This document shows, piece by piece, positions 1-54,539 of a stretch of DNA of 54,539 nt. The notes under the pieces are model-generated. The model did no database searches, was not told the origin of the DNA, and saw nothing but the letters and a program-made list of their open reading frames with translations. Every line of letters begins with the position of its first letter. Position 1 is the stretch's first letter. This DNA is from Kiritimatiellia bacterium (GTDB lineage: Bacteria > Verrucomicrobiota > Kiritimatiellia > RFP12 > UBA1067): positions 1 to 54,539 of the forward strand of contig JAFRSR010000077.1 of NCBI GenBank assembly GCA_017427485.1, in the 5' to 3' direction. The translations under genes and the position numbers were made by a program.

Positions 1-337
1 GCAGGTACTCGCCCAGGAACAGCATCAGCACGGCGGCGGCCAGCGACCACGCCGAATGCGTGTACGGCATGTCCGCGAACAGGTGGGCGCCGAGCGAGGC
101 CGTGGCGGTGGAGAAGAGCACGGCCGCCAGGTTGTTGCCCACCAGAAGCGTCGTGAGTACGCGCGACATGTCGCCCAGGATCCTCGCCAGGCGCTTCGCG
201 CGCGGCGCGGACTGGCGCACGAGCGAGAGGAGCCGCACGCGCGACACCGAGAGGAAACCGGTCTCCACGCCGGCGCAGAACGCCGCCACCGTCACGGAAA
301 GGACCATGAGGACGAAAGTGCACGCCAACTTGCCCAT
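1..337 (-). CDS. CNNM (DUF21) transmembrane protein, 3' end beyond window
   Basis: Only the first 112 residues are in the window; the gene continues past base 1. It starts with MGKLACTFVLMVLSVTVAAF, a first membrane helix, followed by the CNNM-type signatures GVETGFLSVSR and LTTLLVGNNLAAV and a further helix ending LFLGEYL. These match the DUF21/CNNM membrane domain of the CorC/hemolysin-like family, whose members are linked to magnesium or other divalent cation export. The ATG shares one base with the stop of the preceding CNNM/CBS gene (TGATG), so the two are translationally coupled. Two adjacent paralogues may form a heteromer; this is inference. Whether CBS domains follow cannot be seen. 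Confidence 0.85.
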   Translation of the reverse strand, partial: MGKLACTFVLMVLSVTVAAFCAGVETGFLSVSRVRLLSLVRQSAPRAKRLARILGDMSRVLTTLLVGNNLAAVLFSTATASLGAHLFADMPYTHSAWSLAAAVLMLFLGEYL

Positions 338-1308
338 CAGTCGTCGTCCTCCTCGTCTTCGATCACGGGCTTCACGATGAGCTCGAGGATGTCGCCGCGC
401 GTGATGATCCCCGCCGTGCCGCCCCAGCGGTCCTCCACGAGGGCGATGCGCCGTCCGGTCTTCATGAAGAGGACGAGCAGGTCGTCGAGGCCCTGGTGCT
501 CGGAGACGCGCAACGGCGCGTCCGTGGCCGCCGCCACGTCGCGCGCGGGATCCGCCAGCAGGCGTTCCGTGTCGAGGAAGCCCTCGATGTGGTCCATGTC
601 GTTTCGGTAGACGGGCAGGAACGGATAGTCAGACGTCTCGGCAAGCCGAACCTTCTCTGCGTCCGGCAGCGTCGCCTCCACGCCCGTGAGCCTCACGCGC
701 GGCGTCATCTCGTTGAGCGCGTAGAGGTCGGGAAGGCGCATCACGCCCTCCACCATCGACGCCTCCTCGCGATCGAGTTCGCCGGTGGCCGCGGCCGACT
801 CCACCACAGCCCGCAGCTCGTCGTCGGAGAGAGCGCGTCGCTCCCGCGTGAGCAGGTCGCCGAACACGCGCGAGCCGGCCACCATCAGCGCGGAAAACGG
901 GCTGAAGACGATCCGGCAGAACAGCAGCAGCCGCACGCAGAACGCCGCCATCCGCTCCGCATGGCGCATCGCGTACTGCTTCGGCAGGATTTCGCCGAAC
1001 ACCAGCAGGAGAAGCGTGAACGTCGCCACGGACACCGCGGCCGTCCCCGTCGTCACGAACCGCAGCATCAGCATGTAGCCGATCGAGGCGATCGCGAAGT
1101 TGACGAGCGTATTGCCTGCGAGGATCGTCGAGAGGATGCGCGCCGGCTCCTTCTGCCAGCTCTCGATCCGCCGAGCGACGGACGGCCTGGTCCTCTCCAG
1201 GGCCTGGAGCTGCCGGGGCGTGAGAGAGAAGAGAACCGTCTCCGCAGACGAAAAGAGCGCCGAGAGGATGAAAAGAACGAAAAGGACTGAAACGAAAACG
1301 ACAACCAT
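337..1308 (-). CDS. CNNM/CBS-domain membrane protein (CorC/hemolysin family)
   Basis: This 323-aa protein has an N-terminal DUF21 membrane domain: helix MVVVFVSVLFVLFILSALFS, the SSAETVLFSLTP signature, ILAGNTLVNFAIASI and FGEILPKQYAMRHAERM. Two CBS motifs follow in the C-terminal half (around MTPRVRLTGVEATL and DAPLRVSEHQGLDDLLVLF). The end is an acidic tail, EDEEDDD. The usual C-terminal CorC/HlyC domain is absent, so it is shorter than full-length family members. The family acts in the inner membrane in divalent cation homeostasis. The ATG abuts the stop of the LolA-like gene with no gap, and the stop overlaps the next CNNM gene. CorC-type genes often sit near ybeY, which lies 4 kb upstream here. 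Confidence 0.85.
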   Translation of the reverse strand: MVVVFVSVLFVLFILSALFSSAETVLFSLTPRQLQALERTRPSVARRIESWQKEPARILSTILAGNTLVNFAIASIGYMLMLRFVTTGTAAVSVATFTLLLLVFGEILPKQYAMRHAERMAAFCVRLLLFCRIVFSPFSALMVAGSRVFGDLLTRERRALSDDELRAVVESAAATGELDREEASMVEGVMRLPDLYALNEMTPRVRLTGVEATLPDAEKVRLAETSDYPFLPVYRNDMDHIEGFLDTERLLADPARDVAAATDAPLRVSEHQGLDDLLVLFMKTGRRIALVEDRWGGTAGIITRGDILELIVKPVIEDEEDDD

Positions 1309-2091
1309 TTAATTCTCGAGTACCCGCAGGGAGTCGACCGTGATCTTCGTCCGGTGGCGCCCCCCCAGCGTCTCGACCTCCAGCACGGAAACCATCCACC
1401 GCCCGCCGTCGAACTTCTTGACACGCGTGCCCCAGAGCCGCCGCAGCGGCTTCATTCCCTCGCCCAGCTGCTCGGCCTGCATGAGGCAGCCCGACTTCTT
1501 GTCCACCCACAGGCGCACGGCCTCGAGCCCCTCGATCTTCGTCGGCGGCCGCACGAGAATCACCATGCAGGTCTGCCCGTGCACCGTCTCGCCCTCGCGT
1601 TCCGCCTCGTACGCGGCGTCCGTCCACCAGAGGAAGTCGAAGGTAAGGTCGAGCCACGTCACGTCGGTGTCCATCACGCAATCGAGCGGCGACCCCACGT
1701 TCTGGTCCGTGCCGTTGGACACGAGCAGGATCGTCGGCCGCGCGTTGCCGCGCCGCGCGATCGTGACGGACGCGAGCATGTTCGTCTCGTGACGCGGGAA
1801 CAGGCGAACAGCCAGCTGAGTCGAATCCGCTTCGCGCCGCATTACGAGACGGTAGTCGAACTCCTTCTGGACAATGCCCTTGCGGCTGCGCAGGATCAGC
1901 GCCCCCTTCAGCTCGACCGGACGCCGCGGCAGCATCTCGCGGCAGGCGGCCAGCACCTGCGACGCCGTCGCCTCGAGCGTCAGCTTGGGCGGTTCCTTCG
2001 CCCGCCGCGCCACCTCGTCGAGGGCCGTTGCATCCTGGGCCGCAGCAGCCGCCGCGGCCATCAAGCACGCACACGCCAGCAGCAATCTCAT
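1309..2091 (-). CDS. LolA-like outer-membrane lipoprotein-sorting protein
   Basis: A 260-aa exported protein with a clear signal peptide (MRLLLACACLMAAAAAAA, cleavage near AQDA). The body has features of the LolA/LolB-like fold in the 'outer membrane lipoprotein-sorting protein' family: an early KLTLEATASQVLAACREMLP helix, alternating beta strands, a long hydrophobic strand DVTWLDLTFDFLWW, and the late WVDKKSGCLMQAE strand pair that reads like the family's typical D-x-x-x-x-x-P-x-x hairpin. It would act in the periplasm, carrying lipids or lipoproteins. The start overlaps the stop of the TPR gene by ATGA, and the stop abuts the CNNM gene. The assignment rests on fold-like pattern rather than a catalytic motif. 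Confidence 0.6.
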   Translation of the reverse strand: MRLLLACACLMAAAAAAAQDATALDEVARRAKEPPKLTLEATASQVLAACREMLPRRPVELKGALILRSRKGIVQKEFDYRLVMRREADSTQLAVRLFPRHETNMLASVTIARRGNARPTILLVSNGTDQNVGSPLDCVMDTDVTWLDLTFDFLWWTDAAYEAEREGETVHGQTCMVILVRPPTKIEGLEAVRLWVDKKSGCLMQAEQLGEGMKPLRRLWGTRVKKFDGGRWMVSVLEVETLGGRHRTKITVDSLRVLEN

Positions 2092-3008
2092 TTCGCGATT
2101 CCTTTCAGCCTCGCCTCAAGCGCCTTGTTGACAGGACCGCCGACGGTCCGTCCCAGCTCATAGTACTCCCGCGCCGCCTCAATATCTCCGTCCTGCTGGA
2201 GCTGCAGGTTCGCCAGGTTGTAGTACGGCAGGTACGACCGCGGATGCGTGCGCATCGCCCGCTCAAGCGTCCGCTGCGCCGCATAGTAGCTTTTCGTGCC
2301 CGCCTGCGCCGCCGCACGCAGCAGCAACGCGTTCAGGTCCTTCGGACGCTCCTTCAGCATCGACTCCAGCAACACGTCCGCAGCCGCATAGTCCTGCGCG
2401 CGGAGCTCCGCCATCGCCTGCGCGATGCGCCCGTTCCAGTCTTTCGGAAGTGCCGCGGGCTTCTTCTCCTCCGCGGCCGGCTCGGGTTCCTTCTCCGCCA
2501 CTTGTGCGGGGGGCTCGGCCTTCTTCTCTTTTTCCGGTTCTTTCTTCTCCGCCTTTTCCGCGACAGGCGGCGCAGCCGGCTCGTCCTCGTCATCTTCCAC
2601 GCCATGGGCCTTGTTCCAGCGTTTCTGCAGTTCGGTCGTGTCGGTGACGGACACGGGACGCACGTTCTCGTTGACCTGCGCGAACCGGATCGCGTCGATG
2701 GCCGCGGTGCAGGCGGCGCGACGCAATCGGAGCGGGGCGAACTCGGCGCTCGCGGCGCGGTCGGGGTGTTCGGACTCGACGCGGTCGAGCTCCTCGAGCG
2801 CAAGGCGGTAGTTCTCAAGCGCCTTGACCGTGTCGCCGTCCAGGGACGCGTCCTGGGCCAGTTCGATGTAGTCGTTCGCCGGCTCGAGCAGACGGTGCAG
2901 GCGCGGCGGCGCGTTCGTGCTGTCCTCGTCCGTGCCGAACGGCCAGTACCACGCGCCCTGCGCGCACAGCGCGAACGCGCCCGCCAGCATGACAACGGTC
3001 TTCCTCAT
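2088..3008 (-). CDS. Exported TPR-repeat protein with charged Pro/Glu/Lys linker
   Basis: A 306-aa protein with a signal peptide (MRKTVVMLAGAFALCAQGAW). Residues about 45-75 form one helical TPR-like pair (YIELAQDASLDGDTVKALENYRLALEEL). Residues about 140-195 are a low-complexity stretch rich in Pro, Glu, Lys and Ala. The C-terminal third carries TPR units (AQDYAAADVLLESMLKERPKD, SYYAAQRTLERAMRTHPRS, GDIEAAREYYELGRTVGG). TPRs are protein-interaction scaffolds; no enzyme motif is present. An AAGGAG ribosome site lies 7-8 nt before the ATG. The stop overlaps the LolA-like gene by ATGA, so it probably works in the envelope with that protein; partner unknown. Confidence 0.75.
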   Translation of the reverse strand: MRKTVVMLAGAFALCAQGAWYWPFGTDEDSTNAPPRLHRLLEPANDYIELAQDASLDGDTVKALENYRLALEELDRVESEHPDRAASAEFAPLRLRRAACTAAIDAIRFAQVNENVRPVSVTDTTELQKRWNKAHGVEDDEDEPAAPPVAEKAEKKEPEKEKKAEPPAQVAEKEPEPAAEEKKPAALPKDWNGRIAQAMAELRAQDYAAADVLLESMLKERPKDLNALLLRAAAQAGTKSYYAAQRTLERAMRTHPRSYLPYYNLANLQLQQDGDIEAAREYYELGRTVGGPVNKALEARLKGIAK

Positions 3009-3027
3009 GTCGTGACTCCTTTCACCG

Positions 3028-4392
3028 TCAGTTCTTGAAGCTGTGGATGGGGGCGGGGATGCGTCCCCTCCGCCCCACGAAACGCGAGCAGTCGAAGCCG
3101 TTCACCGGCATGATCGGCGCATGGCCGAGGAGGCCGCCGAACTCGACGGACTCGCCCACACCCTTGCCGACGACGGGGATGATGCGCACGGCCGTCGTCT
3201 TCTGGTTGACCATGCCGATCGCCGCCTCGTCCGCGATGATGCCCGCGATTGTGGCCGCGGACGTATCGCCGGGAATCGCGATCATGTCGAGGCCCACGGA
3301 GCAGACGCACGTCATCGCCTCGAGCTTCTCGATCGTGAGCGCGCCGGCCTCCACGGCGTCGATCATGCCCTGGTCCTCCGACACGGGGATGAACGCGCCG
3401 GAGAGCCCGCCCACGTAGGAGCTCGCCATCACGCCGCCCTTCTTCACCTGGTCGTTCAGGAGCGCGAGCGCCGCCGTGGTGCCCGGCGCGCCGGGATGGG
3501 CGAGGCCGATCTCCTTGAGGATGTCCGCCACCGAGTCGCCCACGGCCGGCGTCGGCGCGAGCGAGAGGTCGATGATGCCGAACGGCACGCCAAGGCGCCG
3601 CGAGGCCTCCTGCGCGACGAGCTGACCCACACGCGTGATCTTGAACGCGGTTTTCTTGATCGTCTCGCAGAGCGTCTCGAAGTCCGCGCCGGGGATCTGC
3701 GCGAGCGCGTACTTCACCACGCCCGGACCGCTCACGCCCACGTTGATCACCGCGTCGCCCTCCGACACGCCGTGGAACGCGCCCGCCATGAACGGGTTGT
3801 CGTCCGGCGCGTTGCAGAGCACCACGAGCTTCGCGCAGCCGAGCGAGTCGCGGTCCTTCGTGCGCTCCGCCGTCGCCTTCACGGTCTCGCCCATCAGGCG
3901 GATGGCGTCCATGTCGAGGCCCGTCTTCGTGGAGCCCACGTTCACGCTCGCGCAGACGCGCTCCGTCACGGCCAGCGCCTCGGGGATCGAGCGGATGAGC
4001 AGCTCGTCCGACGGCGTCATCCCCTTGGAGACGACGGCGGAGAAGCCGCCGAGGAAATTGACGCCCAGCTCGCGTGCCGCGCGGTCCAGCGTGCGGGCGA
4101 TCTCCACGTAGTCCTCGGGACGCCGGCAGCACGACGCGCCCACGAGCGCCGCCGGGGTGATCGAGACGCGCTTGTTGACGATCGGGATGCCGAATTCGCG
4201 CGAGATCTCCTCGCCCGTCTTCACGAGACGCCCCGCGCAGCGCAGGAGCTTCGCGTAGACGTTCGCGCAGCAGGACTCGAGGTTCGAGTCGGCGCAGTCG
4301 AGAAGCGAGACGCCCATCGTGATCGTGCGGACGTCCAGGTTCTCGTCCTGGATCATCTTGTTCGTCTCGATGACTTCGCTTAGGTTGATCAT
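3028..4392 (-). CDS. UPF0210 (DUF711, PFL-like) family protein
   Basis: A 454-aa cytosolic protein matching the full usual length of the UPF0210 family. Recognisable stretches include the N-terminal [33 protein letters not shown], the GISL-like [30 protein letters not shown], and the Gly-rich end [14 protein letters not shown]. The family has a pyruvate-formate-lyase-like fold, but its reaction is not established. It follows an ACT-domain UPF0237 gene by 25 nt; this pair is conserved together in many bacteria, so the ACT protein probably regulates it by sensing an amino acid. A GGAAGGACGG site precedes the ATG. The family call is secure; function is unknown. Confidence 0.92.
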
Positions 4393-4417
4393 GTCGTTCC
4401 GTCCTTCCCGCGCCCGA

Positions 4418-4690
4418 CTAGATCCGGTGCATCTTCTCGAAGATCTCTTCCTTCTGGCACTTCGCCTGGAGGCCGAGCGACTCGCCCACCTTCGACAGGC
4501 CCTCGGCGATGTCGCCGAAAGGACGCGACGCGCCGGACATGTCGACGATCATCATCATGTTGAAGTAGTCCTGCACGACCGTCTGCGAGATGTCGAGGAT
4601 GTTGATGCCGTTTTCCGCGAGGTAGGTGCACGTCTTGGCGAGAATGCCGACCGTGTCCTTCCCCACGACTGTGATGACTGCTTTTTTCAT
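4418..4690 (-). CDS. ACT-domain protein, UPF0237 family (leaderless)
   Basis: A 90-aa protein made of one ACT domain ([20 protein letters not shown], then [22 protein letters not shown]), the small-ligand-sensing module related to GcvR-type regulators. It heads a unit with the UPF0210 gene, its usual partner. The start at 4690 is chosen because MKKAVI aligns with the family start. The -10 hexamer TATACT (4699-4704) is only 8 nt upstream, leaving no room for a ribosome site, so the transcript is probably leaderless. A longer upstream reading frame exists but would begin inside a 7-bp repeat tract and is not supported. Confidence 0.92.
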
Positions 4691-4698
4691 AGGCGGAT

Positions 4699-4727
4699 AG
4701 TATAGCAAAAAACCGGTCTCATGTCTC
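4699..4727 (-). promoter_or_regulatory. Promoter of the ACT/UPF0210 unit
   Basis: The minus strand reads GAGACA (4722-4727), a 17-bp spacer, then TATACT (4699-4704), with the ATG 8 nt further on. The -35 hexamer is itself part of the 7-bp repeat tract. Predicted transcription start is at or within a base or two of the start codon. Confidence 0.6.
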
Positions 4728-4769
4728 AGGTCTCGCGCCCCAGGTCTCATGTCTCATGTCTCAGGTCTC
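4714..4769. repeat. Heptanucleotide tandem repeat (8 units in 7-bp register)
   Basis: Plus-strand units read cGGTCTC, ATGTCTC, AGGTCTC, gcgcccc, AGGTCTC, ATGTCTC, ATGTCTC, AGGTCTC. Seven of eight share GTCTC in perfect register; one unit is replaced by a 7-bp filler. The tract fills the gap between the yggS stop and the ACT gene promoter and supplies the latter's -35 hexamer. Confidence 0.9.
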
Positions 4770-4776
4770 CCCCCAT

Positions 4777-5550
4777 TCAATCCATCACGCGGTCGAAGGC
4801 CCCGCCGCCCTCGCCGCTCTCCCCCGCGTCGCCCGCGTCCACAGCCCGCTGGGGCTTCACTTTCGGGCGCGCCCCGAACAGCACCGTGCCGAGCCGGATC
4901 CACGTGGCCCCCTCCTCCACGGCCACCGCGTAGTCGCCGCTCATGCCCATCGAGAGGCGCGGAAGCGACACGCCGAACCGCGCCTCCATCCGGTCCCGCA
5001 GCTCGCGCAGGCCCGCGAACACGGGACGCGTCTCCTCCACCTTGTCCTCGGGCACGAACGGCGCCATCGTCATGAATCCCTCCAGCGTGAGGTTCGGCGA
5101 GGCGAGCACGCGCTCCACGGCCGCCGGTGCGTCGTCCGGATGCATCCCGCTCTTCGACCGCTCGCCGCTCATGTTCACCTCGAGGAGGATGCTCGGACGC
5201 GCCCCGGTCTCGGCGGCGATCGTCTGGATGCGGTCGATGAGCGCCACGGAGTCGACGGAGTGGAAGCACGAGAACAGCTCAAGCGCGGCGCGCACCTTGT
5301 TGCGCTGGAGGTGCCCGATCAGGTGCCAGGCGGGGCCGGACACGCTCTGCGGCTGTTTCCACGCCGCCTCCTGCACCTTGTTCTCGCCCACGATGCGGAG
5401 TCCCGCCTCCCAGGCCTCGCGCACCACCTCGGGCCCGTGCGTCTTCGTGACGGCGACGATCTCCACGTCGCCGGGATTGCGTCCCGCCTTCGCGCAGGCG
5501 GCGGCGATGCGGGCGTTTACGTCGTTCAGAATGTCAGCGAGTTCAACCAT
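4777..5550 (-). CDS. yggS: YggS-like pyridoxal-phosphate homeostasis protein
   Basis: A 257-aa member of the YggS/PLPBP family, a single alanine-racemase-type barrel that binds PLP without catalysis and buffers B6 and amino-acid pools in the cytosol. Visible family marks are VEIVAVTKTHGPEVV (PLP lysine in VTK), IVGENKVQEA, WHLIGHLQRNKVR, SILLEVNMSGERSKSG, LSMGMSGDYAVAVEEGATWIRLGTVLFGAR. The C-terminal 25 residues after FGAR (Gly/Glu-rich) are an extension. The start overlaps the end of ybeY by 25 bp, so it is translated from within that gene. ATG at 5550 gives the canonical N-terminus. Confidence 0.95.
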   Translation of the reverse strand: MVELADILNDVNARIAAACAKAGRNPGDVEIVAVTKTHGPEVVREAWEAGLRIVGENKVQEAAWKQPQSVSGPAWHLIGHLQRNKVRAALELFSCFHSVDSVALIDRIQTIAAETGARPSILLEVNMSGERSKSGMHPDDAPAAVERVLASPNLTLEGFMTMAPFVPEDKVEETRPVFAGLRELRDRMEARFGVSLPRLSMGMSGDYAVAVEEGATWIRLGTVLFGARPKVKPQRAVDAGDAGESGEGGGAFDRVMD

Positions 5551-5972
5551 TTCAGCTCCCGTCTTCTCATGCGGTTGTAGTCGGCTTCGGCGCAGTCGTC
5601 CGCGCCCGAAAGATGGTCCATGCCGTGCGCCACGTAGAGGAGCAGCTCCTTCGCGGGACTCCACCCCTTCCGCCGCGGCGCGGCGCGCAGCGCCTGGTCC
5701 GTGTTCACGAACAGCTCGCCGTAGAGGCCCGGCGCCTCGGGCGGCACCGCGTCGTAGGCCTGCGTGATCACGTCCGTCGCCCCTTCCACGCCCATGATCG
5801 CCCGGTGCAGCTCGTCGCTCGCCGTGTCCCGCACGAGATGCACCACCACCTCGTGCCACACGCCGCCCACGCGCGCCTTCGAGCGCGCCGCGAAGAACCG
5901 CGCCGCAGCCACGACCTGCGCCTTCGCGAGGCCGAACGCGCGGGGCACCGCGCCCGTCACCTCAATGCGCAT
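5526..5972 (-). CDS. ybeY: YbeY endoribonuclease, with altered third metal ligand
   Basis: A 148-aa protein matching the normal YbeY length, involved in 16S rRNA maturation and ribosome quality control. The metal-binding motif is near residue 115: YVAHGMDHLSGADDC. The family consensus is HGxLHLxGYDH, so two His ligands are kept and the third is Asp here. Upstream hallmarks are VVVHLVRD, GATDVITQAYD (family: TDVLSFP) and LYGELFVNTDQA (family: GDIxIs). It overlaps lpxB by 11 bp and yggS by 25 bp, in one operon. The context and length support YbeY; activity with the altered ligand is an open question. Confidence 0.85.
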   Translation of the reverse strand: MRIEVTGAVPRAFGLAKAQVVAAARFFAARSKARVGGVWHEVVVHLVRDTASDELHRAIMGVEGATDVITQAYDAVPPEAPGLYGELFVNTDQALRAAPRRKGWSPAKELLLYVAHGMDHLSGADDCAEADYNRMRRRELKWLNSLTF

Positions 5973-7101
5973 GGACGACCTCCTGTATCTCGCGCGCAGC
6001 GAGTCCGAGCGCGTCGCCGTCCGAATGGAGCCGCGCCATCACGGCGTCGAGCGCGCGCGACGCGCGCGCGCGCGCTTCTGCGTCGTTAAGCCAGGCCGAA
6101 AGCTGGGCGGCCACGGCCTCGGGCGTGAACGCCTCCTGCAGCAGCTCGGGCATCGGCGGCTCCACGCCGCTCTTCTCCGCGATCACGTTCGCGAGGCCGA
6201 TGTGCTTCACGCCCGTGATCACGCGCCGCGCGAACCAGGCGAGCAGCGCCGAGACGGCGTAGACCAGCACCGTGGGGCAACGCGCGAGCGCCGCCTCGAG
6301 CGTGGCCGTGCCCGACGCCACCGCCGCGCAGTCCGCCCGTCGCAGCAAATCGCGCGCGCCGCCCTTCACCACCTCCGGCGCAAACGGATCGTTCCGCACC
6401 GTAATCGTAGAACGGATCTCCGCCTCGGCCCGGTCGTTCGCCGCCGGAATCACCACGCGCAGGTCTTGCCGATTCAGCAGGCGCACAGCGTCAAGAAGCC
6501 GCGGGAGATGCCGCTGTATCTCGCCCACGCGGCTGCCGGGGAGGATGGCCAGGCAAGCCCCTTCGGGGTGGCGGGCCTCCGCGCCCGCAAATTCGTGGCG
6601 GCAACCTGCCGCCACCCCAACCTCTTTTTCTTCCTCAAAAACATCCACCATCGGATGCCCGATGAACACAGCGTGGAAATCCTTCCCTTCATAGTCCTTG
6701 AAAAGCGCGGGCTCGAACGGGAAGAAGCAAAGGAGGCGATTCACGGCAGCGGCCACCTTCGGGATGCGGCCCTGATGCCATGCCCACACCTGCGGACACA
6801 CGATGTGGACCGCGGGGATGCCGCGCGCCTTCGCGTAGGCGGCGAGCTTGAGGTTGAGGCCGGGATAGTCGATCGTCACCACCACGTCCGGCTGCCACTC
6901 GCGGATGATGCGCTTCATCGTGCGCTGCACGCCGAGGAAGAAGAAGAGACGCTTGATGACGGCCCAGAAACCCATCACCGCGAGGTCGGAGGTCTTGTAG
7001 CGGTCCTGGTAGGTGCGGAATTCGCAATCGGGCAAGGCGCGGCGCAGGCGTTCCGCGTACAGGACGCCCGACTCCTCACCGGCTAACAGCAGTACTTTCA
7101 T
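5962..7101 (-). CDS. lpxB: Lipid-A-disaccharide synthase, with in-frame palindrome insert
   Basis: A 379-aa GT19 enzyme that joins UDP-2,3-diacylglucosamine and lipid X into the lipid A disaccharide on the inner membrane. Seen: N-terminal MKVLLLAGEESG, DYPGLNLKLA, CPQVWAWHQGRI, FFPFEPALF, VFIGHPMVDV, LAILPGSRVGEIQRHLP, and the donor-binding AAVASGTATLEAALARCP. Between GHPMVDV and LPGSR the linker is lengthened by about 20 residues (EVGVAAGCRHEFAGAEARH), encoded by a palindromic DNA element at 6565-6618. A 17-bp dispersed repeat at 6391-6407 encodes ITVRN. Both keep the frame open. It starts 6 nt after the zeta partner gene and overlaps ybeY. Confidence 0.95.
   Translation of the reverse strand: MKVLLLAGEESGVLYAERLRRALPDCEFRTYQDRYKTSDLAVMGFWAVIKRLFFFLGVQRTMKRIIREWQPDVVVTIDYPGLNLKLAAYAKARGIPAVHIVCPQVWAWHQGRIPKVAAAVNRLLCFFPFEPALFKDYEGKDFHAVFIGHPMVDVFEEEKEVGVAAGCRHEFAGAEARHPEGACLAILPGSRVGEIQRHLPRLLDAVRLLNRQDLRVVIPAANDRAEAEIRSTITVRNDPFAPEVVKGGARDLLRRADCAAVASGTATLEAALARCPTVLVYAVSALLAWFARRVITGVKHIGLANVIAEKSGVEPPMPELLQEAFTPEAVAAQLSAWLNDAEARARASRALDAVMARLHSDGDALGLAAREIQEVVHAH
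6391..6407. repeat. 17-bp dispersed repeat, copy inside lpxB
   Basis: Exact copy of GTTCCGCACCGTAATCG on the plus strand. In the lpxB frame it encodes ITVRN, between the family's variable region and the conserved SGTATLE loop. Confidence 0.85.
6565..6618. repeat. Palindromic element inserted in frame in lpxB
   Basis: Outer 10-bp inverted arms GGGGTGGCGG (6565-6574) and CCGCCACCCC (6609-6618) are perfect. Inside are two hairpins: GCGGGC/GCCCGC (6571-6588) and a 9-bp stem GTGGCGGCA/TGCCGCCAC with 3-nt loop ACC (6595-6615). It is translated without disturbing the lpxB frame and falls in the linker between the two Rossmann-like halves. Confidence 0.85.
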
Positions 7102-7107
7102 GTCACT

Positions 7108-7440
7108 TCAGGGGTGCATCCAGGCAAGGTCGTCTTCAAGGGCCTGACGCCGGTCGGCGGCGAGGCGCTCCCATACGTCGGGCGTAAGCTCCAGTCCGGC
7201 GGCCTTGAACTGCGCGATCAAGTTATTCCGGCGCCATTCGCCCACGTCCTTCTTGCGCATTTCGTAGTCGGGACGCGTCCGGAGCGCCTCGTCCACGGTG
7301 TAGAGGTAGAGCTTGCCGTCCTTCATGCCCGGCACCATCTCGCCCGTGTCGCGGTACCCCTCGATCGCGTCCCACGACGCCTCGTCGAACGCGTCTTGCG
7401 CGTTGCGCGCGTCCACGGGCCAGTCCTTCCGGTCGATCAT
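7108..7440 (-). CDS. Small partner protein of the zeta-toxin-like kinase
   Basis: A 110-aa acidic protein with no recognised domain. The N-terminus resembles a substrate-like or antitoxin-like segment (DARNAQDAFDEASWDAIEGYRDTGE), and the C-terminus is helical (LTPDVWERLAADRRQALEDDLAWMHP). The start overlaps the kinase stop by ATGA, and lpxB follows 6 nt after the stop. By position it is the likely antitoxin or regulator of the kinase, but nothing in the sequence proves this. It does not look like the classic epsilon antitoxin. Confidence 0.7.
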   Translation of the reverse strand: MIDRKDWPVDARNAQDAFDEASWDAIEGYRDTGEMVPGMKDGKLYLYTVDEALRTRPDYEMRKKDVGEWRRNNLIAQFKAAGLELTPDVWERLAADRRQALEDDLAWMHP

Positions 7441-8030
7441 AGTCCAAGCTCCTTTCTCATCGGCTCCGCGAGGGCGGGGTCCAGAACGAGCGCCTCGCCG
7501 TTGCGCCTGTAGATCAGGCGCTGGATCGCGGGCACGGCATAGAACACCAGCAGCGTGTCGGCGAGCGCCGCATACGACTTCACGTTCGCGACGGAGCGCA
7601 CGTACCGGCGCAGCACGTCCGGCGTCGGCACGTCATGCCCGCCCGCGAGCACGCGGTGGCTGATGCGCAACGGCAGTGCCGCCGGCTCGGGCATCCAGAG
7701 GTAGTAGAGCGCAATCAGGTAGCCGCGCGCCTTCGCGTCGGAGAGCAGACGCAGGTGCCCGCGCCCGGAGAGCGTCGTCTCAAAGGCGAACGACGTGCGC
7801 GACTCGATGAGCTCGGCGATCCGCTCCAGCGTCAGCTTGCCCGCCTTGATGGCGGAGAGGCGGATGTCGGTCGGCGACATCCCCTGCGCCATGAGGTCGG
7901 GATTCACGTACTCCACAGCCCCCGCGTACTCAGGCAGGTACCTGAGCGCGAACGTCGATTTCCCGGAACCGTTCGGCCCCGCGACGACATGGCAGATAGG
8001 TCTCTCCAATCTCTCCAAAACTTCCTTCAT
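7437..8030 (-). CDS. Zeta-toxin-like P-loop kinase (leaderless)
   Basis: A 197-aa protein of the zeta toxin family. Family members phosphorylate UDP-N-acetylglucosamine or related sugars and poison wall synthesis, though chromosomal homologues may be housekeeping. Seen: Walker A GPNGSGKST at about residues 19-27, YVNPDLMAQGM (substrate-binding PD), FAFETTLSGRGHL (family FxxETTLS), and a C-terminal R-rich LRISHRVLAGGHDVP. The ATG is 8 nt downstream of TATAAT (8039-8044) with no ribosome site, so it is probably leaderless. It is first in an operon with its partner, lpxB, ybeY and yggS, an unusual setting for a toxin. Confidence 0.88.
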   Translation of the reverse strand: MKEVLERLERPICHVVAGPNGSGKSTFALRYLPEYAGAVEYVNPDLMAQGMSPTDIRLSAIKAGKLTLERIAELIESRTSFAFETTLSGRGHLRLLSDAKARGYLIALYYLWMPEPAALPLRISHRVLAGGHDVPTPDVLRRYVRSVANVKSYAALADTLLVFYAVPAIQRLIYRRNGEALVLDPALAEPMRKELGL

Positions 8031-8038
8031 CTGCGGAT

Positions 8039-8044
8039 ATTATA
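8039..8044 (-). promoter_or_regulatory. Extended -10 promoter of the zeta/lpxB operon
   Basis: The minus strand reads TGGTATAAT, an extended -10 element with hexamer at 8039-8044. No convincing -35 is present. The ATG follows 8 nt later. Confidence 0.6.
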
Positions 8045-8144
8045 CCATAACCCCCCGTTTTCCGCTCAGCCCAATTACCATACCATTACCAACCCCAATC
8101 GTTCCATCCCCCCAACATGTCATCACAGTACCTTCCCTCCACCT

Positions 8145-8161
8145 GTTCCGCGCCGTAATCG
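8145..8161. repeat. 17-bp dispersed repeat, left cluster copy 1
   Basis: GTTCCGCGCCGTAATCG, one mismatch to the consensus GTTCCGCACCGTAATCG, plus-strand orientation. Confidence 0.85.
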
Positions 8162-8188
8162 CACCCTTGGGCTCCCCTCTGCAATATC

Positions 8189-8205
8189 GTTCCGCACCGT
8201 AATCG
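8189..8205. repeat. 17-bp dispersed repeat, left cluster copy 2
   Basis: Exact match to GTTCCGCACCGTAATCG, 44 bp after copy 1. A partial copy with one base deleted (GTTCGCACC) starts at 8214. Confidence 0.9.
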
Positions 8206-8240
8206 CACACGCGGTTCGCACCTTCGAATTATCCGCTGAC

Positions 8241-8257
8241 GTTCCGCACCGTAATCG
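8241..8257. repeat. 17-bp dispersed repeat, left cluster copy 3
   Basis: Exact match to GTTCCGCACCGTAATCG, 52 bp after copy 2 and in the same orientation. Confidence 0.9.
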
Positions 8258-8270
8258 TACGCAAGGACCA

Positions 8271-8301
8271 CTCCAATGGAGATCGAAGGCCCTTTGCCTT
8301 C
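8271..8301. repeat. Twin hairpin
   Basis: CTCCA/TGGAG with a 1-nt loop (8271-8281), then after 3 nt GAAGGC/GCCTTC with loop CCTTT (8285-8301). Similar in layout to the other two-hairpin elements in the window. No T-run follows, so it is not an obvious terminator. Confidence 0.55.
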
Positions 8302-8432
8302 AACATGATTTCGTTACAATTCCCATACATTTCTCATACATTTCCTTTGAAATCTTTTGACAGTTTCGCCTATTCCCTTTGGGCAGCGGACATGGTAAGA
8401 TTTTCGGTGTCGGGACCAGAAGGGACAATCAC

Positions 8433-9503
8433 ATGAGAAAGGCCGTAGAAGAGCATCTGGAAAGCCGGGGTTGCCGCGTCGTGCGGCCGCCGGCCGAACT
8501 CGCGCCGCCCACGTTCGAGAGCCTGGTCGACGGGTTCCTCGTTCATGTGCTGCGTCTTGATTCGGAGAGCTACCGGCGAGCGTTCTGGCGCGAGGCGTAC
8601 CGCAACGGGCACACCATCGGGCACGTCCCGCACACGCTCGAGGGATTCTTCCGGCGCAACGCGCGCACCTTCGAGCAGCAGGTGTCGCTTCTCCTGACGG
8701 TCGCCGCGCTCTTCGGCGCCTATGCGGTGGCGACGCTCCTCTACAGGCGCCTCTCGCTCGTCGTTCGCCGCCTCCGGCGCCCGACATATTACGAGCGGGA
8801 ACGCGAACGGCGCCAGAAGCTCGCCGCCGAACGGCGCGAAATCCGCAAGCACTGCACGCTGAACCCGCGGCCGACCTTCGACGCAATCCGCGCGGCGCTC
8901 CGTGTCGCGCGCAACTCGCCCGAGGATGCGCTCCGGCTTGGCTCGCTCCTGGAGGACCTCGAGTGCTTCGTCGACAACACTCTCCGATTCGGCGCGGACG
9001 GGCAGATCGTGGGGCGCAGGGGTGGCATCAAGCGCCTGTTCCAGCGCGAAGCGCCCGACCTGTTCGAGAAATACTCCACAATCATGCGCTACAAGGCGAT
9101 GGCGAAGCGCTTCCGCCAGGCATGCGGCACGGGTGAACCCGTATCGCCCGCAATGCTCCTGCCCGTGCCCGAGGCGACCGACGCCACTCCCGATTCGGCG
9201 CCCGCCTCTCCGCCACCCACATCAGGTCCCGTTCCGGCGCCCGGACCCGCATTCGCCAGGCAAACGCTCGCGCCAGCCGCCACCGCGAACAGGCTGCAAA
9301 CTGTTCTTCCCCGCGCGCGAGAAGCCGCGCGGGTGATCCTGGGGGAGTGCCAGGGGACGCTCATCTCGCTCGAGGCCGCGCTCGCGTTGCGGCTCGATCC
9401 TGACTGCATACCCGCGCACGGGGAAGCCTACGCGCGCAAGCCCAGACTTCCGCGCATTCCGAAGCGTGTTGTCAGTTGGCTTCTCCGGCGTCGGGTCGCC
9501 TGA
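8433..9503 (+). CDS. Unrecognised basic protein with one membrane segment
   Basis: A 356-aa protein I cannot assign. Residues about 75-98 (QQVSLLLTVAALFGAYAVATLLY) form one membrane helix. A strongly basic coiled-coil-like stretch follows (YERERERRQKLAAERREIRK). A conserved-looking helical region comes next, with DLECFVDNTLRFGADGQIVGRRGGIKRLF and KYSTIMRYKAMAKRFRQ. After that is a Pro/Ala-rich linker (about 245-285) and a C-terminal helical block ending RRRVA. The ATG at 8433 has AGAAGGGAC 9 nt upstream; an ATG 54 bp further upstream has no such site. It is the only plus-strand gene in the first 20 kb and is flanked by inverted clusters of the 17-bp repeat. No HUH or recombinase motif was found. 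Confidence 0.75.
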   Translation: MRKAVEEHLESRGCRVVRPPAELAPPTFESLVDGFLVHVLRLDSESYRRAFWREAYRNGHTIGHVPHTLEGFFRRNARTFEQQVSLLLTVAALFGAYAVATLLYRRLSLVVRRLRRPTYYERERERRQKLAAERREIRKHCTLNPRPTFDAIRAALRVARNSPEDALRLGSLLEDLECFVDNTLRFGADGQIVGRRGGIKRLFQREAPDLFEKYSTIMRYKAMAKRFRQACGTGEPVSPAMLLPVPEATDATPDSAPASPPPTSGPVPAPGPAFARQTLAPAATANRLQTVLPRAREAARVILGECQGTLISLEAALALRLDPDCIPAHGEAYARKPRLPRIPKRVVSWLLRRRVA

Positions 9504-9927
9504 GGGCGCCTTTTAGCGCAAGCAAAGACCCATCAAATCCACATCCCCGAGTTTCTCGGCAGAACAAGACGATTCCGATAAGGAAGCGCCTAGTACGAAA
9601 TTGTCCGATACGGAATCACCCGGCCCGCGCTTGTTCTTTCCGTGCTCCCTGATCTCCACCTAGTCAACTCAGCGCCGAAATTGAGGGCCGCGGCGTAATA
9701 TTACGGTGCGGAACGAACGATAGCGCGCGGAGTTGCGCGATTACGATGCGGACTGGATCGTGGCATGTTATGTGACAAGACCACAGTGCGGAACCGTGGT
9801 GTGTCAGCGGGTAAGATTATGTCGTGGAACGGATTACGAAGGCATGATTGGCAAGATTATGGTGCGGAACAAAGCATGGATTGGATTGTTGCTCGTCAAA
9901 TGGCAAGCTACCGACAAACGTTGCGGC
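9504..9927. other. Intergenic region with right 17-mer array
   Basis: About 420 bp of lower GC than its neighbours. The first 190 bp show no gene or clear structure. Bases 9698-9870 hold the degenerate repeat array. Short plus-strand frames here translate the repeats (DYDADWIV, DYGAEQSMDWIV) and have no ribosome site or other gene-like feature. Confidence 0.75.
9698..9870. repeat. Degenerate 17-mer array, right cluster (5 copies)
   Basis: Copies of CGATTACGGTGCGGAAC, the reverse complement of the left-cluster unit, start at 9698, 9738, 9778, 9814 and 9854. They have 2, 2, 4, 5 and 2 mismatches. Start-to-start spacing is 40, 40, 36 and 40 bp, leaving gaps of 19-23 bp. The gap sequences at 9755 and 9831 resemble each other, so the true unit may be about 40 bp. 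Confidence 0.75.
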
Positions 9928-10590
9928 TTAATTTGCATCTAGGGCGGTTGAGATTTCACGGCAGAGATCGGGATACCATGCCAATGGCGAACGTTCCAGT
10001 TCGGGATTGCGCCCTTTACGCATATCGTATGGAGCGATGATGACCGAAACGTTCTTGATGCCGACCATCGCGGCGAGGTAGAAAATGTCCTCGATCGCGT
10101 CGTCGCCGACAGGTATGCAGCCAATCGTCACCGCCTTGCCGTGAATCATGATGTCGCCGCCGAGATTGGTGCGGCCGTCCGCCTGCGCGCGCTTCCTGTC
10201 CGTAGCATTCGGATACGAGACCTTCAGCGAAAGGTAGTAGCTGGAGTTCGGATTCAGGTATTCAATGCCGTAGATGCCTTCCGGGATTTGCCCGTCCCCT
10301 TCCCGAAGTTTCGGGCCCAGCGTCCCGCTGAACGCCGTCATCGGATAGATCCGTGGCTCCTTCCAGCCAGGCGCGTGTACTTCAACGGAACGCTCGTTCT
10401 TGAATACGAATATCCGCAACTTCCCGCCCGCGCTTTTCGCCACGCCTTTGAGACTCGGCTTCTTGGCGACAATCGTCGCCATTCTGCCTTCTATCGTGTG
10501 CCGCGCACGCGAAGCCGCACAAGCCCTCACACCGCCAGCGACGACGAATCCACCCACGGCAATTCCAATGACTAAGCCCCGTAGTTTCAT
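9928..10590 (-). CDS. L,D-transpeptidase-like (YkuD/YafK-type) exported protein
   Basis: A 220-aa protein with a signal or anchor segment (MKLRGLVIGIAVGGFVVAGGV). The YkuD catalytic motif is present near residue 150: DIMIHGKAVTIGCIPVGDDAIEDIFYL, with the His-Gly and the catalytic Cys of the G-C-x pattern. The spacing and the DxxIEDIF helix after it resemble the YafK/DpaA branch, whose E. coli member cleaves lipoprotein from peptidoglycan rather than cross-linking. It would act in the periplasm. AGGATGAGAGGAAAAAG precedes the ATG at 10590. It follows the SGNH gene by 40 nt, in the same direction and probably the same transcript. Confidence 0.85.
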   Translation of the reverse strand: MKLRGLVIGIAVGGFVVAGGVRACAASRARHTIEGRMATIVAKKPSLKGVAKSAGGKLRIFVFKNERSVEVHAPGWKEPRIYPMTAFSGTLGPKLREGDGQIPEGIYGIEYLNPNSSYYLSLKVSYPNATDRKRAQADGRTNLGGDIMIHGKAVTIGCIPVGDDAIEDIFYLAAMVGIKNVSVIIAPYDMRKGRNPELERSPLAWYPDLCREISTALDAN

Positions 10591-10630
10591 CTTTTTCCTC
10601 TCATCCTTTGGGGAGGCCAACGCGCACATG

Positions 10631-12376
10631 TCAGTTTTCAGGCGCGAACCAGCGGTTGAGCAGTTCTCCCAAAACCGCGAAGCCGCGTTCGTTCGCGTGC
10701 ACGACATCGCGCATAAACGCCCCGCGTGCCATCTTGGAATCGCGGATGAACACGCCGAGCGGACCCGCCATGTCGAAGAACGCGCATTTTTCCTCGGCGG
10801 CGATCCGCTCGATGATGGCGCGCGGATTCGGCGTCGTATGGTCGATCTGCGGCGTCCAGGCCCGATTCCACACATTGGCCTCCGAACCGAAGACGGGCGT
10901 GAGGAGGAGAAACTCCGTATCCGGCTTTTCAGCACGGATCTGCCGCACCACGTCGCGCATCTTCGAAGGATCCGGACGATGGGAAATGCCGCCGATCATC
11001 ATCAGGTCCGGCTTGTACTTGAGCGCCCAATCGCGCACGCGGTTCTCCTGCGCATACCAGTCGCAGCCCGTGCTGCCCCGTACGCTCACGACTTTGCGGA
11101 TGCGGCACTTCGGATAGCGCTTCATCAAGAGCTCCTCGAACCGGGAAGACGCCGTGTCGTTGACGATGCTGTCGCCCAGCATGACGATCGTCAGGTTCCC
11201 TCCCTCGCGGAGACGGCGCACCGTCTTGGGAATATACTTGAATCGCCCGGACGGCGGTTCGTAGGTCATCGGCGGCAGAGCTTCCAGCTTCAGGCGCATC
11301 CGCTCAAGGGGCGAACGCGTCTCCTTCGGCACCTTGACGGAACCGCTGAGCGAGAAACCGACCAGGCGCAACGGCGCATCGTCCCGCACCTCGAGAGTCA
11401 ACATGTGCTCACGCGCCGGGTCAAGTCCCTCGAAAAGCGGCGTATGGCGCAGGAACGCCTTCCCGCCTGCCGGCGGCGCAACCACACGCGGCGCACCCCC
11501 GTCGACCGTGGCGACGAATGCCGACGACTGCGGCGTCGCCTCGTCGAAAACGCCGACTTCGCCGCCCGTGAACGTCAGCGTCACCTTCGCGCCCCTGCGC
11601 TTCGCGTCGATGACATGGCGTATCTGCTGGACATTCGGGCGCTGCCAGCCGAGCCATCCGTCATCGAACCGGACCTCTGGATGCTCGTAGGAGACGATCT
11701 GGGGACGCAGCTCCGCACCCGGATGCAACGGCGGCGGAAGCTTGCGCGGCACGGGCTTGGCCGGCACGACCGCATCCTTGAAAAGCGCGGCGGCAAACGC
11801 CGTCAGACGGGCGGAACGCTCTGCCGCGTCCTTCGCATCCGTCAAGTCGAGCGTGGAAATGCCGTAGTGATCCGCAACCTTCTCGGCCTCGGCCACGTAA
11901 GGGGAAGGCGTCGTATGCAGGATGACCACGCTATGCGTCGCACGGTAGCTGTAGATCGCCCGCACGAGATTCTCGAGGTAGGTCGCCTCGCGATTCACGT
12001 CGCCCCGCGCACCCGTCGCAGAGTAATCGAGCACGGCGAGATAACCGCTGCAGACGCGTTCCCCGTAGATGGCCTGTCCGTTCACGCACGAGTAGCGCGC
12101 AAAACGCGCCCCCTCCGGTTCAGGGTAGACATGCGGAATCGTCCGCACGTCCAAGTCCTTCGCCACGATGCGTGCGAACTCGATCCACGGCGTCGACTTC
12201 GAATCTCCCAAACAGAAGAAATACTGATTGCCCGTCACGTTCCGCCTGGCGAACAATGCGGCGTTCGGCACTCCGTTCCGCACCCTAATCGCGGGCGTAG
12301 CCGCGGCCGCCTCCACGGCCAGCAACGCGACAAGCATTTTGAAGTGTCTTGCCATCTTGATCATTTTACCGCTCAT
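10631..12376 (-). CDS. Exported SGNH/GDSL hydrolase with duplicated SGNH-like region
   Basis: A 581-aa protein with a short N-terminal signal (MARHFKMLVALLAVEAAAA). The C-terminal ~200 residues form a full SGNH domain: GDS block IVMLGDSIVND, Gly block MMIGGISH, and terminal DVVHANERG carrying the Asp-x-x-His pair. The N-terminal part has a second GDS-like block (FFCLGDSKSTPW) and VVILHTTPSP but no clear His block, suggesting a decayed or non-catalytic first copy. A beta-rich linker separates them. Such enzymes deacylate glycans. ATG at 12376 overlaps the stop of the upstream gene by ATGA. The 17-mer at 12275-12291 encodes IRVRN just after the signal peptide. Confidence 0.8.
   Translation of the reverse strand: MSGKMIKMARHFKMLVALLAVEAAAATPAIRVRNGVPNAALFARRNVTGNQYFFCLGDSKSTPWIEFARIVAKDLDVRTIPHVYPEPEGARFARYSCVNGQAIYGERVCSGYLAVLDYSATGARGDVNREATYLENLVRAIYSYRATHSVVILHTTPSPYVAEAEKVADHYGISTLDLTDAKDAAERSARLTAFAAALFKDAVVPAKPVPRKLPPPLHPGAELRPQIVSYEHPEVRFDDGWLGWQRPNVQQIRHVIDAKRRGAKVTLTFTGGEVGVFDEATPQSSAFVATVDGGAPRVVAPPAGGKAFLRHTPLFEGLDPAREHMLTLEVRDDAPLRLVGFSLSGSVKVPKETRSPLERMRLKLEALPPMTYEPPSGRFKYIPKTVRRLREGGNLTIVMLGDSIVNDTASSRFEELLMKRYPKCRIRKVVSVRGSTGCDWYAQENRVRDWALKYKPDLMMIGGISHRPDPSKMRDVVRQIRAEKPDTEFLLLTPVFGSEANVWNRAWTPQIDHTTPNPRAIIERIAAEEKCAFFDMAGPLGVFIRDSKMARGAFMRDVVHANERGFAVLGELLNRWFAPEN
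12275..12291. repeat. 17-bp dispersed repeat, copy inside SGNH gene
   Basis: GTTCCGCACCCTAATCG on the plus strand, one mismatch to consensus. Encodes IRVRN immediately after the predicted signal-peptide cleavage region. Confidence 0.8.
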
Positions 12377-15300
12377 TTCTTTGTGTGCTCTTTGATGAAA
12401 TCGGCGCGCTCGCGCGCGGCGTACTTCACGCGCTTGCCCTGGAAGTGGAGGAAGATCGCCTTCTCCTCGTCCGTCCAGGTGTTCGCCTCGGCGAAGGAGC
12501 CGGCGAACGGGCAGAGCAGGTCGATCCAGCATGCGAACACGCGCTTCTCGTTGTCGGTGAGCTTCACGCCGTGGTGCGCGCCGTCGAACTTCTGGAAGAT
12601 CTCGCTCTTGCACGAGCCGATGTGGTACGGCGGCAACATCATCGTGCGGCTGCGCGGCTTGAGCCACTTCATCCACTTGCAGGCGTCCGGATTGCCGTGC
12701 GCCGTGAGGTTCACGTAGCTCTGCGTCCAAGCGCGCTTCGGGTTGTAGTAGTTCTTCGAGATGCGCCACACCTTGTCGTCGGGGAACGGCGCGCCCGTGA
12801 GGTTGAGCGTCGGGTGCTTCGCGTCGTGGCAGCGCGTGCAGTTGCGGTCGAGGATCGGCTGGATCTCGCGGCGGAAGCTGAAGCCGTCCACGGGCGCATC
12901 GGGGTCCGTGGAGCGCGCCGCGTTCACGCCGAGGAAGTTATCCGTGCTCGCGTACCACTTCTCGGTGCGCAGGCGCTTCACGAGCGGGTGTTCCTTCGTG
13001 CCGTTCGCGAACGGCTTCAGCGTCTGCGCGGGCTTCTTCATCGCGGCGGTCACGTTCCGCGAATCGGGCGGCAACGCGCCGCGCTTCGGCTCGTGGCAGC
13101 CGATGCAGCCGAAGTATTCGCCCGGCTGGAGCGTGGCCCAGCTGCGCATCGACTGCACGCACTTTCCCTCGCCGTCGAGCAGGTGGAAGAACACGGCCTG
13201 CCGCGCGGGCACCTTGAAGAGGCAGCTGCCGTCCTCCTCCACGTCCACCTCGCCGAGCACGTGCTTCACGTCCCACGCGCCGGAGTTGAGCGATATGGGC
13301 GTCTGGTTCAGGCCCGTCTCGTACTCGCCGCCGTTCCCGCACCAGCCGAGGCGCGCCGTGCGATATTCGAGCGCCATCACGCGCAGCTTCTTCACCGTGC
13401 CGCGCGGAATGCCCTGGAGGCCCGGGCCGAGGTAGACGTCCTGCACGTAGAACGTGCCGTCGTTCTCCTCCGCGTGCGCGAGGTCCACGCGCTGGACGGG
13501 CTTCTCGCGCGGCATCACGGGCACGATCCTTCCCACGCACTGCCGCCAGTCGTAGGCGAGCAACTCGCGCGCGCCGTCCGCGTTCTGCCAGTACCCGCCG
13601 AAGCGCGGCCAATAGGGACCGTACATCATGCAGCAGCCCTCGGGCTGGAAGGAGACGAGGTAGTCCGTCTCGCCGAACGCGAAGCACGAAGCCCACTGCG
13701 GGCCGTCCTGGCCGAAGATGTCAATGCGGAAGTCGTTCCACTTGCGCGGCTTCACCTCCTGCCGGTGGCGGCCGGGCGTGCGGTCGGGCGCCGCGCCCGC
13801 CACGAACTCGATTCCCTCACCGGCCTGCGTGCCCACGAGGCGGTCGATGAGCGCGAGCTTGCCCTTGTACGGCGCATGGTGGCCCGCGATGAGCGCGAGC
13901 AGCTTCTGCGTGCCGGGGACGGGCGTCGCGTGGAGGATGGAGCTCGGGAAGTCCGAGTTGTTGCCGTACCATTCGGTCTGGCCCGTGCCGTCGGGATTCA
14001 TCACGATGAGCGGATGGAGGTAGAGCGCAGTGCGGTCGTTGTATTCCCAGCGCGTGAACACGACGCGCCCGTCCATCGTCACCTGCGGGAGGTCGCTCAT
14101 CAGCTCGTCGGTCGTGAGGCGGCGCAGGAAGGAACCGTCCGCCCGGCAGCGGTAGATGTCGCCGCCCGCGCGGTACCAGCAGTCGCAGATGCGCGAGAAG
14201 CGCGTGGAGGTGAACACGATGTCGCCGTTCGGGAGCCAGACCGGCTCCGTGTCCGTGACGGCCAGGTCCTTGCCGTCCGCGCCCTTCTCGGGGAACGTGA
14301 TGCGCACGGGTTTGCGCATGGCGAGGTCCATCGTGTAGAGCGACACGCAGTCGTTCGTGTAGTTGTCGCGCATGGCGAAGACGAGCGTCTTGCCGTCCCA
14401 CGAGAGGTTAACGTTCGCGATGAGGCCCTGCGGTTTGTCGATCAGCACCTCGTGCGAGATCGTACCGTCCGCGTTCACCGTGCCGAGACAGAGCTGCGAG
14501 CCGATCTCCGTCATCGGCATGCCGTCGGTTGAATCCTCCCGGCTGTCCGACCAGCCCTTGCAGTTGCCGCATTCGGTCTTCACCTGGTCGTCCCACTGGT
14601 CGTACGCGCTCACGAGCCCCTGCTCGCCGCCGAACACGTGGTTCTTCGTGTAGACGAACTGCGTGGCCTTCGCGCGCAGCTTCGCGAGACGCGCCTGACG
14701 GCGCACGGCGCACGCGCGCAGGTAGAGGTCGCGCCAGCGCGGGTCGCGGCCCACGGCCTCGGCGACCACGAGCGCGCCGAACTCGGAGAGGAACTTCTCG
14801 CGCACGTCGCCCTCCGGCACGCCCGCGAGCGCCTTCGCCACCATCTTGCGCTCCAGCTCGCCGTCCTTCGCCGAGGTGAACACCTTCGCGACGTTGAGCC
14901 CGGCGTCCTGGTAGATCCAGTCGCGTTCCAGTCGCTCGCGCGGGAACGCCACGTCGTTGGCGTTGGGAGCGGGCGCATCCGACGGCAGCGCGTCGAACGC
15001 CGCCACCTCCGCGATCTGGCAGTTGTACCACTTGCCGTCGCCCGAGATCGGGTCGCCGTGCATCCGCGCCCACTCCCACATCACGTTCGTGAACCAGCCG
15101 TTCCGGATCGGCTTGCGGTTCGCGTCGTTCACCTGCACCTTCAGGTAGCGAGCCTTCGTCTTCGGCCACGTGACGTAGGCCGCGTAAGAGTTGACGACGG
15201 GCGGCAACGCGACTTTCTCCGCAAGCGGCACGAGCCCTTGCGTCCCCTTCCCGTCGGCGCACGCCCACACGCTCACGTCCGACGCCATCGTCGGCGCCCA

Positions 15301-15597
15301 GCAGTTGCGCGAGACCAGCTTGAGGCCCGACACCTCGCGCGCCGCGCCGAGGTCGAGCACGAACGAACACGTCACCGGCACGGCGGCGAACGGGGGATCG
15401 GACTTCGCGTCCTTCCCCGTGCGCGAGTCGTCCTGGAAGCACGCGTACGTGGCGAGGTCGCCGTCGATCATCTTGGCCGCGGCGTACCGCGCGCCGTAGG
15501 TCTCCGTGGCGGCCGTCACGGCCGCCGGACGGAACTCCGCCGCCGGCGCGCTTAGCGCCGCTGCAATCGCCCAGAAAATCGCCATCTGCTTTTTCAT
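12373..15597 (-). CDS. Large CxxCH protein, hydrazine-synthase-alpha-like, with discoidin-like N-terminus
   Basis: A 1074-aa exported protein (signal MKKQMAIFWAIAAALSAPAA). Residues about 25-210 look like an F5/8 type C (discoidin) sugar-binding fold (ATETYGARYAAAKMIDGDLATY). The centre is a beta-propeller with TolB/WD-type blades (WLPNGDIVFTSTRFSRICDCW, VTMDGRVVFTRWEYNDRTALYLHP). Two c-type heme sites follow: CIGCH near residue 832 and CTRCH near residue 921. The layout matches proteins carrying the hydrazine-synthase-alpha middle domain that occur widely in PVC bacteria; their role is unknown and hydrazine synthesis is not implied. It starts an operon with the SGNH and L,D-transpeptidase-like genes. 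A GAGGG site lies about 10 nt before the ATG. Confidence 0.75.
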   Translation of the reverse strand: MKKQMAIFWAIAAALSAPAAEFRPAAVTAATETYGARYAAAKMIDGDLATYACFQDDSRTGKDAKSDPPFAAVPVTCSFVLDLGAAREVSGLKLVSRNCWAPTMASDVSVWACADGKGTQGLVPLAEKVALPPVVNSYAAYVTWPKTKARYLKVQVNDANRKPIRNGWFTNVMWEWARMHGDPISGDGKWYNCQIAEVAAFDALPSDAPAPNANDVAFPRERLERDWIYQDAGLNVAKVFTSAKDGELERKMVAKALAGVPEGDVREKFLSEFGALVVAEAVGRDPRWRDLYLRACAVRRQARLAKLRAKATQFVYTKNHVFGGEQGLVSAYDQWDDQVKTECGNCKGWSDSREDSTDGMPMTEIGSQLCLGTVNADGTISHEVLIDKPQGLIANVNLSWDGKTLVFAMRDNYTNDCVSLYTMDLAMRKPVRITFPEKGADGKDLAVTDTEPVWLPNGDIVFTSTRFSRICDCWYRAGGDIYRCRADGSFLRRLTTDELMSDLPQVTMDGRVVFTRWEYNDRTALYLHPLIVMNPDGTGQTEWYGNNSDFPSSILHATPVPGTQKLLALIAGHHAPYKGKLALIDRLVGTQAGEGIEFVAGAAPDRTPGRHRQEVKPRKWNDFRIDIFGQDGPQWASCFAFGETDYLVSFQPEGCCMMYGPYWPRFGGYWQNADGARELLAYDWRQCVGRIVPVMPREKPVQRVDLAHAEENDGTFYVQDVYLGPGLQGIPRGTVKKLRVMALEYRTARLGWCGNGGEYETGLNQTPISLNSGAWDVKHVLGEVDVEEDGSCLFKVPARQAVFFHLLDGEGKCVQSMRSWATLQPGEYFGCIGCHEPKRGALPPDSRNVTAAMKKPAQTLKPFANGTKEHPLVKRLRTEKWYASTDNFLGVNAARSTDPDAPVDGFSFRREIQPILDRNCTRCHDAKHPTLNLTGAPFPDDKVWRISKNYYNPKRAWTQSYVNLTAHGNPDACKWMKWLKPRSRTMMLPPYHIGSCKSEIFQKFDGAHHGVKLTDNEKRVFACWIDLLCPFAGSFAEANTWTDEEKAIFLHFQGKRVKYAARERADFIKEHTKK

Positions 15598-15628
15598 GTG
15601 TCTTGCCCTCACTTCTGGAAACGCAAAT

Positions 15629-15657
15629 ATCTTACCAAAATACACCGTTTTATGAAA
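15629..15657 (-). promoter_or_regulatory. Promoter of the CxxCH-protein operon
   Basis: The minus strand reads TTTCAT (15652-15657), 17-bp spacer ending TTTTGG, then TAAGAT (15629-15634). The -35 is weak. The leader of about 30 nt contains the ribosome site. Confidence 0.5.
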
Positions 15658-15697
15658 GTAGCATATTTTAGACGGTTGTAGAAATAAAAGATGCAGA

Positions 15698-15776
15698 TTT
15701 TCTGGCGCTATTTTATCGTTTCTGGCAGAAAATTCAGCTCGGCAGTTTGACGCATTTCCGTTCGGCTGTTTGACGC
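15698..15776. repeat. Paired direct repeats upstream of the CxxCH operon promoter
   Basis: TTTCTGGC occurs at 15699-15706 and 15719-15726. A 16-mer, TCGGC(A/T)GTTTGACGC with its leading base, occurs at 15738-15753 and 15761-15776 (14 of 16 identical). They lie 40-120 bp upstream of the -35 and could be activator sites. Confidence 0.5.
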
Positions 15777-15791
15777 GCTCAAGGCGAGCCT

Positions 15792-18700
15792 TTACTTGAA
15801 CATCAGAATGGTTCCCTTCGGGAGAACCTCAATGCGGCCCGCGCCCTTGATGCAGCCAGACTCGTGCGTCGCGTCGATGACGCCCGTGTAGGACCGCCCC
15901 GCGTGGCGGAAGGAATACGCCCGGAACGTGCCGTCGTAGTCGAGCGCCAGCGTGCCGCCGGCGGCAACGGAGATCTTCGTCTTGTCGCCAAAGGGCTTCC
16001 AGCCCGCGGCCCCGGACGTCTTCGTAAACGACACGGCGTCGATGAGCGTCGTCCGGTCGGCAGTGCCGTTATAGCCGCGTCCCTCCAGCACGATGCGCAC
16101 GTCCCCGGGCTCGGGAACCAGCACGTCGTACTCTGTGCGCTGCCAGTCGGTCGAATAGGCCAGCGGAGTGACGGTGCCGAGCGTGTTGGTGACACCGCCG
16201 ATCACGACGGATGACCGAACCGGATTCTGGCCCGATCCCCACTGCCCATTCCACTGTATTGCGTTAATGGCATGACGGGTAAGGAAGTAAAACGCCAGAC
16301 GATACCGTCCTGGCTCGGACACGTGAACCGTCTGCGCGATGGACGAGTTGCCCATGAGGCGCAGACGCTCTGGGCCCGAAATAGTGGTGACTCCGTAGAA
16401 ATAGCCATAGCTGTGGTCGTAATCCGGGTTGTCGGTTGAGATCGTCGACCAGATGATCGGCTCGACGGTGTCCGCCAAAAGTTCGTTCGTCTTGGCGTTC
16501 CTCATGACGACATCCCATCCGTTCGTCGTGAACCCGGCAGCCGGGCCTTCCGCGAAACTGCCGTTCACGACGAGGTCGTCGCACGGCACGAGTTCCACGT
16601 CGTCGATGGTGAGGCGACCGCCGCCGCTCGGCGAAATGATCGCCAGCTCCACGGGTTCGCCTGCCGCCAGAGACCAGATGCCCGCCTCGTAGCGCGCGTA
16701 GTTCGTCCCCGTGACGCGCACTTCATTCGTCTTCCCGCCGATGGCGACGGAAAGGAGGCCGACCGCAACCGTACTGGGGGAATTGTTGCACGACACCCGC
16801 GCGGCGGCGAGGGACAGCGCGTAGCGGCCAGTCTTCGGAACCGTGACGGACGTCTTCACCCACGCATCTTTGACAAGCAGGCTGCGCAGACCGTAGGGTT
16901 GCCACACGGCGCTCACGTCCCCCTGGGGATCTCCATAACTGCTCAAGTTGCTGTAGACCGGCGCGCGCGGATAGGCGATCAGGCCGTCAACGCCGGAGTC
17001 GGACGCCGTCCAGCCGCTTGCCTCGGACGCGGCAAATCGCGTCCCATGCGCCTGCGACGTCGACCACACGACATTCTCGAAGTTCGCATTCGCGATCGGC
17101 ACGGTCTGGCGCGCGTCGTGCCAGTCGAGGCGGAAGTCGTCGAACAACGCCGTCCGGTCGCCGGTCGGGACGATTTGCAGGCGGAGCGTATGTTCGCCCA
17201 CGGCCAGGTACGGCAGCAGATAGCGGTAACGCGTCCAAGGCGTCGCGAGCGCCGTCAGTCCCACGACGTTCGTACCGTCCACGAGAATGTCGACGGGAGC
17301 CTGACCGTTGCCGCCAAACCGCGCGGTCAACAGGAACGACAACTCGTAGCGGCCGGCCACCGGCAACGTAAACGACGTTTCAACGGCTGACTTGTCCTTC
17401 AGGATCAGCATGGACATGCCGTCGGGTGTCGGCTTCGGGATCAGCTGCGCGCCGCCGCTCGAATAGTAGCGCCCGTCTTTGACGATATAGACCAGCCCCT
17501 CCCGAGCCGTCCATCCTCCCACGGTTGCGCCAATGGCGAGCTGGTTGTTGGCGGCACGTTCAGCGCCGTACCCCTCGAAGTTCCCCGTGACGGCGAAGAC
17601 GCCGCGCAGCGCGTTCGAGGACATCTCCGCCTGTTCTTCCTGAACGAGTCGAACGATGGCCCCGTTCTCGACGGAAAGCGTCGCGCCATCCGGCACGGAA
17701 GCGAACGGCAGAACGCTGTCAGGAGTTCCGCCGACGTGCGTGCTCGCGGTCACCGTGCCGGGAGCCCCGTCGGAGATGGCGACAACCGACTTCGACGCGG
17801 CGTATGTCTTGCCCGCGACCGGGGTAAAGGCCACATATCGGAAGTTCGTGGCGGAGGCCGTGCCCGACACGTCCGTGAGAGCCACCGTTCCGCCGCCCAT
17901 CGCTTTGCTGGCCGCTTCCACCAGTTCAGGCGGCACCTCCAGCCTTGCGCCGTTCGCCACGCGGATTGTCTTCGGGAGCCGCCCTTCGCGCGAAATCCAG
18001 CGGTTGTTGAGATAGCGGTCCATCCGCACGCGCTCGGCGTCGGTCAGGCGGTTGGTGAACACCGCCGCCGCGTAGAGACGGTCGCCGCCCACGCGGTCGC
18101 CCGCGCCGGTCACGCCGCCGGCCTGGTACTCGCGGAAGTTGAAGAAGCTCTCCGCGCCGCACACCCGGAGCGTCGACTCGAAGTCCAGCACGGTATCCTC
18201 CTTGGGCTGCGGCGTCATGTCGGCATCCACGCGCAGGCCGTTCAGGAACGTGCGCCCCACGCGTAGCTGTTCAAGCGTCTTGTGTGACTCAATCGTAATC
18301 GGCGCGAACAGCGAATTCCAGTATTGGGCATCGCTCGTCATCGCGAAATCCTGAAGCCGATCATCCACCCTGTGCGCCGACCCGAACACGTTGCCGTGGC
18401 TCGTGTAGGTGCCCTGCACCGCAAACGCGTTCCAGGTTCTCAGCCAGGCGAAGGAATCGGCCGTCCCCGGCTGGAGCCACTTCATCCACGCACCGCTTGC
18501 GAAACCGCGGAAGTGGACGTACGGACGCCCCGCGTCGGTGGTGAGCAGAACGGGATATTTCGCCGCCGACGCGTCGGTGTAGTACGACGCGCCCTCGGCG
18601 CGCACGTACTTGAGCGTGCCCGCCGCGATGTCGGCCGCCGTCTCGCGCGCGTCGTACCACGTCGTCACCTCGCCCGCTTCGTTCGTGACCACGTTCACCT

Positions 18701-19061
18701 CGGCGTCCACCCAGAACGCCGCCTTCGCGAGGACGTCCGTCGGGACTTCCTCCGGCAGCAGACCCGTGTCGCGCGTGAACCGCACCGTACCTTCCGCCAC
18801 GTCAAGCGTGCCGTTCCCGGCCCAGATGCGCTCAAGCGGAATCGTCAACGTCCCCGTGCCGGCCTTGCGCAAGGTTCCCTCAATCAGCAACGTCTCACTC
18901 TGCACGGCGTCCAGCCCATTCGTGCCGATGAGCGTCAGGTCGCCCGTCTCCACGACCTGCACGCCCGCCGCCGCGCAAAAGAGCGCCATTGCCGCCGCGA
19001 ATGCGGCTAACTTACGCCCCCCCCCGAAACGGGCAGGAATTTTCACTTTCATCAGCTTCAT
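15792..19061 (-). CDS. Giant LamG/jelly-roll surface protein with C-terminal GTILMFK motif
   Basis: A 1089-aa exported protein (hydrophobic LAAFAAAMALFCAAAGVQV after a basic start). An autotransporter-like beta segment comes first. A LamG/concanavalin-like domain then runs from about residue 110 (AAFWVDAEVN) to about 340 (LTDAERVRMDRYLNNRW). Three related jelly-roll units of roughly 150 residues follow, each with a pattern like TSFTLPVAGRYELSFLL ... FDDFRLDW. They start near FEGYGAERAAN, NANFENVVWS and NGSFAEGPAAG and resemble carbohydrate-binding DUF642-type folds. The protein ends LPKGTILMFK, a motif shared with three other giant proteins here. No catalytic motif is seen; a glycan-binding surface role is inferred. 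Confidence 0.75.
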   Translation of the reverse strand: MKLMKVKIPARFGGGRKLAAFAAAMALFCAAAGVQVVETGDLTLIGTNGLDAVQSETLLIEGTLRKAGTGTLTIPLERIWAGNGTLDVAEGTVRFTRDTGLLPEEVPTDVLAKAAFWVDAEVNVVTNEAGEVTTWYDARETAADIAAGTLKYVRAEGASYYTDASAAKYPVLLTTDAGRPYVHFRGFASGAWMKWLQPGTADSFAWLRTWNAFAVQGTYTSHGNVFGSAHRVDDRLQDFAMTSDAQYWNSLFAPITIESHKTLEQLRVGRTFLNGLRVDADMTPQPKEDTVLDFESTLRVCGAESFFNFREYQAGGVTGAGDRVGGDRLYAAAVFTNRLTDAERVRMDRYLNNRWISREGRLPKTIRVANGARLEVPPELVEAASKAMGGGTVALTDVSGTASATNFRYVAFTPVAGKTYAASKSVVAISDGAPGTVTASTHVGGTPDSVLPFASVPDGATLSVENGAIVRLVQEEQAEMSSNALRGVFAVTGNFEGYGAERAANNQLAIGATVGGWTAREGLVYIVKDGRYYSSGGAQLIPKPTPDGMSMLILKDKSAVETSFTLPVAGRYELSFLLTARFGGNGQAPVDILVDGTNVVGLTALATPWTRYRYLLPYLAVGEHTLRLQIVPTGDRTALFDDFRLDWHDARQTVPIANANFENVVWSTSQAHGTRFAASEASGWTASDSGVDGLIAYPRAPVYSNLSSYGDPQGDVSAVWQPYGLRSLLVKDAWVKTSVTVPKTGRYALSLAAARVSCNNSPSTVAVGLLSVAIGGKTNEVRVTGTNYARYEAGIWSLAAGEPVELAIISPSGGGRLTIDDVELVPCDDLVVNGSFAEGPAAGFTTNGWDVVMRNAKTNELLADTVEPIIWSTISTDNPDYDHSYGYFYGVTTISGPERLRLMGNSSIAQTVHVSEPGRYRLAFYFLTRHAINAIQWNGQWGSGQNPVRSSVVIGGVTNTLGTVTPLAYSTDWQRTEYDVLVPEPGDVRIVLEGRGYNGTADRTTLIDAVSFTKTSGAAGWKPFGDKTKISVAAGGTLALDYDGTFRAYSFRHAGRSYTGVIDATHESGCIKGAGRIEVLPKGTILMFK

Positions 19062-19102
19062 TTTACTCTTCCTTCCTCAAAACACTTTTCCGTTGCGCGT
19101 GT

Positions 19103-19108
19103 ATTCTA
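19103..19108 (-). promoter_or_regulatory. -10 element of the giant LamG gene at 15792-19061
   Basis: The minus strand reads TTTTGGTAGAAT with hexamer TAGAAT at 19103-19108. The -35 region is weak. The leader of about 40 nt carries GAGGAAGGAAG before the ATG. Confidence 0.5.
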
Positions 19109-19128
19109 CCAAAAATCTTCGACTCTCG

Positions 19129-19162
19129 CTTGTATATACGGACAAAAAAAGTGTATAATCGG
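19129..19162 (+). promoter_or_regulatory. Orphan plus-strand promoter, copy of the AraC-gene promoter
   Basis: TTGTAT (19130-19135), 18-bp spacer, TATAAT (19154-19159). It closely matches the promoter at 20968-20996, including ATACGGACA, AAAGTGTATAATC and GC. It points at the 3' end of the minus-strand ATPase gene and has no intact gene after it. Confidence 0.6.
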
Positions 19163-19270
19163 CAGTCCGACAACCGAATCAATTGCAGTTGCGGGCAAGC
19201 CAAAGACCGAACACGCGCTTCGCGCCGCCTTTCTCAAGCGATACGGAACGCCAATGCGCGTCTGGCGCGC
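19163..19270 (+). pseudogene. Possible eroded copy of the AraC regulator N-terminus
   Basis: Downstream of the copied promoter one frame reads TESIAVAGKPKTEHALRAAFLKRYG then stops within about 20 codons. HALRAAFLK resembles the KRLRAAFFK near the start of the intact regulator, and 17 of 21 nucleotides match over LRAAF(L/F)K. No start codon is in frame. This could be a decayed duplicate; the match is short. Confidence 0.35.
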
Positions 19271-19338
19271 GGCCCAGCCGCGCCGCTGACGGCCTTCGGT
19301 GTCGCCGCATACGCAGCGGCCTTGATCTGCCCGCCCAA

Positions 19339-20901
19339 TCACTTCACGGGCAGGGCGGCGCCGCCCTTGAACTGGCGTGTGCGGCCGTTGAAGGAGAGCG
19401 CGACAGCCCAGGCGGGCTTGTCGGCCGCGCGGTACGGTGCGGCGTACTTCCTACGCTGAATCTGCGACATCGCAAGCTTCGGCGGCTTGTTCACCTTCAG
19501 CTCGAAGATGTAAGTGCCGCATGGATGGTCCGCAACGAGGTCGGTGCGCCCGCCCGCGTGCGAGACCTCCTGCATCACGCGGAAACCCTGCCCCTGAAGG
19601 AGGAACTTGAGGCAGCGCGCGTAGGAGAGTTCGTGCGGCTTCCCTTCCGTGGAGCCGTACACCGCGCCCGCGTAGAGTGCCTTGAGTCCGTCGAAGAACG
19701 TTTCCCATTTAGCAAGGCGGAGCGCCGGGCCCAGTCCGACCGCCCAGCGGGTGTCCTTGTCGGCGACAAGCCCCGCCATCAGGGCGGACAAGTCCTGACG
19801 CACCTCCTCGTCGGGGATGCGCAGGGCGTAGTCAGTGCCGTTGAAGCCGGCGATCGTCAGATACCCTGTCTGGTAGAGCATGCCCTTAACCTGAAAGGAA
19901 CGCAGGTCCGAAACGTCCAGTTCCGCCTTCATCGCGCTGCCTGGCTGGTCCATGTCGATGGCCAGCACGTCCTCCCGCCTGAGGAAGTTCATGAGGAACG
20001 ACGCCTTGCCCGTCTCAGCCCAGTAGAGCTCGAACTTCGGCTTGCGGTTCGCCATCGTGAGGTTGATGGAGACCGGGTTGTAGACGTTCTCCCCCGTGTA
20101 CTCCCAGAACCGGTAACCGTTGTAGAGCCGCTTGATTTCGCTGCGGTACGCGTCCGCCGACATCCCCATCACCTTGCGGTGCGCCTCCATGTGCTCGGAG
20201 AAGTAGCGGTCGAGTTCGTCCTCCGTGTAGCCGAGCATCGCGGCGTAGTCGTCCTCGAACGACAGGTCCACGAGCGACGAGAGGGCGGAGAACACGGAAA
20301 GCTTCGTGAACTTGCTGACGCCCGTGATCATCAGGAAGCGTATCTTGCCGGAGCGGTCTTTCATCTGCCCGTAGATGGGCGCGAGCGCGTCACGCACCCT
20401 CTCGGCCACGTCCGGGTTCTTCAGCGCCTTTGCCACGGGGTCGTCATATTCGTCGATGAGGATGACGGGCTGCTTGCCCTTTGCAGCGAGGGCGTCAATG
20501 GCGCCGCCGAAGTTGCCGGAGGGCGTTTTCTTTCGGTTGTACTTGACACCTGCGCCTGCAAGACCGGCTTCAATGCAATCGGGCAGGTTCTGCGCAAACG
20601 TGTCGTAGTCGCTTGCGGCGCACATGCCCAAGTTGAGGTAGATGACAGGGTGCTTCTTCTTCCAGTTCCAGTCCGTCTTCATGATGTCGAGGCCCTTGAA
20701 CAGCTCCCTGTGCCCCTCGAACATGGCCTTGAAGGTCGAAATCATCAGCGACTTGCCGAACCGCCTCGGGCGCGCGAGGAAAAAGAGCCGCCGCCCCCTC
20801 GCCGTGGCAAGGCGATGAAACCATGCCGTCTTGTCGACGTAAAGGCAACCCTCGCCGCGGATTGTGGCAAAGTCGTTCGCGTCTATGTCAATGTCCTGCA
20901 T
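19339..20901 (-). CDS. AAA-ATPase-like protein with C-terminal PD-(D/E)XK nuclease domain (leaderless)
   Basis: A 520-aa protein of the large, horizontally mobile AAA-ATPase_like / PD-(D/E)XK_9 family common in gut anaerobes. Seen: YVDKTAWFHRL, a P-loop variant LARPRRFGKSLMIST near residue 38, Walker B PVILIDEYDDPV, and the C-terminal nuclease core GRTDLVADHPCGTYIFELKVNK (D and E-x-K). Function in the family is not established; defence or mobile-element roles are suspected. ATG at 20901 gives the family's usual N-terminus. TAGAAT is only 7 nt upstream, so the mRNA is probably leaderless. Confidence 0.88.
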   Translation of the reverse strand: MQDIDIDANDFATIRGEGCLYVDKTAWFHRLATARGRRLFFLARPRRFGKSLMISTFKAMFEGHRELFKGLDIMKTDWNWKKKHPVIYLNLGMCAASDYDTFAQNLPDCIEAGLAGAGVKYNRKKTPSGNFGGAIDALAAKGKQPVILIDEYDDPVAKALKNPDVAERVRDALAPIYGQMKDRSGKIRFLMITGVSKFTKLSVFSALSSLVDLSFEDDYAAMLGYTEDELDRYFSEHMEAHRKVMGMSADAYRSEIKRLYNGYRFWEYTGENVYNPVSINLTMANRKPKFELYWAETGKASFLMNFLRREDVLAIDMDQPGSAMKAELDVSDLRSFQVKGMLYQTGYLTIAGFNGTDYALRIPDEEVRQDLSALMAGLVADKDTRWAVGLGPALRLAKWETFFDGLKALYAGAVYGSTEGKPHELSYARCLKFLLQGQGFRVMQEVSHAGGRTDLVADHPCGTYIFELKVNKPPKLAMSQIQRRKYAAPYRAADKPAWAVALSFNGRTRQFKGGAALPVK

Positions 20902-20908
20902 GTCGCGA

Positions 20909-20937
20909 ATTCTACCAAAACCCAGCGCATCTGACAA
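20909..20937 (-). promoter_or_regulatory. Promoter of the AAA-ATPase/nuclease gene
   Basis: The minus strand reads TTGTCA (20932-20937), 17-bp spacer ending TTTTGG, TAGAAT (20909-20914), then 7 nt to the ATG. This is the clearest leaderless arrangement in the window. Confidence 0.7.
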
Positions 20938-20967
20938 GGCCGCCGAAAACGATTTTCCACATGTGTG

Positions 20968-20996
20968 TTGTACATACGGACACAAAAGTGTATAAT
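20968..20996 (+). promoter_or_regulatory. Promoter of the AraC-family regulator
   Basis: TTGTAC (20968-20973), 17-bp spacer, perfect TATAAT (20991-20996). Divergent from the ATPase promoter, about 30 bp away. The transcript would have a leader of about 40 nt. Confidence 0.7.
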
Positions 20997-21042
20997 CAGC
21001 CAAACCGATGCCTCTCCAGGAGTTTTGCAAGGATATTTTCAG

Positions 21043-21807
21043 ATGACCGAGAAAGGAAAGAAACGACTGCGCGCGGCCTTCTTCAAGGCCCTCGGGCCGA
21101 ACGCCGCCACGTTCAAGGCGATGTTCGACGCCGCGCCCGATCTGTGCCTCAACATGAAGGACCTGCGCGGACGCTTCATGGCGCTGAACCGACGCAACTG
21201 CGAGGTGTCGGGCATCAAGGACGAGTGGGACGTGATCGGCCTCACCTCCGCCGACATCTTCCCCGCGCCCTACGCGAACGCCTACATGGCGCTCGACGCG
21301 GAGGTGCGCCGCACGGGCCGCCCCCTCCTCGACCGCATCATCGAGTTCCCCACCGACAGGTCGCGCAACTTCATGGTCTCGAACCTCTATCCGCTCTTCG
21401 GCGCCGACGGCAAGCTGATCGGCACGGCCCACGTCTACACGGTCACGTCCAAGCGCGACGCCAGGGGATTCCTCTTCCACAACATGCGCGACGCGGCGGA
21501 CTACATCATGGCGCACCTCGCCGAGCGGCTCACGATCGCCGAACTGGCGGGCCTCGCGCACATGTCCCCCAGCTCGTTCAAGAAGGCGTTCGCGGCCACG
21601 TTCGACATGCCGCCCGGGCGCTACATCCTCACGGCGCGCGTCAACGCGGCGCGCCAGCTGCTTGAGACCTCGAACACGCTCGTCGCGGACATCGCCACCG
21701 CCTGCGGCTTCTACGACCAGAGCCACTTCACGCGCGCGTTCATCCGCGAGCGCGGCGTCACGCCCGGCGCCTACCGCCGCCAGCACGGCAAGCGAAACGC
21801 CCGCTGA
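21043..21807 (+). CDS. PAS-domain AraC-family transcriptional regulator
   Basis: A 254-aa cytosolic regulator. Residues about 20-140 form a PAS sensor (MFDAAPDLCLNMKDLRGRFMALNRRNCEVSGI, then LFGADGKLIGTAHVYTVTS). Residues about 150-250 carry the two AraC helix-turn-helix motifs (LTIAELAGLAHMSPSSFKKAF and VADIATACGFYDQSHFTRAFIRERGVTPGAYRR). ATG at 21043 follows AAGGAT and excludes an upstream in-frame extension that would translate the promoter. It is convergent with the RND gene (9 nt between stops) and divergent from the ATPase gene. The ligand and targets are unknown. Confidence 0.92.
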   Translation: MTEKGKKRLRAAFFKALGPNAATFKAMFDAAPDLCLNMKDLRGRFMALNRRNCEVSGIKDEWDVIGLTSADIFPAPYANAYMALDAEVRRTGRPLLDRIIEFPTDRSRNFMVSNLYPLFGADGKLIGTAHVYTVTSKRDARGFLFHNMRDAADYIMAHLAERLTIAELAGLAHMSPSSFKKAFAATFDMPPGRYILTARVNAARQLLETSNTLVADIATACGFYDQSHFTRAFIRERGVTPGAYRRQHGKRNAR

Positions 21808-21816
21808 TCAGCCCCG

Positions 21817-24800
21817 TCATCGGTTACGCGGCTTCAGGCAGGCGCAGAGGGCCGGGATGAAGTAGAGCGAGACGAGCGTCGACACGAAGATGCCGCCGAC
21901 GGAGCCGATGCCCATCGACTGCCGCAGTTCGCTGCCGAGCCCGCCGCCGAGCGCCATCGGCAACATGCCGACGAGCGCCGCCACGCAGCTCATCAGGACG
22001 GGACGGAACTTCGACGTCGCAGCCTCCTGGACGTTCCCTGTCTGGCGCCAGGCGTCGATGATCAGGATCGCCGCGTTGACGACGACGCCGACGAGCATGA
22101 TACCGGCCAGCAGGCCGAAGATCGAAAGCGTCTGATGCGTGGCGACGACGGCCGCGAAGATGCCAAGGTAACTGAACGGAATCGTGAAGAGGATGACGAA
22201 CGGCATCGCCCACGACTCGAGAATCGCCGCCAGCAGCAGATAGGTGAGCGCAATCGCAACGGCGGTGACGAGCCCGAACTCCGCAAACGCCTCGTCCATG
22301 TATTCCGACACGCCGCCGAGCGACGCCGTGTAGCCGCGGGGGAGCTCCTTCTTCGCCCGCGCGAGCCCGTAGTCGATCACTTCGCCCATGCCGTGTCCCG
22401 GCGCGGTGTTCGCGTACACGATCGTCGAGCGCCGCTTCTCGCTGCGGACGATCTGCACCTGCTGGACGGTTTGCGTCACCGCGGCGACGGCGCCCAGCGT
22501 GAACGGCCGCCCTTCTGGTCCCGGGAAGTTCTGTTCGGCGAACTGACGTACGCCGTCGGCCTCGTCGTACCGAACGCGGATGTCATAGCTCCGCTCGCCC
22601 GCCGAGAACGTCGCCGGCGTAAGGCCCGCGAGCGAGGCGCGCAGATTGAGGCCCAGATGATAGGGCGTCATGCCGAGGTCGTTGAGCACCGCGCGGTTCG
22701 GCCGGATGCGCAGTTCGGGACGCCCCGCACGCACGTTGTTCTCCACGTCCGTCGCGATGCCGGACGACTTGAGGTCCTGCGAAACGGCAAAACACGCCTT
22801 GTCCAGCACAGAAAGGTCCTCACCCATGAGCTTGACCTGGATATACTGGGCCGCGCCGCCGACGATCGTCGGTACAAGCACGGAAGTAAGTACGTCCGGC
22901 TCATCGCTCAGCTGGGTGCGCATCAGGTTGGAGACGTCGGAAATCGTCTCACGGCGCGCGGTCATCGGACGGAGCACGAAATCAATCTGCGCGAGGTGGT
23001 TGCCGCGACCGACCTGCCCGAGTATGCCCTGCGTCTTGCCGACGGAAACCGTGTGGCACAGGACAAGCCGCTCGCCCGCCGCGTCCCGCACGTCCGCCAG
23101 CTTCGCGGCAATTGCCTGCGTACGCTCCGCGGCGCGTTCGAGCGTGATGTCGGCCGGATACTCGAGCTTGACGGACAGTTCGCCCTTGTCGAAGATGGGT
23201 ACGAAGTCCGACTTGACCTTCGGTCCGAAGAACATGAAACCGGCAACCGTCAACGCCGAAAAGATGATGATCGACGTCTTCGGGAGGCGCAGGACCACTC
23301 CCAGCGATGCGGCATAAATGCGCTCGATCCATCCATACAACCAGGTCCACGGCCATAGAACCTTCGCCAGCAGACGGTTGACGCCCGCGCCGGAGGTGCC
23401 GAGTTTCGCCGCCATCATCGGCGTCAGCGTGAACGAAACGAGCAGCGAGGCGAACGTCGAGGCCGTGACCACGATGGCGAACGGCACGAAGAACCGCCCC
23501 GCCATCGTTCGCATCGTCGCGATCGGCAGGAACACGACGATGTTCGTGAGCGCCGAAGCGGCGACCGCGAGCGCCACCTCGCCAGCCCCGCGGGCGGCGT
23601 CCCCGTTCCGGCGGGCAATGTTCTCCAGTACAACGATCGAGTTCGCGACGAGGATACCGACCGAGATGCCGACGGCGTTCATGGTGATGATGTTCGCTGT
23701 ATAGCCGAACAGCGAGAACGCGACGAGCGAAATGACGATCGTGACGGGGATCGAGACGAACGCCGTCAACGCCATCCGCCAGTCCGCCAGAAACAGAAGC
23801 AGCACGAAACCCGTGAGGAGCACGCCCTGCCAGATGGCGTCCACGCCGCCCTTTACCGTCGCGGCCACGTACGCGCCGTCGTCGCGTACCCAGTCGAGCC
23901 GCATGCCGCCCGGAAGTTCTCCGACGAGCAGATCGTAGATTTTGCGCAGGCCATCCACCGTCTTCGCCGCGTTCGCCTCGCCGCGCTTCGTCACGCGCAT
24001 CACGACGGCTGGGCGTCCGTCGAACGAGGCAATCGACTCCTTGCGCTTCGTGCCGAACGCAAACTTCGCGACATCACGCAGATAGAGCCGCGTGCCACGC
24101 ACGGTCCCAATCTCGATCCGCCCAAGGTCCTCAACGCCACGCGCCTCGGCGTCGAACATCACGGAGAACTCGCGCGCATGGTCCGAGACCTGTCCCGACG
24201 GGATCTTGAGGTTGCCCTTGCCGACCGCTTCCACAACCTGCGCGAGCGTGAGCCCGGAAGCCGAGAGCTTCGTGCGGTCAACGGTCACGACGACTTCGCG
24301 TTCCTCGCCGCCGATCAGTTCGACCGAGGCGACGCCCGAGACGGTCGAGAGACGTCCCGAGAGCCGGTCGTCCGCAAAGTCGTACAGCTCGTCGACGGAC
24401 TGCTCGCCCGTCAGCGCGAGCGTGACGACGGGAATCGCGTTCACGTCGTACTTCTGGACCTGCGGCTTCTCGGCGCCGTTCGGCAGGTCGCCCTCAATCG
24501 CCGCGATCTTCGCGCGGATTTCGTCCGCCGCGACATTCTGATCGACGTTGAGGTTGAACTCGAGCATGACCTGGCAGAAGTTGTTCGCGCATGTCGTCGT
24601 CATGTGCTTGAGGCCGTCCACCTGCACGGCCGCGTCCTCGATGGGGCGCGCGACGGACGTCTCGATCTCCTCGGGCGACGCGCCCGGATAGACGACGATG
24701 ACCGACACGTAGGGCACGACGACGTTCGGCACGATGTCGATGCCCATGTTGCGCGTCGCAAGCGTCCCGAAGAGCATCAGCATGATCAGGACGACGAGCG

Positions 24801-24840
24801 TCAGGACCGGGCGGCGGATGGCGGTATTAGAGAGAAACAT
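21817..24840 (-). CDS. RND efflux permease lacking canonical proton-relay residues
   Basis: A 1007-aa inner-membrane pump of the HAE1-type RND family, normal length. It starts with the first helix and ETSVARPIEDAAVQVDG porter motif, and shows the usual 12-helix, two-loop layout. In TM4, where AcrB has two Asp residues (D407/D408 in GLLVDDAIVVVEN), this protein reads GILVANSIVVLEN. In TM10 the AcrB lysine (K940) position reads GVVVNAAILIID. The conserved Arg of TM11 (FRPVLMS) is kept. Energy coupling is therefore uncertain. The start overlaps the MFP gene by 14 bp, last gene in the tetR operon. Confidence 0.93.
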   Translation of the reverse strand: MFLSNTAIRRPVLTLVVLIMLMLFGTLATRNMGIDIVPNVVVPYVSVIVVYPGASPEEIETSVARPIEDAAVQVDGLKHMTTTCANNFCQVMLEFNLNVDQNVAADEIRAKIAAIEGDLPNGAEKPQVQKYDVNAIPVVTLALTGEQSVDELYDFADDRLSGRLSTVSGVASVELIGGEEREVVVTVDRTKLSASGLTLAQVVEAVGKGNLKIPSGQVSDHAREFSVMFDAEARGVEDLGRIEIGTVRGTRLYLRDVAKFAFGTKRKESIASFDGRPAVVMRVTKRGEANAAKTVDGLRKIYDLLVGELPGGMRLDWVRDDGAYVAATVKGGVDAIWQGVLLTGFVLLLFLADWRMALTAFVSIPVTIVISLVAFSLFGYTANIITMNAVGISVGILVANSIVVLENIARRNGDAARGAGEVALAVAASALTNIVVFLPIATMRTMAGRFFVPFAIVVTASTFASLLVSFTLTPMMAAKLGTSGAGVNRLLAKVLWPWTWLYGWIERIYAASLGVVLRLPKTSIIIFSALTVAGFMFFGPKVKSDFVPIFDKGELSVKLEYPADITLERAAERTQAIAAKLADVRDAAGERLVLCHTVSVGKTQGILGQVGRGNHLAQIDFVLRPMTARRETISDVSNLMRTQLSDEPDVLTSVLVPTIVGGAAQYIQVKLMGEDLSVLDKACFAVSQDLKSSGIATDVENNVRAGRPELRIRPNRAVLNDLGMTPYHLGLNLRASLAGLTPATFSAGERSYDIRVRYDEADGVRQFAEQNFPGPEGRPFTLGAVAAVTQTVQQVQIVRSEKRRSTIVYANTAPGHGMGEVIDYGLARAKKELPRGYTASLGGVSEYMDEAFAEFGLVTAVAIALTYLLLAAILESWAMPFVILFTIPFSYLGIFAAVVATHQTLSIFGLLAGIMLVGVVVNAAILIIDAWRQTGNVQEAATSKFRPVLMSCVAALVGMLPMALGGGLGSELRQSMGIGSVGGIFVSTLVSLYFIPALCACLKPRNR

Positions 24841-25939
24841 CTTGCGTCCTCACCTCGTCGCCCTCGTTCACGAGCAGCATGCCCTCGAGAATGATCTTCT
24901 TCTCGGGACCCAACGCCGGGCGCACGATCTCGCGCCAGCCGTCTGTCTCAAGCCCGGTCTCGACAGCAATGCGCACGGCCTTGCCGTCCACGACCGTAAA
25001 GACCGCATCCGAGCCGCCGCGGTCCGCGACGGCCGATGCCGGCACGCCCTGCCCCGTGTGCGATGCGAAGACGATCTCGCCGTCCAGCAGCATGCCGGCG
25101 GCGACATCCTCCGTCCGCGGCAGCTGCGCGCGCACCTCGAACGTCCGCGTGACGGCGTTCACGGTCGGCGACCGGTAGGTGAGGACGAGATCGCGCTTTC
25201 CCGCCAAAGGCCGGTCCAGTCGAACGGTCGTCTCGCCCGGCTTCACGCGCGCAAAATGCGCGGCGTTGAGCGAGAAGGAGACCTCGTAGACGGACGGATT
25301 CTCCACGCTGAACACGCAGACGCCGGGGCCGACGTAATCGCCGACATTCCGATGCTTGCGCGTCACGATGGCGTCGTACGGCGCGCGCACGCACGAGTCG
25401 GACAGATTCTTCTCGGACACGGCGAGACCTGTCTCTGCCTTCGTGACCGTCGCCTGCGCGGCCTCGAGCGCGGCCGCGGCCGACTTCGCCCCAACCTGCG
25501 CCTTCTCCAGCGCGTCCTTCGTCACGGCCGCGCCCGCGAAGAGCCGCTCCATGCGCTCGGCGTCCCTCTTGGCCTTGCCGACCGTCACATCCGCCTGCGC
25601 GAGCTTCGCCTTCGCCATCGCGAGATCGTCCTTCGCCGCGCGTACGGCGTTCTCGAGATTCTGGCGGTCTACCTGAAAGAGCGCGTCCCCCTTCTTCACG
25701 CGATCCCCCTCGTCCACGAAGACGGCGTCCAGCGTGCCGGGAATGCGCGCCGAGACGCCCGCCGCGTCCTTCGCGCGCACCGTGCCTTGAACGCGCAGCG
25801 CATCGACGAACGTCACGCCCTGCCGCGCCGCGCCAACGCGCACCAAAGGACGCGTCTCCGCGCGTTCCACGACCTGCTCGGAGCAGCCTGCCGCCGCCAG
25901 CGCGAGCACACCCACCCAATTCATCCAACGACTTTTCAT
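24827..25939 (-). CDS. RND efflux periplasmic adaptor (MFP) lipoprotein
   Basis: A 370-aa HlyD/AcrA-type membrane fusion protein. The N-terminus has a lipoprotein signal (VGVLALAAAGC). The first lipoyl half reads VSARIPGTLDAVFVDEGDRVKKGDALFQVD. A long alpha-helical hairpin follows (KDDLAMAKAKLAQADVTVGKAKRDAERM), and the second half-motif is APYDAIVTRKHRNVGDYVGPG. It bridges the inner-membrane pump and the TolC-like channel. GAGAGGAAG precedes the ATG, which overlaps the stop of the TolC-like gene by ATGA. Confidence 0.95.
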   Translation of the reverse strand: MKSRWMNWVGVLALAAAGCSEQVVERAETRPLVRVGAARQGVTFVDALRVQGTVRAKDAAGVSARIPGTLDAVFVDEGDRVKKGDALFQVDRQNLENAVRAAKDDLAMAKAKLAQADVTVGKAKRDAERMERLFAGAAVTKDALEKAQVGAKSAAAALEAAQATVTKAETGLAVSEKNLSDSCVRAPYDAIVTRKHRNVGDYVGPGVCVFSVENPSVYEVSFSLNAAHFARVKPGETTVRLDRPLAGKRDLVLTYRSPTVNAVTRTFEVRAQLPRTEDVAAGMLLDGEIVFASHTGQGVPASAVADRGGSDAVFTVVDGKAVRIAVETGLETDGWREIVRPALGPEKKIILEGMLLVNEGDEVRTQDVSL

Positions 25940-27318
25940 TCTTTCTTCCTCTCAATCACGTCGATTCCGACGGCCTGGCGAAGAAGGATGTCGGCCATCG
26001 CCTCTCCGTAGGCGGATTCCGCAAGCTTCGTCTCCGCATCCTCGTTGACCGCCAACTTGTCCAATACGGACGAAAGCGTCTCCTGTCCGTCCTCATGGCG
26101 CCGCGCCGCCGCCTCGTAGTCGAGACGCGCGGCCTCGGCCCACGCGCGGGCAGCAGTCGCCTTCTGGCGCACGAGACGCCGCTGCCGCCAGCTGTCCGCC
26201 ACCGCGATCACGACGGCCGTCATGCGTTCCTCCTGCAGATTGAACTCCGTCTCGCGCGCCGCCCGCGCGGCGCGATACTGCTGCACAGTCCGGAAACCCT
26301 CAAATATGGCCCACGTGCCGATCAGAGAACCGGCCCATCCGCGAATCGACACGTCCTCAATCGACCCGGAAAGCCCGCCGCCACCCAACACGGCATTCGG
26401 CAGGAAACCCGCCAGCGCCTCGATGACCTGTGCCTTGCGCAGTTCCAGCGTCTGGTCCCCAGCCGCAAGGTCCTTTCGAGAGACGAGTCCATCCCACACC
26501 CATTCCTCGACGCGCTTCTCCGGCAGCGGCGGCAACGCCAGCAGCGACTCGCCGGACACCTTGAACGTCGCGAGCGGCCAGAGATGCAGCAACCCCGCCA
26601 GTTCCTCCCGTGCCGCCGTGGCGTCATTGCGCGCCGCATCCAGTGATGTCTCGGCCAGTACGCAACGCGCTTTCGCACGCGCCGTGTCGGCCGGCGTCGC
26701 GTAACCTTCGGACGCGAGCCGCGTCACGCGGTTCGTCAGGGCGCGCGCGCTCTCAAGCTGGCGCTCGGCCGTCTCGACCCGACGTTCGGCGACGGCCGTC
26801 TGGTAGAAGAGCGCGGCGACCTGCACGTCCAGGAGTTGTCCCGCGCGGTCGCGCACGATGTCCTTGATGCGCACGCCGTACTGCGACTCGGCAAACATCA
26901 CCCACGCCACCGGCGTGAAGACAGGCTGGGCGACGACCAGCGACGCGGACCTTACGCGCAGGTGGCTGTCTTCAAGATCTCCGAGATACGGCAGGTCGTC
27001 GACTTTGCCACCTGCCGTCAACCCCATGCCCGAAAGCCCGACCGTCGGCAGGAACGCCGAGAACGCCGTTGCGCGGTTGATGCGCGCGAGCTTGGCCTCA
27101 TAGTCCTGCTGGGCCAACTTGAGCGAACGCGCATGCGCGAGTTCCAGCGCATTCGAAAGAGTCAGCACGCCGCCAGCTTCGGCAAGCACCCGTTCCGTCT
27201 CCGCGACCAGATTCGTCCTGAACGTATGGGACGCCTCCTCCCGGTATGCGGCACCGGGATTCGTACATCCAGCAAAAATGCCCGCGAACAGAGCAGGCAA
27301 GACCAGTCTTCCGACCAT
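25936..27318 (-). CDS. TolC/OprM-type outer-membrane efflux lipoprotein
   Basis: A 460-aa outer-membrane factor. The signal LPALFAGIFAGC is a lipobox. The two repeated OEP halves are visible: TLSNALELAHARSLKLAQQDYEAKLARIN with the LSGM strand, and RKAQVIEALAGFLPNAVLGGGGLSG with the later EERMTAVVIAVADSWRQRRLV coiled-coil helix. It forms the exit duct for the pump. It follows tetR by 15 nt. Confidence 0.93.
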   Translation of the reverse strand: MVGRLVLPALFAGIFAGCTNPGAAYREEASHTFRTNLVAETERVLAEAGGVLTLSNALELAHARSLKLAQQDYEAKLARINRATAFSAFLPTVGLSGMGLTAGGKVDDLPYLGDLEDSHLRVRSASLVVAQPVFTPVAWVMFAESQYGVRIKDIVRDRAGQLLDVQVAALFYQTAVAERRVETAERQLESARALTNRVTRLASEGYATPADTARAKARCVLAETSLDAARNDATAAREELAGLLHLWPLATFKVSGESLLALPPLPEKRVEEWVWDGLVSRKDLAAGDQTLELRKAQVIEALAGFLPNAVLGGGGLSGSIEDVSIRGWAGSLIGTWAIFEGFRTVQQYRAARAARETEFNLQEERMTAVVIAVADSWRQRRLVRQKATAARAWAEAARLDYEAAARRHEDGQETLSSVLDKLAVNEDAETKLAESAYGEAMADILLRQAVGIDVIERKKE

Positions 27319-27333
27319 GTCACCTGCCTCCGC

Positions 27334-27963
27334 TCAGCGCGCGCCCCGCTTCGCACGGTACTTCATGCCGGCCACTACCTGACGATAGACGAAATCGGCA
27401 ATCGAGTCGCCCCAGCCGTCCACAGCGACGTCCGCGGGACGGAAAACCGGATGCCAGGAAGCGTCCACCAGCGCGTATGAGGAAAGTTGCGACCAAATCG
27501 ACTCGACCCAACGGCGCTGTTCAAGGACATTCTCAACGGCCATCGCGACGAGCCGCAACAGGCAGTCCCGCATAGGGATGACATACCGCTTGCGCACAAG
27601 GTCGAACATCGGTGAGGGATGGACCACTTCCTGTCGAAAGAAACCCGCCACCAGCGCGGTTCCGCCTCTGGTGGACCGCAATCCGCGCGAAAAGCCGAAT
27701 ATCCACTTCCGCACGGCCGCGCGCCAGGACCGCGCGTCGGCGACGGTCGCGTCGGTCGTGCAAAGCTCGTCGCCCGTGTTCTCGCGGAACAGCCGCTCGA
27801 CGCACGCCTGATACAGCCCGTTCTTGTTGTGGAAATGGTAGTTCACAAGCGCGATGTTGACCTTCGCCGCCATGCAAATCTCCCGCACGGTCACGAGCTT
27901 GAGGCCCTTCTCGGCGAACAGCCGCATCGCCGCGGCCATGATGCTCTCTTTTGTAGCGTCCAT
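27334..27963 (-). CDS. TetR/AcrR-family repressor of the efflux operon
   Basis: A 209-aa regulator. Residues about 5-50 are the TetR DNA-binding domain (ESIMAAAMRLFAEKGLKLVTVREICMAAKVNIALVNYHFHNKNGLYQACV). The rest is the helical ligand domain, containing Trp-rich segments and ending KYRAKRGAR. It is the first gene of a four-gene operon with the TolC, MFP and RND genes. A 6-bp-arm palindrome overlapping its own -10 region suggests autorepression relieved by a pump substrate. ATG at 27963 has AGGGA 8-9 nt upstream. Confidence 0.93.
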   Translation of the reverse strand: MDATKESIMAAAMRLFAEKGLKLVTVREICMAAKVNIALVNYHFHNKNGLYQACVERLFRENTGDELCTTDATVADARSWRAAVRKWIFGFSRGLRSTRGGTALVAGFFRQEVVHPSPMFDLVRKRYVIPMRDCLLRLVAMAVENVLEQRRWVESIWSQLSSYALVDASWHPVFRPADVAVDGWGDSIADFVYRQVVAGMKYRAKRGAR

Positions 27964-27977
27964 TTTAAATCCCTGTT

Positions 27978-27993
27978 TTAAACACGCGTTTAA
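27978..27993. promoter_or_regulatory. Putative TetR operator
   Basis: TTAAAC-ACGC-GTTTAA, perfect 6-bp arms around a 4-bp centre. It lies between the -10 hexamer and the tetR start codon, overlapping the predicted transcription start. A TTTAAA half-like site lies at 27964-27969. Confidence 0.6.
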
Positions 27994-28020
27994 TATACCA
28001 AATCCGAACTCCTTACGCAA
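27992..28020 (-). promoter_or_regulatory. Promoter of the tetR-efflux operon
   Basis: The minus strand reads TTGCGT (28015-28020), 17-bp spacer ending TTTGG, then TATATT (27992-27997). It overlaps the operator-like palindrome. Confidence 0.5.
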
Positions 28021-28060
28021 GTGGACCAAGCAAGAAATTTTACCGAGGACATCAGCGACT

Positions 28061-28106
28061 GGCGCGGGGCGCGCCGGAAACGTTTGCGGGCGCGCCTCGC
28101 GCCCGC
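28061..28106. repeat. Twin hairpin after the GH106 gene
   Basis: GGCGCG/CGCGCC with loop GGG (28061-28075), a short AAACGTTT palindrome, then GCGGGCGCG/CGCGCCCGC with loop CCT (28086-28106). It begins 6 nt after the GH106 stop. No T-tract follows, so a classical terminator is doubtful. Confidence 0.6.
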
Positions 28107-28112
28107 ATCGGC

Positions 28113-30908
28113 CTACCAGTCCTCCACCACAAGCTGGCGGACAGGGCCGATGAGGCCGGACGGAAGGAGCGGTTCGTCCTTGTTCCAGAGGCGCCACGTG
28201 GTGAAGGTGTGACGACCGGTGGGGCTTGGCAAGCCCTTCTCGACCCATTCGGGAATCTTCGCAAGCCCGGGGCCGCGCCACTCGCAGTCCGGAGGCAACT
28301 TCTCGTCGCCGATCAGGCGGTTGGGCCAGAGCGTGACGACACGCACGGCGATCTGGTTTGTGGCCGACCAGACGTCCGTCACGTCCACGCGGAACGGCGG
28401 ACGCCACAGAGTCGGATACGTGCGACCGTTCACCGTGACCGCCGCGAGGTTCTTCACGTCGCCCAAATCAAGGACCACGCGCGCGCCGGGTCTGCGCGGC
28501 TCCGCTTCAACCACCGTCTGCCGGTAGGTGGCATGCCCGGCGAAGTGGCGGACCTCGGGATCGTCATGGGTGGACAGCGAGGCGAGGTTCGCCAGGGTAA
28601 TCGGCTTCGGCGCACCGGAATAAGGAGCCTCAAACGAGACTTCCCACGCGCCCGCCAACGAGCGGGTGGACACGATCTGCTCGGTGCGTGCCGGCCGCGC
28701 GCCAGCTGTCGGTACAGGACGGAACAGGACGAAGGTCGCCCCCGACGGCTTGAACGCGAGTTTGAGATACGTGCGTCCATCTGCCTCGTACCAAGAAGAA
28801 GCGAGCGAGATGTCGCCGGTTTCGGGATCCCAGATCTCCGGCGTGCGCCCCGAGACCGGCAACGCCACGTCGAACGTCTCCCCTTCCTTGTTCTCGCGCG
28901 CGATGAAGAAGCCGTCCGAGCCGTCCGCATAGCGCCGATGCGTCCAGAGCGTGTCGCCGCCGCGGCAGTCGTCCACGAACGTCCCCGCCTGCAACAGGGC
29001 CTGGCAGCGCGTCTGGTAGGCGATCCACTCCGTCTGGTCGAACCACCACGTCTCGGTACGCTCGTAGTGCGTGCCCCACTGACCCATAGTCATACCCGGC
29101 ACGCGCGCGGGCTCGGTCCAGGGCTGGTGGGCGTAACGGTGGTAGATGATCCGGTTGACGCCGAGAGCGTACATGTGGTCGCCCGTCGCCTTGAGAGAGA
29201 ACGGGGCCTGCCGCCAGCGACCGTCCTTCGGGAACGCCGTGAACGACTCGGCGCCGATGATCTTGTTGCCCGGCGTGCGGTGGGCGCGCTCCGTGACGAG
29301 GCGCACCCACTTGTCGTCAATCGGCTGGTCGGGACGGATCCAGAACTCCGTCATCGATATGTCCTCCGCCCGGCCGTAGAGCTCGGGCGTGGAGGGGAAG
29401 GTCCCGTACGCCTCCAGGCTCAGCTTCAGGCCGCGCAAGTGGCACTTGCGCGCCAGTTCGTCGGCGAAGTTCTCCGCGAAGAGGTGTGCGATTACGGTGC
29501 GGAAATCCGCGAGGAACCGTTCGCTTTCGGGAACGCCGTCGAGCACGGCGCCCGTGAGGACGGGCAGCCAAGTCGTCAGGTCGTAGCCGCGGCGGCGAGC
29601 GAACTCCTGCGCGAAGCCCTGCGTCCAGTTCTGCGAACCCGCCTCCCAGCTGTCCACCAGCACGTTGTTGAAGCCGTACGGCACGTCCCCGGCGAGGGCG
29701 GGGCCGAGGTGGTCGCAGATCCGCGCGAGATAGGCGTCGAAGTGGGCGTCCACGCCGGACTTCGCGAGCTTGTCGCACTCGAACCCCACGCCGTTCGCGG
29801 AGGCGGGATGGCACTGCTTGCCATTGGCCGCGTAGCCGATGCGCATCACGCGCCACGCGCCGGGCGGCACCTTCCAGTCGAGGTGTCCGGTGGCGGAGTC
29901 GAACGAAGCGGTGAGGTCGCGCACGTCGGCGCGCCGCACGGTCTGGTCGGACGCGACCACGGTCGGACGCGTGGGGGCGCGCGTGCAGACGAAGCACGCC
30001 TTGTTGGCGATGTTCGAGAGGCGTGCCCCGCGCGAGAGGCGCACGTCACCGAGCGTGTAGCGGCGTGCGGGCGCCTGGCGGAAGGCGAACGTGAGACGCC
30101 AGCGGCGCGCCGCCGTTTCGGGGAACTGGAAGGCGCGCAGATTCACGTCGTCCTGCCCCTGCTCGCGTGCGAACAACTCGTCCCGCGAAAGCGTCCGCCA
30201 CGTGCCGTCCGCCGACTCGCTCGCGAGTGTCGCGTCGACGCTTTCCTTCCAACCGTTCGGCGCAAGGAGACGACATTCCCACAGCGACGCCCGGTAGGCG
30301 CGCGGAAACGCGAAGTCGTAGACGACCTCGCTTGCGCCGTTCGTGCGGACCGTGCAGGACACGCCAGCCGCTTCCATCGTGGGACGTTCGGCGGACGGTA
30401 TCGGCCAGGCGAGCACGGCGATGTCCGCGTAGAACCCATGCGGATTCGGCAGGGCCGGCAGCGGGTCCGCGAATGCCTGCGGACCTTCCACGTCGGTCAG
30501 CGTGTAGCAGACCGTCTTCATCGCGTTCGAGGCGGCGATCCATGGTCCGCCCGCCGTCGAATAGCCGCTGCAGTTCGCGAGGCACACGCGCATCTTCCGC
30601 TGGGCCGCCTCTTCGACGGCGAACTTGATCGTGTCGAACCAGTCCGGCGTGTTGAACGCGAGCGGCCCCGGCGGAATCGCGCAACCGGCGTCGAAGATCG
30701 TCACGCCGCCCAAGCCCACCGCCGCCATCGCGTCGAGGTCCGCCACGATGCCCGCGCGCGAGACGTTGCCGTTCATCCAGTGCCACCATACCTCGGGCCG
30801 GGCCGAGTCGGGCGGCGAGCGGAAGGTCGCCACGAGATTGTCAGCCGGCGTTGCGGAGCTTGCCGCCAGCGCCAGAGCCACTGCCAAGAACGTTACTTTA
30901 CTTTTCAT
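28113..30908 (-). CDS. GH106 alpha-L-rhamnosidase-type glycoside hydrolase
   Basis: A 931-aa exported enzyme (signal MKSKVTFLAVALALAASSATPA). The GH106 signature is close to the N-terminus: RPEVWWHWMNGNVSRAGIVADLDAMAAVGLGGVTIFDAG. The catalytic barrel continues with FNNVLVDSWEAGSQNWT and LSLEAYGTFPSTPELYGRAEDI, and a beta-sandwich lies at the C-terminus (VTVNGRTYPTLWRPPFRVDVT). GH106 enzymes remove L-rhamnose from pectic and other glycans in the periplasm or outside. ATG at 30908 has GGAGTG upstream; a GTG two codons earlier is possible. Last gene of the PUL transcript. A copy of the 17-bp repeat encodes FRTVI at 29489-29505. Confidence 0.9.
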   Translation of the reverse strand: MKSKVTFLAVALALAASSATPADNLVATFRSPPDSARPEVWWHWMNGNVSRAGIVADLDAMAAVGLGGVTIFDAGCAIPPGPLAFNTPDWFDTIKFAVEEAAQRKMRVCLANCSGYSTAGGPWIAASNAMKTVCYTLTDVEGPQAFADPLPALPNPHGFYADIAVLAWPIPSAERPTMEAAGVSCTVRTNGASEVVYDFAFPRAYRASLWECRLLAPNGWKESVDATLASESADGTWRTLSRDELFAREQGQDDVNLRAFQFPETAARRWRLTFAFRQAPARRYTLGDVRLSRGARLSNIANKACFVCTRAPTRPTVVASDQTVRRADVRDLTASFDSATGHLDWKVPPGAWRVMRIGYAANGKQCHPASANGVGFECDKLAKSGVDAHFDAYLARICDHLGPALAGDVPYGFNNVLVDSWEAGSQNWTQGFAQEFARRRGYDLTTWLPVLTGAVLDGVPESERFLADFRTVIAHLFAENFADELARKCHLRGLKLSLEAYGTFPSTPELYGRAEDISMTEFWIRPDQPIDDKWVRLVTERAHRTPGNKIIGAESFTAFPKDGRWRQAPFSLKATGDHMYALGVNRIIYHRYAHQPWTEPARVPGMTMGQWGTHYERTETWWFDQTEWIAYQTRCQALLQAGTFVDDCRGGDTLWTHRRYADGSDGFFIARENKEGETFDVALPVSGRTPEIWDPETGDISLASSWYEADGRTYLKLAFKPSGATFVLFRPVPTAGARPARTEQIVSTRSLAGAWEVSFEAPYSGAPKPITLANLASLSTHDDPEVRHFAGHATYRQTVVEAEPRRPGARVVLDLGDVKNLAAVTVNGRTYPTLWRPPFRVDVTDVWSATNQIAVRVVTLWPNRLIGDEKLPPDCEWRGPGLAKIPEWVEKGLPSPTGRHTFTTWRLWNKDEPLLPSGLIGPVRQLVVEDW
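29489..29505. repeat. 17-bp dispersed repeat, copy inside GH106 gene
   Basis: CGATTACGGTGCGGAAA on the plus strand, one mismatch. It lies in the opposite orientation to the lpxB and SGNH copies relative to the gene, and encodes FRTVIA. Confidence 0.75.
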
Positions 30909-30969
30909 TCTCACACTCCATCAGGATGTCGAACGCGAGACGACCATCGACGAGCGTGACCGCGTTTGA

Positions 30970-32838
30970 TCAGAGGCTCTCGGGCGTCTTCTCGATCGGG
31001 AGCCACACGCGGAAGGACGAATCGTCGCCCCAGGTGTTGCCGGCGGAGGCGTAGTCGCAGAAGTCGATCACGGAGGGATAGCGCTCGCCCGCGTTCTTCG
31101 TGTGGACGCCCGTCATGAACAGTCCCATGAACGTCGCGTAGAAGCAGTCGTCCTGCGTGCGCGTGCGGAAGATCTGCGGCTTGTCCACGTTCGCCCAGCG
31201 CGCGAGCACCTCCGAGATGTCGCCGCGCCCGAAGCGGGCGTCGCGCGCGAGGAGGAGCGGCCCCACCGTGAAGGCGGCGCAACCGTTGAGTCGGTGGCCG
31301 ATTGGCGTGAAGTCAAAGCGGATGTCGACTTGGTCGCCGCACTTCCACTCGCGGTCGATCGCGAGGTACGCCCCCGCCTTCGCGCCGGCAACGGTCTGGG
31401 GCTGTCCGCCCACGGACTTCACCGTCACGTGCGTCGCGGCACTCCACGACGGGATGCGGAGCTTCAGCTTGAAGCGCTTCGGCTCGCGCTCGCGGTAGCG
31501 GACCGACGCAGTGTCCATCTTCGGGTAGAGCGTGTATGTCTCGAGTGAGATTTTTTCGCCCGTCTTCGGCCACACGACGGACGCGGTGCCCGAGGCGTAG
31601 AGGTTCATCATCACGGCGTCCTGGTCCGCCGTCAGGAGCGCCGTGAGGAACGCGAGGTAGCCGCGTGGGCCGTTCGCGTTGCAGCAGTTCGTGTGCAGGC
31701 GGCTGTGGTCCTCGCCCAGGTGGCGACGGCCGGAGAGGGAGGTGTACTGCACGAAGTGGCTGCCGTCCGGACGCTGCGAGGCGAGATAGGCGTTGTAGAA
31801 GGTCTTCTCGATCTCGTCGGCCCACTTCGGGTCGGAGGTCGCCACGAGCAGCTCGCGGCAGAAGCGCAGCCACGTGGTCACCACGCACGTCTCGTTCTCG
31901 TAGATGTACGTGTCCGTCTGCTTCGCCGCGCCGCCGTACCAGTTCTCATGGCACGAGGCGCCGCCGGAGATGTTCACCTCTGTGGCGGCGATGTCCTTGC
32001 CCGTCTTCACGCACGCCTCGAGCGCGCGCTTGTCGCCGGTGACGCGCGCCCACGCGAGGAGACCCTGGTAGCAGCTCATCATCTCGTAGCTCTTGCGGCT
32101 TGAGAGCACCCACATGTTCTTCGCATCCGTGACGCGCGCGCCCGGCAGCACGCCCGCGAGGGCGCTCGAGATCAGCTGCGGCGAGCGCTCGCCCTCGTCG
32201 AGCTGCGAGACGATGTAGCGCGCGAAGTCGAGGTAGTCCTTGTTGCCCGTGCGCTCGTAGATCTTGACGATCACCTCCAGCATCGAGCAGCTGGGGAGTC
32301 CGCGCCAGCAGCCCGTCTCGTTCAGGTTGCGCTTGCCGGGACCGAAGATGCCCATCACGTAGCGGGCGAGGCGCTCGGCCGCGGCGAGGGCCGCCTTGTC
32401 GCCCGTGTACTCGTACCACGTCATCAGGCCGAGCATCGTATACTTGTTGCCCCAGAGGTCCCAGCCGGCGGCGGCACGACGGTCCTTCGGGTAGTTGCCG
32501 ATGTATCCGTCGGGTTCCTGATTGGAGATGACCTCCTTCACCGACGTGGCGATCTTGGCCTTGAGTGCCTCGTCGTGCGTGTAGAACGCGAACGGCACGG
32601 CGGAGAGCATATACTTGCCCCAGAACTCAGTCTGCCACGCGCCCGGCTCGGCCGGATAGCGGAACTCGCGCGCGAAGTACATGGGGTCGGTCGCGCACAC
32701 GTGGTTCGCGATGCACGCGCCCATCCGGTCGGCCACGGGGCCGTAGATGCGCACGTCGTCCATCGCGCTCGTTGCCGCGGCCTGCATTGCGACCGCCGCC
32801 GCGATGCCGCACAGAAACACCTTGCTTGTCATGTTCAT
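30970..32838 (-). CDS. GH127-family beta-L-arabinofuranosidase-type enzyme
   Basis: A 622-aa exported protein (signal MTSKVFLCGIAAAVAMQAAATSA). The (alpha/alpha)6 barrel of GH127 is recognised from EFWGKYMLSAVPF, EPDGYIGNYP, GWDLWGNKYTMLGLMTWYEYTGD and GCWRGLPSCSMLEVIVKIYERTG. The zinc-thiolate catalytic set is present: ENETC (Glu and Cys) and TNCCNANGPRGY (Cys pair, second half including the nucleophile). Expected action is on arabinose-containing glycans. AAAGGACA precedes the ATG, and an own promoter lies in the 75-nt gap upstream. GH106 follows after 61 nt. Confidence 0.9.
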   Translation of the reverse strand: MNMTSKVFLCGIAAAVAMQAAATSAMDDVRIYGPVADRMGACIANHVCATDPMYFAREFRYPAEPGAWQTEFWGKYMLSAVPFAFYTHDEALKAKIATSVKEVISNQEPDGYIGNYPKDRRAAAGWDLWGNKYTMLGLMTWYEYTGDKAALAAAERLARYVMGIFGPGKRNLNETGCWRGLPSCSMLEVIVKIYERTGNKDYLDFARYIVSQLDEGERSPQLISSALAGVLPGARVTDAKNMWVLSSRKSYEMMSCYQGLLAWARVTGDKRALEACVKTGKDIAATEVNISGGASCHENWYGGAAKQTDTYIYENETCVVTTWLRFCRELLVATSDPKWADEIEKTFYNAYLASQRPDGSHFVQYTSLSGRRHLGEDHSRLHTNCCNANGPRGYLAFLTALLTADQDAVMMNLYASGTASVVWPKTGEKISLETYTLYPKMDTASVRYREREPKRFKLKLRIPSWSAATHVTVKSVGGQPQTVAGAKAGAYLAIDREWKCGDQVDIRFDFTPIGHRLNGCAAFTVGPLLLARDARFGRGDISEVLARWANVDKPQIFRTRTQDDCFYATFMGLFMTGVHTKNAGERYPSVIDFCDYASAGNTWGDDSSFRVWLPIEKTPESL

Positions 32839-32879
32839 CGTGTTGTCCTTTCGGTTCTGACTTTCAGAACGACACCGCT

Positions 32880-32885
32880 ATTCTA
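32880..32885 (-). promoter_or_regulatory. Internal -10 element before GH127
   Basis: The minus strand reads TATGATAGAAT with hexamer TAGAAT at 32880-32885, in the gap between two PUL genes. The -35 is weak. Confidence 0.4.
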
Positions 32886-32913
32886 TCATAAATCCGCCCG
32901 ATGGAGCAGATCT

Positions 32914-34866
32914 TTAAGGCACCAGGCGCACGAAACCGGAGGCGAGCGGGGGCAGTTCCACCGACAAGACGGCTGGCGAGGTAAGCGTGGCCGACACGCC
33001 CGCCTCCGGCGCGGCTTCGCGGAAGGACGCGCCCAGCTTGACCGTGGCCGTCACCTTCGCGCGGTTGGCATTGCTGAGAAGCAGCCACGTCTCGCCGTCG
33101 GCCGTCGTCCACGTGCGGCACAGCAGGTGTGCGGCGTCGGTCGTCGCCGACGGGCCGGGGTCGGAGAGGATGATCGCCTCGCGCTGCTTGACGGACGCCA
33201 TCACGGCCTTCACGTCGCCCATCGCCTTGTCGTAGTCCGCCCCCTTGAGATTCTTCCGCATCCCGTGGAACGCATACGGCACGAGTCCGTTCGCGCCGGC
33301 GGCGATCGCCTGCCAGAACATCGAATCCAGCTCCTCGCGCGTGGGGAAGCGGAACTCGGGATTGGTCTCCGAACGGCGGTACCATTTCCAGTTGAAGCAC
33401 TGCGGCACGTGCCACATCGGCACCACGTCGAAGGACCCCGCGCGCGCCTCAAGCGCCCAGCCGCCCGCGATGTCGATGCCGCCGCGGTTGTTGCCGATTG
33501 GATACGGGTCCATGCCGATGCAGTCGTACGAGCCGACGAAAGGCCGGACGTGCCAGGGCTTGTCGGTGACGGCCCACGTGGGATGGTCGGGGTCGAGCGC
33601 GTGGATCATCTCGTTGATCTCGCGCAGCGGACCGATCTGGCGTTCCGGTGCCTCGTCATTGACGTACCAGGCCAACAAGGCGGGATGTCCCTTGACCGCC
33701 TCCACCACTTCGCGGATGGCCGCCAGCGACTTCTCGCGCGTCTCCATCCCCTTGCGCACGAACTTGCTGCCCCACACCATGTCCTTGACGCTGTAGATCA
33801 CCTTCAGCCCCGCGGCGTGCGCGGCGTCCAGCTGCTCGCGCTTGGGATTGTACGGCATGATGCAGTTGAACACGCCGTTCGTGAACTTGGAGATCGCCTC
33901 GTCGGAGAGGACTGACGCGTACATTCCCAGCGGCAGGAAGGGCTTGCCGTCCACGAGCGTGCGCTTGTGTTTGTCGAACGCGACGCGGCGCGCGACCGTT
34001 CCGCGCGTGAACGTGCACGCGGCGCGCCCCAGCTCCTTGCCGTCGGCGCGGTTGCACAGCGCGAACGCCACCGTCTGCGGACCTTCCGCCATCCGCTCGA
34101 CGGGAATCGCGACCGACGCGGCCCGGGGCGACATCTCGTCGGGCGCCACGGTCACCGTGCGGCCGTCGTTCGCCTTGTAGATGAACTGCGGGACGAGGCT
34201 GTCCAGCGGATGCTTGACCTTGTTGATGTACAGGCTGGCGTGGAAGGTCACCGTCCCGTCCGCGGTGGTGTTGCGGTAGGCGGACGACATCAGCCAATCA
34301 ACCGGATGCGCATCCTCGGACTTGAAGAAGTAATCGTCGAACTGGACCTTGCCGGTGGCGCCACGGGGCATGAAGCAGAGCAGCGTGCCGCTCACCGCTT
34401 CATCCGGCAGGGGCGAGGTCACGCCCTCGTAGCGGACCCAGCCGTCCGTATTGGGCTCGTTGCCGGCCACGGGAAACGCATAGGCGGCGGAGAGCCATTT
34501 GCCGTTGGCGTCCGACCAGTCCAGCGAAACCGAGGGCAGGATCGGCTTTCCGTCCTTCATGACCTTGTCCGCCTTCACCCAGCATCCGAAGCGGTACACG
34601 GCGCCGCCCTCGAGGGCGATACGCTGCCCCGGGAACGAGTAGGAACGCGGATCGTCGTTCTCGCACACCATGCCCTTCGAGCCGCCACGACCTGCGCCGT
34701 CCGCCACGCGCCACTTCGTCCGGGGAACGCGCCAGTGCCGTGCGCCCTCCTCGAAATCAAGGTTGGACGGCACGGACGGCAGCTTGTCCGCGGCGATTGC
34801 CGCGCCGTGCGCGCAACAGGCGAGGCACAGCCCCGCCCGGATTACGTTAAAGCAAATCGACTTCAT
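32914..34866 (-). CDS. Putative clan-A-type glycoside hydrolase, family not assigned
   Basis: A 650-aa exported protein (signal MKSICFNVIRAGLCLACCAHGAAIAA). Residues about 30-190 look like a carbohydrate-binding jelly roll (LDFEEGARHWRVPRTKWRV ... VQFDDYFFKSED). A TIM-barrel follows: FLPLGMYASVLSDEAISKFTNGVFNCIMPYN, GHPALLAWYVNDEAP with the Asp-Glu likely acid/base position, CIGMDPYPIGNN and VVPMWHVPQCFNW. A C-terminal beta domain ends the protein. It resembles beta-glycosidases of clan GH-A but I cannot name the family. It lies 25 nt after the phosphoesterase gene in the PUL run. No good ribosome site is visible. Confidence 0.7.
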   Translation of the reverse strand: MKSICFNVIRAGLCLACCAHGAAIAADKLPSVPSNLDFEEGARHWRVPRTKWRVADGAGRGGSKGMVCENDDPRSYSFPGQRIALEGGAVYRFGCWVKADKVMKDGKPILPSVSLDWSDANGKWLSAAYAFPVAGNEPNTDGWVRYEGVTSPLPDEAVSGTLLCFMPRGATGKVQFDDYFFKSEDAHPVDWLMSSAYRNTTADGTVTFHASLYINKVKHPLDSLVPQFIYKANDGRTVTVAPDEMSPRAASVAIPVERMAEGPQTVAFALCNRADGKELGRAACTFTRGTVARRVAFDKHKRTLVDGKPFLPLGMYASVLSDEAISKFTNGVFNCIMPYNPKREQLDAAHAAGLKVIYSVKDMVWGSKFVRKGMETREKSLAAIREVVEAVKGHPALLAWYVNDEAPERQIGPLREINEMIHALDPDHPTWAVTDKPWHVRPFVGSYDCIGMDPYPIGNNRGGIDIAGGWALEARAGSFDVVPMWHVPQCFNWKWYRRSETNPEFRFPTREELDSMFWQAIAAGANGLVPYAFHGMRKNLKGADYDKAMGDVKAVMASVKQREAIILSDPGPSATTDAAHLLCRTWTTADGETWLLLSNANRAKVTATVKLGASFREAAPEAGVSATLTSPAVLSVELPPLASGFVRLVP

Positions 34867-34891
34867 TTTGCAAACGCGCCGGAGCGCGCCC

Positions 34892-35827
34892 TCAACGATA
34901 GCGGAAGATGCACTTCCCGCCGCGCTCCTCCGCCACGATGTCGTCCCACTCGGGAGGACGCTGCTCACCCGGCTTGAGGGGGTTGGGGAAGAAGAAGTCG
35001 TTGCCGGGCGCGAGCGACAGCTCGGCGCGGTCGGGGAACGTGCGGAAGAGGGAGAACCCGATCGTGCCCCACCATCCTGTCGAGGGCAGGCAGGCGATGC
35101 GCACCACGTGGCGCCGCGAGTAACCGTTGTGGTACCAGCGGAGGTACCAACGGTGGTTGTGGCCGTGGATATAGCCCGCGAAGAACGGATTCTTCTCCAA
35201 CACGGCAAGGATGTTCTTCCCGCCCAGCGGCAGCTCCTCGGGCGGATGGTGCGCGCCCACGAAGAACGGACGCTTCGCCGCCGCCGCGGCGCCCTTGAGC
35301 CACGCGGCCTGCGCCTCGTCGAGCGTGCCCGCCACGGCGTTGTTCGAGCCTTCGCCGGCGGTGTTCTCGTTGAGCGAATCCAGGAGGAAGAGGTCGGACG
35401 TGCCCAGATCCACGACGCTCGTGACGCGTCCGGGGACGGGCGTCTTCTTCGCCTGTTCGGGATAGGCGGCGAACATCGGCACGCGGTGGTCGTGGTTGCC
35501 CGTCGTGACGGTCACCTCGATCCCCGCGTCGGAAAGGCGCTTGAGGCGTGGCGCGGACTCGGCGTAGTCGGCCGCGTGCCCCCGCCAGAGCGCCACGTCG
35601 CCGAACACCACCGCGCGGCGGGGGCGCGGACGCAATGCGAGGACTTGGTCGATCGTCTTGTCGAGCAGCGGGTTCTGGTAGGTGGGCTGTCCCTTCACGT
35701 CCTTGCCGCTGATGTGGATGTCGCTGAGGAAGACGGTAAGGTTGCCGTCCACCTCGTCGCCACCCAGCGCCGTGCTTGCGGCGACCGCCGCCGCGCCGAA
35801 AAAGAAACCTCTTCTCGTGATGTCCAT
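34892..35827 (-). CDS. Tat-exported calcineurin-like metallophosphoesterase
   Basis: A 311-aa protein with a twin-arginine signal (MDITRRGFFFGAAAVAASTALG). The metallophosphoesterase motifs are in order: LSDIHI, VFGDVALWRG, TTGNHDHRVP, GAHHPPEE and YIHGHNHRWY. This di-metal set is complete. It would act in the periplasm on a phosphoester, perhaps a phosphorylated glycan. AAAGGAAATG precedes the ATG. It sits 25 nt after the esterase gene and 25 nt before the next glycosidase. Confidence 0.88.
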   Translation of the reverse strand: MDITRRGFFFGAAAVAASTALGGDEVDGNLTVFLSDIHISGKDVKGQPTYQNPLLDKTIDQVLALRPRPRRAVVFGDVALWRGHAADYAESAPRLKRLSDAGIEVTVTTGNHDHRVPMFAAYPEQAKKTPVPGRVTSVVDLGTSDLFLLDSLNENTAGEGSNNAVAGTLDEAQAAWLKGAAAAAKRPFFVGAHHPPEELPLGGKNILAVLEKNPFFAGYIHGHNHRWYLRWYHNGYSRRHVVRIACLPSTGWWGTIGFSLFRTFPDRAELSLAPGNDFFFPNPLKPGEQRPPEWDDIVAEERGGKCIFRYR

Positions 35828-35852
35828 TGCATTTCCTTTCGATTCAATTGGC

Positions 35853-37871
35853 TTACTTGACCCACACGGAGATCCGGCGGGCCTTGTACTGCCCGGCGTT
35901 CGCGGAGAACGTCCAGTCGGGGTTACCCGACGTCGCCGTGCCGATGCCCACGTCGCAGGCCACTTTCGCGTTGTTGAAGTGGTTGAAAGAGAAGACCGTC
36001 TTCTTCGCCGCGAGGTCGTGTACCTGCAGGCAGCCGAAACCGAACTTCGACGGGTTGGTGGGCGTGTCGTTGAAGTCGAACAGCTTGTCGTCGCCGCCCT
36101 TCGGCGTGGACGACCGCTTCGCCGTGTAGGAGCTGCTGTAGAACTCGATGAAGCCGTCCGGGGAGTTGGTCAGCGGCTTGACGGACGACACGTTCGTGCG
36201 CACGGTGAGGTTGGCGACGGGCTGCCGGACCTGCCGCGCGCCCGCTTTGTCCGTGAGGACGAGATCGTCGCTCTTCGGCGCGAACGCGTCCATCGCCGCG
36301 AGCGCGAACGAGGTCTCGCCGTTCATGTCCTGGAGTTCGAGGAGATAGGCGACGCGCGTCACGCCGTCCTTCGAGGCGAGCGTCTTCGGCGGATGGCGCG
36401 TGAAGTCGTTGTTCACGGGGATGTTGAAGCGCTGCACGCACGTCATGCCCTTCAGCTCGGGCAGCTTCTCCGCGGCGCCCATCGGCACGGGCGCGCCGCA
36501 GCGGAACGGTCCCACGGGCAGCCCCGCGCCGTTCACGAGGTTCGGCGTGGAGCCGTTATAGGCGGCAAAGCGCATCGCGAGCGGTTCCTCCACCCCTTCG
36601 GCCGTCAGCACCACGTCCGTTCCCTCGATCTTCGCCTGCGCGGGCACCCATGTGCCGCAAATGCCACGCACCTCGAACTCGTTGGGCGGCAGGCCGTCGC
36701 GCGTCTTGAGCCCCTCGGCATCGGCGAGCGACACGCGCAGCGCGCTGCCCTCCACCTTGTAGCCTTTCAGCGTGGGCGTGCGCCACGGGCGCGTGAACGT
36801 GTTGTACACGCGGTCGAGCGCCTGGTCGGCCATGCGCATGCCGACGGTGCGCTTGTCGGTGGGGTGGATGTCGTTCACGGCCCCCACGTCGTTGATCACG
36901 GTGTAGCCGCTGTTGGGCACCTTCTCCTGCACGCGCGCCTGCGCCTCCTGGAAGACGGGCAGGGACGTGTCCTTCGCGTTGCTGTACTTGTACGGCGCGA
37001 GCTGCACGAGGAAGTAGGGGAAGTCGCCCTGGCCCCACTCGCGGCGCCACCCGCGCACGAGCGACACCGTCTTGTCGAGGTAGACCGCGCCGTCGCGCAT
37101 GTTGTGGCAGCCCTGGTACCAGATCGCGCCCTTGATGGCGAACGGCACGAGACCCGCCACCATGCCGTTCCAGAGCACGGTCGGCACGTCCTGCGGACGG
37201 TTCCACTTGCCGAAGTTCTGCAACATCCAGAGATCGTCGAGATGTCCGGCGGGCGTCCACGGCTCGATGCCGGTTCCGCCCCACGAGCTGTTGATGAGAC
37301 CCACGGGCACGTTGAGCGTCTTGTGGATCGTCTCGCCGAAGAAGAACGCCACCGCGCTCTGCGGCGGGATCGTCTGGGGCGTCGTCACCTCCCACACGGC
37401 CTCCACGTCGTCAAGGGGCTCCTTGGAAATCTTGTGCGCCACGTTGAAGTGGCGGATGAGCGGCCAGTTCGCCGCCGCCACTTCCTTCTCCCAGTCCTTC
37501 ACCTTCCGGCGCGAGCTCATGGTGAACTCCATGTTGCTCTGCCCCGAGCAGAACCACACCTCGCCCACGACCACGTTCTTGAACACGAGCGCGTTCTCGC
37601 CCGCCACGCGGAACTCGGCGCCCTCGGCGCACGCCTTCAGCGGCGCGAGCTTGAGACGCCACTTGCCCTGCGCGTCGGCGGTGGCCGTTACCGTCTGCCC
37701 CGCGAACGACACGGTCACCTTCTCACCGGGCGCGGCCTTGCCCCACACGGGCACGGGCTGCCCCTGCTGGAGCACCATGTTGTCTCCGAACACGCGCGGC
37801 ATCGTCACCGCCGCCGTACACTCAATCGCCGCAAACAGCGCGGCCGCCACCGTCAACAAGATTTTCTTCAT
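35853..37871 (-). CDS. Sialate O-acetylesterase-type carbohydrate esterase
   Basis: A 672-aa exported esterase (signal MKKILLTVAAALFAAIECTAA). It starts with the typical TMPRVFGDNMVLQQGQPVPVWG beta domain. The SGNH-type catalytic region reads VVGEVWFCSGQSNMEFTM (nucleophile Ser), GLINSSWGGTGIEPW, and AIWYQGCHNMRDG (usually WYQGESN). A terminal beta segment ends ISVWVK. Family members remove O-acetyl groups from sialic acids or hemicellulose. It is the first gene of a PUL run read leftwards to GH106. GAAAGG precedes the ATG and a promoter lies about 27 nt upstream. Confidence 0.9.
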   Translation of the reverse strand: MKKILLTVAAALFAAIECTAAVTMPRVFGDNMVLQQGQPVPVWGKAAPGEKVTVSFAGQTVTATADAQGKWRLKLAPLKACAEGAEFRVAGENALVFKNVVVGEVWFCSGQSNMEFTMSSRRKVKDWEKEVAAANWPLIRHFNVAHKISKEPLDDVEAVWEVTTPQTIPPQSAVAFFFGETIHKTLNVPVGLINSSWGGTGIEPWTPAGHLDDLWMLQNFGKWNRPQDVPTVLWNGMVAGLVPFAIKGAIWYQGCHNMRDGAVYLDKTVSLVRGWRREWGQGDFPYFLVQLAPYKYSNAKDTSLPVFQEAQARVQEKVPNSGYTVINDVGAVNDIHPTDKRTVGMRMADQALDRVYNTFTRPWRTPTLKGYKVEGSALRVSLADAEGLKTRDGLPPNEFEVRGICGTWVPAQAKIEGTDVVLTAEGVEEPLAMRFAAYNGSTPNLVNGAGLPVGPFRCGAPVPMGAAEKLPELKGMTCVQRFNIPVNNDFTRHPPKTLASKDGVTRVAYLLELQDMNGETSFALAAMDAFAPKSDDLVLTDKAGARQVRQPVANLTVRTNVSSVKPLTNSPDGFIEFYSSSYTAKRSSTPKGGDDKLFDFNDTPTNPSKFGFGCLQVHDLAAKKTVFSFNHFNNAKVACDVGIGTATSGNPDWTFSANAGQYKARRISVWVK

Positions 37872-37897
37872 CTGTTTTTCCTTTCAGAGTTGCGACA

Positions 37898-37926
37898 ATT
37901 CTACCATTCCCCCGCTCCGCCGTAAA
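37898..37926 (-). promoter_or_regulatory. Promoter of the esterase/PUL run
   Basis: The minus strand reads TTTACG (37921-37926), 17-bp spacer ending ATGG, then TAGAAT (37898-37903). Leader about 20 nt with a GAAAGG ribosome site. Confidence 0.55.
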
Positions 37927-37969
37927 GCACGAAACTGCGAGTAGGGATGGGTGAATAATGGCGGGGACC

Positions 37970-38002
37970 TCTCCCCTGGGAGAAGCGGCGTCTCGCCGCT
38001 TC
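37970..38002. repeat. Twin hairpin between esterase and flavin-binding genes
   Basis: TCTCCC/GGGAGA with 2-nt loop (37970-37983) directly joined to GAAGCGGCG/CGCCGCTTC with 3-nt loop TCT (37982-38002), and flanked by GGGG on both sides. It lies in the 157-bp intergenic stretch. Confidence 0.65.
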
Positions 38003-38028
38003 ACGGGGCGATGGGCGTTTTGGTTGTT

Positions 38029-38595
38029 TTACCTTTTTCCCGCAGTGCCGGCGCTCGGCGTCTCGTCCAAGAGGACTTCGCCGGGCGGCATCATCGGTAT
38101 GAGCTCGGCGCGGGAATCGACGAGCGTGAAGCACATCATCCGCTTCCCTGGCTTCTTGTTGTAGATTCTCCGCAACCTCGGCGCCGCGCTCAGGAACACC
38201 TCCTCGAGCCGTTCGCGCTCCGCGCCGTCGGCGAAAACGGCGCGTCCGGTCCAGCGCAGCCACTTCCCGCCGGCCGGCTGAAGCGCGACCACTTCGCACT
38301 TCGGGTTCGCGACAAGCTGGCGGTAGACGTTCTTGAACTCGCCGACCCCGAGCCACACTTTGCCGTCGACGAGGTGGTGCGCGCCAAGCGGACGCAGCTT
38401 CGGCTGGTCGCCGTCCACCGTGGCGAGGTAGAACGTCTTCGACGCGGCGAGAAGGTCGTCGATCCTGTGCATGATCTGCGCCTTGTCCTTGCCCTTCGCG
38501 ACCTCCACGGGCGGTTGCGCGGCGGTGGTCGTCTCATGCAAGCATCCGGCAAACAGCCCAAACATGACCAGTCCGCCTTTGAGTAGTTTGTTCAT
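38029..38595 (-). CDS. Lipoprotein with pyridoxamine-phosphate-oxidase-like split barrel
   Basis: A 188-aa protein with a lipoprotein signal (GGLVMFGLFAGC). The body matches the PNPOx-like flavin-binding split barrel: ASKTFYLATVDGDQPKLRPLGAHHLVDGKVWLGVGEFKNVYRQLVANPKCEVVAL and a C-terminal KRMMCFTLVDSRAELIP. Such proteins bind FMN or F420, or act as general stress proteins; an exported, lipid-anchored form is unusual. Residues after EVLLDE are a short disordered tail. GAAAGGAATACGAC precedes the ATG. It is separated from its neighbours and is probably transcribed alone. Confidence 0.78.
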   Translation of the reverse strand: MNKLLKGGLVMFGLFAGCLHETTTAAQPPVEVAKGKDKAQIMHRIDDLLAASKTFYLATVDGDQPKLRPLGAHHLVDGKVWLGVGEFKNVYRQLVANPKCEVVALQPAGGKWLRWTGRAVFADGAERERLEEVFLSAAPRLRRIYNKKPGKRMMCFTLVDSRAELIPMMPPGEVLLDETPSAGTAGKR

Positions 38596-38626
38596 TGTCG
38601 TATTCCTTTCTCATTTCAAGTTTGAA

Positions 38627-38941
38627 CTATAAGTCTGATTGCCAGTCGCTTGGTGCATAGACAAAACGACGGACCTCCATAACCTTTCCAATTACACAAT
38701 AAAGAACAAGATAATTTCCAACGATAATCTTATAGTAAGGGTGTTCCCTGTCTTTCTCCGATAATATCGGTTCAAAAGACTCAGGTGCGAACAACCTTTC
38801 AGTTATGGCACGCTCAACGCTGTCGACAAGGGCGTTTGCCGCATCTGGATTGCAGAGTTTCTGAGCAATGTAACGAACAACCTCAGCCAATTCCTCATCG
38901 AATAGCGGAAGATACTCAAGCGTGTACTCTTCGCCCAGCAT
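38627..38941 (-). CDS. RelE/ParE-family toxin
   Basis: A 104-aa protein of the RelE/ParE superfamily: YTLEYLPLFDEELAEVVRYIAQKLCNP, the central ALVDSVERAITERL, and the end YKIIVGNYLVLYCVIGKVMEVRRFVYAPSDW. Members cleave ribosome-bound mRNA or inhibit gyrase; which applies is not clear. It overlaps the antitoxin gene by 26 bp and is translated after it. The pair is clearly more AT-rich than the surrounding PUL genes, pointing to recent transfer. Confidence 0.9.
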   Translation of the reverse strand: MLGEEYTLEYLPLFDEELAEVVRYIAQKLCNPDAANALVDSVERAITERLFAPESFEPILSEKDREHPYYKIIVGNYLVLYCVIGKVMEVRRFVYAPSDWQSDL

Positions 38942-39212
38942 TCGCTATCTCCCGCGCATGGCCAAACACCTGGGAATGTGTAAGTCGTTCTGGATGAGTG
39001 CGACAATAGGCATCCGTCTCGTCCATGATGGCTTCCATGCGGCTAGCGGCCGACGGACGGCGACGAAGTTGAAACGGAATGCCTTGATACATCACCACCT
39101 CGTTGATAAATACGTTAATAGCCCCAGAAAGGGTCATTCCTATGTCATTAAAGATCGCTTCCGCCGCACGCTTCTTTTCGGAATCGACACGCGCTGTTAT
39201 GGTTGTTGTCAT
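38916..39212 (-). CDS. RelB/DinJ-family antitoxin
   Basis: A 98-aa protein with the RelB/DinJ ribbon-helix-helix N-terminus (MTTTITARVDSEKKRAAEAIFNDIGMTLSGAINVFINEVVMYQGIPF). The C-terminus would wrap the toxin. It binds DNA and represses its own operon in this family. ATG at 39212 has AAGAAGGC upstream, which rules out a start 36 bp earlier. It comes before the toxin gene with a 26-bp overlap. Confidence 0.93.
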   Translation of the reverse strand: MTTTITARVDSEKKRAAEAIFNDIGMTLSGAINVFINEVVMYQGIPFQLRRRPSAASRMEAIMDETDAYCRTHPERLTHSQVFGHAREIANAGRRVHA

Positions 39213-39247
39213 GCGTTTTGCCTTCTTTTGTGTTCTGAACGCGCACA

Positions 39248-39276
39248 ATCATATCACAAATTAGATCATCTGTCTA
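39248..39276 (-). promoter_or_regulatory. Promoter of the toxin-antitoxin pair
   Basis: The minus strand reads TAGACA (39271-39276), 17-bp spacer, TATGAT (39248-39253). Leader about 30 nt. Confidence 0.6.
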
Positions 39277-39339
39277 GTTTCCTAACTTTGAATATCCCAC
39301 TCATTCTCAACTTCGCCTGCCCCAGTCGCGGCCGATCAC

Positions 39340-41301
39340 CTAGAAGAAAATCGAGAAGGCGTTGGCACCGATGGGGAGCAGGCTGTCGCCGGCGGAGGGG
39401 AAGTCGCAGACATTCGTCTTGTAGACTTCCGACCCGCGCGTGAACGTGGCCTCCCAGGCGCCCATCACGCGGTCGTCCACGAACGGACGCAGCTTCACCT
39501 TCCATCCGCCCTTGTTCAAATCGTCGCGCAGGATGTCCGCCTCGCCGTCGCCAACCGCCTTCGCCTTCGCGAGGAGTAACGGTCCGCGGAAGAGGCGCGC
39601 GGCGGGCGTCGTGCGGAATATCCGCGCCGTGTCGCGTCCCACGTTCCAGCGGCCGTAGCGGTAGTCCGTACGGGCGTCCGACGGCGCGCGGTCGGAATCC
39701 TCCAGCCGCGGCGTCATGTCGAACTTCACCGTGATCGCCGTCACCCCGGCCGGCACCTGCACCGTGTGCCAGTCGCCCGGCGCGACGGACGTCTCCGCGC
39801 CGTCGGGCAGGCGGCGGAAGACGGTCGCCTTCGACCACGGCGGCAGACGGAACTTCACCGTCTGCGGCGTCTTCGCCTCCACCATCGCCGTCACGCGGTC
39901 CGCCACCGGGAATTCGCCCGTGAGCACCACCGTGGCGTCGCCGATGGTGGTGGTGGACGGCGAGTAGAGGTTGACGCGCAGCGCGCCGTCCGCCGCCTCG
40001 CGCGTGACGCCCAGCTGCGCGACGTCCATGAACGTGCGCGGCATGTTGTTCACGCAGCAGTGCTGGTGGCGCATGCCGCTCTGCCCGAACCGCGCGACGT
40101 GCCGTCCGTGCGAGCGCACCTCGCGCGCACCCCACTTCCCGTCGCGGAACACGCCGGCGAGGAACGCGTTGTAGAACGTCATCTCGATGGCGTCCACGTA
40201 CTTCTTGTAGCCGGTGATGATGTAGAGATCGAAGTTGAGGCGGATCCAGTGGATCGCGTCGCACGGCTCGGAGGTGCCGTTCAGGTGGCGCGACGCGCCC
40301 ACGAACTGGTCGTTGTAGCCCACGCTCTCCACGAGGTTGCGCTCCGAGGCCCAGAGGATCGCCTGCATCTGCTTCACCATCTCAAGGCACCGCGCCTCGC
40401 CCGTGAGGCGGTAGTACTCCAGCACGCCGTCAAGGCAGCTCATCATCTCGTACGCCTTGCCCCAGCGGCCGGTTTTTTCGGGATACCACTCGTTGAGCGG
40501 GCGCCCCGTGGCGGCGTTCGGGAAGAAGTTGGGGGCGGGGTTGCCGGGACGGTTCCAGTACAAGACGATCTCGCGGGCGTAGTCGAGGAAGAGCGGCTTG
40601 CCTGTCTCGCGGTAGAGCATCACGAGCGGCTTGAGGACCGAGCAGCTCGGCATGCCGACCATCGCGGACGTACCGGTGTCGCAGAGCTTCACGTTCATCC
40701 GGCGGAGCATCTCGATCTGCTGCGTCATCGCGCGGTCCGCCGCCGCGAGGATCTCGCGGTCGCCCGTTGTCTTGTAGATCATCAGGAGGCCCCACATCGT
40801 GTACTTGCGGCACCACAGGTTCCAGCACCAGTCGCACGCCCAGCCCATCGTCTTTCTCGCCGCCTCGGGGTCGCCCGGAATCACGAACTCCGGATCCACG
40901 TACGTGCCCAGATAGCCGTCGGGCTTCTGGAACTTCATGAGGCGGTGCGCCTCGTCGCGGAGAAACGCGGTGAACGCGGGATCGTCCTGGTACTGCGCCA
41001 CGCGGGCGGACGAGATCATGAGCTTGCCCCAGAACTCGCCCTTCCACATGCCCACGGGCGCCTGGAAGACGTCGTCGTCGGGATGCGCGAACGCCTCCCG
41101 CGCCTCGCGCACCACCACGTGACGGGCGAAGTCGGAGAGGCAGCGTTCATGCATGAACGTGTCGAACTTCGCCCCGATCTGCCCCTGGACGCGGGTGTTC
41201 TTCAGCTCGGGCGCGACCAGCGCGTCCTTCACCTCGTTCTCGGGCAACGCGGCGCACGCCGCCCCGGCCACCGCAACGGCAACTGCTATAATCTTTTTCA
41301 T
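39340..41301 (-). CDS. GH127-family enzyme, second copy (leaderless)
   Basis: A 653-aa exported protein (signal MKKIIAVAVAVAGAACAALP). GH127 features are GEFWGKLMISSARVAQYQDD, QKPDGYLGTYVDPEF, WCRKYTMWGLLMIYKTTGD and GMPSCSVLKPLVMLYRETG. The catalytic metal-thiolate set is kept as SEPC and QHCCVNNMPRTF. It is clearly divergent from the enzyme at 30970-32838, so a different linkage is likely. ATG at 41301 is 7 nt downstream of TATAAT, making a leaderless transcript likely; an ATG 9 nt further upstream overlaps the -10 and is rejected. Confidence 0.88.
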   Translation of the reverse strand: MKKIIAVAVAVAGAACAALPENEVKDALVAPELKNTRVQGQIGAKFDTFMHERCLSDFARHVVVREAREAFAHPDDDVFQAPVGMWKGEFWGKLMISSARVAQYQDDPAFTAFLRDEAHRLMKFQKPDGYLGTYVDPEFVIPGDPEAARKTMGWACDWCWNLWCRKYTMWGLLMIYKTTGDREILAAADRAMTQQIEMLRRMNVKLCDTGTSAMVGMPSCSVLKPLVMLYRETGKPLFLDYAREIVLYWNRPGNPAPNFFPNAATGRPLNEWYPEKTGRWGKAYEMMSCLDGVLEYYRLTGEARCLEMVKQMQAILWASERNLVESVGYNDQFVGASRHLNGTSEPCDAIHWIRLNFDLYIITGYKKYVDAIEMTFYNAFLAGVFRDGKWGAREVRSHGRHVARFGQSGMRHQHCCVNNMPRTFMDVAQLGVTREAADGALRVNLYSPSTTTIGDATVVLTGEFPVADRVTAMVEAKTPQTVKFRLPPWSKATVFRRLPDGAETSVAPGDWHTVQVPAGVTAITVKFDMTPRLEDSDRAPSDARTDYRYGRWNVGRDTARIFRTTPAARLFRGPLLLAKAKAVGDGEADILRDDLNKGGWKVKLRPFVDDRVMGAWEATFTRGSEVYKTNVCDFPSAGDSLLPIGANAFSIFF

Positions 41302-41308
41302 GCCGCCC

Positions 41309-41314
41309 ATTATA
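41309..41314 (-). promoter_or_regulatory. Extended -10 promoter of the second GH127 gene
   Basis: The minus strand reads TATGGTATAAT, hexamer TATAAT at 41309-41314, 7 nt before the ATG. The element lies just after the stop of the upstream LamG gene. Confidence 0.6.
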
Positions 41315-41331
41315 CCATAAACAGCCGGATA

Positions 41332-44154
41332 TTACCGCACGAGGAACACCGTACCGGCGGCGAGGAACTCCACTGTCGCCGTCAGGGGTTCGCCGTCGAC
41401 CGCAGTGCCGCAGACGTCGTAGACAGGCGTCACGGCGTAAGTCTCCGTCACGCCCGACTTCGCCTTCTCCCATTCCACGGCCAGGTCGCCGTCCTCGCCG
41501 CCCGCGACCACCGCGCCGTTCAGCGTCCAGCGGTAGCTGACCGCGCCCGCCGCGTTCGCGGAAAGCATCGTCTCGCCCGCCCGCTTCGAGAGACGCACGC
41601 TCTGCGGCGTGACGATCCACCGCTCCGCGCCGTCTACGCCCTTGCCGGAAATCTTAAACGGCGTCGCTGAGTTTTTTGCGTCCGTCTTGATCGTCTTCGT
41701 CACCGTGTCGTAGAGTCCGATGACGTTGCCCTTCTTGTACGGCAGATACTCGTGCTTCAGTGTCTTGACGTTGTCCTCATATTCATAGATGCGGAAGGTG
41801 TAGAGACGCATGCAGGAAGGGTTCGAGAACGTCGTCCCGGCGGCATTGCCGCCCTTTGCGAATATCGCGATCGGGACCTCGGCCGTTGCATTCCGCGCCG
41901 TTCCGCCCAAGGCCGTGTCTGCGCCATCGAAGGCGTATTTGCTTTTCGCGATGTCAAGCACGGATCGGTGCCGGAGGAGGTTCGCCGTCACGCTGAGAGC
42001 CTTACCCGCCCAGCTGTTACCGGAATTCTGGTAACCGAACGAGAAATATCCGCTCCCGTTGATGTAGAGTTCTGCGCTCTGCAACGACGTTTGAGCCATG
42101 CCCCACGCACGCGCCTGAACGGGGCTTGCGTACGTGAAGGCAAAGTCCGCCTCGATGCGGCTCTTGCCGTTGGGCAGATACCCTGTGCTGACCGCCTGAT
42201 CGCCGGTCGACTCCACGTAGGCGTCCATCGTGCTGCCATCGCTCGCGATGTTGCCGCCGTAGGCGAGCGCCCGGTTGCTGGTGTGGAACGTGTTGTTCAC
42301 GCGGTCGTAAAGTCCGGCCGCGCCTTTCTGGATGTACGGAACGTAGTCGCGCACGAGCGTGCCCGCGTCCCAGATCTTGAACCCGTAGAGGCGCATCAGC
42401 GCGAAGTTGGCATTTGCAGACGCATTGCTGAAGAGCTTCAGCGTCTTCGTGCAGCTCGCCTGGTTGAGCGCGCCCTTGGCCGTCATGGTCGTGTAGTAGT
42501 TCGTATAGGAACCGTTCATGAACAAGACCCTGTCGCCGTAAGAATCGATGTACGCCTGATGGCGGACGTTCGTGACGACGCGGATTTCCGTGCTGATCCA
42601 TTGTCCGCTCGTGCTGTAGTTCCATGCGTAGGAAGTGTCGGACGCCGCGCCGCTGCCGCCGTTTCCGTAGATGCGCCCGATGATGGGGGTCTGCGTCTCG
42701 AACACGAAGTGCTGGCCGCCCGCCGACGACGAATTGTCGCGGGAGGTGAACGCCCAATCCGCCCAAACGCACGTGTTGGAATTGGCATAGTAGCCCGTGT
42801 CGATGAAGATGTTGCGCGTCGTGCTCTCGATGTAGCCGTCGCCCTGCTCATGCGGAATGGGGCCGCCGTATGTCCGCGTACCGCACGCGAGGAAGGAGCC
42901 GTCCACTTCGTCCTTCAGGCCCGCCAGCCCGTTCTGCACGCATGGCCGCAAGTCGCGCACGAGCACGTCGTCCTCGAAGATGCGGCACCCATAGATCTTG
43001 AGCGGCGCAAAACCGCCTGCTCCATGATACCAGGCGCCGATCTTGACCGTCCTGTAATTGAAGTCGCGATACCCCGTGCAGGTTCCCGTATAGTTCGTGA
43101 ACCCGGCGGTCGCAAGAACGAATGTCTTGTTCTTGGCGTCCAGCACGGCCACGCGCCGGATGTCCTTGTCGTCGACCGGCTTGGGGAAACCGCTGTTGGC
43201 GCCGAGCCAGTTGTCACCGCCACACGACCAGGAGGCTCCGTTTTTGTTGTAATAGAAATTGAACACTGAATAGTTTTGAGTCAAGGCGTTGTTGCTCACA
43301 GACGAATAGCCGCTGAACACGGCCCAGTCGCCATTACCGCTCAGCACGTCGCCGTAGTTCCTGCCGAGCGCGTAGTCAACCTCGAAGCGCGTGTTCGGCG
43401 TCGGACGATAGCCCGTATCGACGAACTGCCAGCCGTTCGTCTGGTTGTTGTCGGGCATCGCGATCCACGGATCGTCCTCAATCGTCTCCACGTCGCCGCC
43501 CACAGAAAGGGCGCTGATGTTCTCGCCTGTCACGAACACGCCGTCCACCTGATCACGCAATCCCGGCACGCCACCCTTCACACACGGCAGATAATCGTGC
43601 ACAAGCACATCGTCCGTGAAGATCTTGAAGCGGTAGATGCGGACCTTAGGGCTATGGTTGGCAGCTTGGAAAATCGTACCTGACGGCTTGGTGGAGTTTC
43701 CAAGAATCGCAATCGGCCACGGCGATGTGTTCGTACACACTGTCGGAATGTTGCCCGTCCAGTTCGTGACACCGCCGGTAATGAAATAGCCTTTGGCGTT
43801 CTTGCGGTCAAGGATCGCCGTGTGCCGTGCGGTATCGACGAGGATGTTGTTGGGATATCCCGTGAAAGGATTGGGAGTACCGTTCACTCCGCCCGTGCCG
43901 TATGCCGTGTAGCCGTTGCCGTTGATGTAGATCGAAATCGCAGGCTCCACGCCGTCCGCGCCGAAGAGACGCATCTGCCTGGGCTCCGTCGCCGTCCAGG
44001 CGTAATCCACCTCAATGCGCGATTGCGGCGTGAAGAAGTATCGGCTGTTGATGCCCGTCCTCTCCGTGCCGTCGCTTTCAAGATAGGCGTCCTCCGCCCA
44101 CAGCGCACCCGCTCCGAGCGTAACAATCATCGCACAAAACATCAGCTTATTCAT
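41332..44154 (-). CDS. Giant protein with four LamG-like repeats and C-terminal GTVFLVR motif
   Basis: A 940-aa exported protein (signal MNKLMFCAMIVTLGAGALWA). It carries four LamG/concanavalin-like units of about 190 residues. They begin near AYLESDGTERTGINSRYFFTP, NGWQFVDTGYRPTPNTRFEVDY, NIFIDTGYYANSNTCVWADW and AVSTGYLPNGKSRIEADFAF. Each closes with a line like LRPCVQNGLAGLKDEVDGSFL. A short beta region follows, ending LAAGTVFLVR. No catalytic residues are evident; glycan binding at the surface is inferred. ATG at 44154 is chosen because the signal starts there; the ribosome site is weak. It follows the next giant LamG gene by 49 nt. Confidence 0.75.
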   Translation of the reverse strand: MNKLMFCAMIVTLGAGALWAEDAYLESDGTERTGINSRYFFTPQSRIEVDYAWTATEPRQMRLFGADGVEPAISIYINGNGYTAYGTGGVNGTPNPFTGYPNNILVDTARHTAILDRKNAKGYFITGGVTNWTGNIPTVCTNTSPWPIAILGNSTKPSGTIFQAANHSPKVRIYRFKIFTDDVLVHDYLPCVKGGVPGLRDQVDGVFVTGENISALSVGGDVETIEDDPWIAMPDNNQTNGWQFVDTGYRPTPNTRFEVDYALGRNYGDVLSGNGDWAVFSGYSSVSNNALTQNYSVFNFYYNKNGASWSCGGDNWLGANSGFPKPVDDKDIRRVAVLDAKNKTFVLATAGFTNYTGTCTGYRDFNYRTVKIGAWYHGAGGFAPLKIYGCRIFEDDVLVRDLRPCVQNGLAGLKDEVDGSFLACGTRTYGGPIPHEQGDGYIESTTRNIFIDTGYYANSNTCVWADWAFTSRDNSSSAGGQHFVFETQTPIIGRIYGNGGSGAASDTSYAWNYSTSGQWISTEIRVVTNVRHQAYIDSYGDRVLFMNGSYTNYYTTMTAKGALNQASCTKTLKLFSNASANANFALMRLYGFKIWDAGTLVRDYVPYIQKGAAGLYDRVNNTFHTSNRALAYGGNIASDGSTMDAYVESTGDQAVSTGYLPNGKSRIEADFAFTYASPVQARAWGMAQTSLQSAELYINGSGYFSFGYQNSGNSWAGKALSVTANLLRHRSVLDIAKSKYAFDGADTALGGTARNATAEVPIAIFAKGGNAAGTTFSNPSCMRLYTFRIYEYEDNVKTLKHEYLPYKKGNVIGLYDTVTKTIKTDAKNSATPFKISGKGVDGAERWIVTPQSVRLSKRAGETMLSANAAGAVSYRWTLNGAVVAGGEDGDLAVEWEKAKSGVTETYAVTPVYDVCGTAVDGEPLTATVEFLAAGTVFLVR

Positions 44155-44203
44155 GTCTATATTTCTTTCTTGTTCCAGATGAATTAAAGCGCATTCTTTC
44201 CCA

Positions 44204-47200
44204 CTAGCGGAAGAGGATGGTGGTGCCGGAGGGGATGACTTCCAACAGCACTTGACCGCCCTCAACGTTCAGACGCACCGTCTTGCCGCCCGTATTGGCC
44301 GCGTTGAACGTCCAGGTCACGGGGCTTGCGAACGCGGCGACGTCGATGAGCGGCACGCTCGTGCCGTCCGAACCCGCCATGTTCGCGCACACGACGTTGA
44401 TCGTCACAGCGGCCGGCAGGGAGAGCGTCGCGCCGCGGGCGATAAGCGGACGATCCACCGTCCCCGCCGCGCCGTCGAGCGTGAAGTCGAATGTCGTATC
44501 CGGCACCACGACCGTGCCCGTGAAGCCATCGCCGAACATCGGCAACTTGGCAGCAAGTGCCGTCACCGTGCCTGAACCCGCCGACACCGTCGCCTCGCGC
44601 AGGTCGCTGTAGCCCTCCGGCAGCGTACCGCACCACTTGCCCATCAGGTAGGCCTCCACCGCCAGCCGGTCGGCGCCGGTCAACACCTGGTTGTACAGCA
44701 GGATTTCGCCGAACACCTCGCCGTAGTTGACCCCCTTCTGGGTGTTGTAGAGATTACCGAAGCAACCGATGAGCTGGTCCGCCGTGGTGCTGAAGGAAAA
44801 CACCTCCGGCGCGCCCGTGAAGCCGGTCTGCGTGGGCGACGCCACGCGCACGCCGTTCAGGCGCGTCTCGCCACCCGTTATGCGCGCGTGCGTGCCGCTC
44901 GCCCAGATCGGCGCCTTGTAGTCGCCGGCGGTGCGAGCCGCAATCCCGTTTCCTCCCGAAACGCCCCCCAGCACGGGCGAACCGCCGCCGCGGAAGGAGT
45001 CCGACGCCATGAACACGGTCCGGCAGGGGATCGTCATGTTGCTTCCGCCGTCGCCTCCCGTCGGGTTCGTGTTCGGATACTGACGCGGACGCAAACAGTT
45101 TCCGGTGTCACTCGCTGCACTGCTCACATCGATTTCCTGGCAGTCGATCCACGCGCGCACCGGACCCCAGCCGCGCGCGCCAAGGACGCGGAACGGACGA
45201 CGGGAACCCGGTGCCCACAGGAAGGTCGTACCGTTGGTAATGTCGTTAATTCCCAATCCGTAGGGTGCCACGGCCTGAACCTCTTCGCGGCGTGCCCACG
45301 AGACGTTCGGCTGATAGAGACTGCCCTCGGCGTCCGGATCGAACCAACCCACGCGCCCGGAGGACGGCAGTTCGTCCGCCGTGGGCGGCAGTGGTTCCGC
45401 AATCGTCAGCGTCGCGCCCGCCTTCACGTCGATCATGCCCGCATAGCAGCCGCCCAGCGTCACCTGCGTGTCGGGCGCGACCTCCAATGTGCCCGTCCGC
45501 CCCACGGCCCGCACGGTCGCAGCCGCCGAGCCGTTGTAAGTTGAAATGCCCCACTTCTCGGCCAAGTAGCTTTCCACGGACGTGCGCTCCACGTCCGAGA
45601 GCGCGTTCGTGAACACGAGGATCTCGCCGTAGTTCTGTCCGCCGGCGTCGTTGTAGTTCTTCGCCCAGCCGAAGCCGTTCACGTTGTGGCCCGTCGTGTC
45701 GATCGAGACGATCTGCCAACCGCCGTTGAGCGTCTGGGCATCCGGACTTGTCACCTTCACGCCGTCCAGCCAGATGTTCGCGCTCGCGCTTGTCGTCAAG
45801 CCGTTGGCAAGGCCTGCCGTGCGCGCGAACGCGCCGTCCGACGTGCCCACCAGCGCCTTGCCGCCGCCGTCCTGCGACCCGAACACCATGATGACCATCT
45901 TCGCGGGGATTGCAGATTCGGCATACTCCTTGACGACCCCCTTTGCGATCGGCAACCGACGCGAACTGCCCACGCAGCAGATGGTCGTGAGGCCGTTGCA
46001 GCCGTTGAACTTCTGGTAGGCGAACACGGACGGCAGGCATTCTGCGTACGGATTGGTTTTGTCGTACAAATGTTGATAGTTTCGGCTGTTGCGGCCGAAG
46101 TAGTACGTGCGGTCGGGACGGCAGTCGGGCATGTATTCGATGTAGAGGCCTCCGCCCGTCGCATGGGCCTCGTTCACAAATCTGTTCGAGATGGAAGTGG
46201 ATATGACAGACCACCACTCGTCCTTCGCGCACGTGCCGAAACCACCGGGCTCAGTGGTGGAGGGATCGATCCAGAGCGCCGCCCGGTCGCGCCAGTCACG
46301 CGTCTCGATCACGGCCGTTCCCGCGCCGCCGGCGATCACCGGCACGTTGCCGTCCGCCAGCACGCGCATCCGCTCGCCCGCCGCCGCCTGCACCACGAAG
46401 GAAGTCGAAGCGCCCGTGAAGAGCGGCGTCCCGCCCAGCGTAAGCGTGTTCGTGCCCGTCGCGTTGTTCACATAAGGCAAGACCGAGAACTCGGAGGGGG
46501 AATTCCCTTTCGTGTAGACCAACCCATCGCCGAACCGGCAGGACGCGACCGGTCCCACGTCCGGGCCGAACACGACCGTACCGCCGCCAAGCAGCCTAAA
46601 CATCCCCGTGAAGGCGTTGATCGTGACCGTCTGCCCCGCCATGACGTGGAGAAGGCTCGTCTCGTCTGTTCCTGCCAGCGAACCGATCGTGACATTCGGC
46701 GCGAACGTTCCGTCGAGCGCGACGAACGAGAGTTGCGACCAGGCAGCCAACGTCACCTTGTTCGTCGCGTGGCCCGGCACCGACGATTGACCGATGCTCA
46801 GACAGTCATAAACGTATGTCGCGGAGGACCCAGACGAGACTCTGACCGAACCTTCGAATGAGATGTTGCCCAACAGCCACGTGCGCTCGTCTCTGTCGAC
46901 ACGCGTTCGCGCGACCTCCATCGCCACGGTACCGGCGCCCGTGATGTCGCCGAGGAGGACATGGTCGGGCATCGACTGGAGCGACAGCTTGCCGCCAGAC
47001 AGCACAACGTCAGTCGAATTGGTCCCCCACATTGTCGCCGCCCAGGAAAGCGAGTTCGTCGAATAGGTGGCGGGCTTCATGTAGAGTCCGCAGTCCGTCG
47101 GCACGTTCACCTTCGTGGAGGGAGCAAGCGCCGTGTCGTCGACGAGCACGAGGTTTCTGAGGCCGGCGGAGGAAAGCGTGATGGCGTCCGTGCCCTCGTC

Positions 47201-47779
47201 CGGCGCCAGTCGCACGCCCTCGTCGCCGATCAGGCAGATGTTGGCGGCCGAAAAGGCCCACCCGCAGGACGGCCACCGCCGCACGGCCGAAGGACCGCTG
47301 AACGTCAGCGGGATGTCCAGCGCGTCGCCGCTCGCGTCGACGAAGGCGAAGTCTGGCGCGTCAAAGACCGCCTGTGGCAAGGGCTGGACGGCCGTGCCGT
47401 CAAGCCCGTAGGCGATGCGCGTCGTATCGCCCTTCATGCGAATCTTTCCCGTGCCGTGCGCCACAAGCGTGCCCCAGATGCGAATTCGGCTGGCCTCGAC
47501 GGCCGTGAAGTCGACCGTGAGCGTCGCGCCGTCGGTGACGACCATGTTCGCCCGCAAGGCCCCCAAGGACACGTTTGCCACCGGCACGTTGGTGATCACC
47601 ACCGTCACGTCGCCGACGATGGTGAACCTGTTGCCCGACACGTTCTCGGCCTCGTTCGACGACGGCCATTCGACCGTCGTGTTCGTCAGCGTGTAGTTCG
47701 CGGCCAGCGCCGCACCGGCGCAGAACGCGGCACCCAGAAGCGCGACGAGGGGTCTCACATGGATTGTGGAACTTCTCAT
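44204..47779 (-). CDS. Giant autotransporter-like/LamG protein with C-terminal GTTILFR motif
   Basis: A 1191-aa exported protein (hydrophobic PLVALLGAAFCAGAALA near the N-terminus). The first ~500 residues are repetitive beta-helix-like strands of the autotransporter passenger kind (GALRANMVVTDGATLTVDFT). Two LamG units follow: from RAALWIDPSTTEPGGFG to SVESYLAEKWGISTY, and from VGWFDPDAEGS to AVEAYLMGKWCG. The end reads LEVIPSGTTILFR. It is a paralogue of the protein at 50487-53936, alike across the LamG regions and the final 150 residues. GGAGAG precedes the ATG; its promoter overlaps the stop codon of the upstream glycosidase gene. Confidence 0.75.
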   Translation of the reverse strand: MRSSTIHVRPLVALLGAAFCAGAALAANYTLTNTTVEWPSSNEAENVSGNRFTIVGDVTVVITNVPVANVSLGALRANMVVTDGATLTVDFTAVEASRIRIWGTLVAHGTGKIRMKGDTTRIAYGLDGTAVQPLPQAVFDAPDFAFVDASGDALDIPLTFSGPSAVRRWPSCGWAFSAANICLIGDEGVRLAPDEGTDAITLSSAGLRNLVLVDDTALAPSTKVNVPTDCGLYMKPATYSTNSLSWAATMWGTNSTDVVLSGGKLSLQSMPDHVLLGDITGAGTVAMEVARTRVDRDERTWLLGNISFEGSVRVSSGSSATYVYDCLSIGQSSVPGHATNKVTLAAWSQLSFVALDGTFAPNVTIGSLAGTDETSLLHVMAGQTVTINAFTGMFRLLGGGTVVFGPDVGPVASCRFGDGLVYTKGNSPSEFSVLPYVNNATGTNTLTLGGTPLFTGASTSFVVQAAAGERMRVLADGNVPVIAGGAGTAVIETRDWRDRAALWIDPSTTEPGGFGTCAKDEWWSVISTSISNRFVNEAHATGGGLYIEYMPDCRPDRTYYFGRNSRNYQHLYDKTNPYAECLPSVFAYQKFNGCNGLTTICCVGSSRRLPIAKGVVKEYAESAIPAKMVIMVFGSQDGGGKALVGTSDGAFARTAGLANGLTTSASANIWLDGVKVTSPDAQTLNGGWQIVSIDTTGHNVNGFGWAKNYNDAGGQNYGEILVFTNALSDVERTSVESYLAEKWGISTYNGSAAATVRAVGRTGTLEVAPDTQVTLGGCYAGMIDVKAGATLTIAEPLPPTADELPSSGRVGWFDPDAEGSLYQPNVSWARREEVQAVAPYGLGINDITNGTTFLWAPGSRRPFRVLGARGWGPVRAWIDCQEIDVSSAASDTGNCLRPRQYPNTNPTGGDGGSNMTIPCRTVFMASDSFRGGGSPVLGGVSGGNGIAARTAGDYKAPIWASGTHARITGGETRLNGVRVASPTQTGFTGAPEVFSFSTTADQLIGCFGNLYNTQKGVNYGEVFGEILLYNQVLTGADRLAVEAYLMGKWCGTLPEGYSDLREATVSAGSGTVTALAAKLPMFGDGFTGTVVVPDTTFDFTLDGAAGTVDRPLIARGATLSLPAAVTINVVCANMAGSDGTSVPLIDVAAFASPVTWTFNAANTGGKTVRLNVEGGQVLLEVIPSGTTILFR

Positions 47780-47820
47780 GTTCTCTCCTTAGCCTTTCCG
47801 TCAGTAGAATCGACTCGCAT

Positions 47821-47849
47821 ATACTACCAAAACCCGGTTCGTCTGCCAA
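47821..47849 (-). promoter_or_regulatory. Promoter of the giant LamG gene at 44204-47779
   Basis: The minus strand reads TTGGCA (47844-47849), 17-bp spacer ending TTTTGG, then TAGTAT (47821-47826). The stop codon TAG of the upstream gene is the first three bases of the -10 hexamer. Leader about 35 nt. Confidence 0.65.
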
Positions 47850-50439
47850 ATGCAAAGAGACGCGTCTCGCCGGGGAGCATCTGGAGGGTGAAGGTCGGGT
47901 CATCCGCCACCTTCGCGCCCGTAAGTGCATCGACGACCGGCCCCGGCACGCCCACGTCGAGCGTCACCGGTCCGCCGTTCGCGTCCGCCATCACGGAAAG
48001 CCACCCCTCCGCCGCCCACGCCGTCGCGTGGCCATCGCGCACGTAGCGGTGCACACCCGCGAGGTCTTCCAGCGCGCGGACAAGTTCCGTCGGACAGCAC
48101 GGCGTTCCGAGGAACACCTCGTGCCCGCCACGCCCGTTCGGACGCACCGCGATGGCGGGCGTGCCGTCCTCGAAGCGCGCCCACGTCTCGGATTCCGTCG
48201 CCTCCACGCCGAAGAGATCCACGAACGGACGAGACTCGTCCCGCGAGATCGTCTCCGGCAGCCCGCGCCGCCGTCCCTCCTCCGTCGCACGCGCCGCGCC
48301 CGTGGTCGGCGGCATCGCACGCGCCGTGAAGCCCGTGAGCCGCGCGATGCCGCCCAGGCTCTTGCCCTCCTGCGTCAGGTAGCCCGGCGCCCAGCACCAC
48401 ACGCGCGTAACGCCCGGCGCCACCGCGCGCTGCGCCTCGACGGCCGCGAGCTTCTCGGGCGTCATGTACCACGCGCTCTGGAAGAACTGGAGCTTCGCCG
48501 GAATCGGACGCGCAAGGACGTCCGCCAGCAGATACTGTCCGTACGGCGCGCCGGCGCGGCCGAGCGCGGCGCGCGCGTGCGACACGAACGGCCCCGCAAG
48601 CCGTCCGAGCGAAAGGTACATCATCGACTCCTCGTCCACGATGGCCGCCACCTCGGGCTCGAACGGCCGGGCGCGCTTGAGCATCGCGCGGTCAAACGGT
48701 CCCAGGCGCGTCATCACCTCCCACAGCCGGGCGTCGTCGTACCAGCCGCTTGCGGGCAGGTCCATCCACCAGCACGCGAAGCCGCGGACGATCTCCTGCG
48801 CCGTGTTGCGCTGGAGCACCTGCTGCGTCTGGAGGAGGTCCTTGCAGACGCCCTCGTGCGCGTGCGCCGCCTTGTTGGGCTCGAGGAACGTGCGCGCATC
48901 GTCCTCGAACAGCCACAGCACGCCGCGCCGCATCACCGTCTCCGCCGCGTTCATCGCCGGCGCCGTGCCGCCCCACGCGCGGTCGAAGTAGGAGATGGGC
49001 GAGCAGAGGATGTCGATGTCGCCCGCCGCGCGGTCGAGGAGATGCGTCACGCCGTAGTGGCCGGAGGCGCCGGCCCCGCGCGAATGGCCGGCGAACTCCC
49101 ACTGGTAGCCGTAGAAGATCAGCACGAGCTTCGTGCCGCCGGACGCCTTTCGGCAGGCGGCGGCGACCTCGGCGACGAAATCCGCCATCTCCTCCTGCTG
49201 GTAGAGACGGAAATCCACAAGCGCGCGGTCCTTCACCGGGTCGGCCAGCGTCGGCGACGTGAAGATGTCCAGCTTCCGTGCCGCGAGCGGCGGCACCGGG
49301 GCCGGCGCGCGCCCGTGCCGACGCCGCCAGGCGCCAAATGCCGCCTGCGTGGCGGGATCGTACCCGCAGTAGGGGTTGCGCCACGTGTCCCAATAGAAGA
49401 ACTCGCTCGAATTCTGCGCCGCCGGATGGATGCCGGCGAAGTTGTCGGGGTACTTTTCGCAGAGGTGGCGCACCATCGCCGTGAGGAACCGGCAGGCGAG
49501 CGCGCGGTAACGCCGGCTTGCGATCGACGGCGCGGGGCCCTTCCGCCCGTCGGCGAACATGATCACCTCGTCGGGATGCTTCCGCGCCCACCAGCCGCCC
49601 GTCTCCAGCTTGATGCGGGGGATGAGCAGCGCCTTCGGATTGACGGACAGGATTTCGTCGCAGTAATCGTCGAGTTCGCCCCAGTCGTACGACTCGTCGT
49701 CCGTCCAGATCGTCTTCGGCGCCATAAACGAGACGAAGTCCACGCCCGCCTCCGCCGCCAGCTTCACCTCGTGGGGGAACGGGTCGTCGCCTTTGAACGG
49801 CCAGCGCGTGTAGACGCCGTTGCGGCAGGTGTAGACGGCCGGCGTGATCGGCACGTCCGGCTGCGACGCCTTCGCCTCGAACGAGACGCGGTAGGTGTGC
49901 CCCGACGCGAATGGCGTCCGCTTTGTATAGCAGTGGAAGTGCGGCGGCCGCTTCGGACCGCGCACCTTCGCCCAGCCCGTCATGCGCAGGCAGCCGTCCT
50001 TGAGTTCGGCGTGTCCCGCCGTGTCGTTGTCAAAAATCGTCCAGGCCTTCGCAAACGATTCAGGCGACGCGAGCGACGCCGGGTCGAGGTAGTCCGCCCC
50101 CGTCTCCGCATCGACGATGCGTACGTTGCGGAACAGCACCTCCACATCCCTGCCCGACGGAATCCGCAGGTGCAAGGTGCCCGGATCGCCCGACTTCGGC
50201 GTCACCTCGAACGCAAACGACTTCCATTCCGTCCCGGCGATGATTGGACGGTGCCCGTGCCATCCCCAGAACATGCGCGGACGAACCGGCCGCCCGTCCA
50301 CGTGAATCTGCGGCACGCCCGCCGCACTCGTTTTCACGCGCACCGTCACGGCGGCCGATGCCGTCAGACACCCGGCAACCGAGAGAATCACCAGAATCGA
50401 CTGGTACGATTTGCGAACAATCCTCGTCACGTCGGACAT
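47824..50439 (-). CDS. Putative large glycoside hydrolase with TIM barrel, family not assigned
   Basis: An 871-aa exported protein (signal SILVILSVAGCLTASAA). Residues about 25-200 are a jelly-roll-like binding domain (SFAFEVTPKSGDPGTLHLRIPSG). A TIM barrel with long inserts follows: AEAGVDFVSFMAPKTIW, LLIPRIKLETGGWW, FAGIHPAAQNSSEFFYWDTW with the probable N/S-E acid/base, LVLIFYGYQWEFAG and ILCSPISYFDRAWGG. A GH42-like flavodoxin-type domain comes next (AIVDEESMMYLSLGRL ... VWCWAPGYLT). The end is beta-rich. The pattern suggests a GH42/clan-A relative. ATG at 50439 has GGAGGGGACG upstream. It sits between two paralogous giant LamG genes. Confidence 0.7.
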   Translation of the reverse strand: MSDVTRIVRKSYQSILVILSVAGCLTASAAVTVRVKTSAAGVPQIHVDGRPVRPRMFWGWHGHRPIIAGTEWKSFAFEVTPKSGDPGTLHLRIPSGRDVEVLFRNVRIVDAETGADYLDPASLASPESFAKAWTIFDNDTAGHAELKDGCLRMTGWAKVRGPKRPPHFHCYTKRTPFASGHTYRVSFEAKASQPDVPITPAVYTCRNGVYTRWPFKGDDPFPHEVKLAAEAGVDFVSFMAPKTIWTDDESYDWGELDDYCDEILSVNPKALLIPRIKLETGGWWARKHPDEVIMFADGRKGPAPSIASRRYRALACRFLTAMVRHLCEKYPDNFAGIHPAAQNSSEFFYWDTWRNPYCGYDPATQAAFGAWRRRHGRAPAPVPPLAARKLDIFTSPTLADPVKDRALVDFRLYQQEEMADFVAEVAAACRKASGGTKLVLIFYGYQWEFAGHSRGAGASGHYGVTHLLDRAAGDIDILCSPISYFDRAWGGTAPAMNAAETVMRRGVLWLFEDDARTFLEPNKAAHAHEGVCKDLLQTQQVLQRNTAQEIVRGFACWWMDLPASGWYDDARLWEVMTRLGPFDRAMLKRARPFEPEVAAIVDEESMMYLSLGRLAGPFVSHARAALGRAGAPYGQYLLADVLARPIPAKLQFFQSAWYMTPEKLAAVEAQRAVAPGVTRVWCWAPGYLTQEGKSLGGIARLTGFTARAMPPTTGAARATEEGRRRGLPETISRDESRPFVDLFGVEATESETWARFEDGTPAIAVRPNGRGGHEVFLGTPCCPTELVRALEDLAGVHRYVRDGHATAWAAEGWLSVMADANGGPVTLDVGVPGPVVDALTGAKVADDPTFTLQMLPGETRLFAFGRRTGFW

Positions 50440-50486
50440 TCGTCCCCTCCACAGTTGACAGTGCGCCAAAAACAAACCTGATGCGC

Positions 50487-53400
50487 TCAGCGGAAGATGA
50501 CCGTCAGGCCGCCGGGAAGAAGATCCAGCATCAATTTGCCGTCCTCCTCGCGAAGACGCAGATCCTTGCCGCCCGCATTCGTCGCCGTGAGCGTCCATGC
50601 CACGGGATTCGCGAACCCGGCCACGTCGAAGAGCGGCACGCTCGTCGCCTTCGCGCCCTGCATGTTCACGCAGTCGACCGTCACCGCCACGGCGGCCGGC
50701 AGGTCGAGCGTCGCGCCGCGCGCGACGAACGGCTTGTCCACCGCGCCCGCCACGCCATCGAACGTGAACGCGAACGCCGCATCCGGCATCGCGACCGAGC
50801 CCGTGAAGCCGTCGCCGAACTTCGGCAGTTTCGCGGCGACCGCGCTCACGGTGCCCGTGCCCGCCGTCACAGTCGCCCCGCGCAGGTCGCTCCAGCCGTC
50901 CGGCAGCACGCCCGTCCACTTGCCCATCAGGTACGCCTCCAGGTTCGCGAGCACGTCGGCATCCAGCACGGAGTCGTACATCAGCATCTCGCCCTGGACG
51001 GTTCCCTGTTGCTTGAGGACGCCATTTGCGGATTCCGTGTTGACGTAGGTGTCCACGCAGAGCGCCGACACGTTCCCCGCCGCCGTCAGCGACAGCACCT
51101 CCGGCGCGCCCGTGAACCCCTTCGCCTGATCGACCACCGCGCCGTTGAAGCGCGTCACGCCGTTCTTGACGTTCGCCGAGCAGGACGAGGGCCAGATGGG
51201 GTCGGCCAGCGACCCGGAATCACGCTTGCGGAAATCGCCGCTGTTACCGCTCACGGAGCCAGAGGCGATCACCGTGCCGCCGCCGCCGCGGCCCGAGTCG
51301 AGCGCCACGAGCAGCGTGCGGAAGGTCTGGGAGACGGCATTCCCTGAAGAAGGCGACTTGTTGTACGGGATAAAGCGCAGGACGTTGCCGTCAGAGGTCG
51401 TCGGCCGGAATCCAATGGGATGGTTGTAGTCGAGCCACGTCCGCTCCGCGCCGAGGCCGCGCGCGCCCGTCACGGCGAACGGCATCCGGCTGCCCGCTCC
51501 CCACAGGAAGCAACCGCTCGTCAGCGTGTCGCGCGTCTTGCCGTGCGGATACTGTCGCACGACCGCGTTCGCCGTCTCCAGCTCCAGCGAAGCGACGTCG
51601 TCCGCGTCGTACCAGTCCACGCGCCCTTCCGTCGGCACGTCCGCCGCCGTCCACGGCAACGGCTCGCCGGAGATGGCGAGGTAACCGTCCACCGTCAGGT
51701 TGCCGGCGTACGTGCCGCGCAGTTCCACCGACGCCTCGGCACCTACCACGACGGATCCCGTGCGCCCCTCGGCACGCAGCGGGAGCGCGGCCGGCGGCTC
51801 GCTCAGGTATGTCGAGATGCCCCATTTCTCCGCGAGGTAAGCCTCCACCTGCTGCCGTTGGACATCCGTGACGGTATTTGTGAAGAACAGGATCTCGGCG
51901 TAATTCTGCCCGCCCGCGTCCTGGTATTGCGTATTCCAGCCGATGTAGTCAACCGTCGCGGCAGCATCGCCGACAACCGAAACGACCTGCCAGCCTCCGT
52001 TGAAACACGTTGTCGTCGGATCGATTTCCTGACCATCCAGCCAGATGGCCGTACCTGCGGGTGCAGTCTGGCAGACAGGGTTCGACAGTTCGTATCCCGC
52101 ACGCGCGAACGACCCGCCGCCGAGCATCGCCTTGCCGCCGCCCTGCTGCGAGCCAAACACCATGATGATGGCGGTGACGGGATTGGCCGGTCGGCCGAGG
52201 ATGGGCAACCGCCGGTTCCCCCCCCCGTTGGACACCACCGTCGCTGAATCAGGCCCGTCGTTCGACCATGTCGAATTTGCAACGTCATTTACCCCGCAGT
52301 TCAGATAAGTCATCGTGCGCCCAGCGAAATCTCCCTGCGCCAGATACGGATAGACGTGCGTGTACAATTTGTATTCGTTTCTGTCATAGTAACGGCTGTT
52401 GTAGAGACGCCACGTACGTTCCGTCCCGCGCACGTCGTACCACGCTTCGATAAACGGATAACCGTTCGTGAAGAAGAAGTTGCCGAAGTCATAACCCGAC
52501 CGATTCACGCACGGCGGCGCGTAGTACGGCGCACCCTTCGTCGATGTGTCGTACGGCTTGGAAGCATCGAGCCACAACCCCACGACTTCCCTCCAATCGA
52601 CCATGCCGACGGCAAACGTGCCGTCGCCGCCCACCACCGTCGGGACGGATCCGCCGTCGAGCGCAATGTTGACGACGGCGTTGTTCGTCACGCCGATCTT
52701 GGCATGGCAGTCGCCCGCCACCAGCGTCACGTCGGCGCCGAACGGCACGAACGCGGTGGTCGCGTTCTGATAGGCGAGATTCGCCGTGTCCAGGCGCCCG
52801 TCCGCCGTCGGAACGAACACGTAGGTGTCCAGGCCGTATGTCGCCCGCGAGGCGGTCGCCGGAAGCGCCCCCTCCTCGAACACGAGCTTCACGCGTCCCT
52901 CGCTGCAGCGCAGACGCGAACCGGGATTCACTTTCCGGATCGTGATCGTGCTGTCGCTGGAGGTGGAGTTCTTGAAGTTGAACGCTCCCTCAATCTCGTT
53001 GATCGTGCGCGGGTTGGGCCCTTGCAGGTCAATCGTTCCGCTCCCGTAGATCTTGCCCGCAAACTCGTACGTGGAGCGCGTCGTCTGCAGCTCGACCGTG
53101 CCACCGCCGAGGTGGATGTCGAACGGAACGACGCCCGATCCCTCTTTCGACCGCCAAAAGACGCGCGCGACATTATTCCCGCTGTCAAAGGTCTCATTGC
53201 TTACGACGATGTCCGACGGGCGGATGCGGAATATTCGATTGCCGTTGATGACCGGCGTCACGCCTTCCGGAATGTACGATTCGTCGAGGAGGACGACCTC
53301 CGAGCCGTAGTCGTCAAAGTTCACCCTCTTGGTGCTCCAGACCGTGCGGTTGGAGACGATGCCCTGCCCGGCAATGGCGAGGCGAGCACGGGACGGTTTG

Positions 53401-53936
53401 AACGTGACGTTTTCGAAAACGGCCGAGGGGTCGTCTCGGAGCGTCGCCTCGCCAACCAGGCTAATCGTGCCGCGGCCCGCCGCAAACACGACGTTCGACA
53501 CGTCGTACAGCGGGTAATTCCGTGCTCGGTTCGAATCGGCGGACCCCCAATAGATCGCCGTCCTGTCGGCGGAGATGACAAGCGTTCCGTTCGTGGCAAT
53601 CATACTGCGCCGGAATTCGGGGGCGATGCTGGAATGCAGGTCCGAACCATCGTACGTCACCGTGCCGTTGATGAAGTAGTCGCGCCAGAGTCGATGATAG
53701 TTGGTTACGGTATTGCCGTCCTTGTCGGTCGGGATGGCTTTGATCATACCGCCGTCCTCGAACGTGACGGTCAGGTTCTGGCTGTTGTTCGTACTCGACC
53801 CGTTCGGGCCGATCGTCACCTCGCCGTCAGACGCCACCGTGATGTCGCCGTTGTCGGCGCGCGTCACGCCGATGTCCTCGGCGCACGCCGCCAGCAGGCC
53901 GCATGCGGCCAGTCCTGCGATTGCAAGTCTCTCCAT
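50487..53936 (-). CDS. Giant LamG protein, paralogue of 44204-47779, C-terminal GLTVIFR motif
   Basis: A 1149-aa exported protein (signal ERLAIAGLAACGLLAACAE, possibly a lipoprotein by its final Cys). The first ~480 residues are beta-helix-like (VTFEDGGMIKAIP, GGGTVELQTTRSTYEFAGKIYGSGTIDLQ). Two LamG units follow: VVGLWLDASKPYD to QVEAYLAEKWGIS, and GRVDWYDADDVA to NLEAYLMGKWTG. The end reads LDLLPGGLTVIFR. Similarity to the 1191-aa paralogue extends even to out-of-frame translations of the 3' ends, so the DNA itself is similar. GGAAGGGAGCG precedes the ATG at 53936; an upstream in-frame ATG has no ribosome site. It follows the partial gene by 34 nt. Confidence 0.75.
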   Translation of the reverse strand: MERLAIAGLAACGLLAACAEDIGVTRADNGDITVASDGEVTIGPNGSSTNNSQNLTVTFEDGGMIKAIPTDKDGNTVTNYHRLWRDYFINGTVTYDGSDLHSSIAPEFRRSMIATNGTLVISADRTAIYWGSADSNRARNYPLYDVSNVVFAAGRGTISLVGEATLRDDPSAVFENVTFKPSRARLAIAGQGIVSNRTVWSTKRVNFDDYGSEVVLLDESYIPEGVTPVINGNRIFRIRPSDIVVSNETFDSGNNVARVFWRSKEGSGVVPFDIHLGGGTVELQTTRSTYEFAGKIYGSGTIDLQGPNPRTINEIEGAFNFKNSTSSDSTITIRKVNPGSRLRCSEGRVKLVFEEGALPATASRATYGLDTYVFVPTADGRLDTANLAYQNATTAFVPFGADVTLVAGDCHAKIGVTNNAVVNIALDGGSVPTVVGGDGTFAVGMVDWREVVGLWLDASKPYDTSTKGAPYYAPPCVNRSGYDFGNFFFTNGYPFIEAWYDVRGTERTWRLYNSRYYDRNEYKLYTHVYPYLAQGDFAGRTMTYLNCGVNDVANSTWSNDGPDSATVVSNGGGNRRLPILGRPANPVTAIIMVFGSQQGGGKAMLGGGSFARAGYELSNPVCQTAPAGTAIWLDGQEIDPTTTCFNGGWQVVSVVGDAAATVDYIGWNTQYQDAGGQNYAEILFFTNTVTDVQRQQVEAYLAEKWGISTYLSEPPAALPLRAEGRTGSVVVGAEASVELRGTYAGNLTVDGYLAISGEPLPWTAADVPTEGRVDWYDADDVASLELETANAVVRQYPHGKTRDTLTSGCFLWGAGSRMPFAVTGARGLGAERTWLDYNHPIGFRPTTSDGNVLRFIPYNKSPSSGNAVSQTFRTLLVALDSGRGGGGTVIASGSVSGNSGDFRKRDSGSLADPIWPSSCSANVKNGVTRFNGAVVDQAKGFTGAPEVLSLTAAGNVSALCVDTYVNTESANGVLKQQGTVQGEMLMYDSVLDADVLANLEAYLMGKWTGVLPDGWSDLRGATVTAGTGTVSAVAAKLPKFGDGFTGSVAMPDAAFAFTFDGVAGAVDKPFVARGATLDLPAAVAVTVDCVNMQGAKATSVPLFDVAGFANPVAWTLTATNAGGKDLRLREEDGKLMLDLLPGGLTVIFR

Positions 53937-53970
53937 CGTTTCGCTCCCTTCCTTTGAACAGCTTCCAGTT

Positions 53971-54539
53971 TCAATTCTCAACTTCCTCTATAAGGATCTC
54001 GTCCACCCAGACGCTTTCGACCGCCGCCGAGCCGTTCTTCTTGTCGAACTGCCCCACGCCGATCCAGAAGTACTCGTTCCGTCCGGGAGTCCATGTGGCA
54101 ACAGTATACCATATGTATCCATCGTCGCGCAAGGCGTCGGTTTTGACCGTAATCTGCCCGCGCCCCTTCCGCAGCTCGTTGCTGTAAACGCCCGCCCAGA
54201 ACGCCTTGCCGGACGCGCCCGGCTTCTTCTCCACCCGCACGCGCGCCTTCAGCGTGTAGGTGTGCCCGGGACGGAACTTCACGTTGTCCATGTGGAAGGT
54301 CACGCACCAGCCGTAGTGGACGTTCGAGATGCGGATGGCCCGTCCGTCCCGCGCGGCGGGATCGTCGCGGCAGTCCGCCCATTCGCCCTCCTTCGCGATG
54401 TGGAGGGAGGATTCGGGGATCGTTCCGAACGGCGCGCGCGGGGCGCGCGCCCTACCACCGGGAGGGTCGCAGCTTGCTGCGACCGAATCCAATGCACCGG
54501 GAGGGTTGCAGCTTGCTGCGACCGCCTTCCACGCGCGCA
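53971..54539 (-). CDS. Carbohydrate-binding-module protein, 3' part only, with in-frame palindromes
   Basis: The 5' end lies beyond the right edge; about 189 C-terminal residues are visible. Most of it is a jelly-roll binding domain (NVHYGWCVTFHMDNVKFRPGHTYTLKARVRVEKKPG ... WTPGRNEYFWIGVGQF) ending VWVDEILIEEVEN, as in CBM-type appendages of glycosidases. Before it the frame crosses a palindromic tract at 54431-54523 that encodes VAASCNPPGALDSVAASCDPPGGRARAPRAPFG, two near-identical 8-residue units in tandem. The frame stays open throughout and runs off the window. A catalytic domain may lie upstream. Confidence 0.75.
   Translation of the reverse strand, partial: RAWKAVAASCNPPGALDSVAASCDPPGGRARAPRAPFGTIPESSLHIAKEGEWADCRDDPAARDGRAIRISNVHYGWCVTFHMDNVKFRPGHTYTLKARVRVEKKPGASGKAFWAGVYSNELRKGRGQITVKTDALRDDGYIWYTVATWTPGRNEYFWIGVGQFDKKNGSAAVESVWVDEILIEEVEN
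54431..54523. repeat. Three palindromes in frame inside the rightmost gene
   Basis: GGCGCGCGC/GCGCGCGCC with loop GGG (54431-54451). GGTCGCAGC/GCTGCGACC with a 2-nt loop (54465-54484). A second copy with one change, GGTTGCAGC/GCTGCGACC (54504-54523). The last two are preceded by CCGGGA and repeat every 39 bp. Confidence 0.8.

Follow-up and report, generated by a model that had tools for sequence, protein, structure and literature searches.

In the window analysed here, a 54,539-nt stretch of DNA from a Kiritimatiellia bacterium, a gene of no known family (P0001, 8433..9503, plus strand, 356 codons) is enclosed by inverted clusters of a 17-bp repeat. We consider it rather probable (roughly 60%) that gene and repeat form a small mobile module, REPtron-like in layout, whose protein is unrelated to RAYT, recognises the repeat and promotes its spread. 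The repeats face outward on both sides of the gene, in distant subfamilies the repeat is an imperfect palindrome and the sequence shared among copies begins at the upstream repeat and ends near the stop codon, and the dispersal of the repeat is linked to the gene.

As the preliminary description had it, the 17-mer GTTCCGCACCGTAATCG occurs twice exactly and once with a single mismatch upstream of the gene, and its reverse complement forms a degenerate downstream array (9698-9870), which comprises five copies with a pitch of 36-40 bp. In the direction away from the gene the unit reads CGATTACGGTGCGGAAC, with three copies upstream on the minus strand (the outermost, 8145..8161, with the motif CGATTACGGCGCGGAAC; the second, 8189..8205, and the innermost, 8241..8257, both exact) and five downstream on the plus strand (9698..9714, 9738..9754, the degenerate copies 9778..9794 and 9814..9830, and the outermost, 9854..9870). 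A degenerate, inward-facing copy (TAAGATTTTCGGTGTCGGGACC, 8396..8417, plus strand) lies directly before the start codon, and its counterparts precede the start at three other loci (L073, L080 and L081). The window holds nine matches to the 17-mer at three or fewer mismatches, compared with a mean of 0.43 and a maximum of 3 in shuffled sequences; none of 100 shuffles reached nine, and a chance origin is therefore excluded. Single copies had also been described as scattered through the window. Three further copies are present, at 6391 (lpxB), 12275 (a GDSL-lipase ORF) and 29489 (a GH106 rhamnosidase), but all lie within coding sequence, and the first two are probably codon coincidences, since they read as ITVRN and IRVRN, respectively; dispersed intergenic copies are located elsewhere in the genome, outside the window. 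An Rfam scan of positions 6000-12500 gave no match. Beside the element, within 7108-8030, a Zeta-toxin-like gene (7437-8030, minus strand) overlaps a 110-aa ORF without a Pfam family, and the two are possibly a toxin-antitoxin pair.

The arrangement recurs around homologues. The genome that contains the window (G000; 6.3 Mb in 446 contigs, 90% complete, 7% contamination) carries two more distant homologues and, on contig C144, a 75% identical paralogue with three upstream and five downstream repeats as in the window. All close homologues with flanks, from G000, G005, G006, G009, G011 and G013, have outward arrays of 2-9 repeats with a pitch of ~38-40 bp; at L074, where the contig ends on the 5' side of the gene, no downstream repeats were seen. 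Near the gene at 98 loci, motif matches of at least 12/15 numbered 97 outward and 6 inward, with 2 for the reversed control, a tally to which the close homologues supply most matches. Among distant homologues, best upstream scores of 12 or more were outward in 21 cases and inward in none, and each tested subfamily has its own outward-facing repeat variant. The expectation of dense clusters beside homologues held, since inverted clusters flank every close homologue that no contig end cuts; not all dense arrays adjoin the gene, as arrays without it were also found (L109, L134, L294 and L298). At L294 the units measure ~100 bp, and L298 (G026:C82:9000-9500) consists of nine tandem 53-bp units with the cognate repeat and no gene nearby. 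A CRISPR-like array was rejected, the repeats being degenerate, their spacing variable and the gene without a cas-like family match, and an iteron or replication origin was set aside, as the copies are chromosomal, multicopy and inverted.

The limits of the shared sequence are best seen in the distant subfamilies, where the gene sits between an inverted pair of 25-mers (ATGAGATTACGGTRCGTATGAAATC or a variant), the second of which falls within the ORF, at its 3' end, and encodes NEITxRxK. In an alignment anchored on the upstream repeat, with 17 distant copies and the window as its 18 sequences, identity was 79% in the repeat, 67% across the adjoining 15 bp on the inner side and 25-27% outside, a fall that makes the upstream repeat the left edge of shared sequence; on the right side, identity has dropped to chance level no more than ~80 bp from the repeat, close to the stop codon. 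Upstream, the repeat forms an imperfect palindrome of 29 nt with 8-bp arms and a 13-nt spacer, and the conserved head of the repeat in the distant-subfamily alignment is (A)TGAGATT. The arms covary: pairing was found in 76.3% of cells vs 71.2% after shuffling and in 35-55% in slid controls, and the score of 0.239 vs 0.156 was reached in 0/500 shuffles, a figure that is not a probability because the main swap (U-A to A-U, pair 7-23) may go back to a small number of events. In the window-type repeat the palindrome arms are eroded. At L268 (G000:C163), a third 25-mer copy lies at locus position 1240, in the linker region of the gene, between the flanking copies. By eye, the upstream copy in the distant subfamilies lies just 5' of a promoter-like TTGCCT...TATCAT preceding the ATG. 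An RNA leader element is unlikely in these subfamilies, with the palindrome upstream of the -35-like box (again by eye).

Beyond the flanks of the gene, the repeat is dispersed through the genomes that carry it, in the tens of copies that had been anticipated. In G000, coding and intergenic sites pooled, 52 copies were counted at up to two mismatches vs 1 for the reversed control. Variant A (GATTAYGGTGCGGAAC, at most one mismatch) reaches 28-82 copies in exactly six genomes, those with close homologues (42 in G000, 28-82 in the five others); counts are 0-12 in the rest of the family, and G100, a genome with its own homologues, has 19. Variant C (GAGATTAYGGTGCGGACGAAATC, at most two mismatches) reaches 14-82 copies in each of 11 genomes, every one of them gene-positive, and is absent from other families of the order and class. 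Within the family, at least eight copies of A and C together occur in 19/41 gene-positive vs 0/46 gene-negative genomes (Fisher P=3.5e-8; Spearman 0.70), P values that are optimistic because the genomes are related and hence not independent data. Neither of the outcomes named beforehand as telling against the proposal, a low genome-wide copy number or homologues never flanked by the repeat, was observed. Points that do count against a mobile module are the few copies of variants A and C in 22/41 gene-positive genomes, and the dispersed copies that are codon coincidences or parts of longer repeated contexts.

Such coding copies, the three scattered ones of the window among them, would fit mere coincidence, the 17-mer being favoured by codon usage (ITVRN) and by duplicated intergenic DNA. 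For the gene-flanking copies this is already refuted, and overall we give it next to no credence: controls are near 0, orientation is consistent, the boundary profile argues against it, and many single copies lie between genes, with flanks that are unrelated. In two G000 loci (L287 and L289, on C213 and C242), the repeat stands at the start of a reading frame, where ATGAGATTACGG.. gives MRLR.. N-termini before a signal-peptide-like sequence, and at L138 (G011:C84) a signal-peptide-like start (LFRTVIS) contains a reverse copy; some protein N-termini may therefore derive from repeats. Other abundant palindromes unrelated to the 17-mer, e.g., GCCGCCAAGATGGCGGC, recur between genes (L027, L030 and other G000 and G011 loci) and may belong to other repeat systems, perhaps those of resident Y1 transposases.

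Comparison of related genomes bears on mobility. In G006, the site orthologous to the window copy lacks the gene; both flanks are there (88-93% identical), together with two repeats oriented as in the downstream array, and this is either a remnant or a place where repeats were already present when the gene arrived. Three copies in G011 are 86-91% alike across the gene and the upstream array, and their flanks differ. A single 40-bp unit with a complete palindromic repeat distinguishes G000:C191 from G006:C125, which makes this the single clean presence/absence site for a solo repeat, although it could instead reflect deletion. For two solo repeats in G011, the flank comparisons (L124 and L132) gave synteny breaks at or beside the repeat, not clean empty sites. 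Target-site duplications were not seen at one solo site or, by eye, at window-type ends, which counts against the module reading, as do the single clean solo site and the breakage of MAG assemblies at these repeats. Between two very close genomes (L031 vs L070/L237; G000:C144 vs G005:C512 and G005:C760), the downstream array marks a synteny break, with the upstream flank 97% shared and the downstream flank different.

Homologues were identified in 54/144 relatives, with a maximum of 14 per genome. A scan of 84,980 species, each represented by one genome, confirmed 94 stretches; the 80 of these that were listed come from Kiritimatiellae, Lentisphaerae, Verrucomicrobia or gut MAGs, a range that we sum up as Kiritimatiellae-type gut MAGs. 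The relatives belong to Kiritimatiellae MAGs, mostly from ruminant guts. No relative of the gene was found among IMG/VR viral contigs. One ORF, at L106 (G012:C398), fuses a histidine kinase that is truncated inside its HATPase domain with the C-terminal portion of the family core; because it may be an insertion or an assembly chimera, it was left aside.

The protein itself consists of a hydrophobic stretch (residues ~84-102), a conserved core (~112-250), a Pro-rich linker and a conserved C-terminal end. The hydrophobic stretch is present in the window type and many others, and variant B and C subfamilies have no comparable one. Across 35 members, eleven residues show little or no variation: R135, P147, G170, D175, E177, D181, G190, R195, G198, Y214 and P236. 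Judging by dN/dS values of 0.15-0.25, including those between paralogues within one genome, the protein is under purifying selection. The predicted structure of the core (139 residues, 79 sequences, pLDDT 85.7) has helices and a small beta hairpin. Searches of the family against Pfam, NCBIfam, PHROGs and PADLOC gave chance-level matches only, with no transposase match in the first three, and a sequence-profile search of the PDB gave nothing usable. Foldseek searches of the core domain against the PDB and BFVD gave no match at E<=0.001, and VIA-align Z stayed below 3. The preliminary description had compared the layout to REPtrons while noting a protein without a RAYT motif, and this was borne out: the family has no Y1_Tnp match and no HUH motif, and no alignment column has at least 60% His among the 35 members. 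That no recognisable nuclease or transposase fold or motif was found in the protein counts against the module reading.

If the gene and repeat are such a module, the protein would bind the repeat, either as a single strand in folded form or as a site for a dimer; binding would fall to the mostly helical, conserved core, in which D..E...D, an R and a Y are invariant. During movement of the gene, the repeats on its two sides would serve as ends, and the protein, whether it cuts DNA itself or recruits host enzymes, could act in trans on single repeats and thereby spread them, with tandem arrays arising from repeated capture or from recombination between repeats. More tentatively, the protein might be the founding member of a novel group of DNA-processing enzymes, one that recognises hairpin-like repeats and has independently evolved a REPtron lifestyle without HUH, DDE, serine or tyrosine recombinase chemistry.

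Several of the same features would also suit a DNA-binding regulator or membrane-tethered chromosome organiser, for which the dispersed repeats would be binding sites and the flanking copies a means of autoregulation, with no mobilisation. The upstream repeat adjoins the gene's own promoter in the distant subfamilies, purifying selection is strong, the hydrophobic stretch of the window type and many others would suit a membrane tether, and the palindrome is compatible with a dimer site too. However, 2-14 gene copies stand at different places in a genome with homology that stops at the repeat, two copies are inverted with one of them within the 3' end of the ORF, tandem arrays exist without the gene, the variant B and C subfamilies have no comparable hydrophobic stretch, and gene presence is patchy. 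We regard such a regulator as unlikely. Noc, the nucleoid occlusion protein, is membrane-associated and has tens of dispersed short sites, and in this it resembles the system described here; by contrast, the present gene is multicopy, patchy, mobile and bounded by its own sites, and has no ParB-type match.

Y1 transposases move REPs in other bacteria, and a resident enzyme of this RAYT-like kind might move both repeats and gene, with the gene a passenger carrying the ends. Y1_Tnp is indeed present in 112/144 relatives, G000 included, and this abundance also weighs against the module reading. Yet the repeats track the present gene, whereas Y1_Tnp occurs in most gene-negative genomes as well and was not found in the gene-positive G044 and G075; in addition, the listed Y1 matches (G000, G006, G011 and G013) are on contigs other than those with listed repeat copies, and no RAYT gene was seen between these repeats. 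A passenger gene is accordingly still less probable than a regulator.

The mobile module that we favour resembles several known systems in part. In REP/RAYT systems, the gene lies between two inverted short palindromic repeats, cognate repeats are dispersed between genes, and repeat and protein diverge together (PMC2817692, PMC8266576). The present system shares the inverted flanking repeats, the gene-linked dispersed cognate repeats and, in the distant subfamilies, the palindrome. It differs in a protein without HUH motif or Y1_Tnp match, in a repeat without a recognised GTAG/CGTC head, and in having one repeat inside the ORF, 2-9 repeats per side (window type) and several gene copies per genome. 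It is therefore REPtron-like by anatomy but not a REPtron, given the same layout and a protein that fails the HUH test. Insertion sequences with terminal inverted repeats and MITEs offer a ~1-kb one-gene unit, inverted ends and gene-less copies, as here; by contrast, the present system shows neither a recognised transposase domain nor, at the sites inspected, a target-site duplication, and its "end" is only 17-29 bp and often in tandem arrays. The ends of Tn7-like and Mu-like elements contain several transposase sites in the same direction and are inverted relative to each other, which also applies here, but no TnsB/MuA-type protein is present, the pitch is ~38-40 bp, and single copies of the site are also dispersed through the genome.

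Many bacterial genomes are shaped by short palindromic repeats, to which, as far as we know, only the RAYT gene family is tied. In the literature accessible to us, no such system was described for Kiritimatiellae. Since the layout is that of a REPtron and yet the protein is unrelated, a repeat-spreading system may have evolved independently here. A second, unrelated gene family with this layout would show that systems of this kind have more than one origin, would possibly provide a new DNA-processing enzyme, and would raise the question of what favours partnerships between a repeat and a gene. It would, moreover, account for dispersed short repeats in abundant, mostly uncultured gut bacteria.
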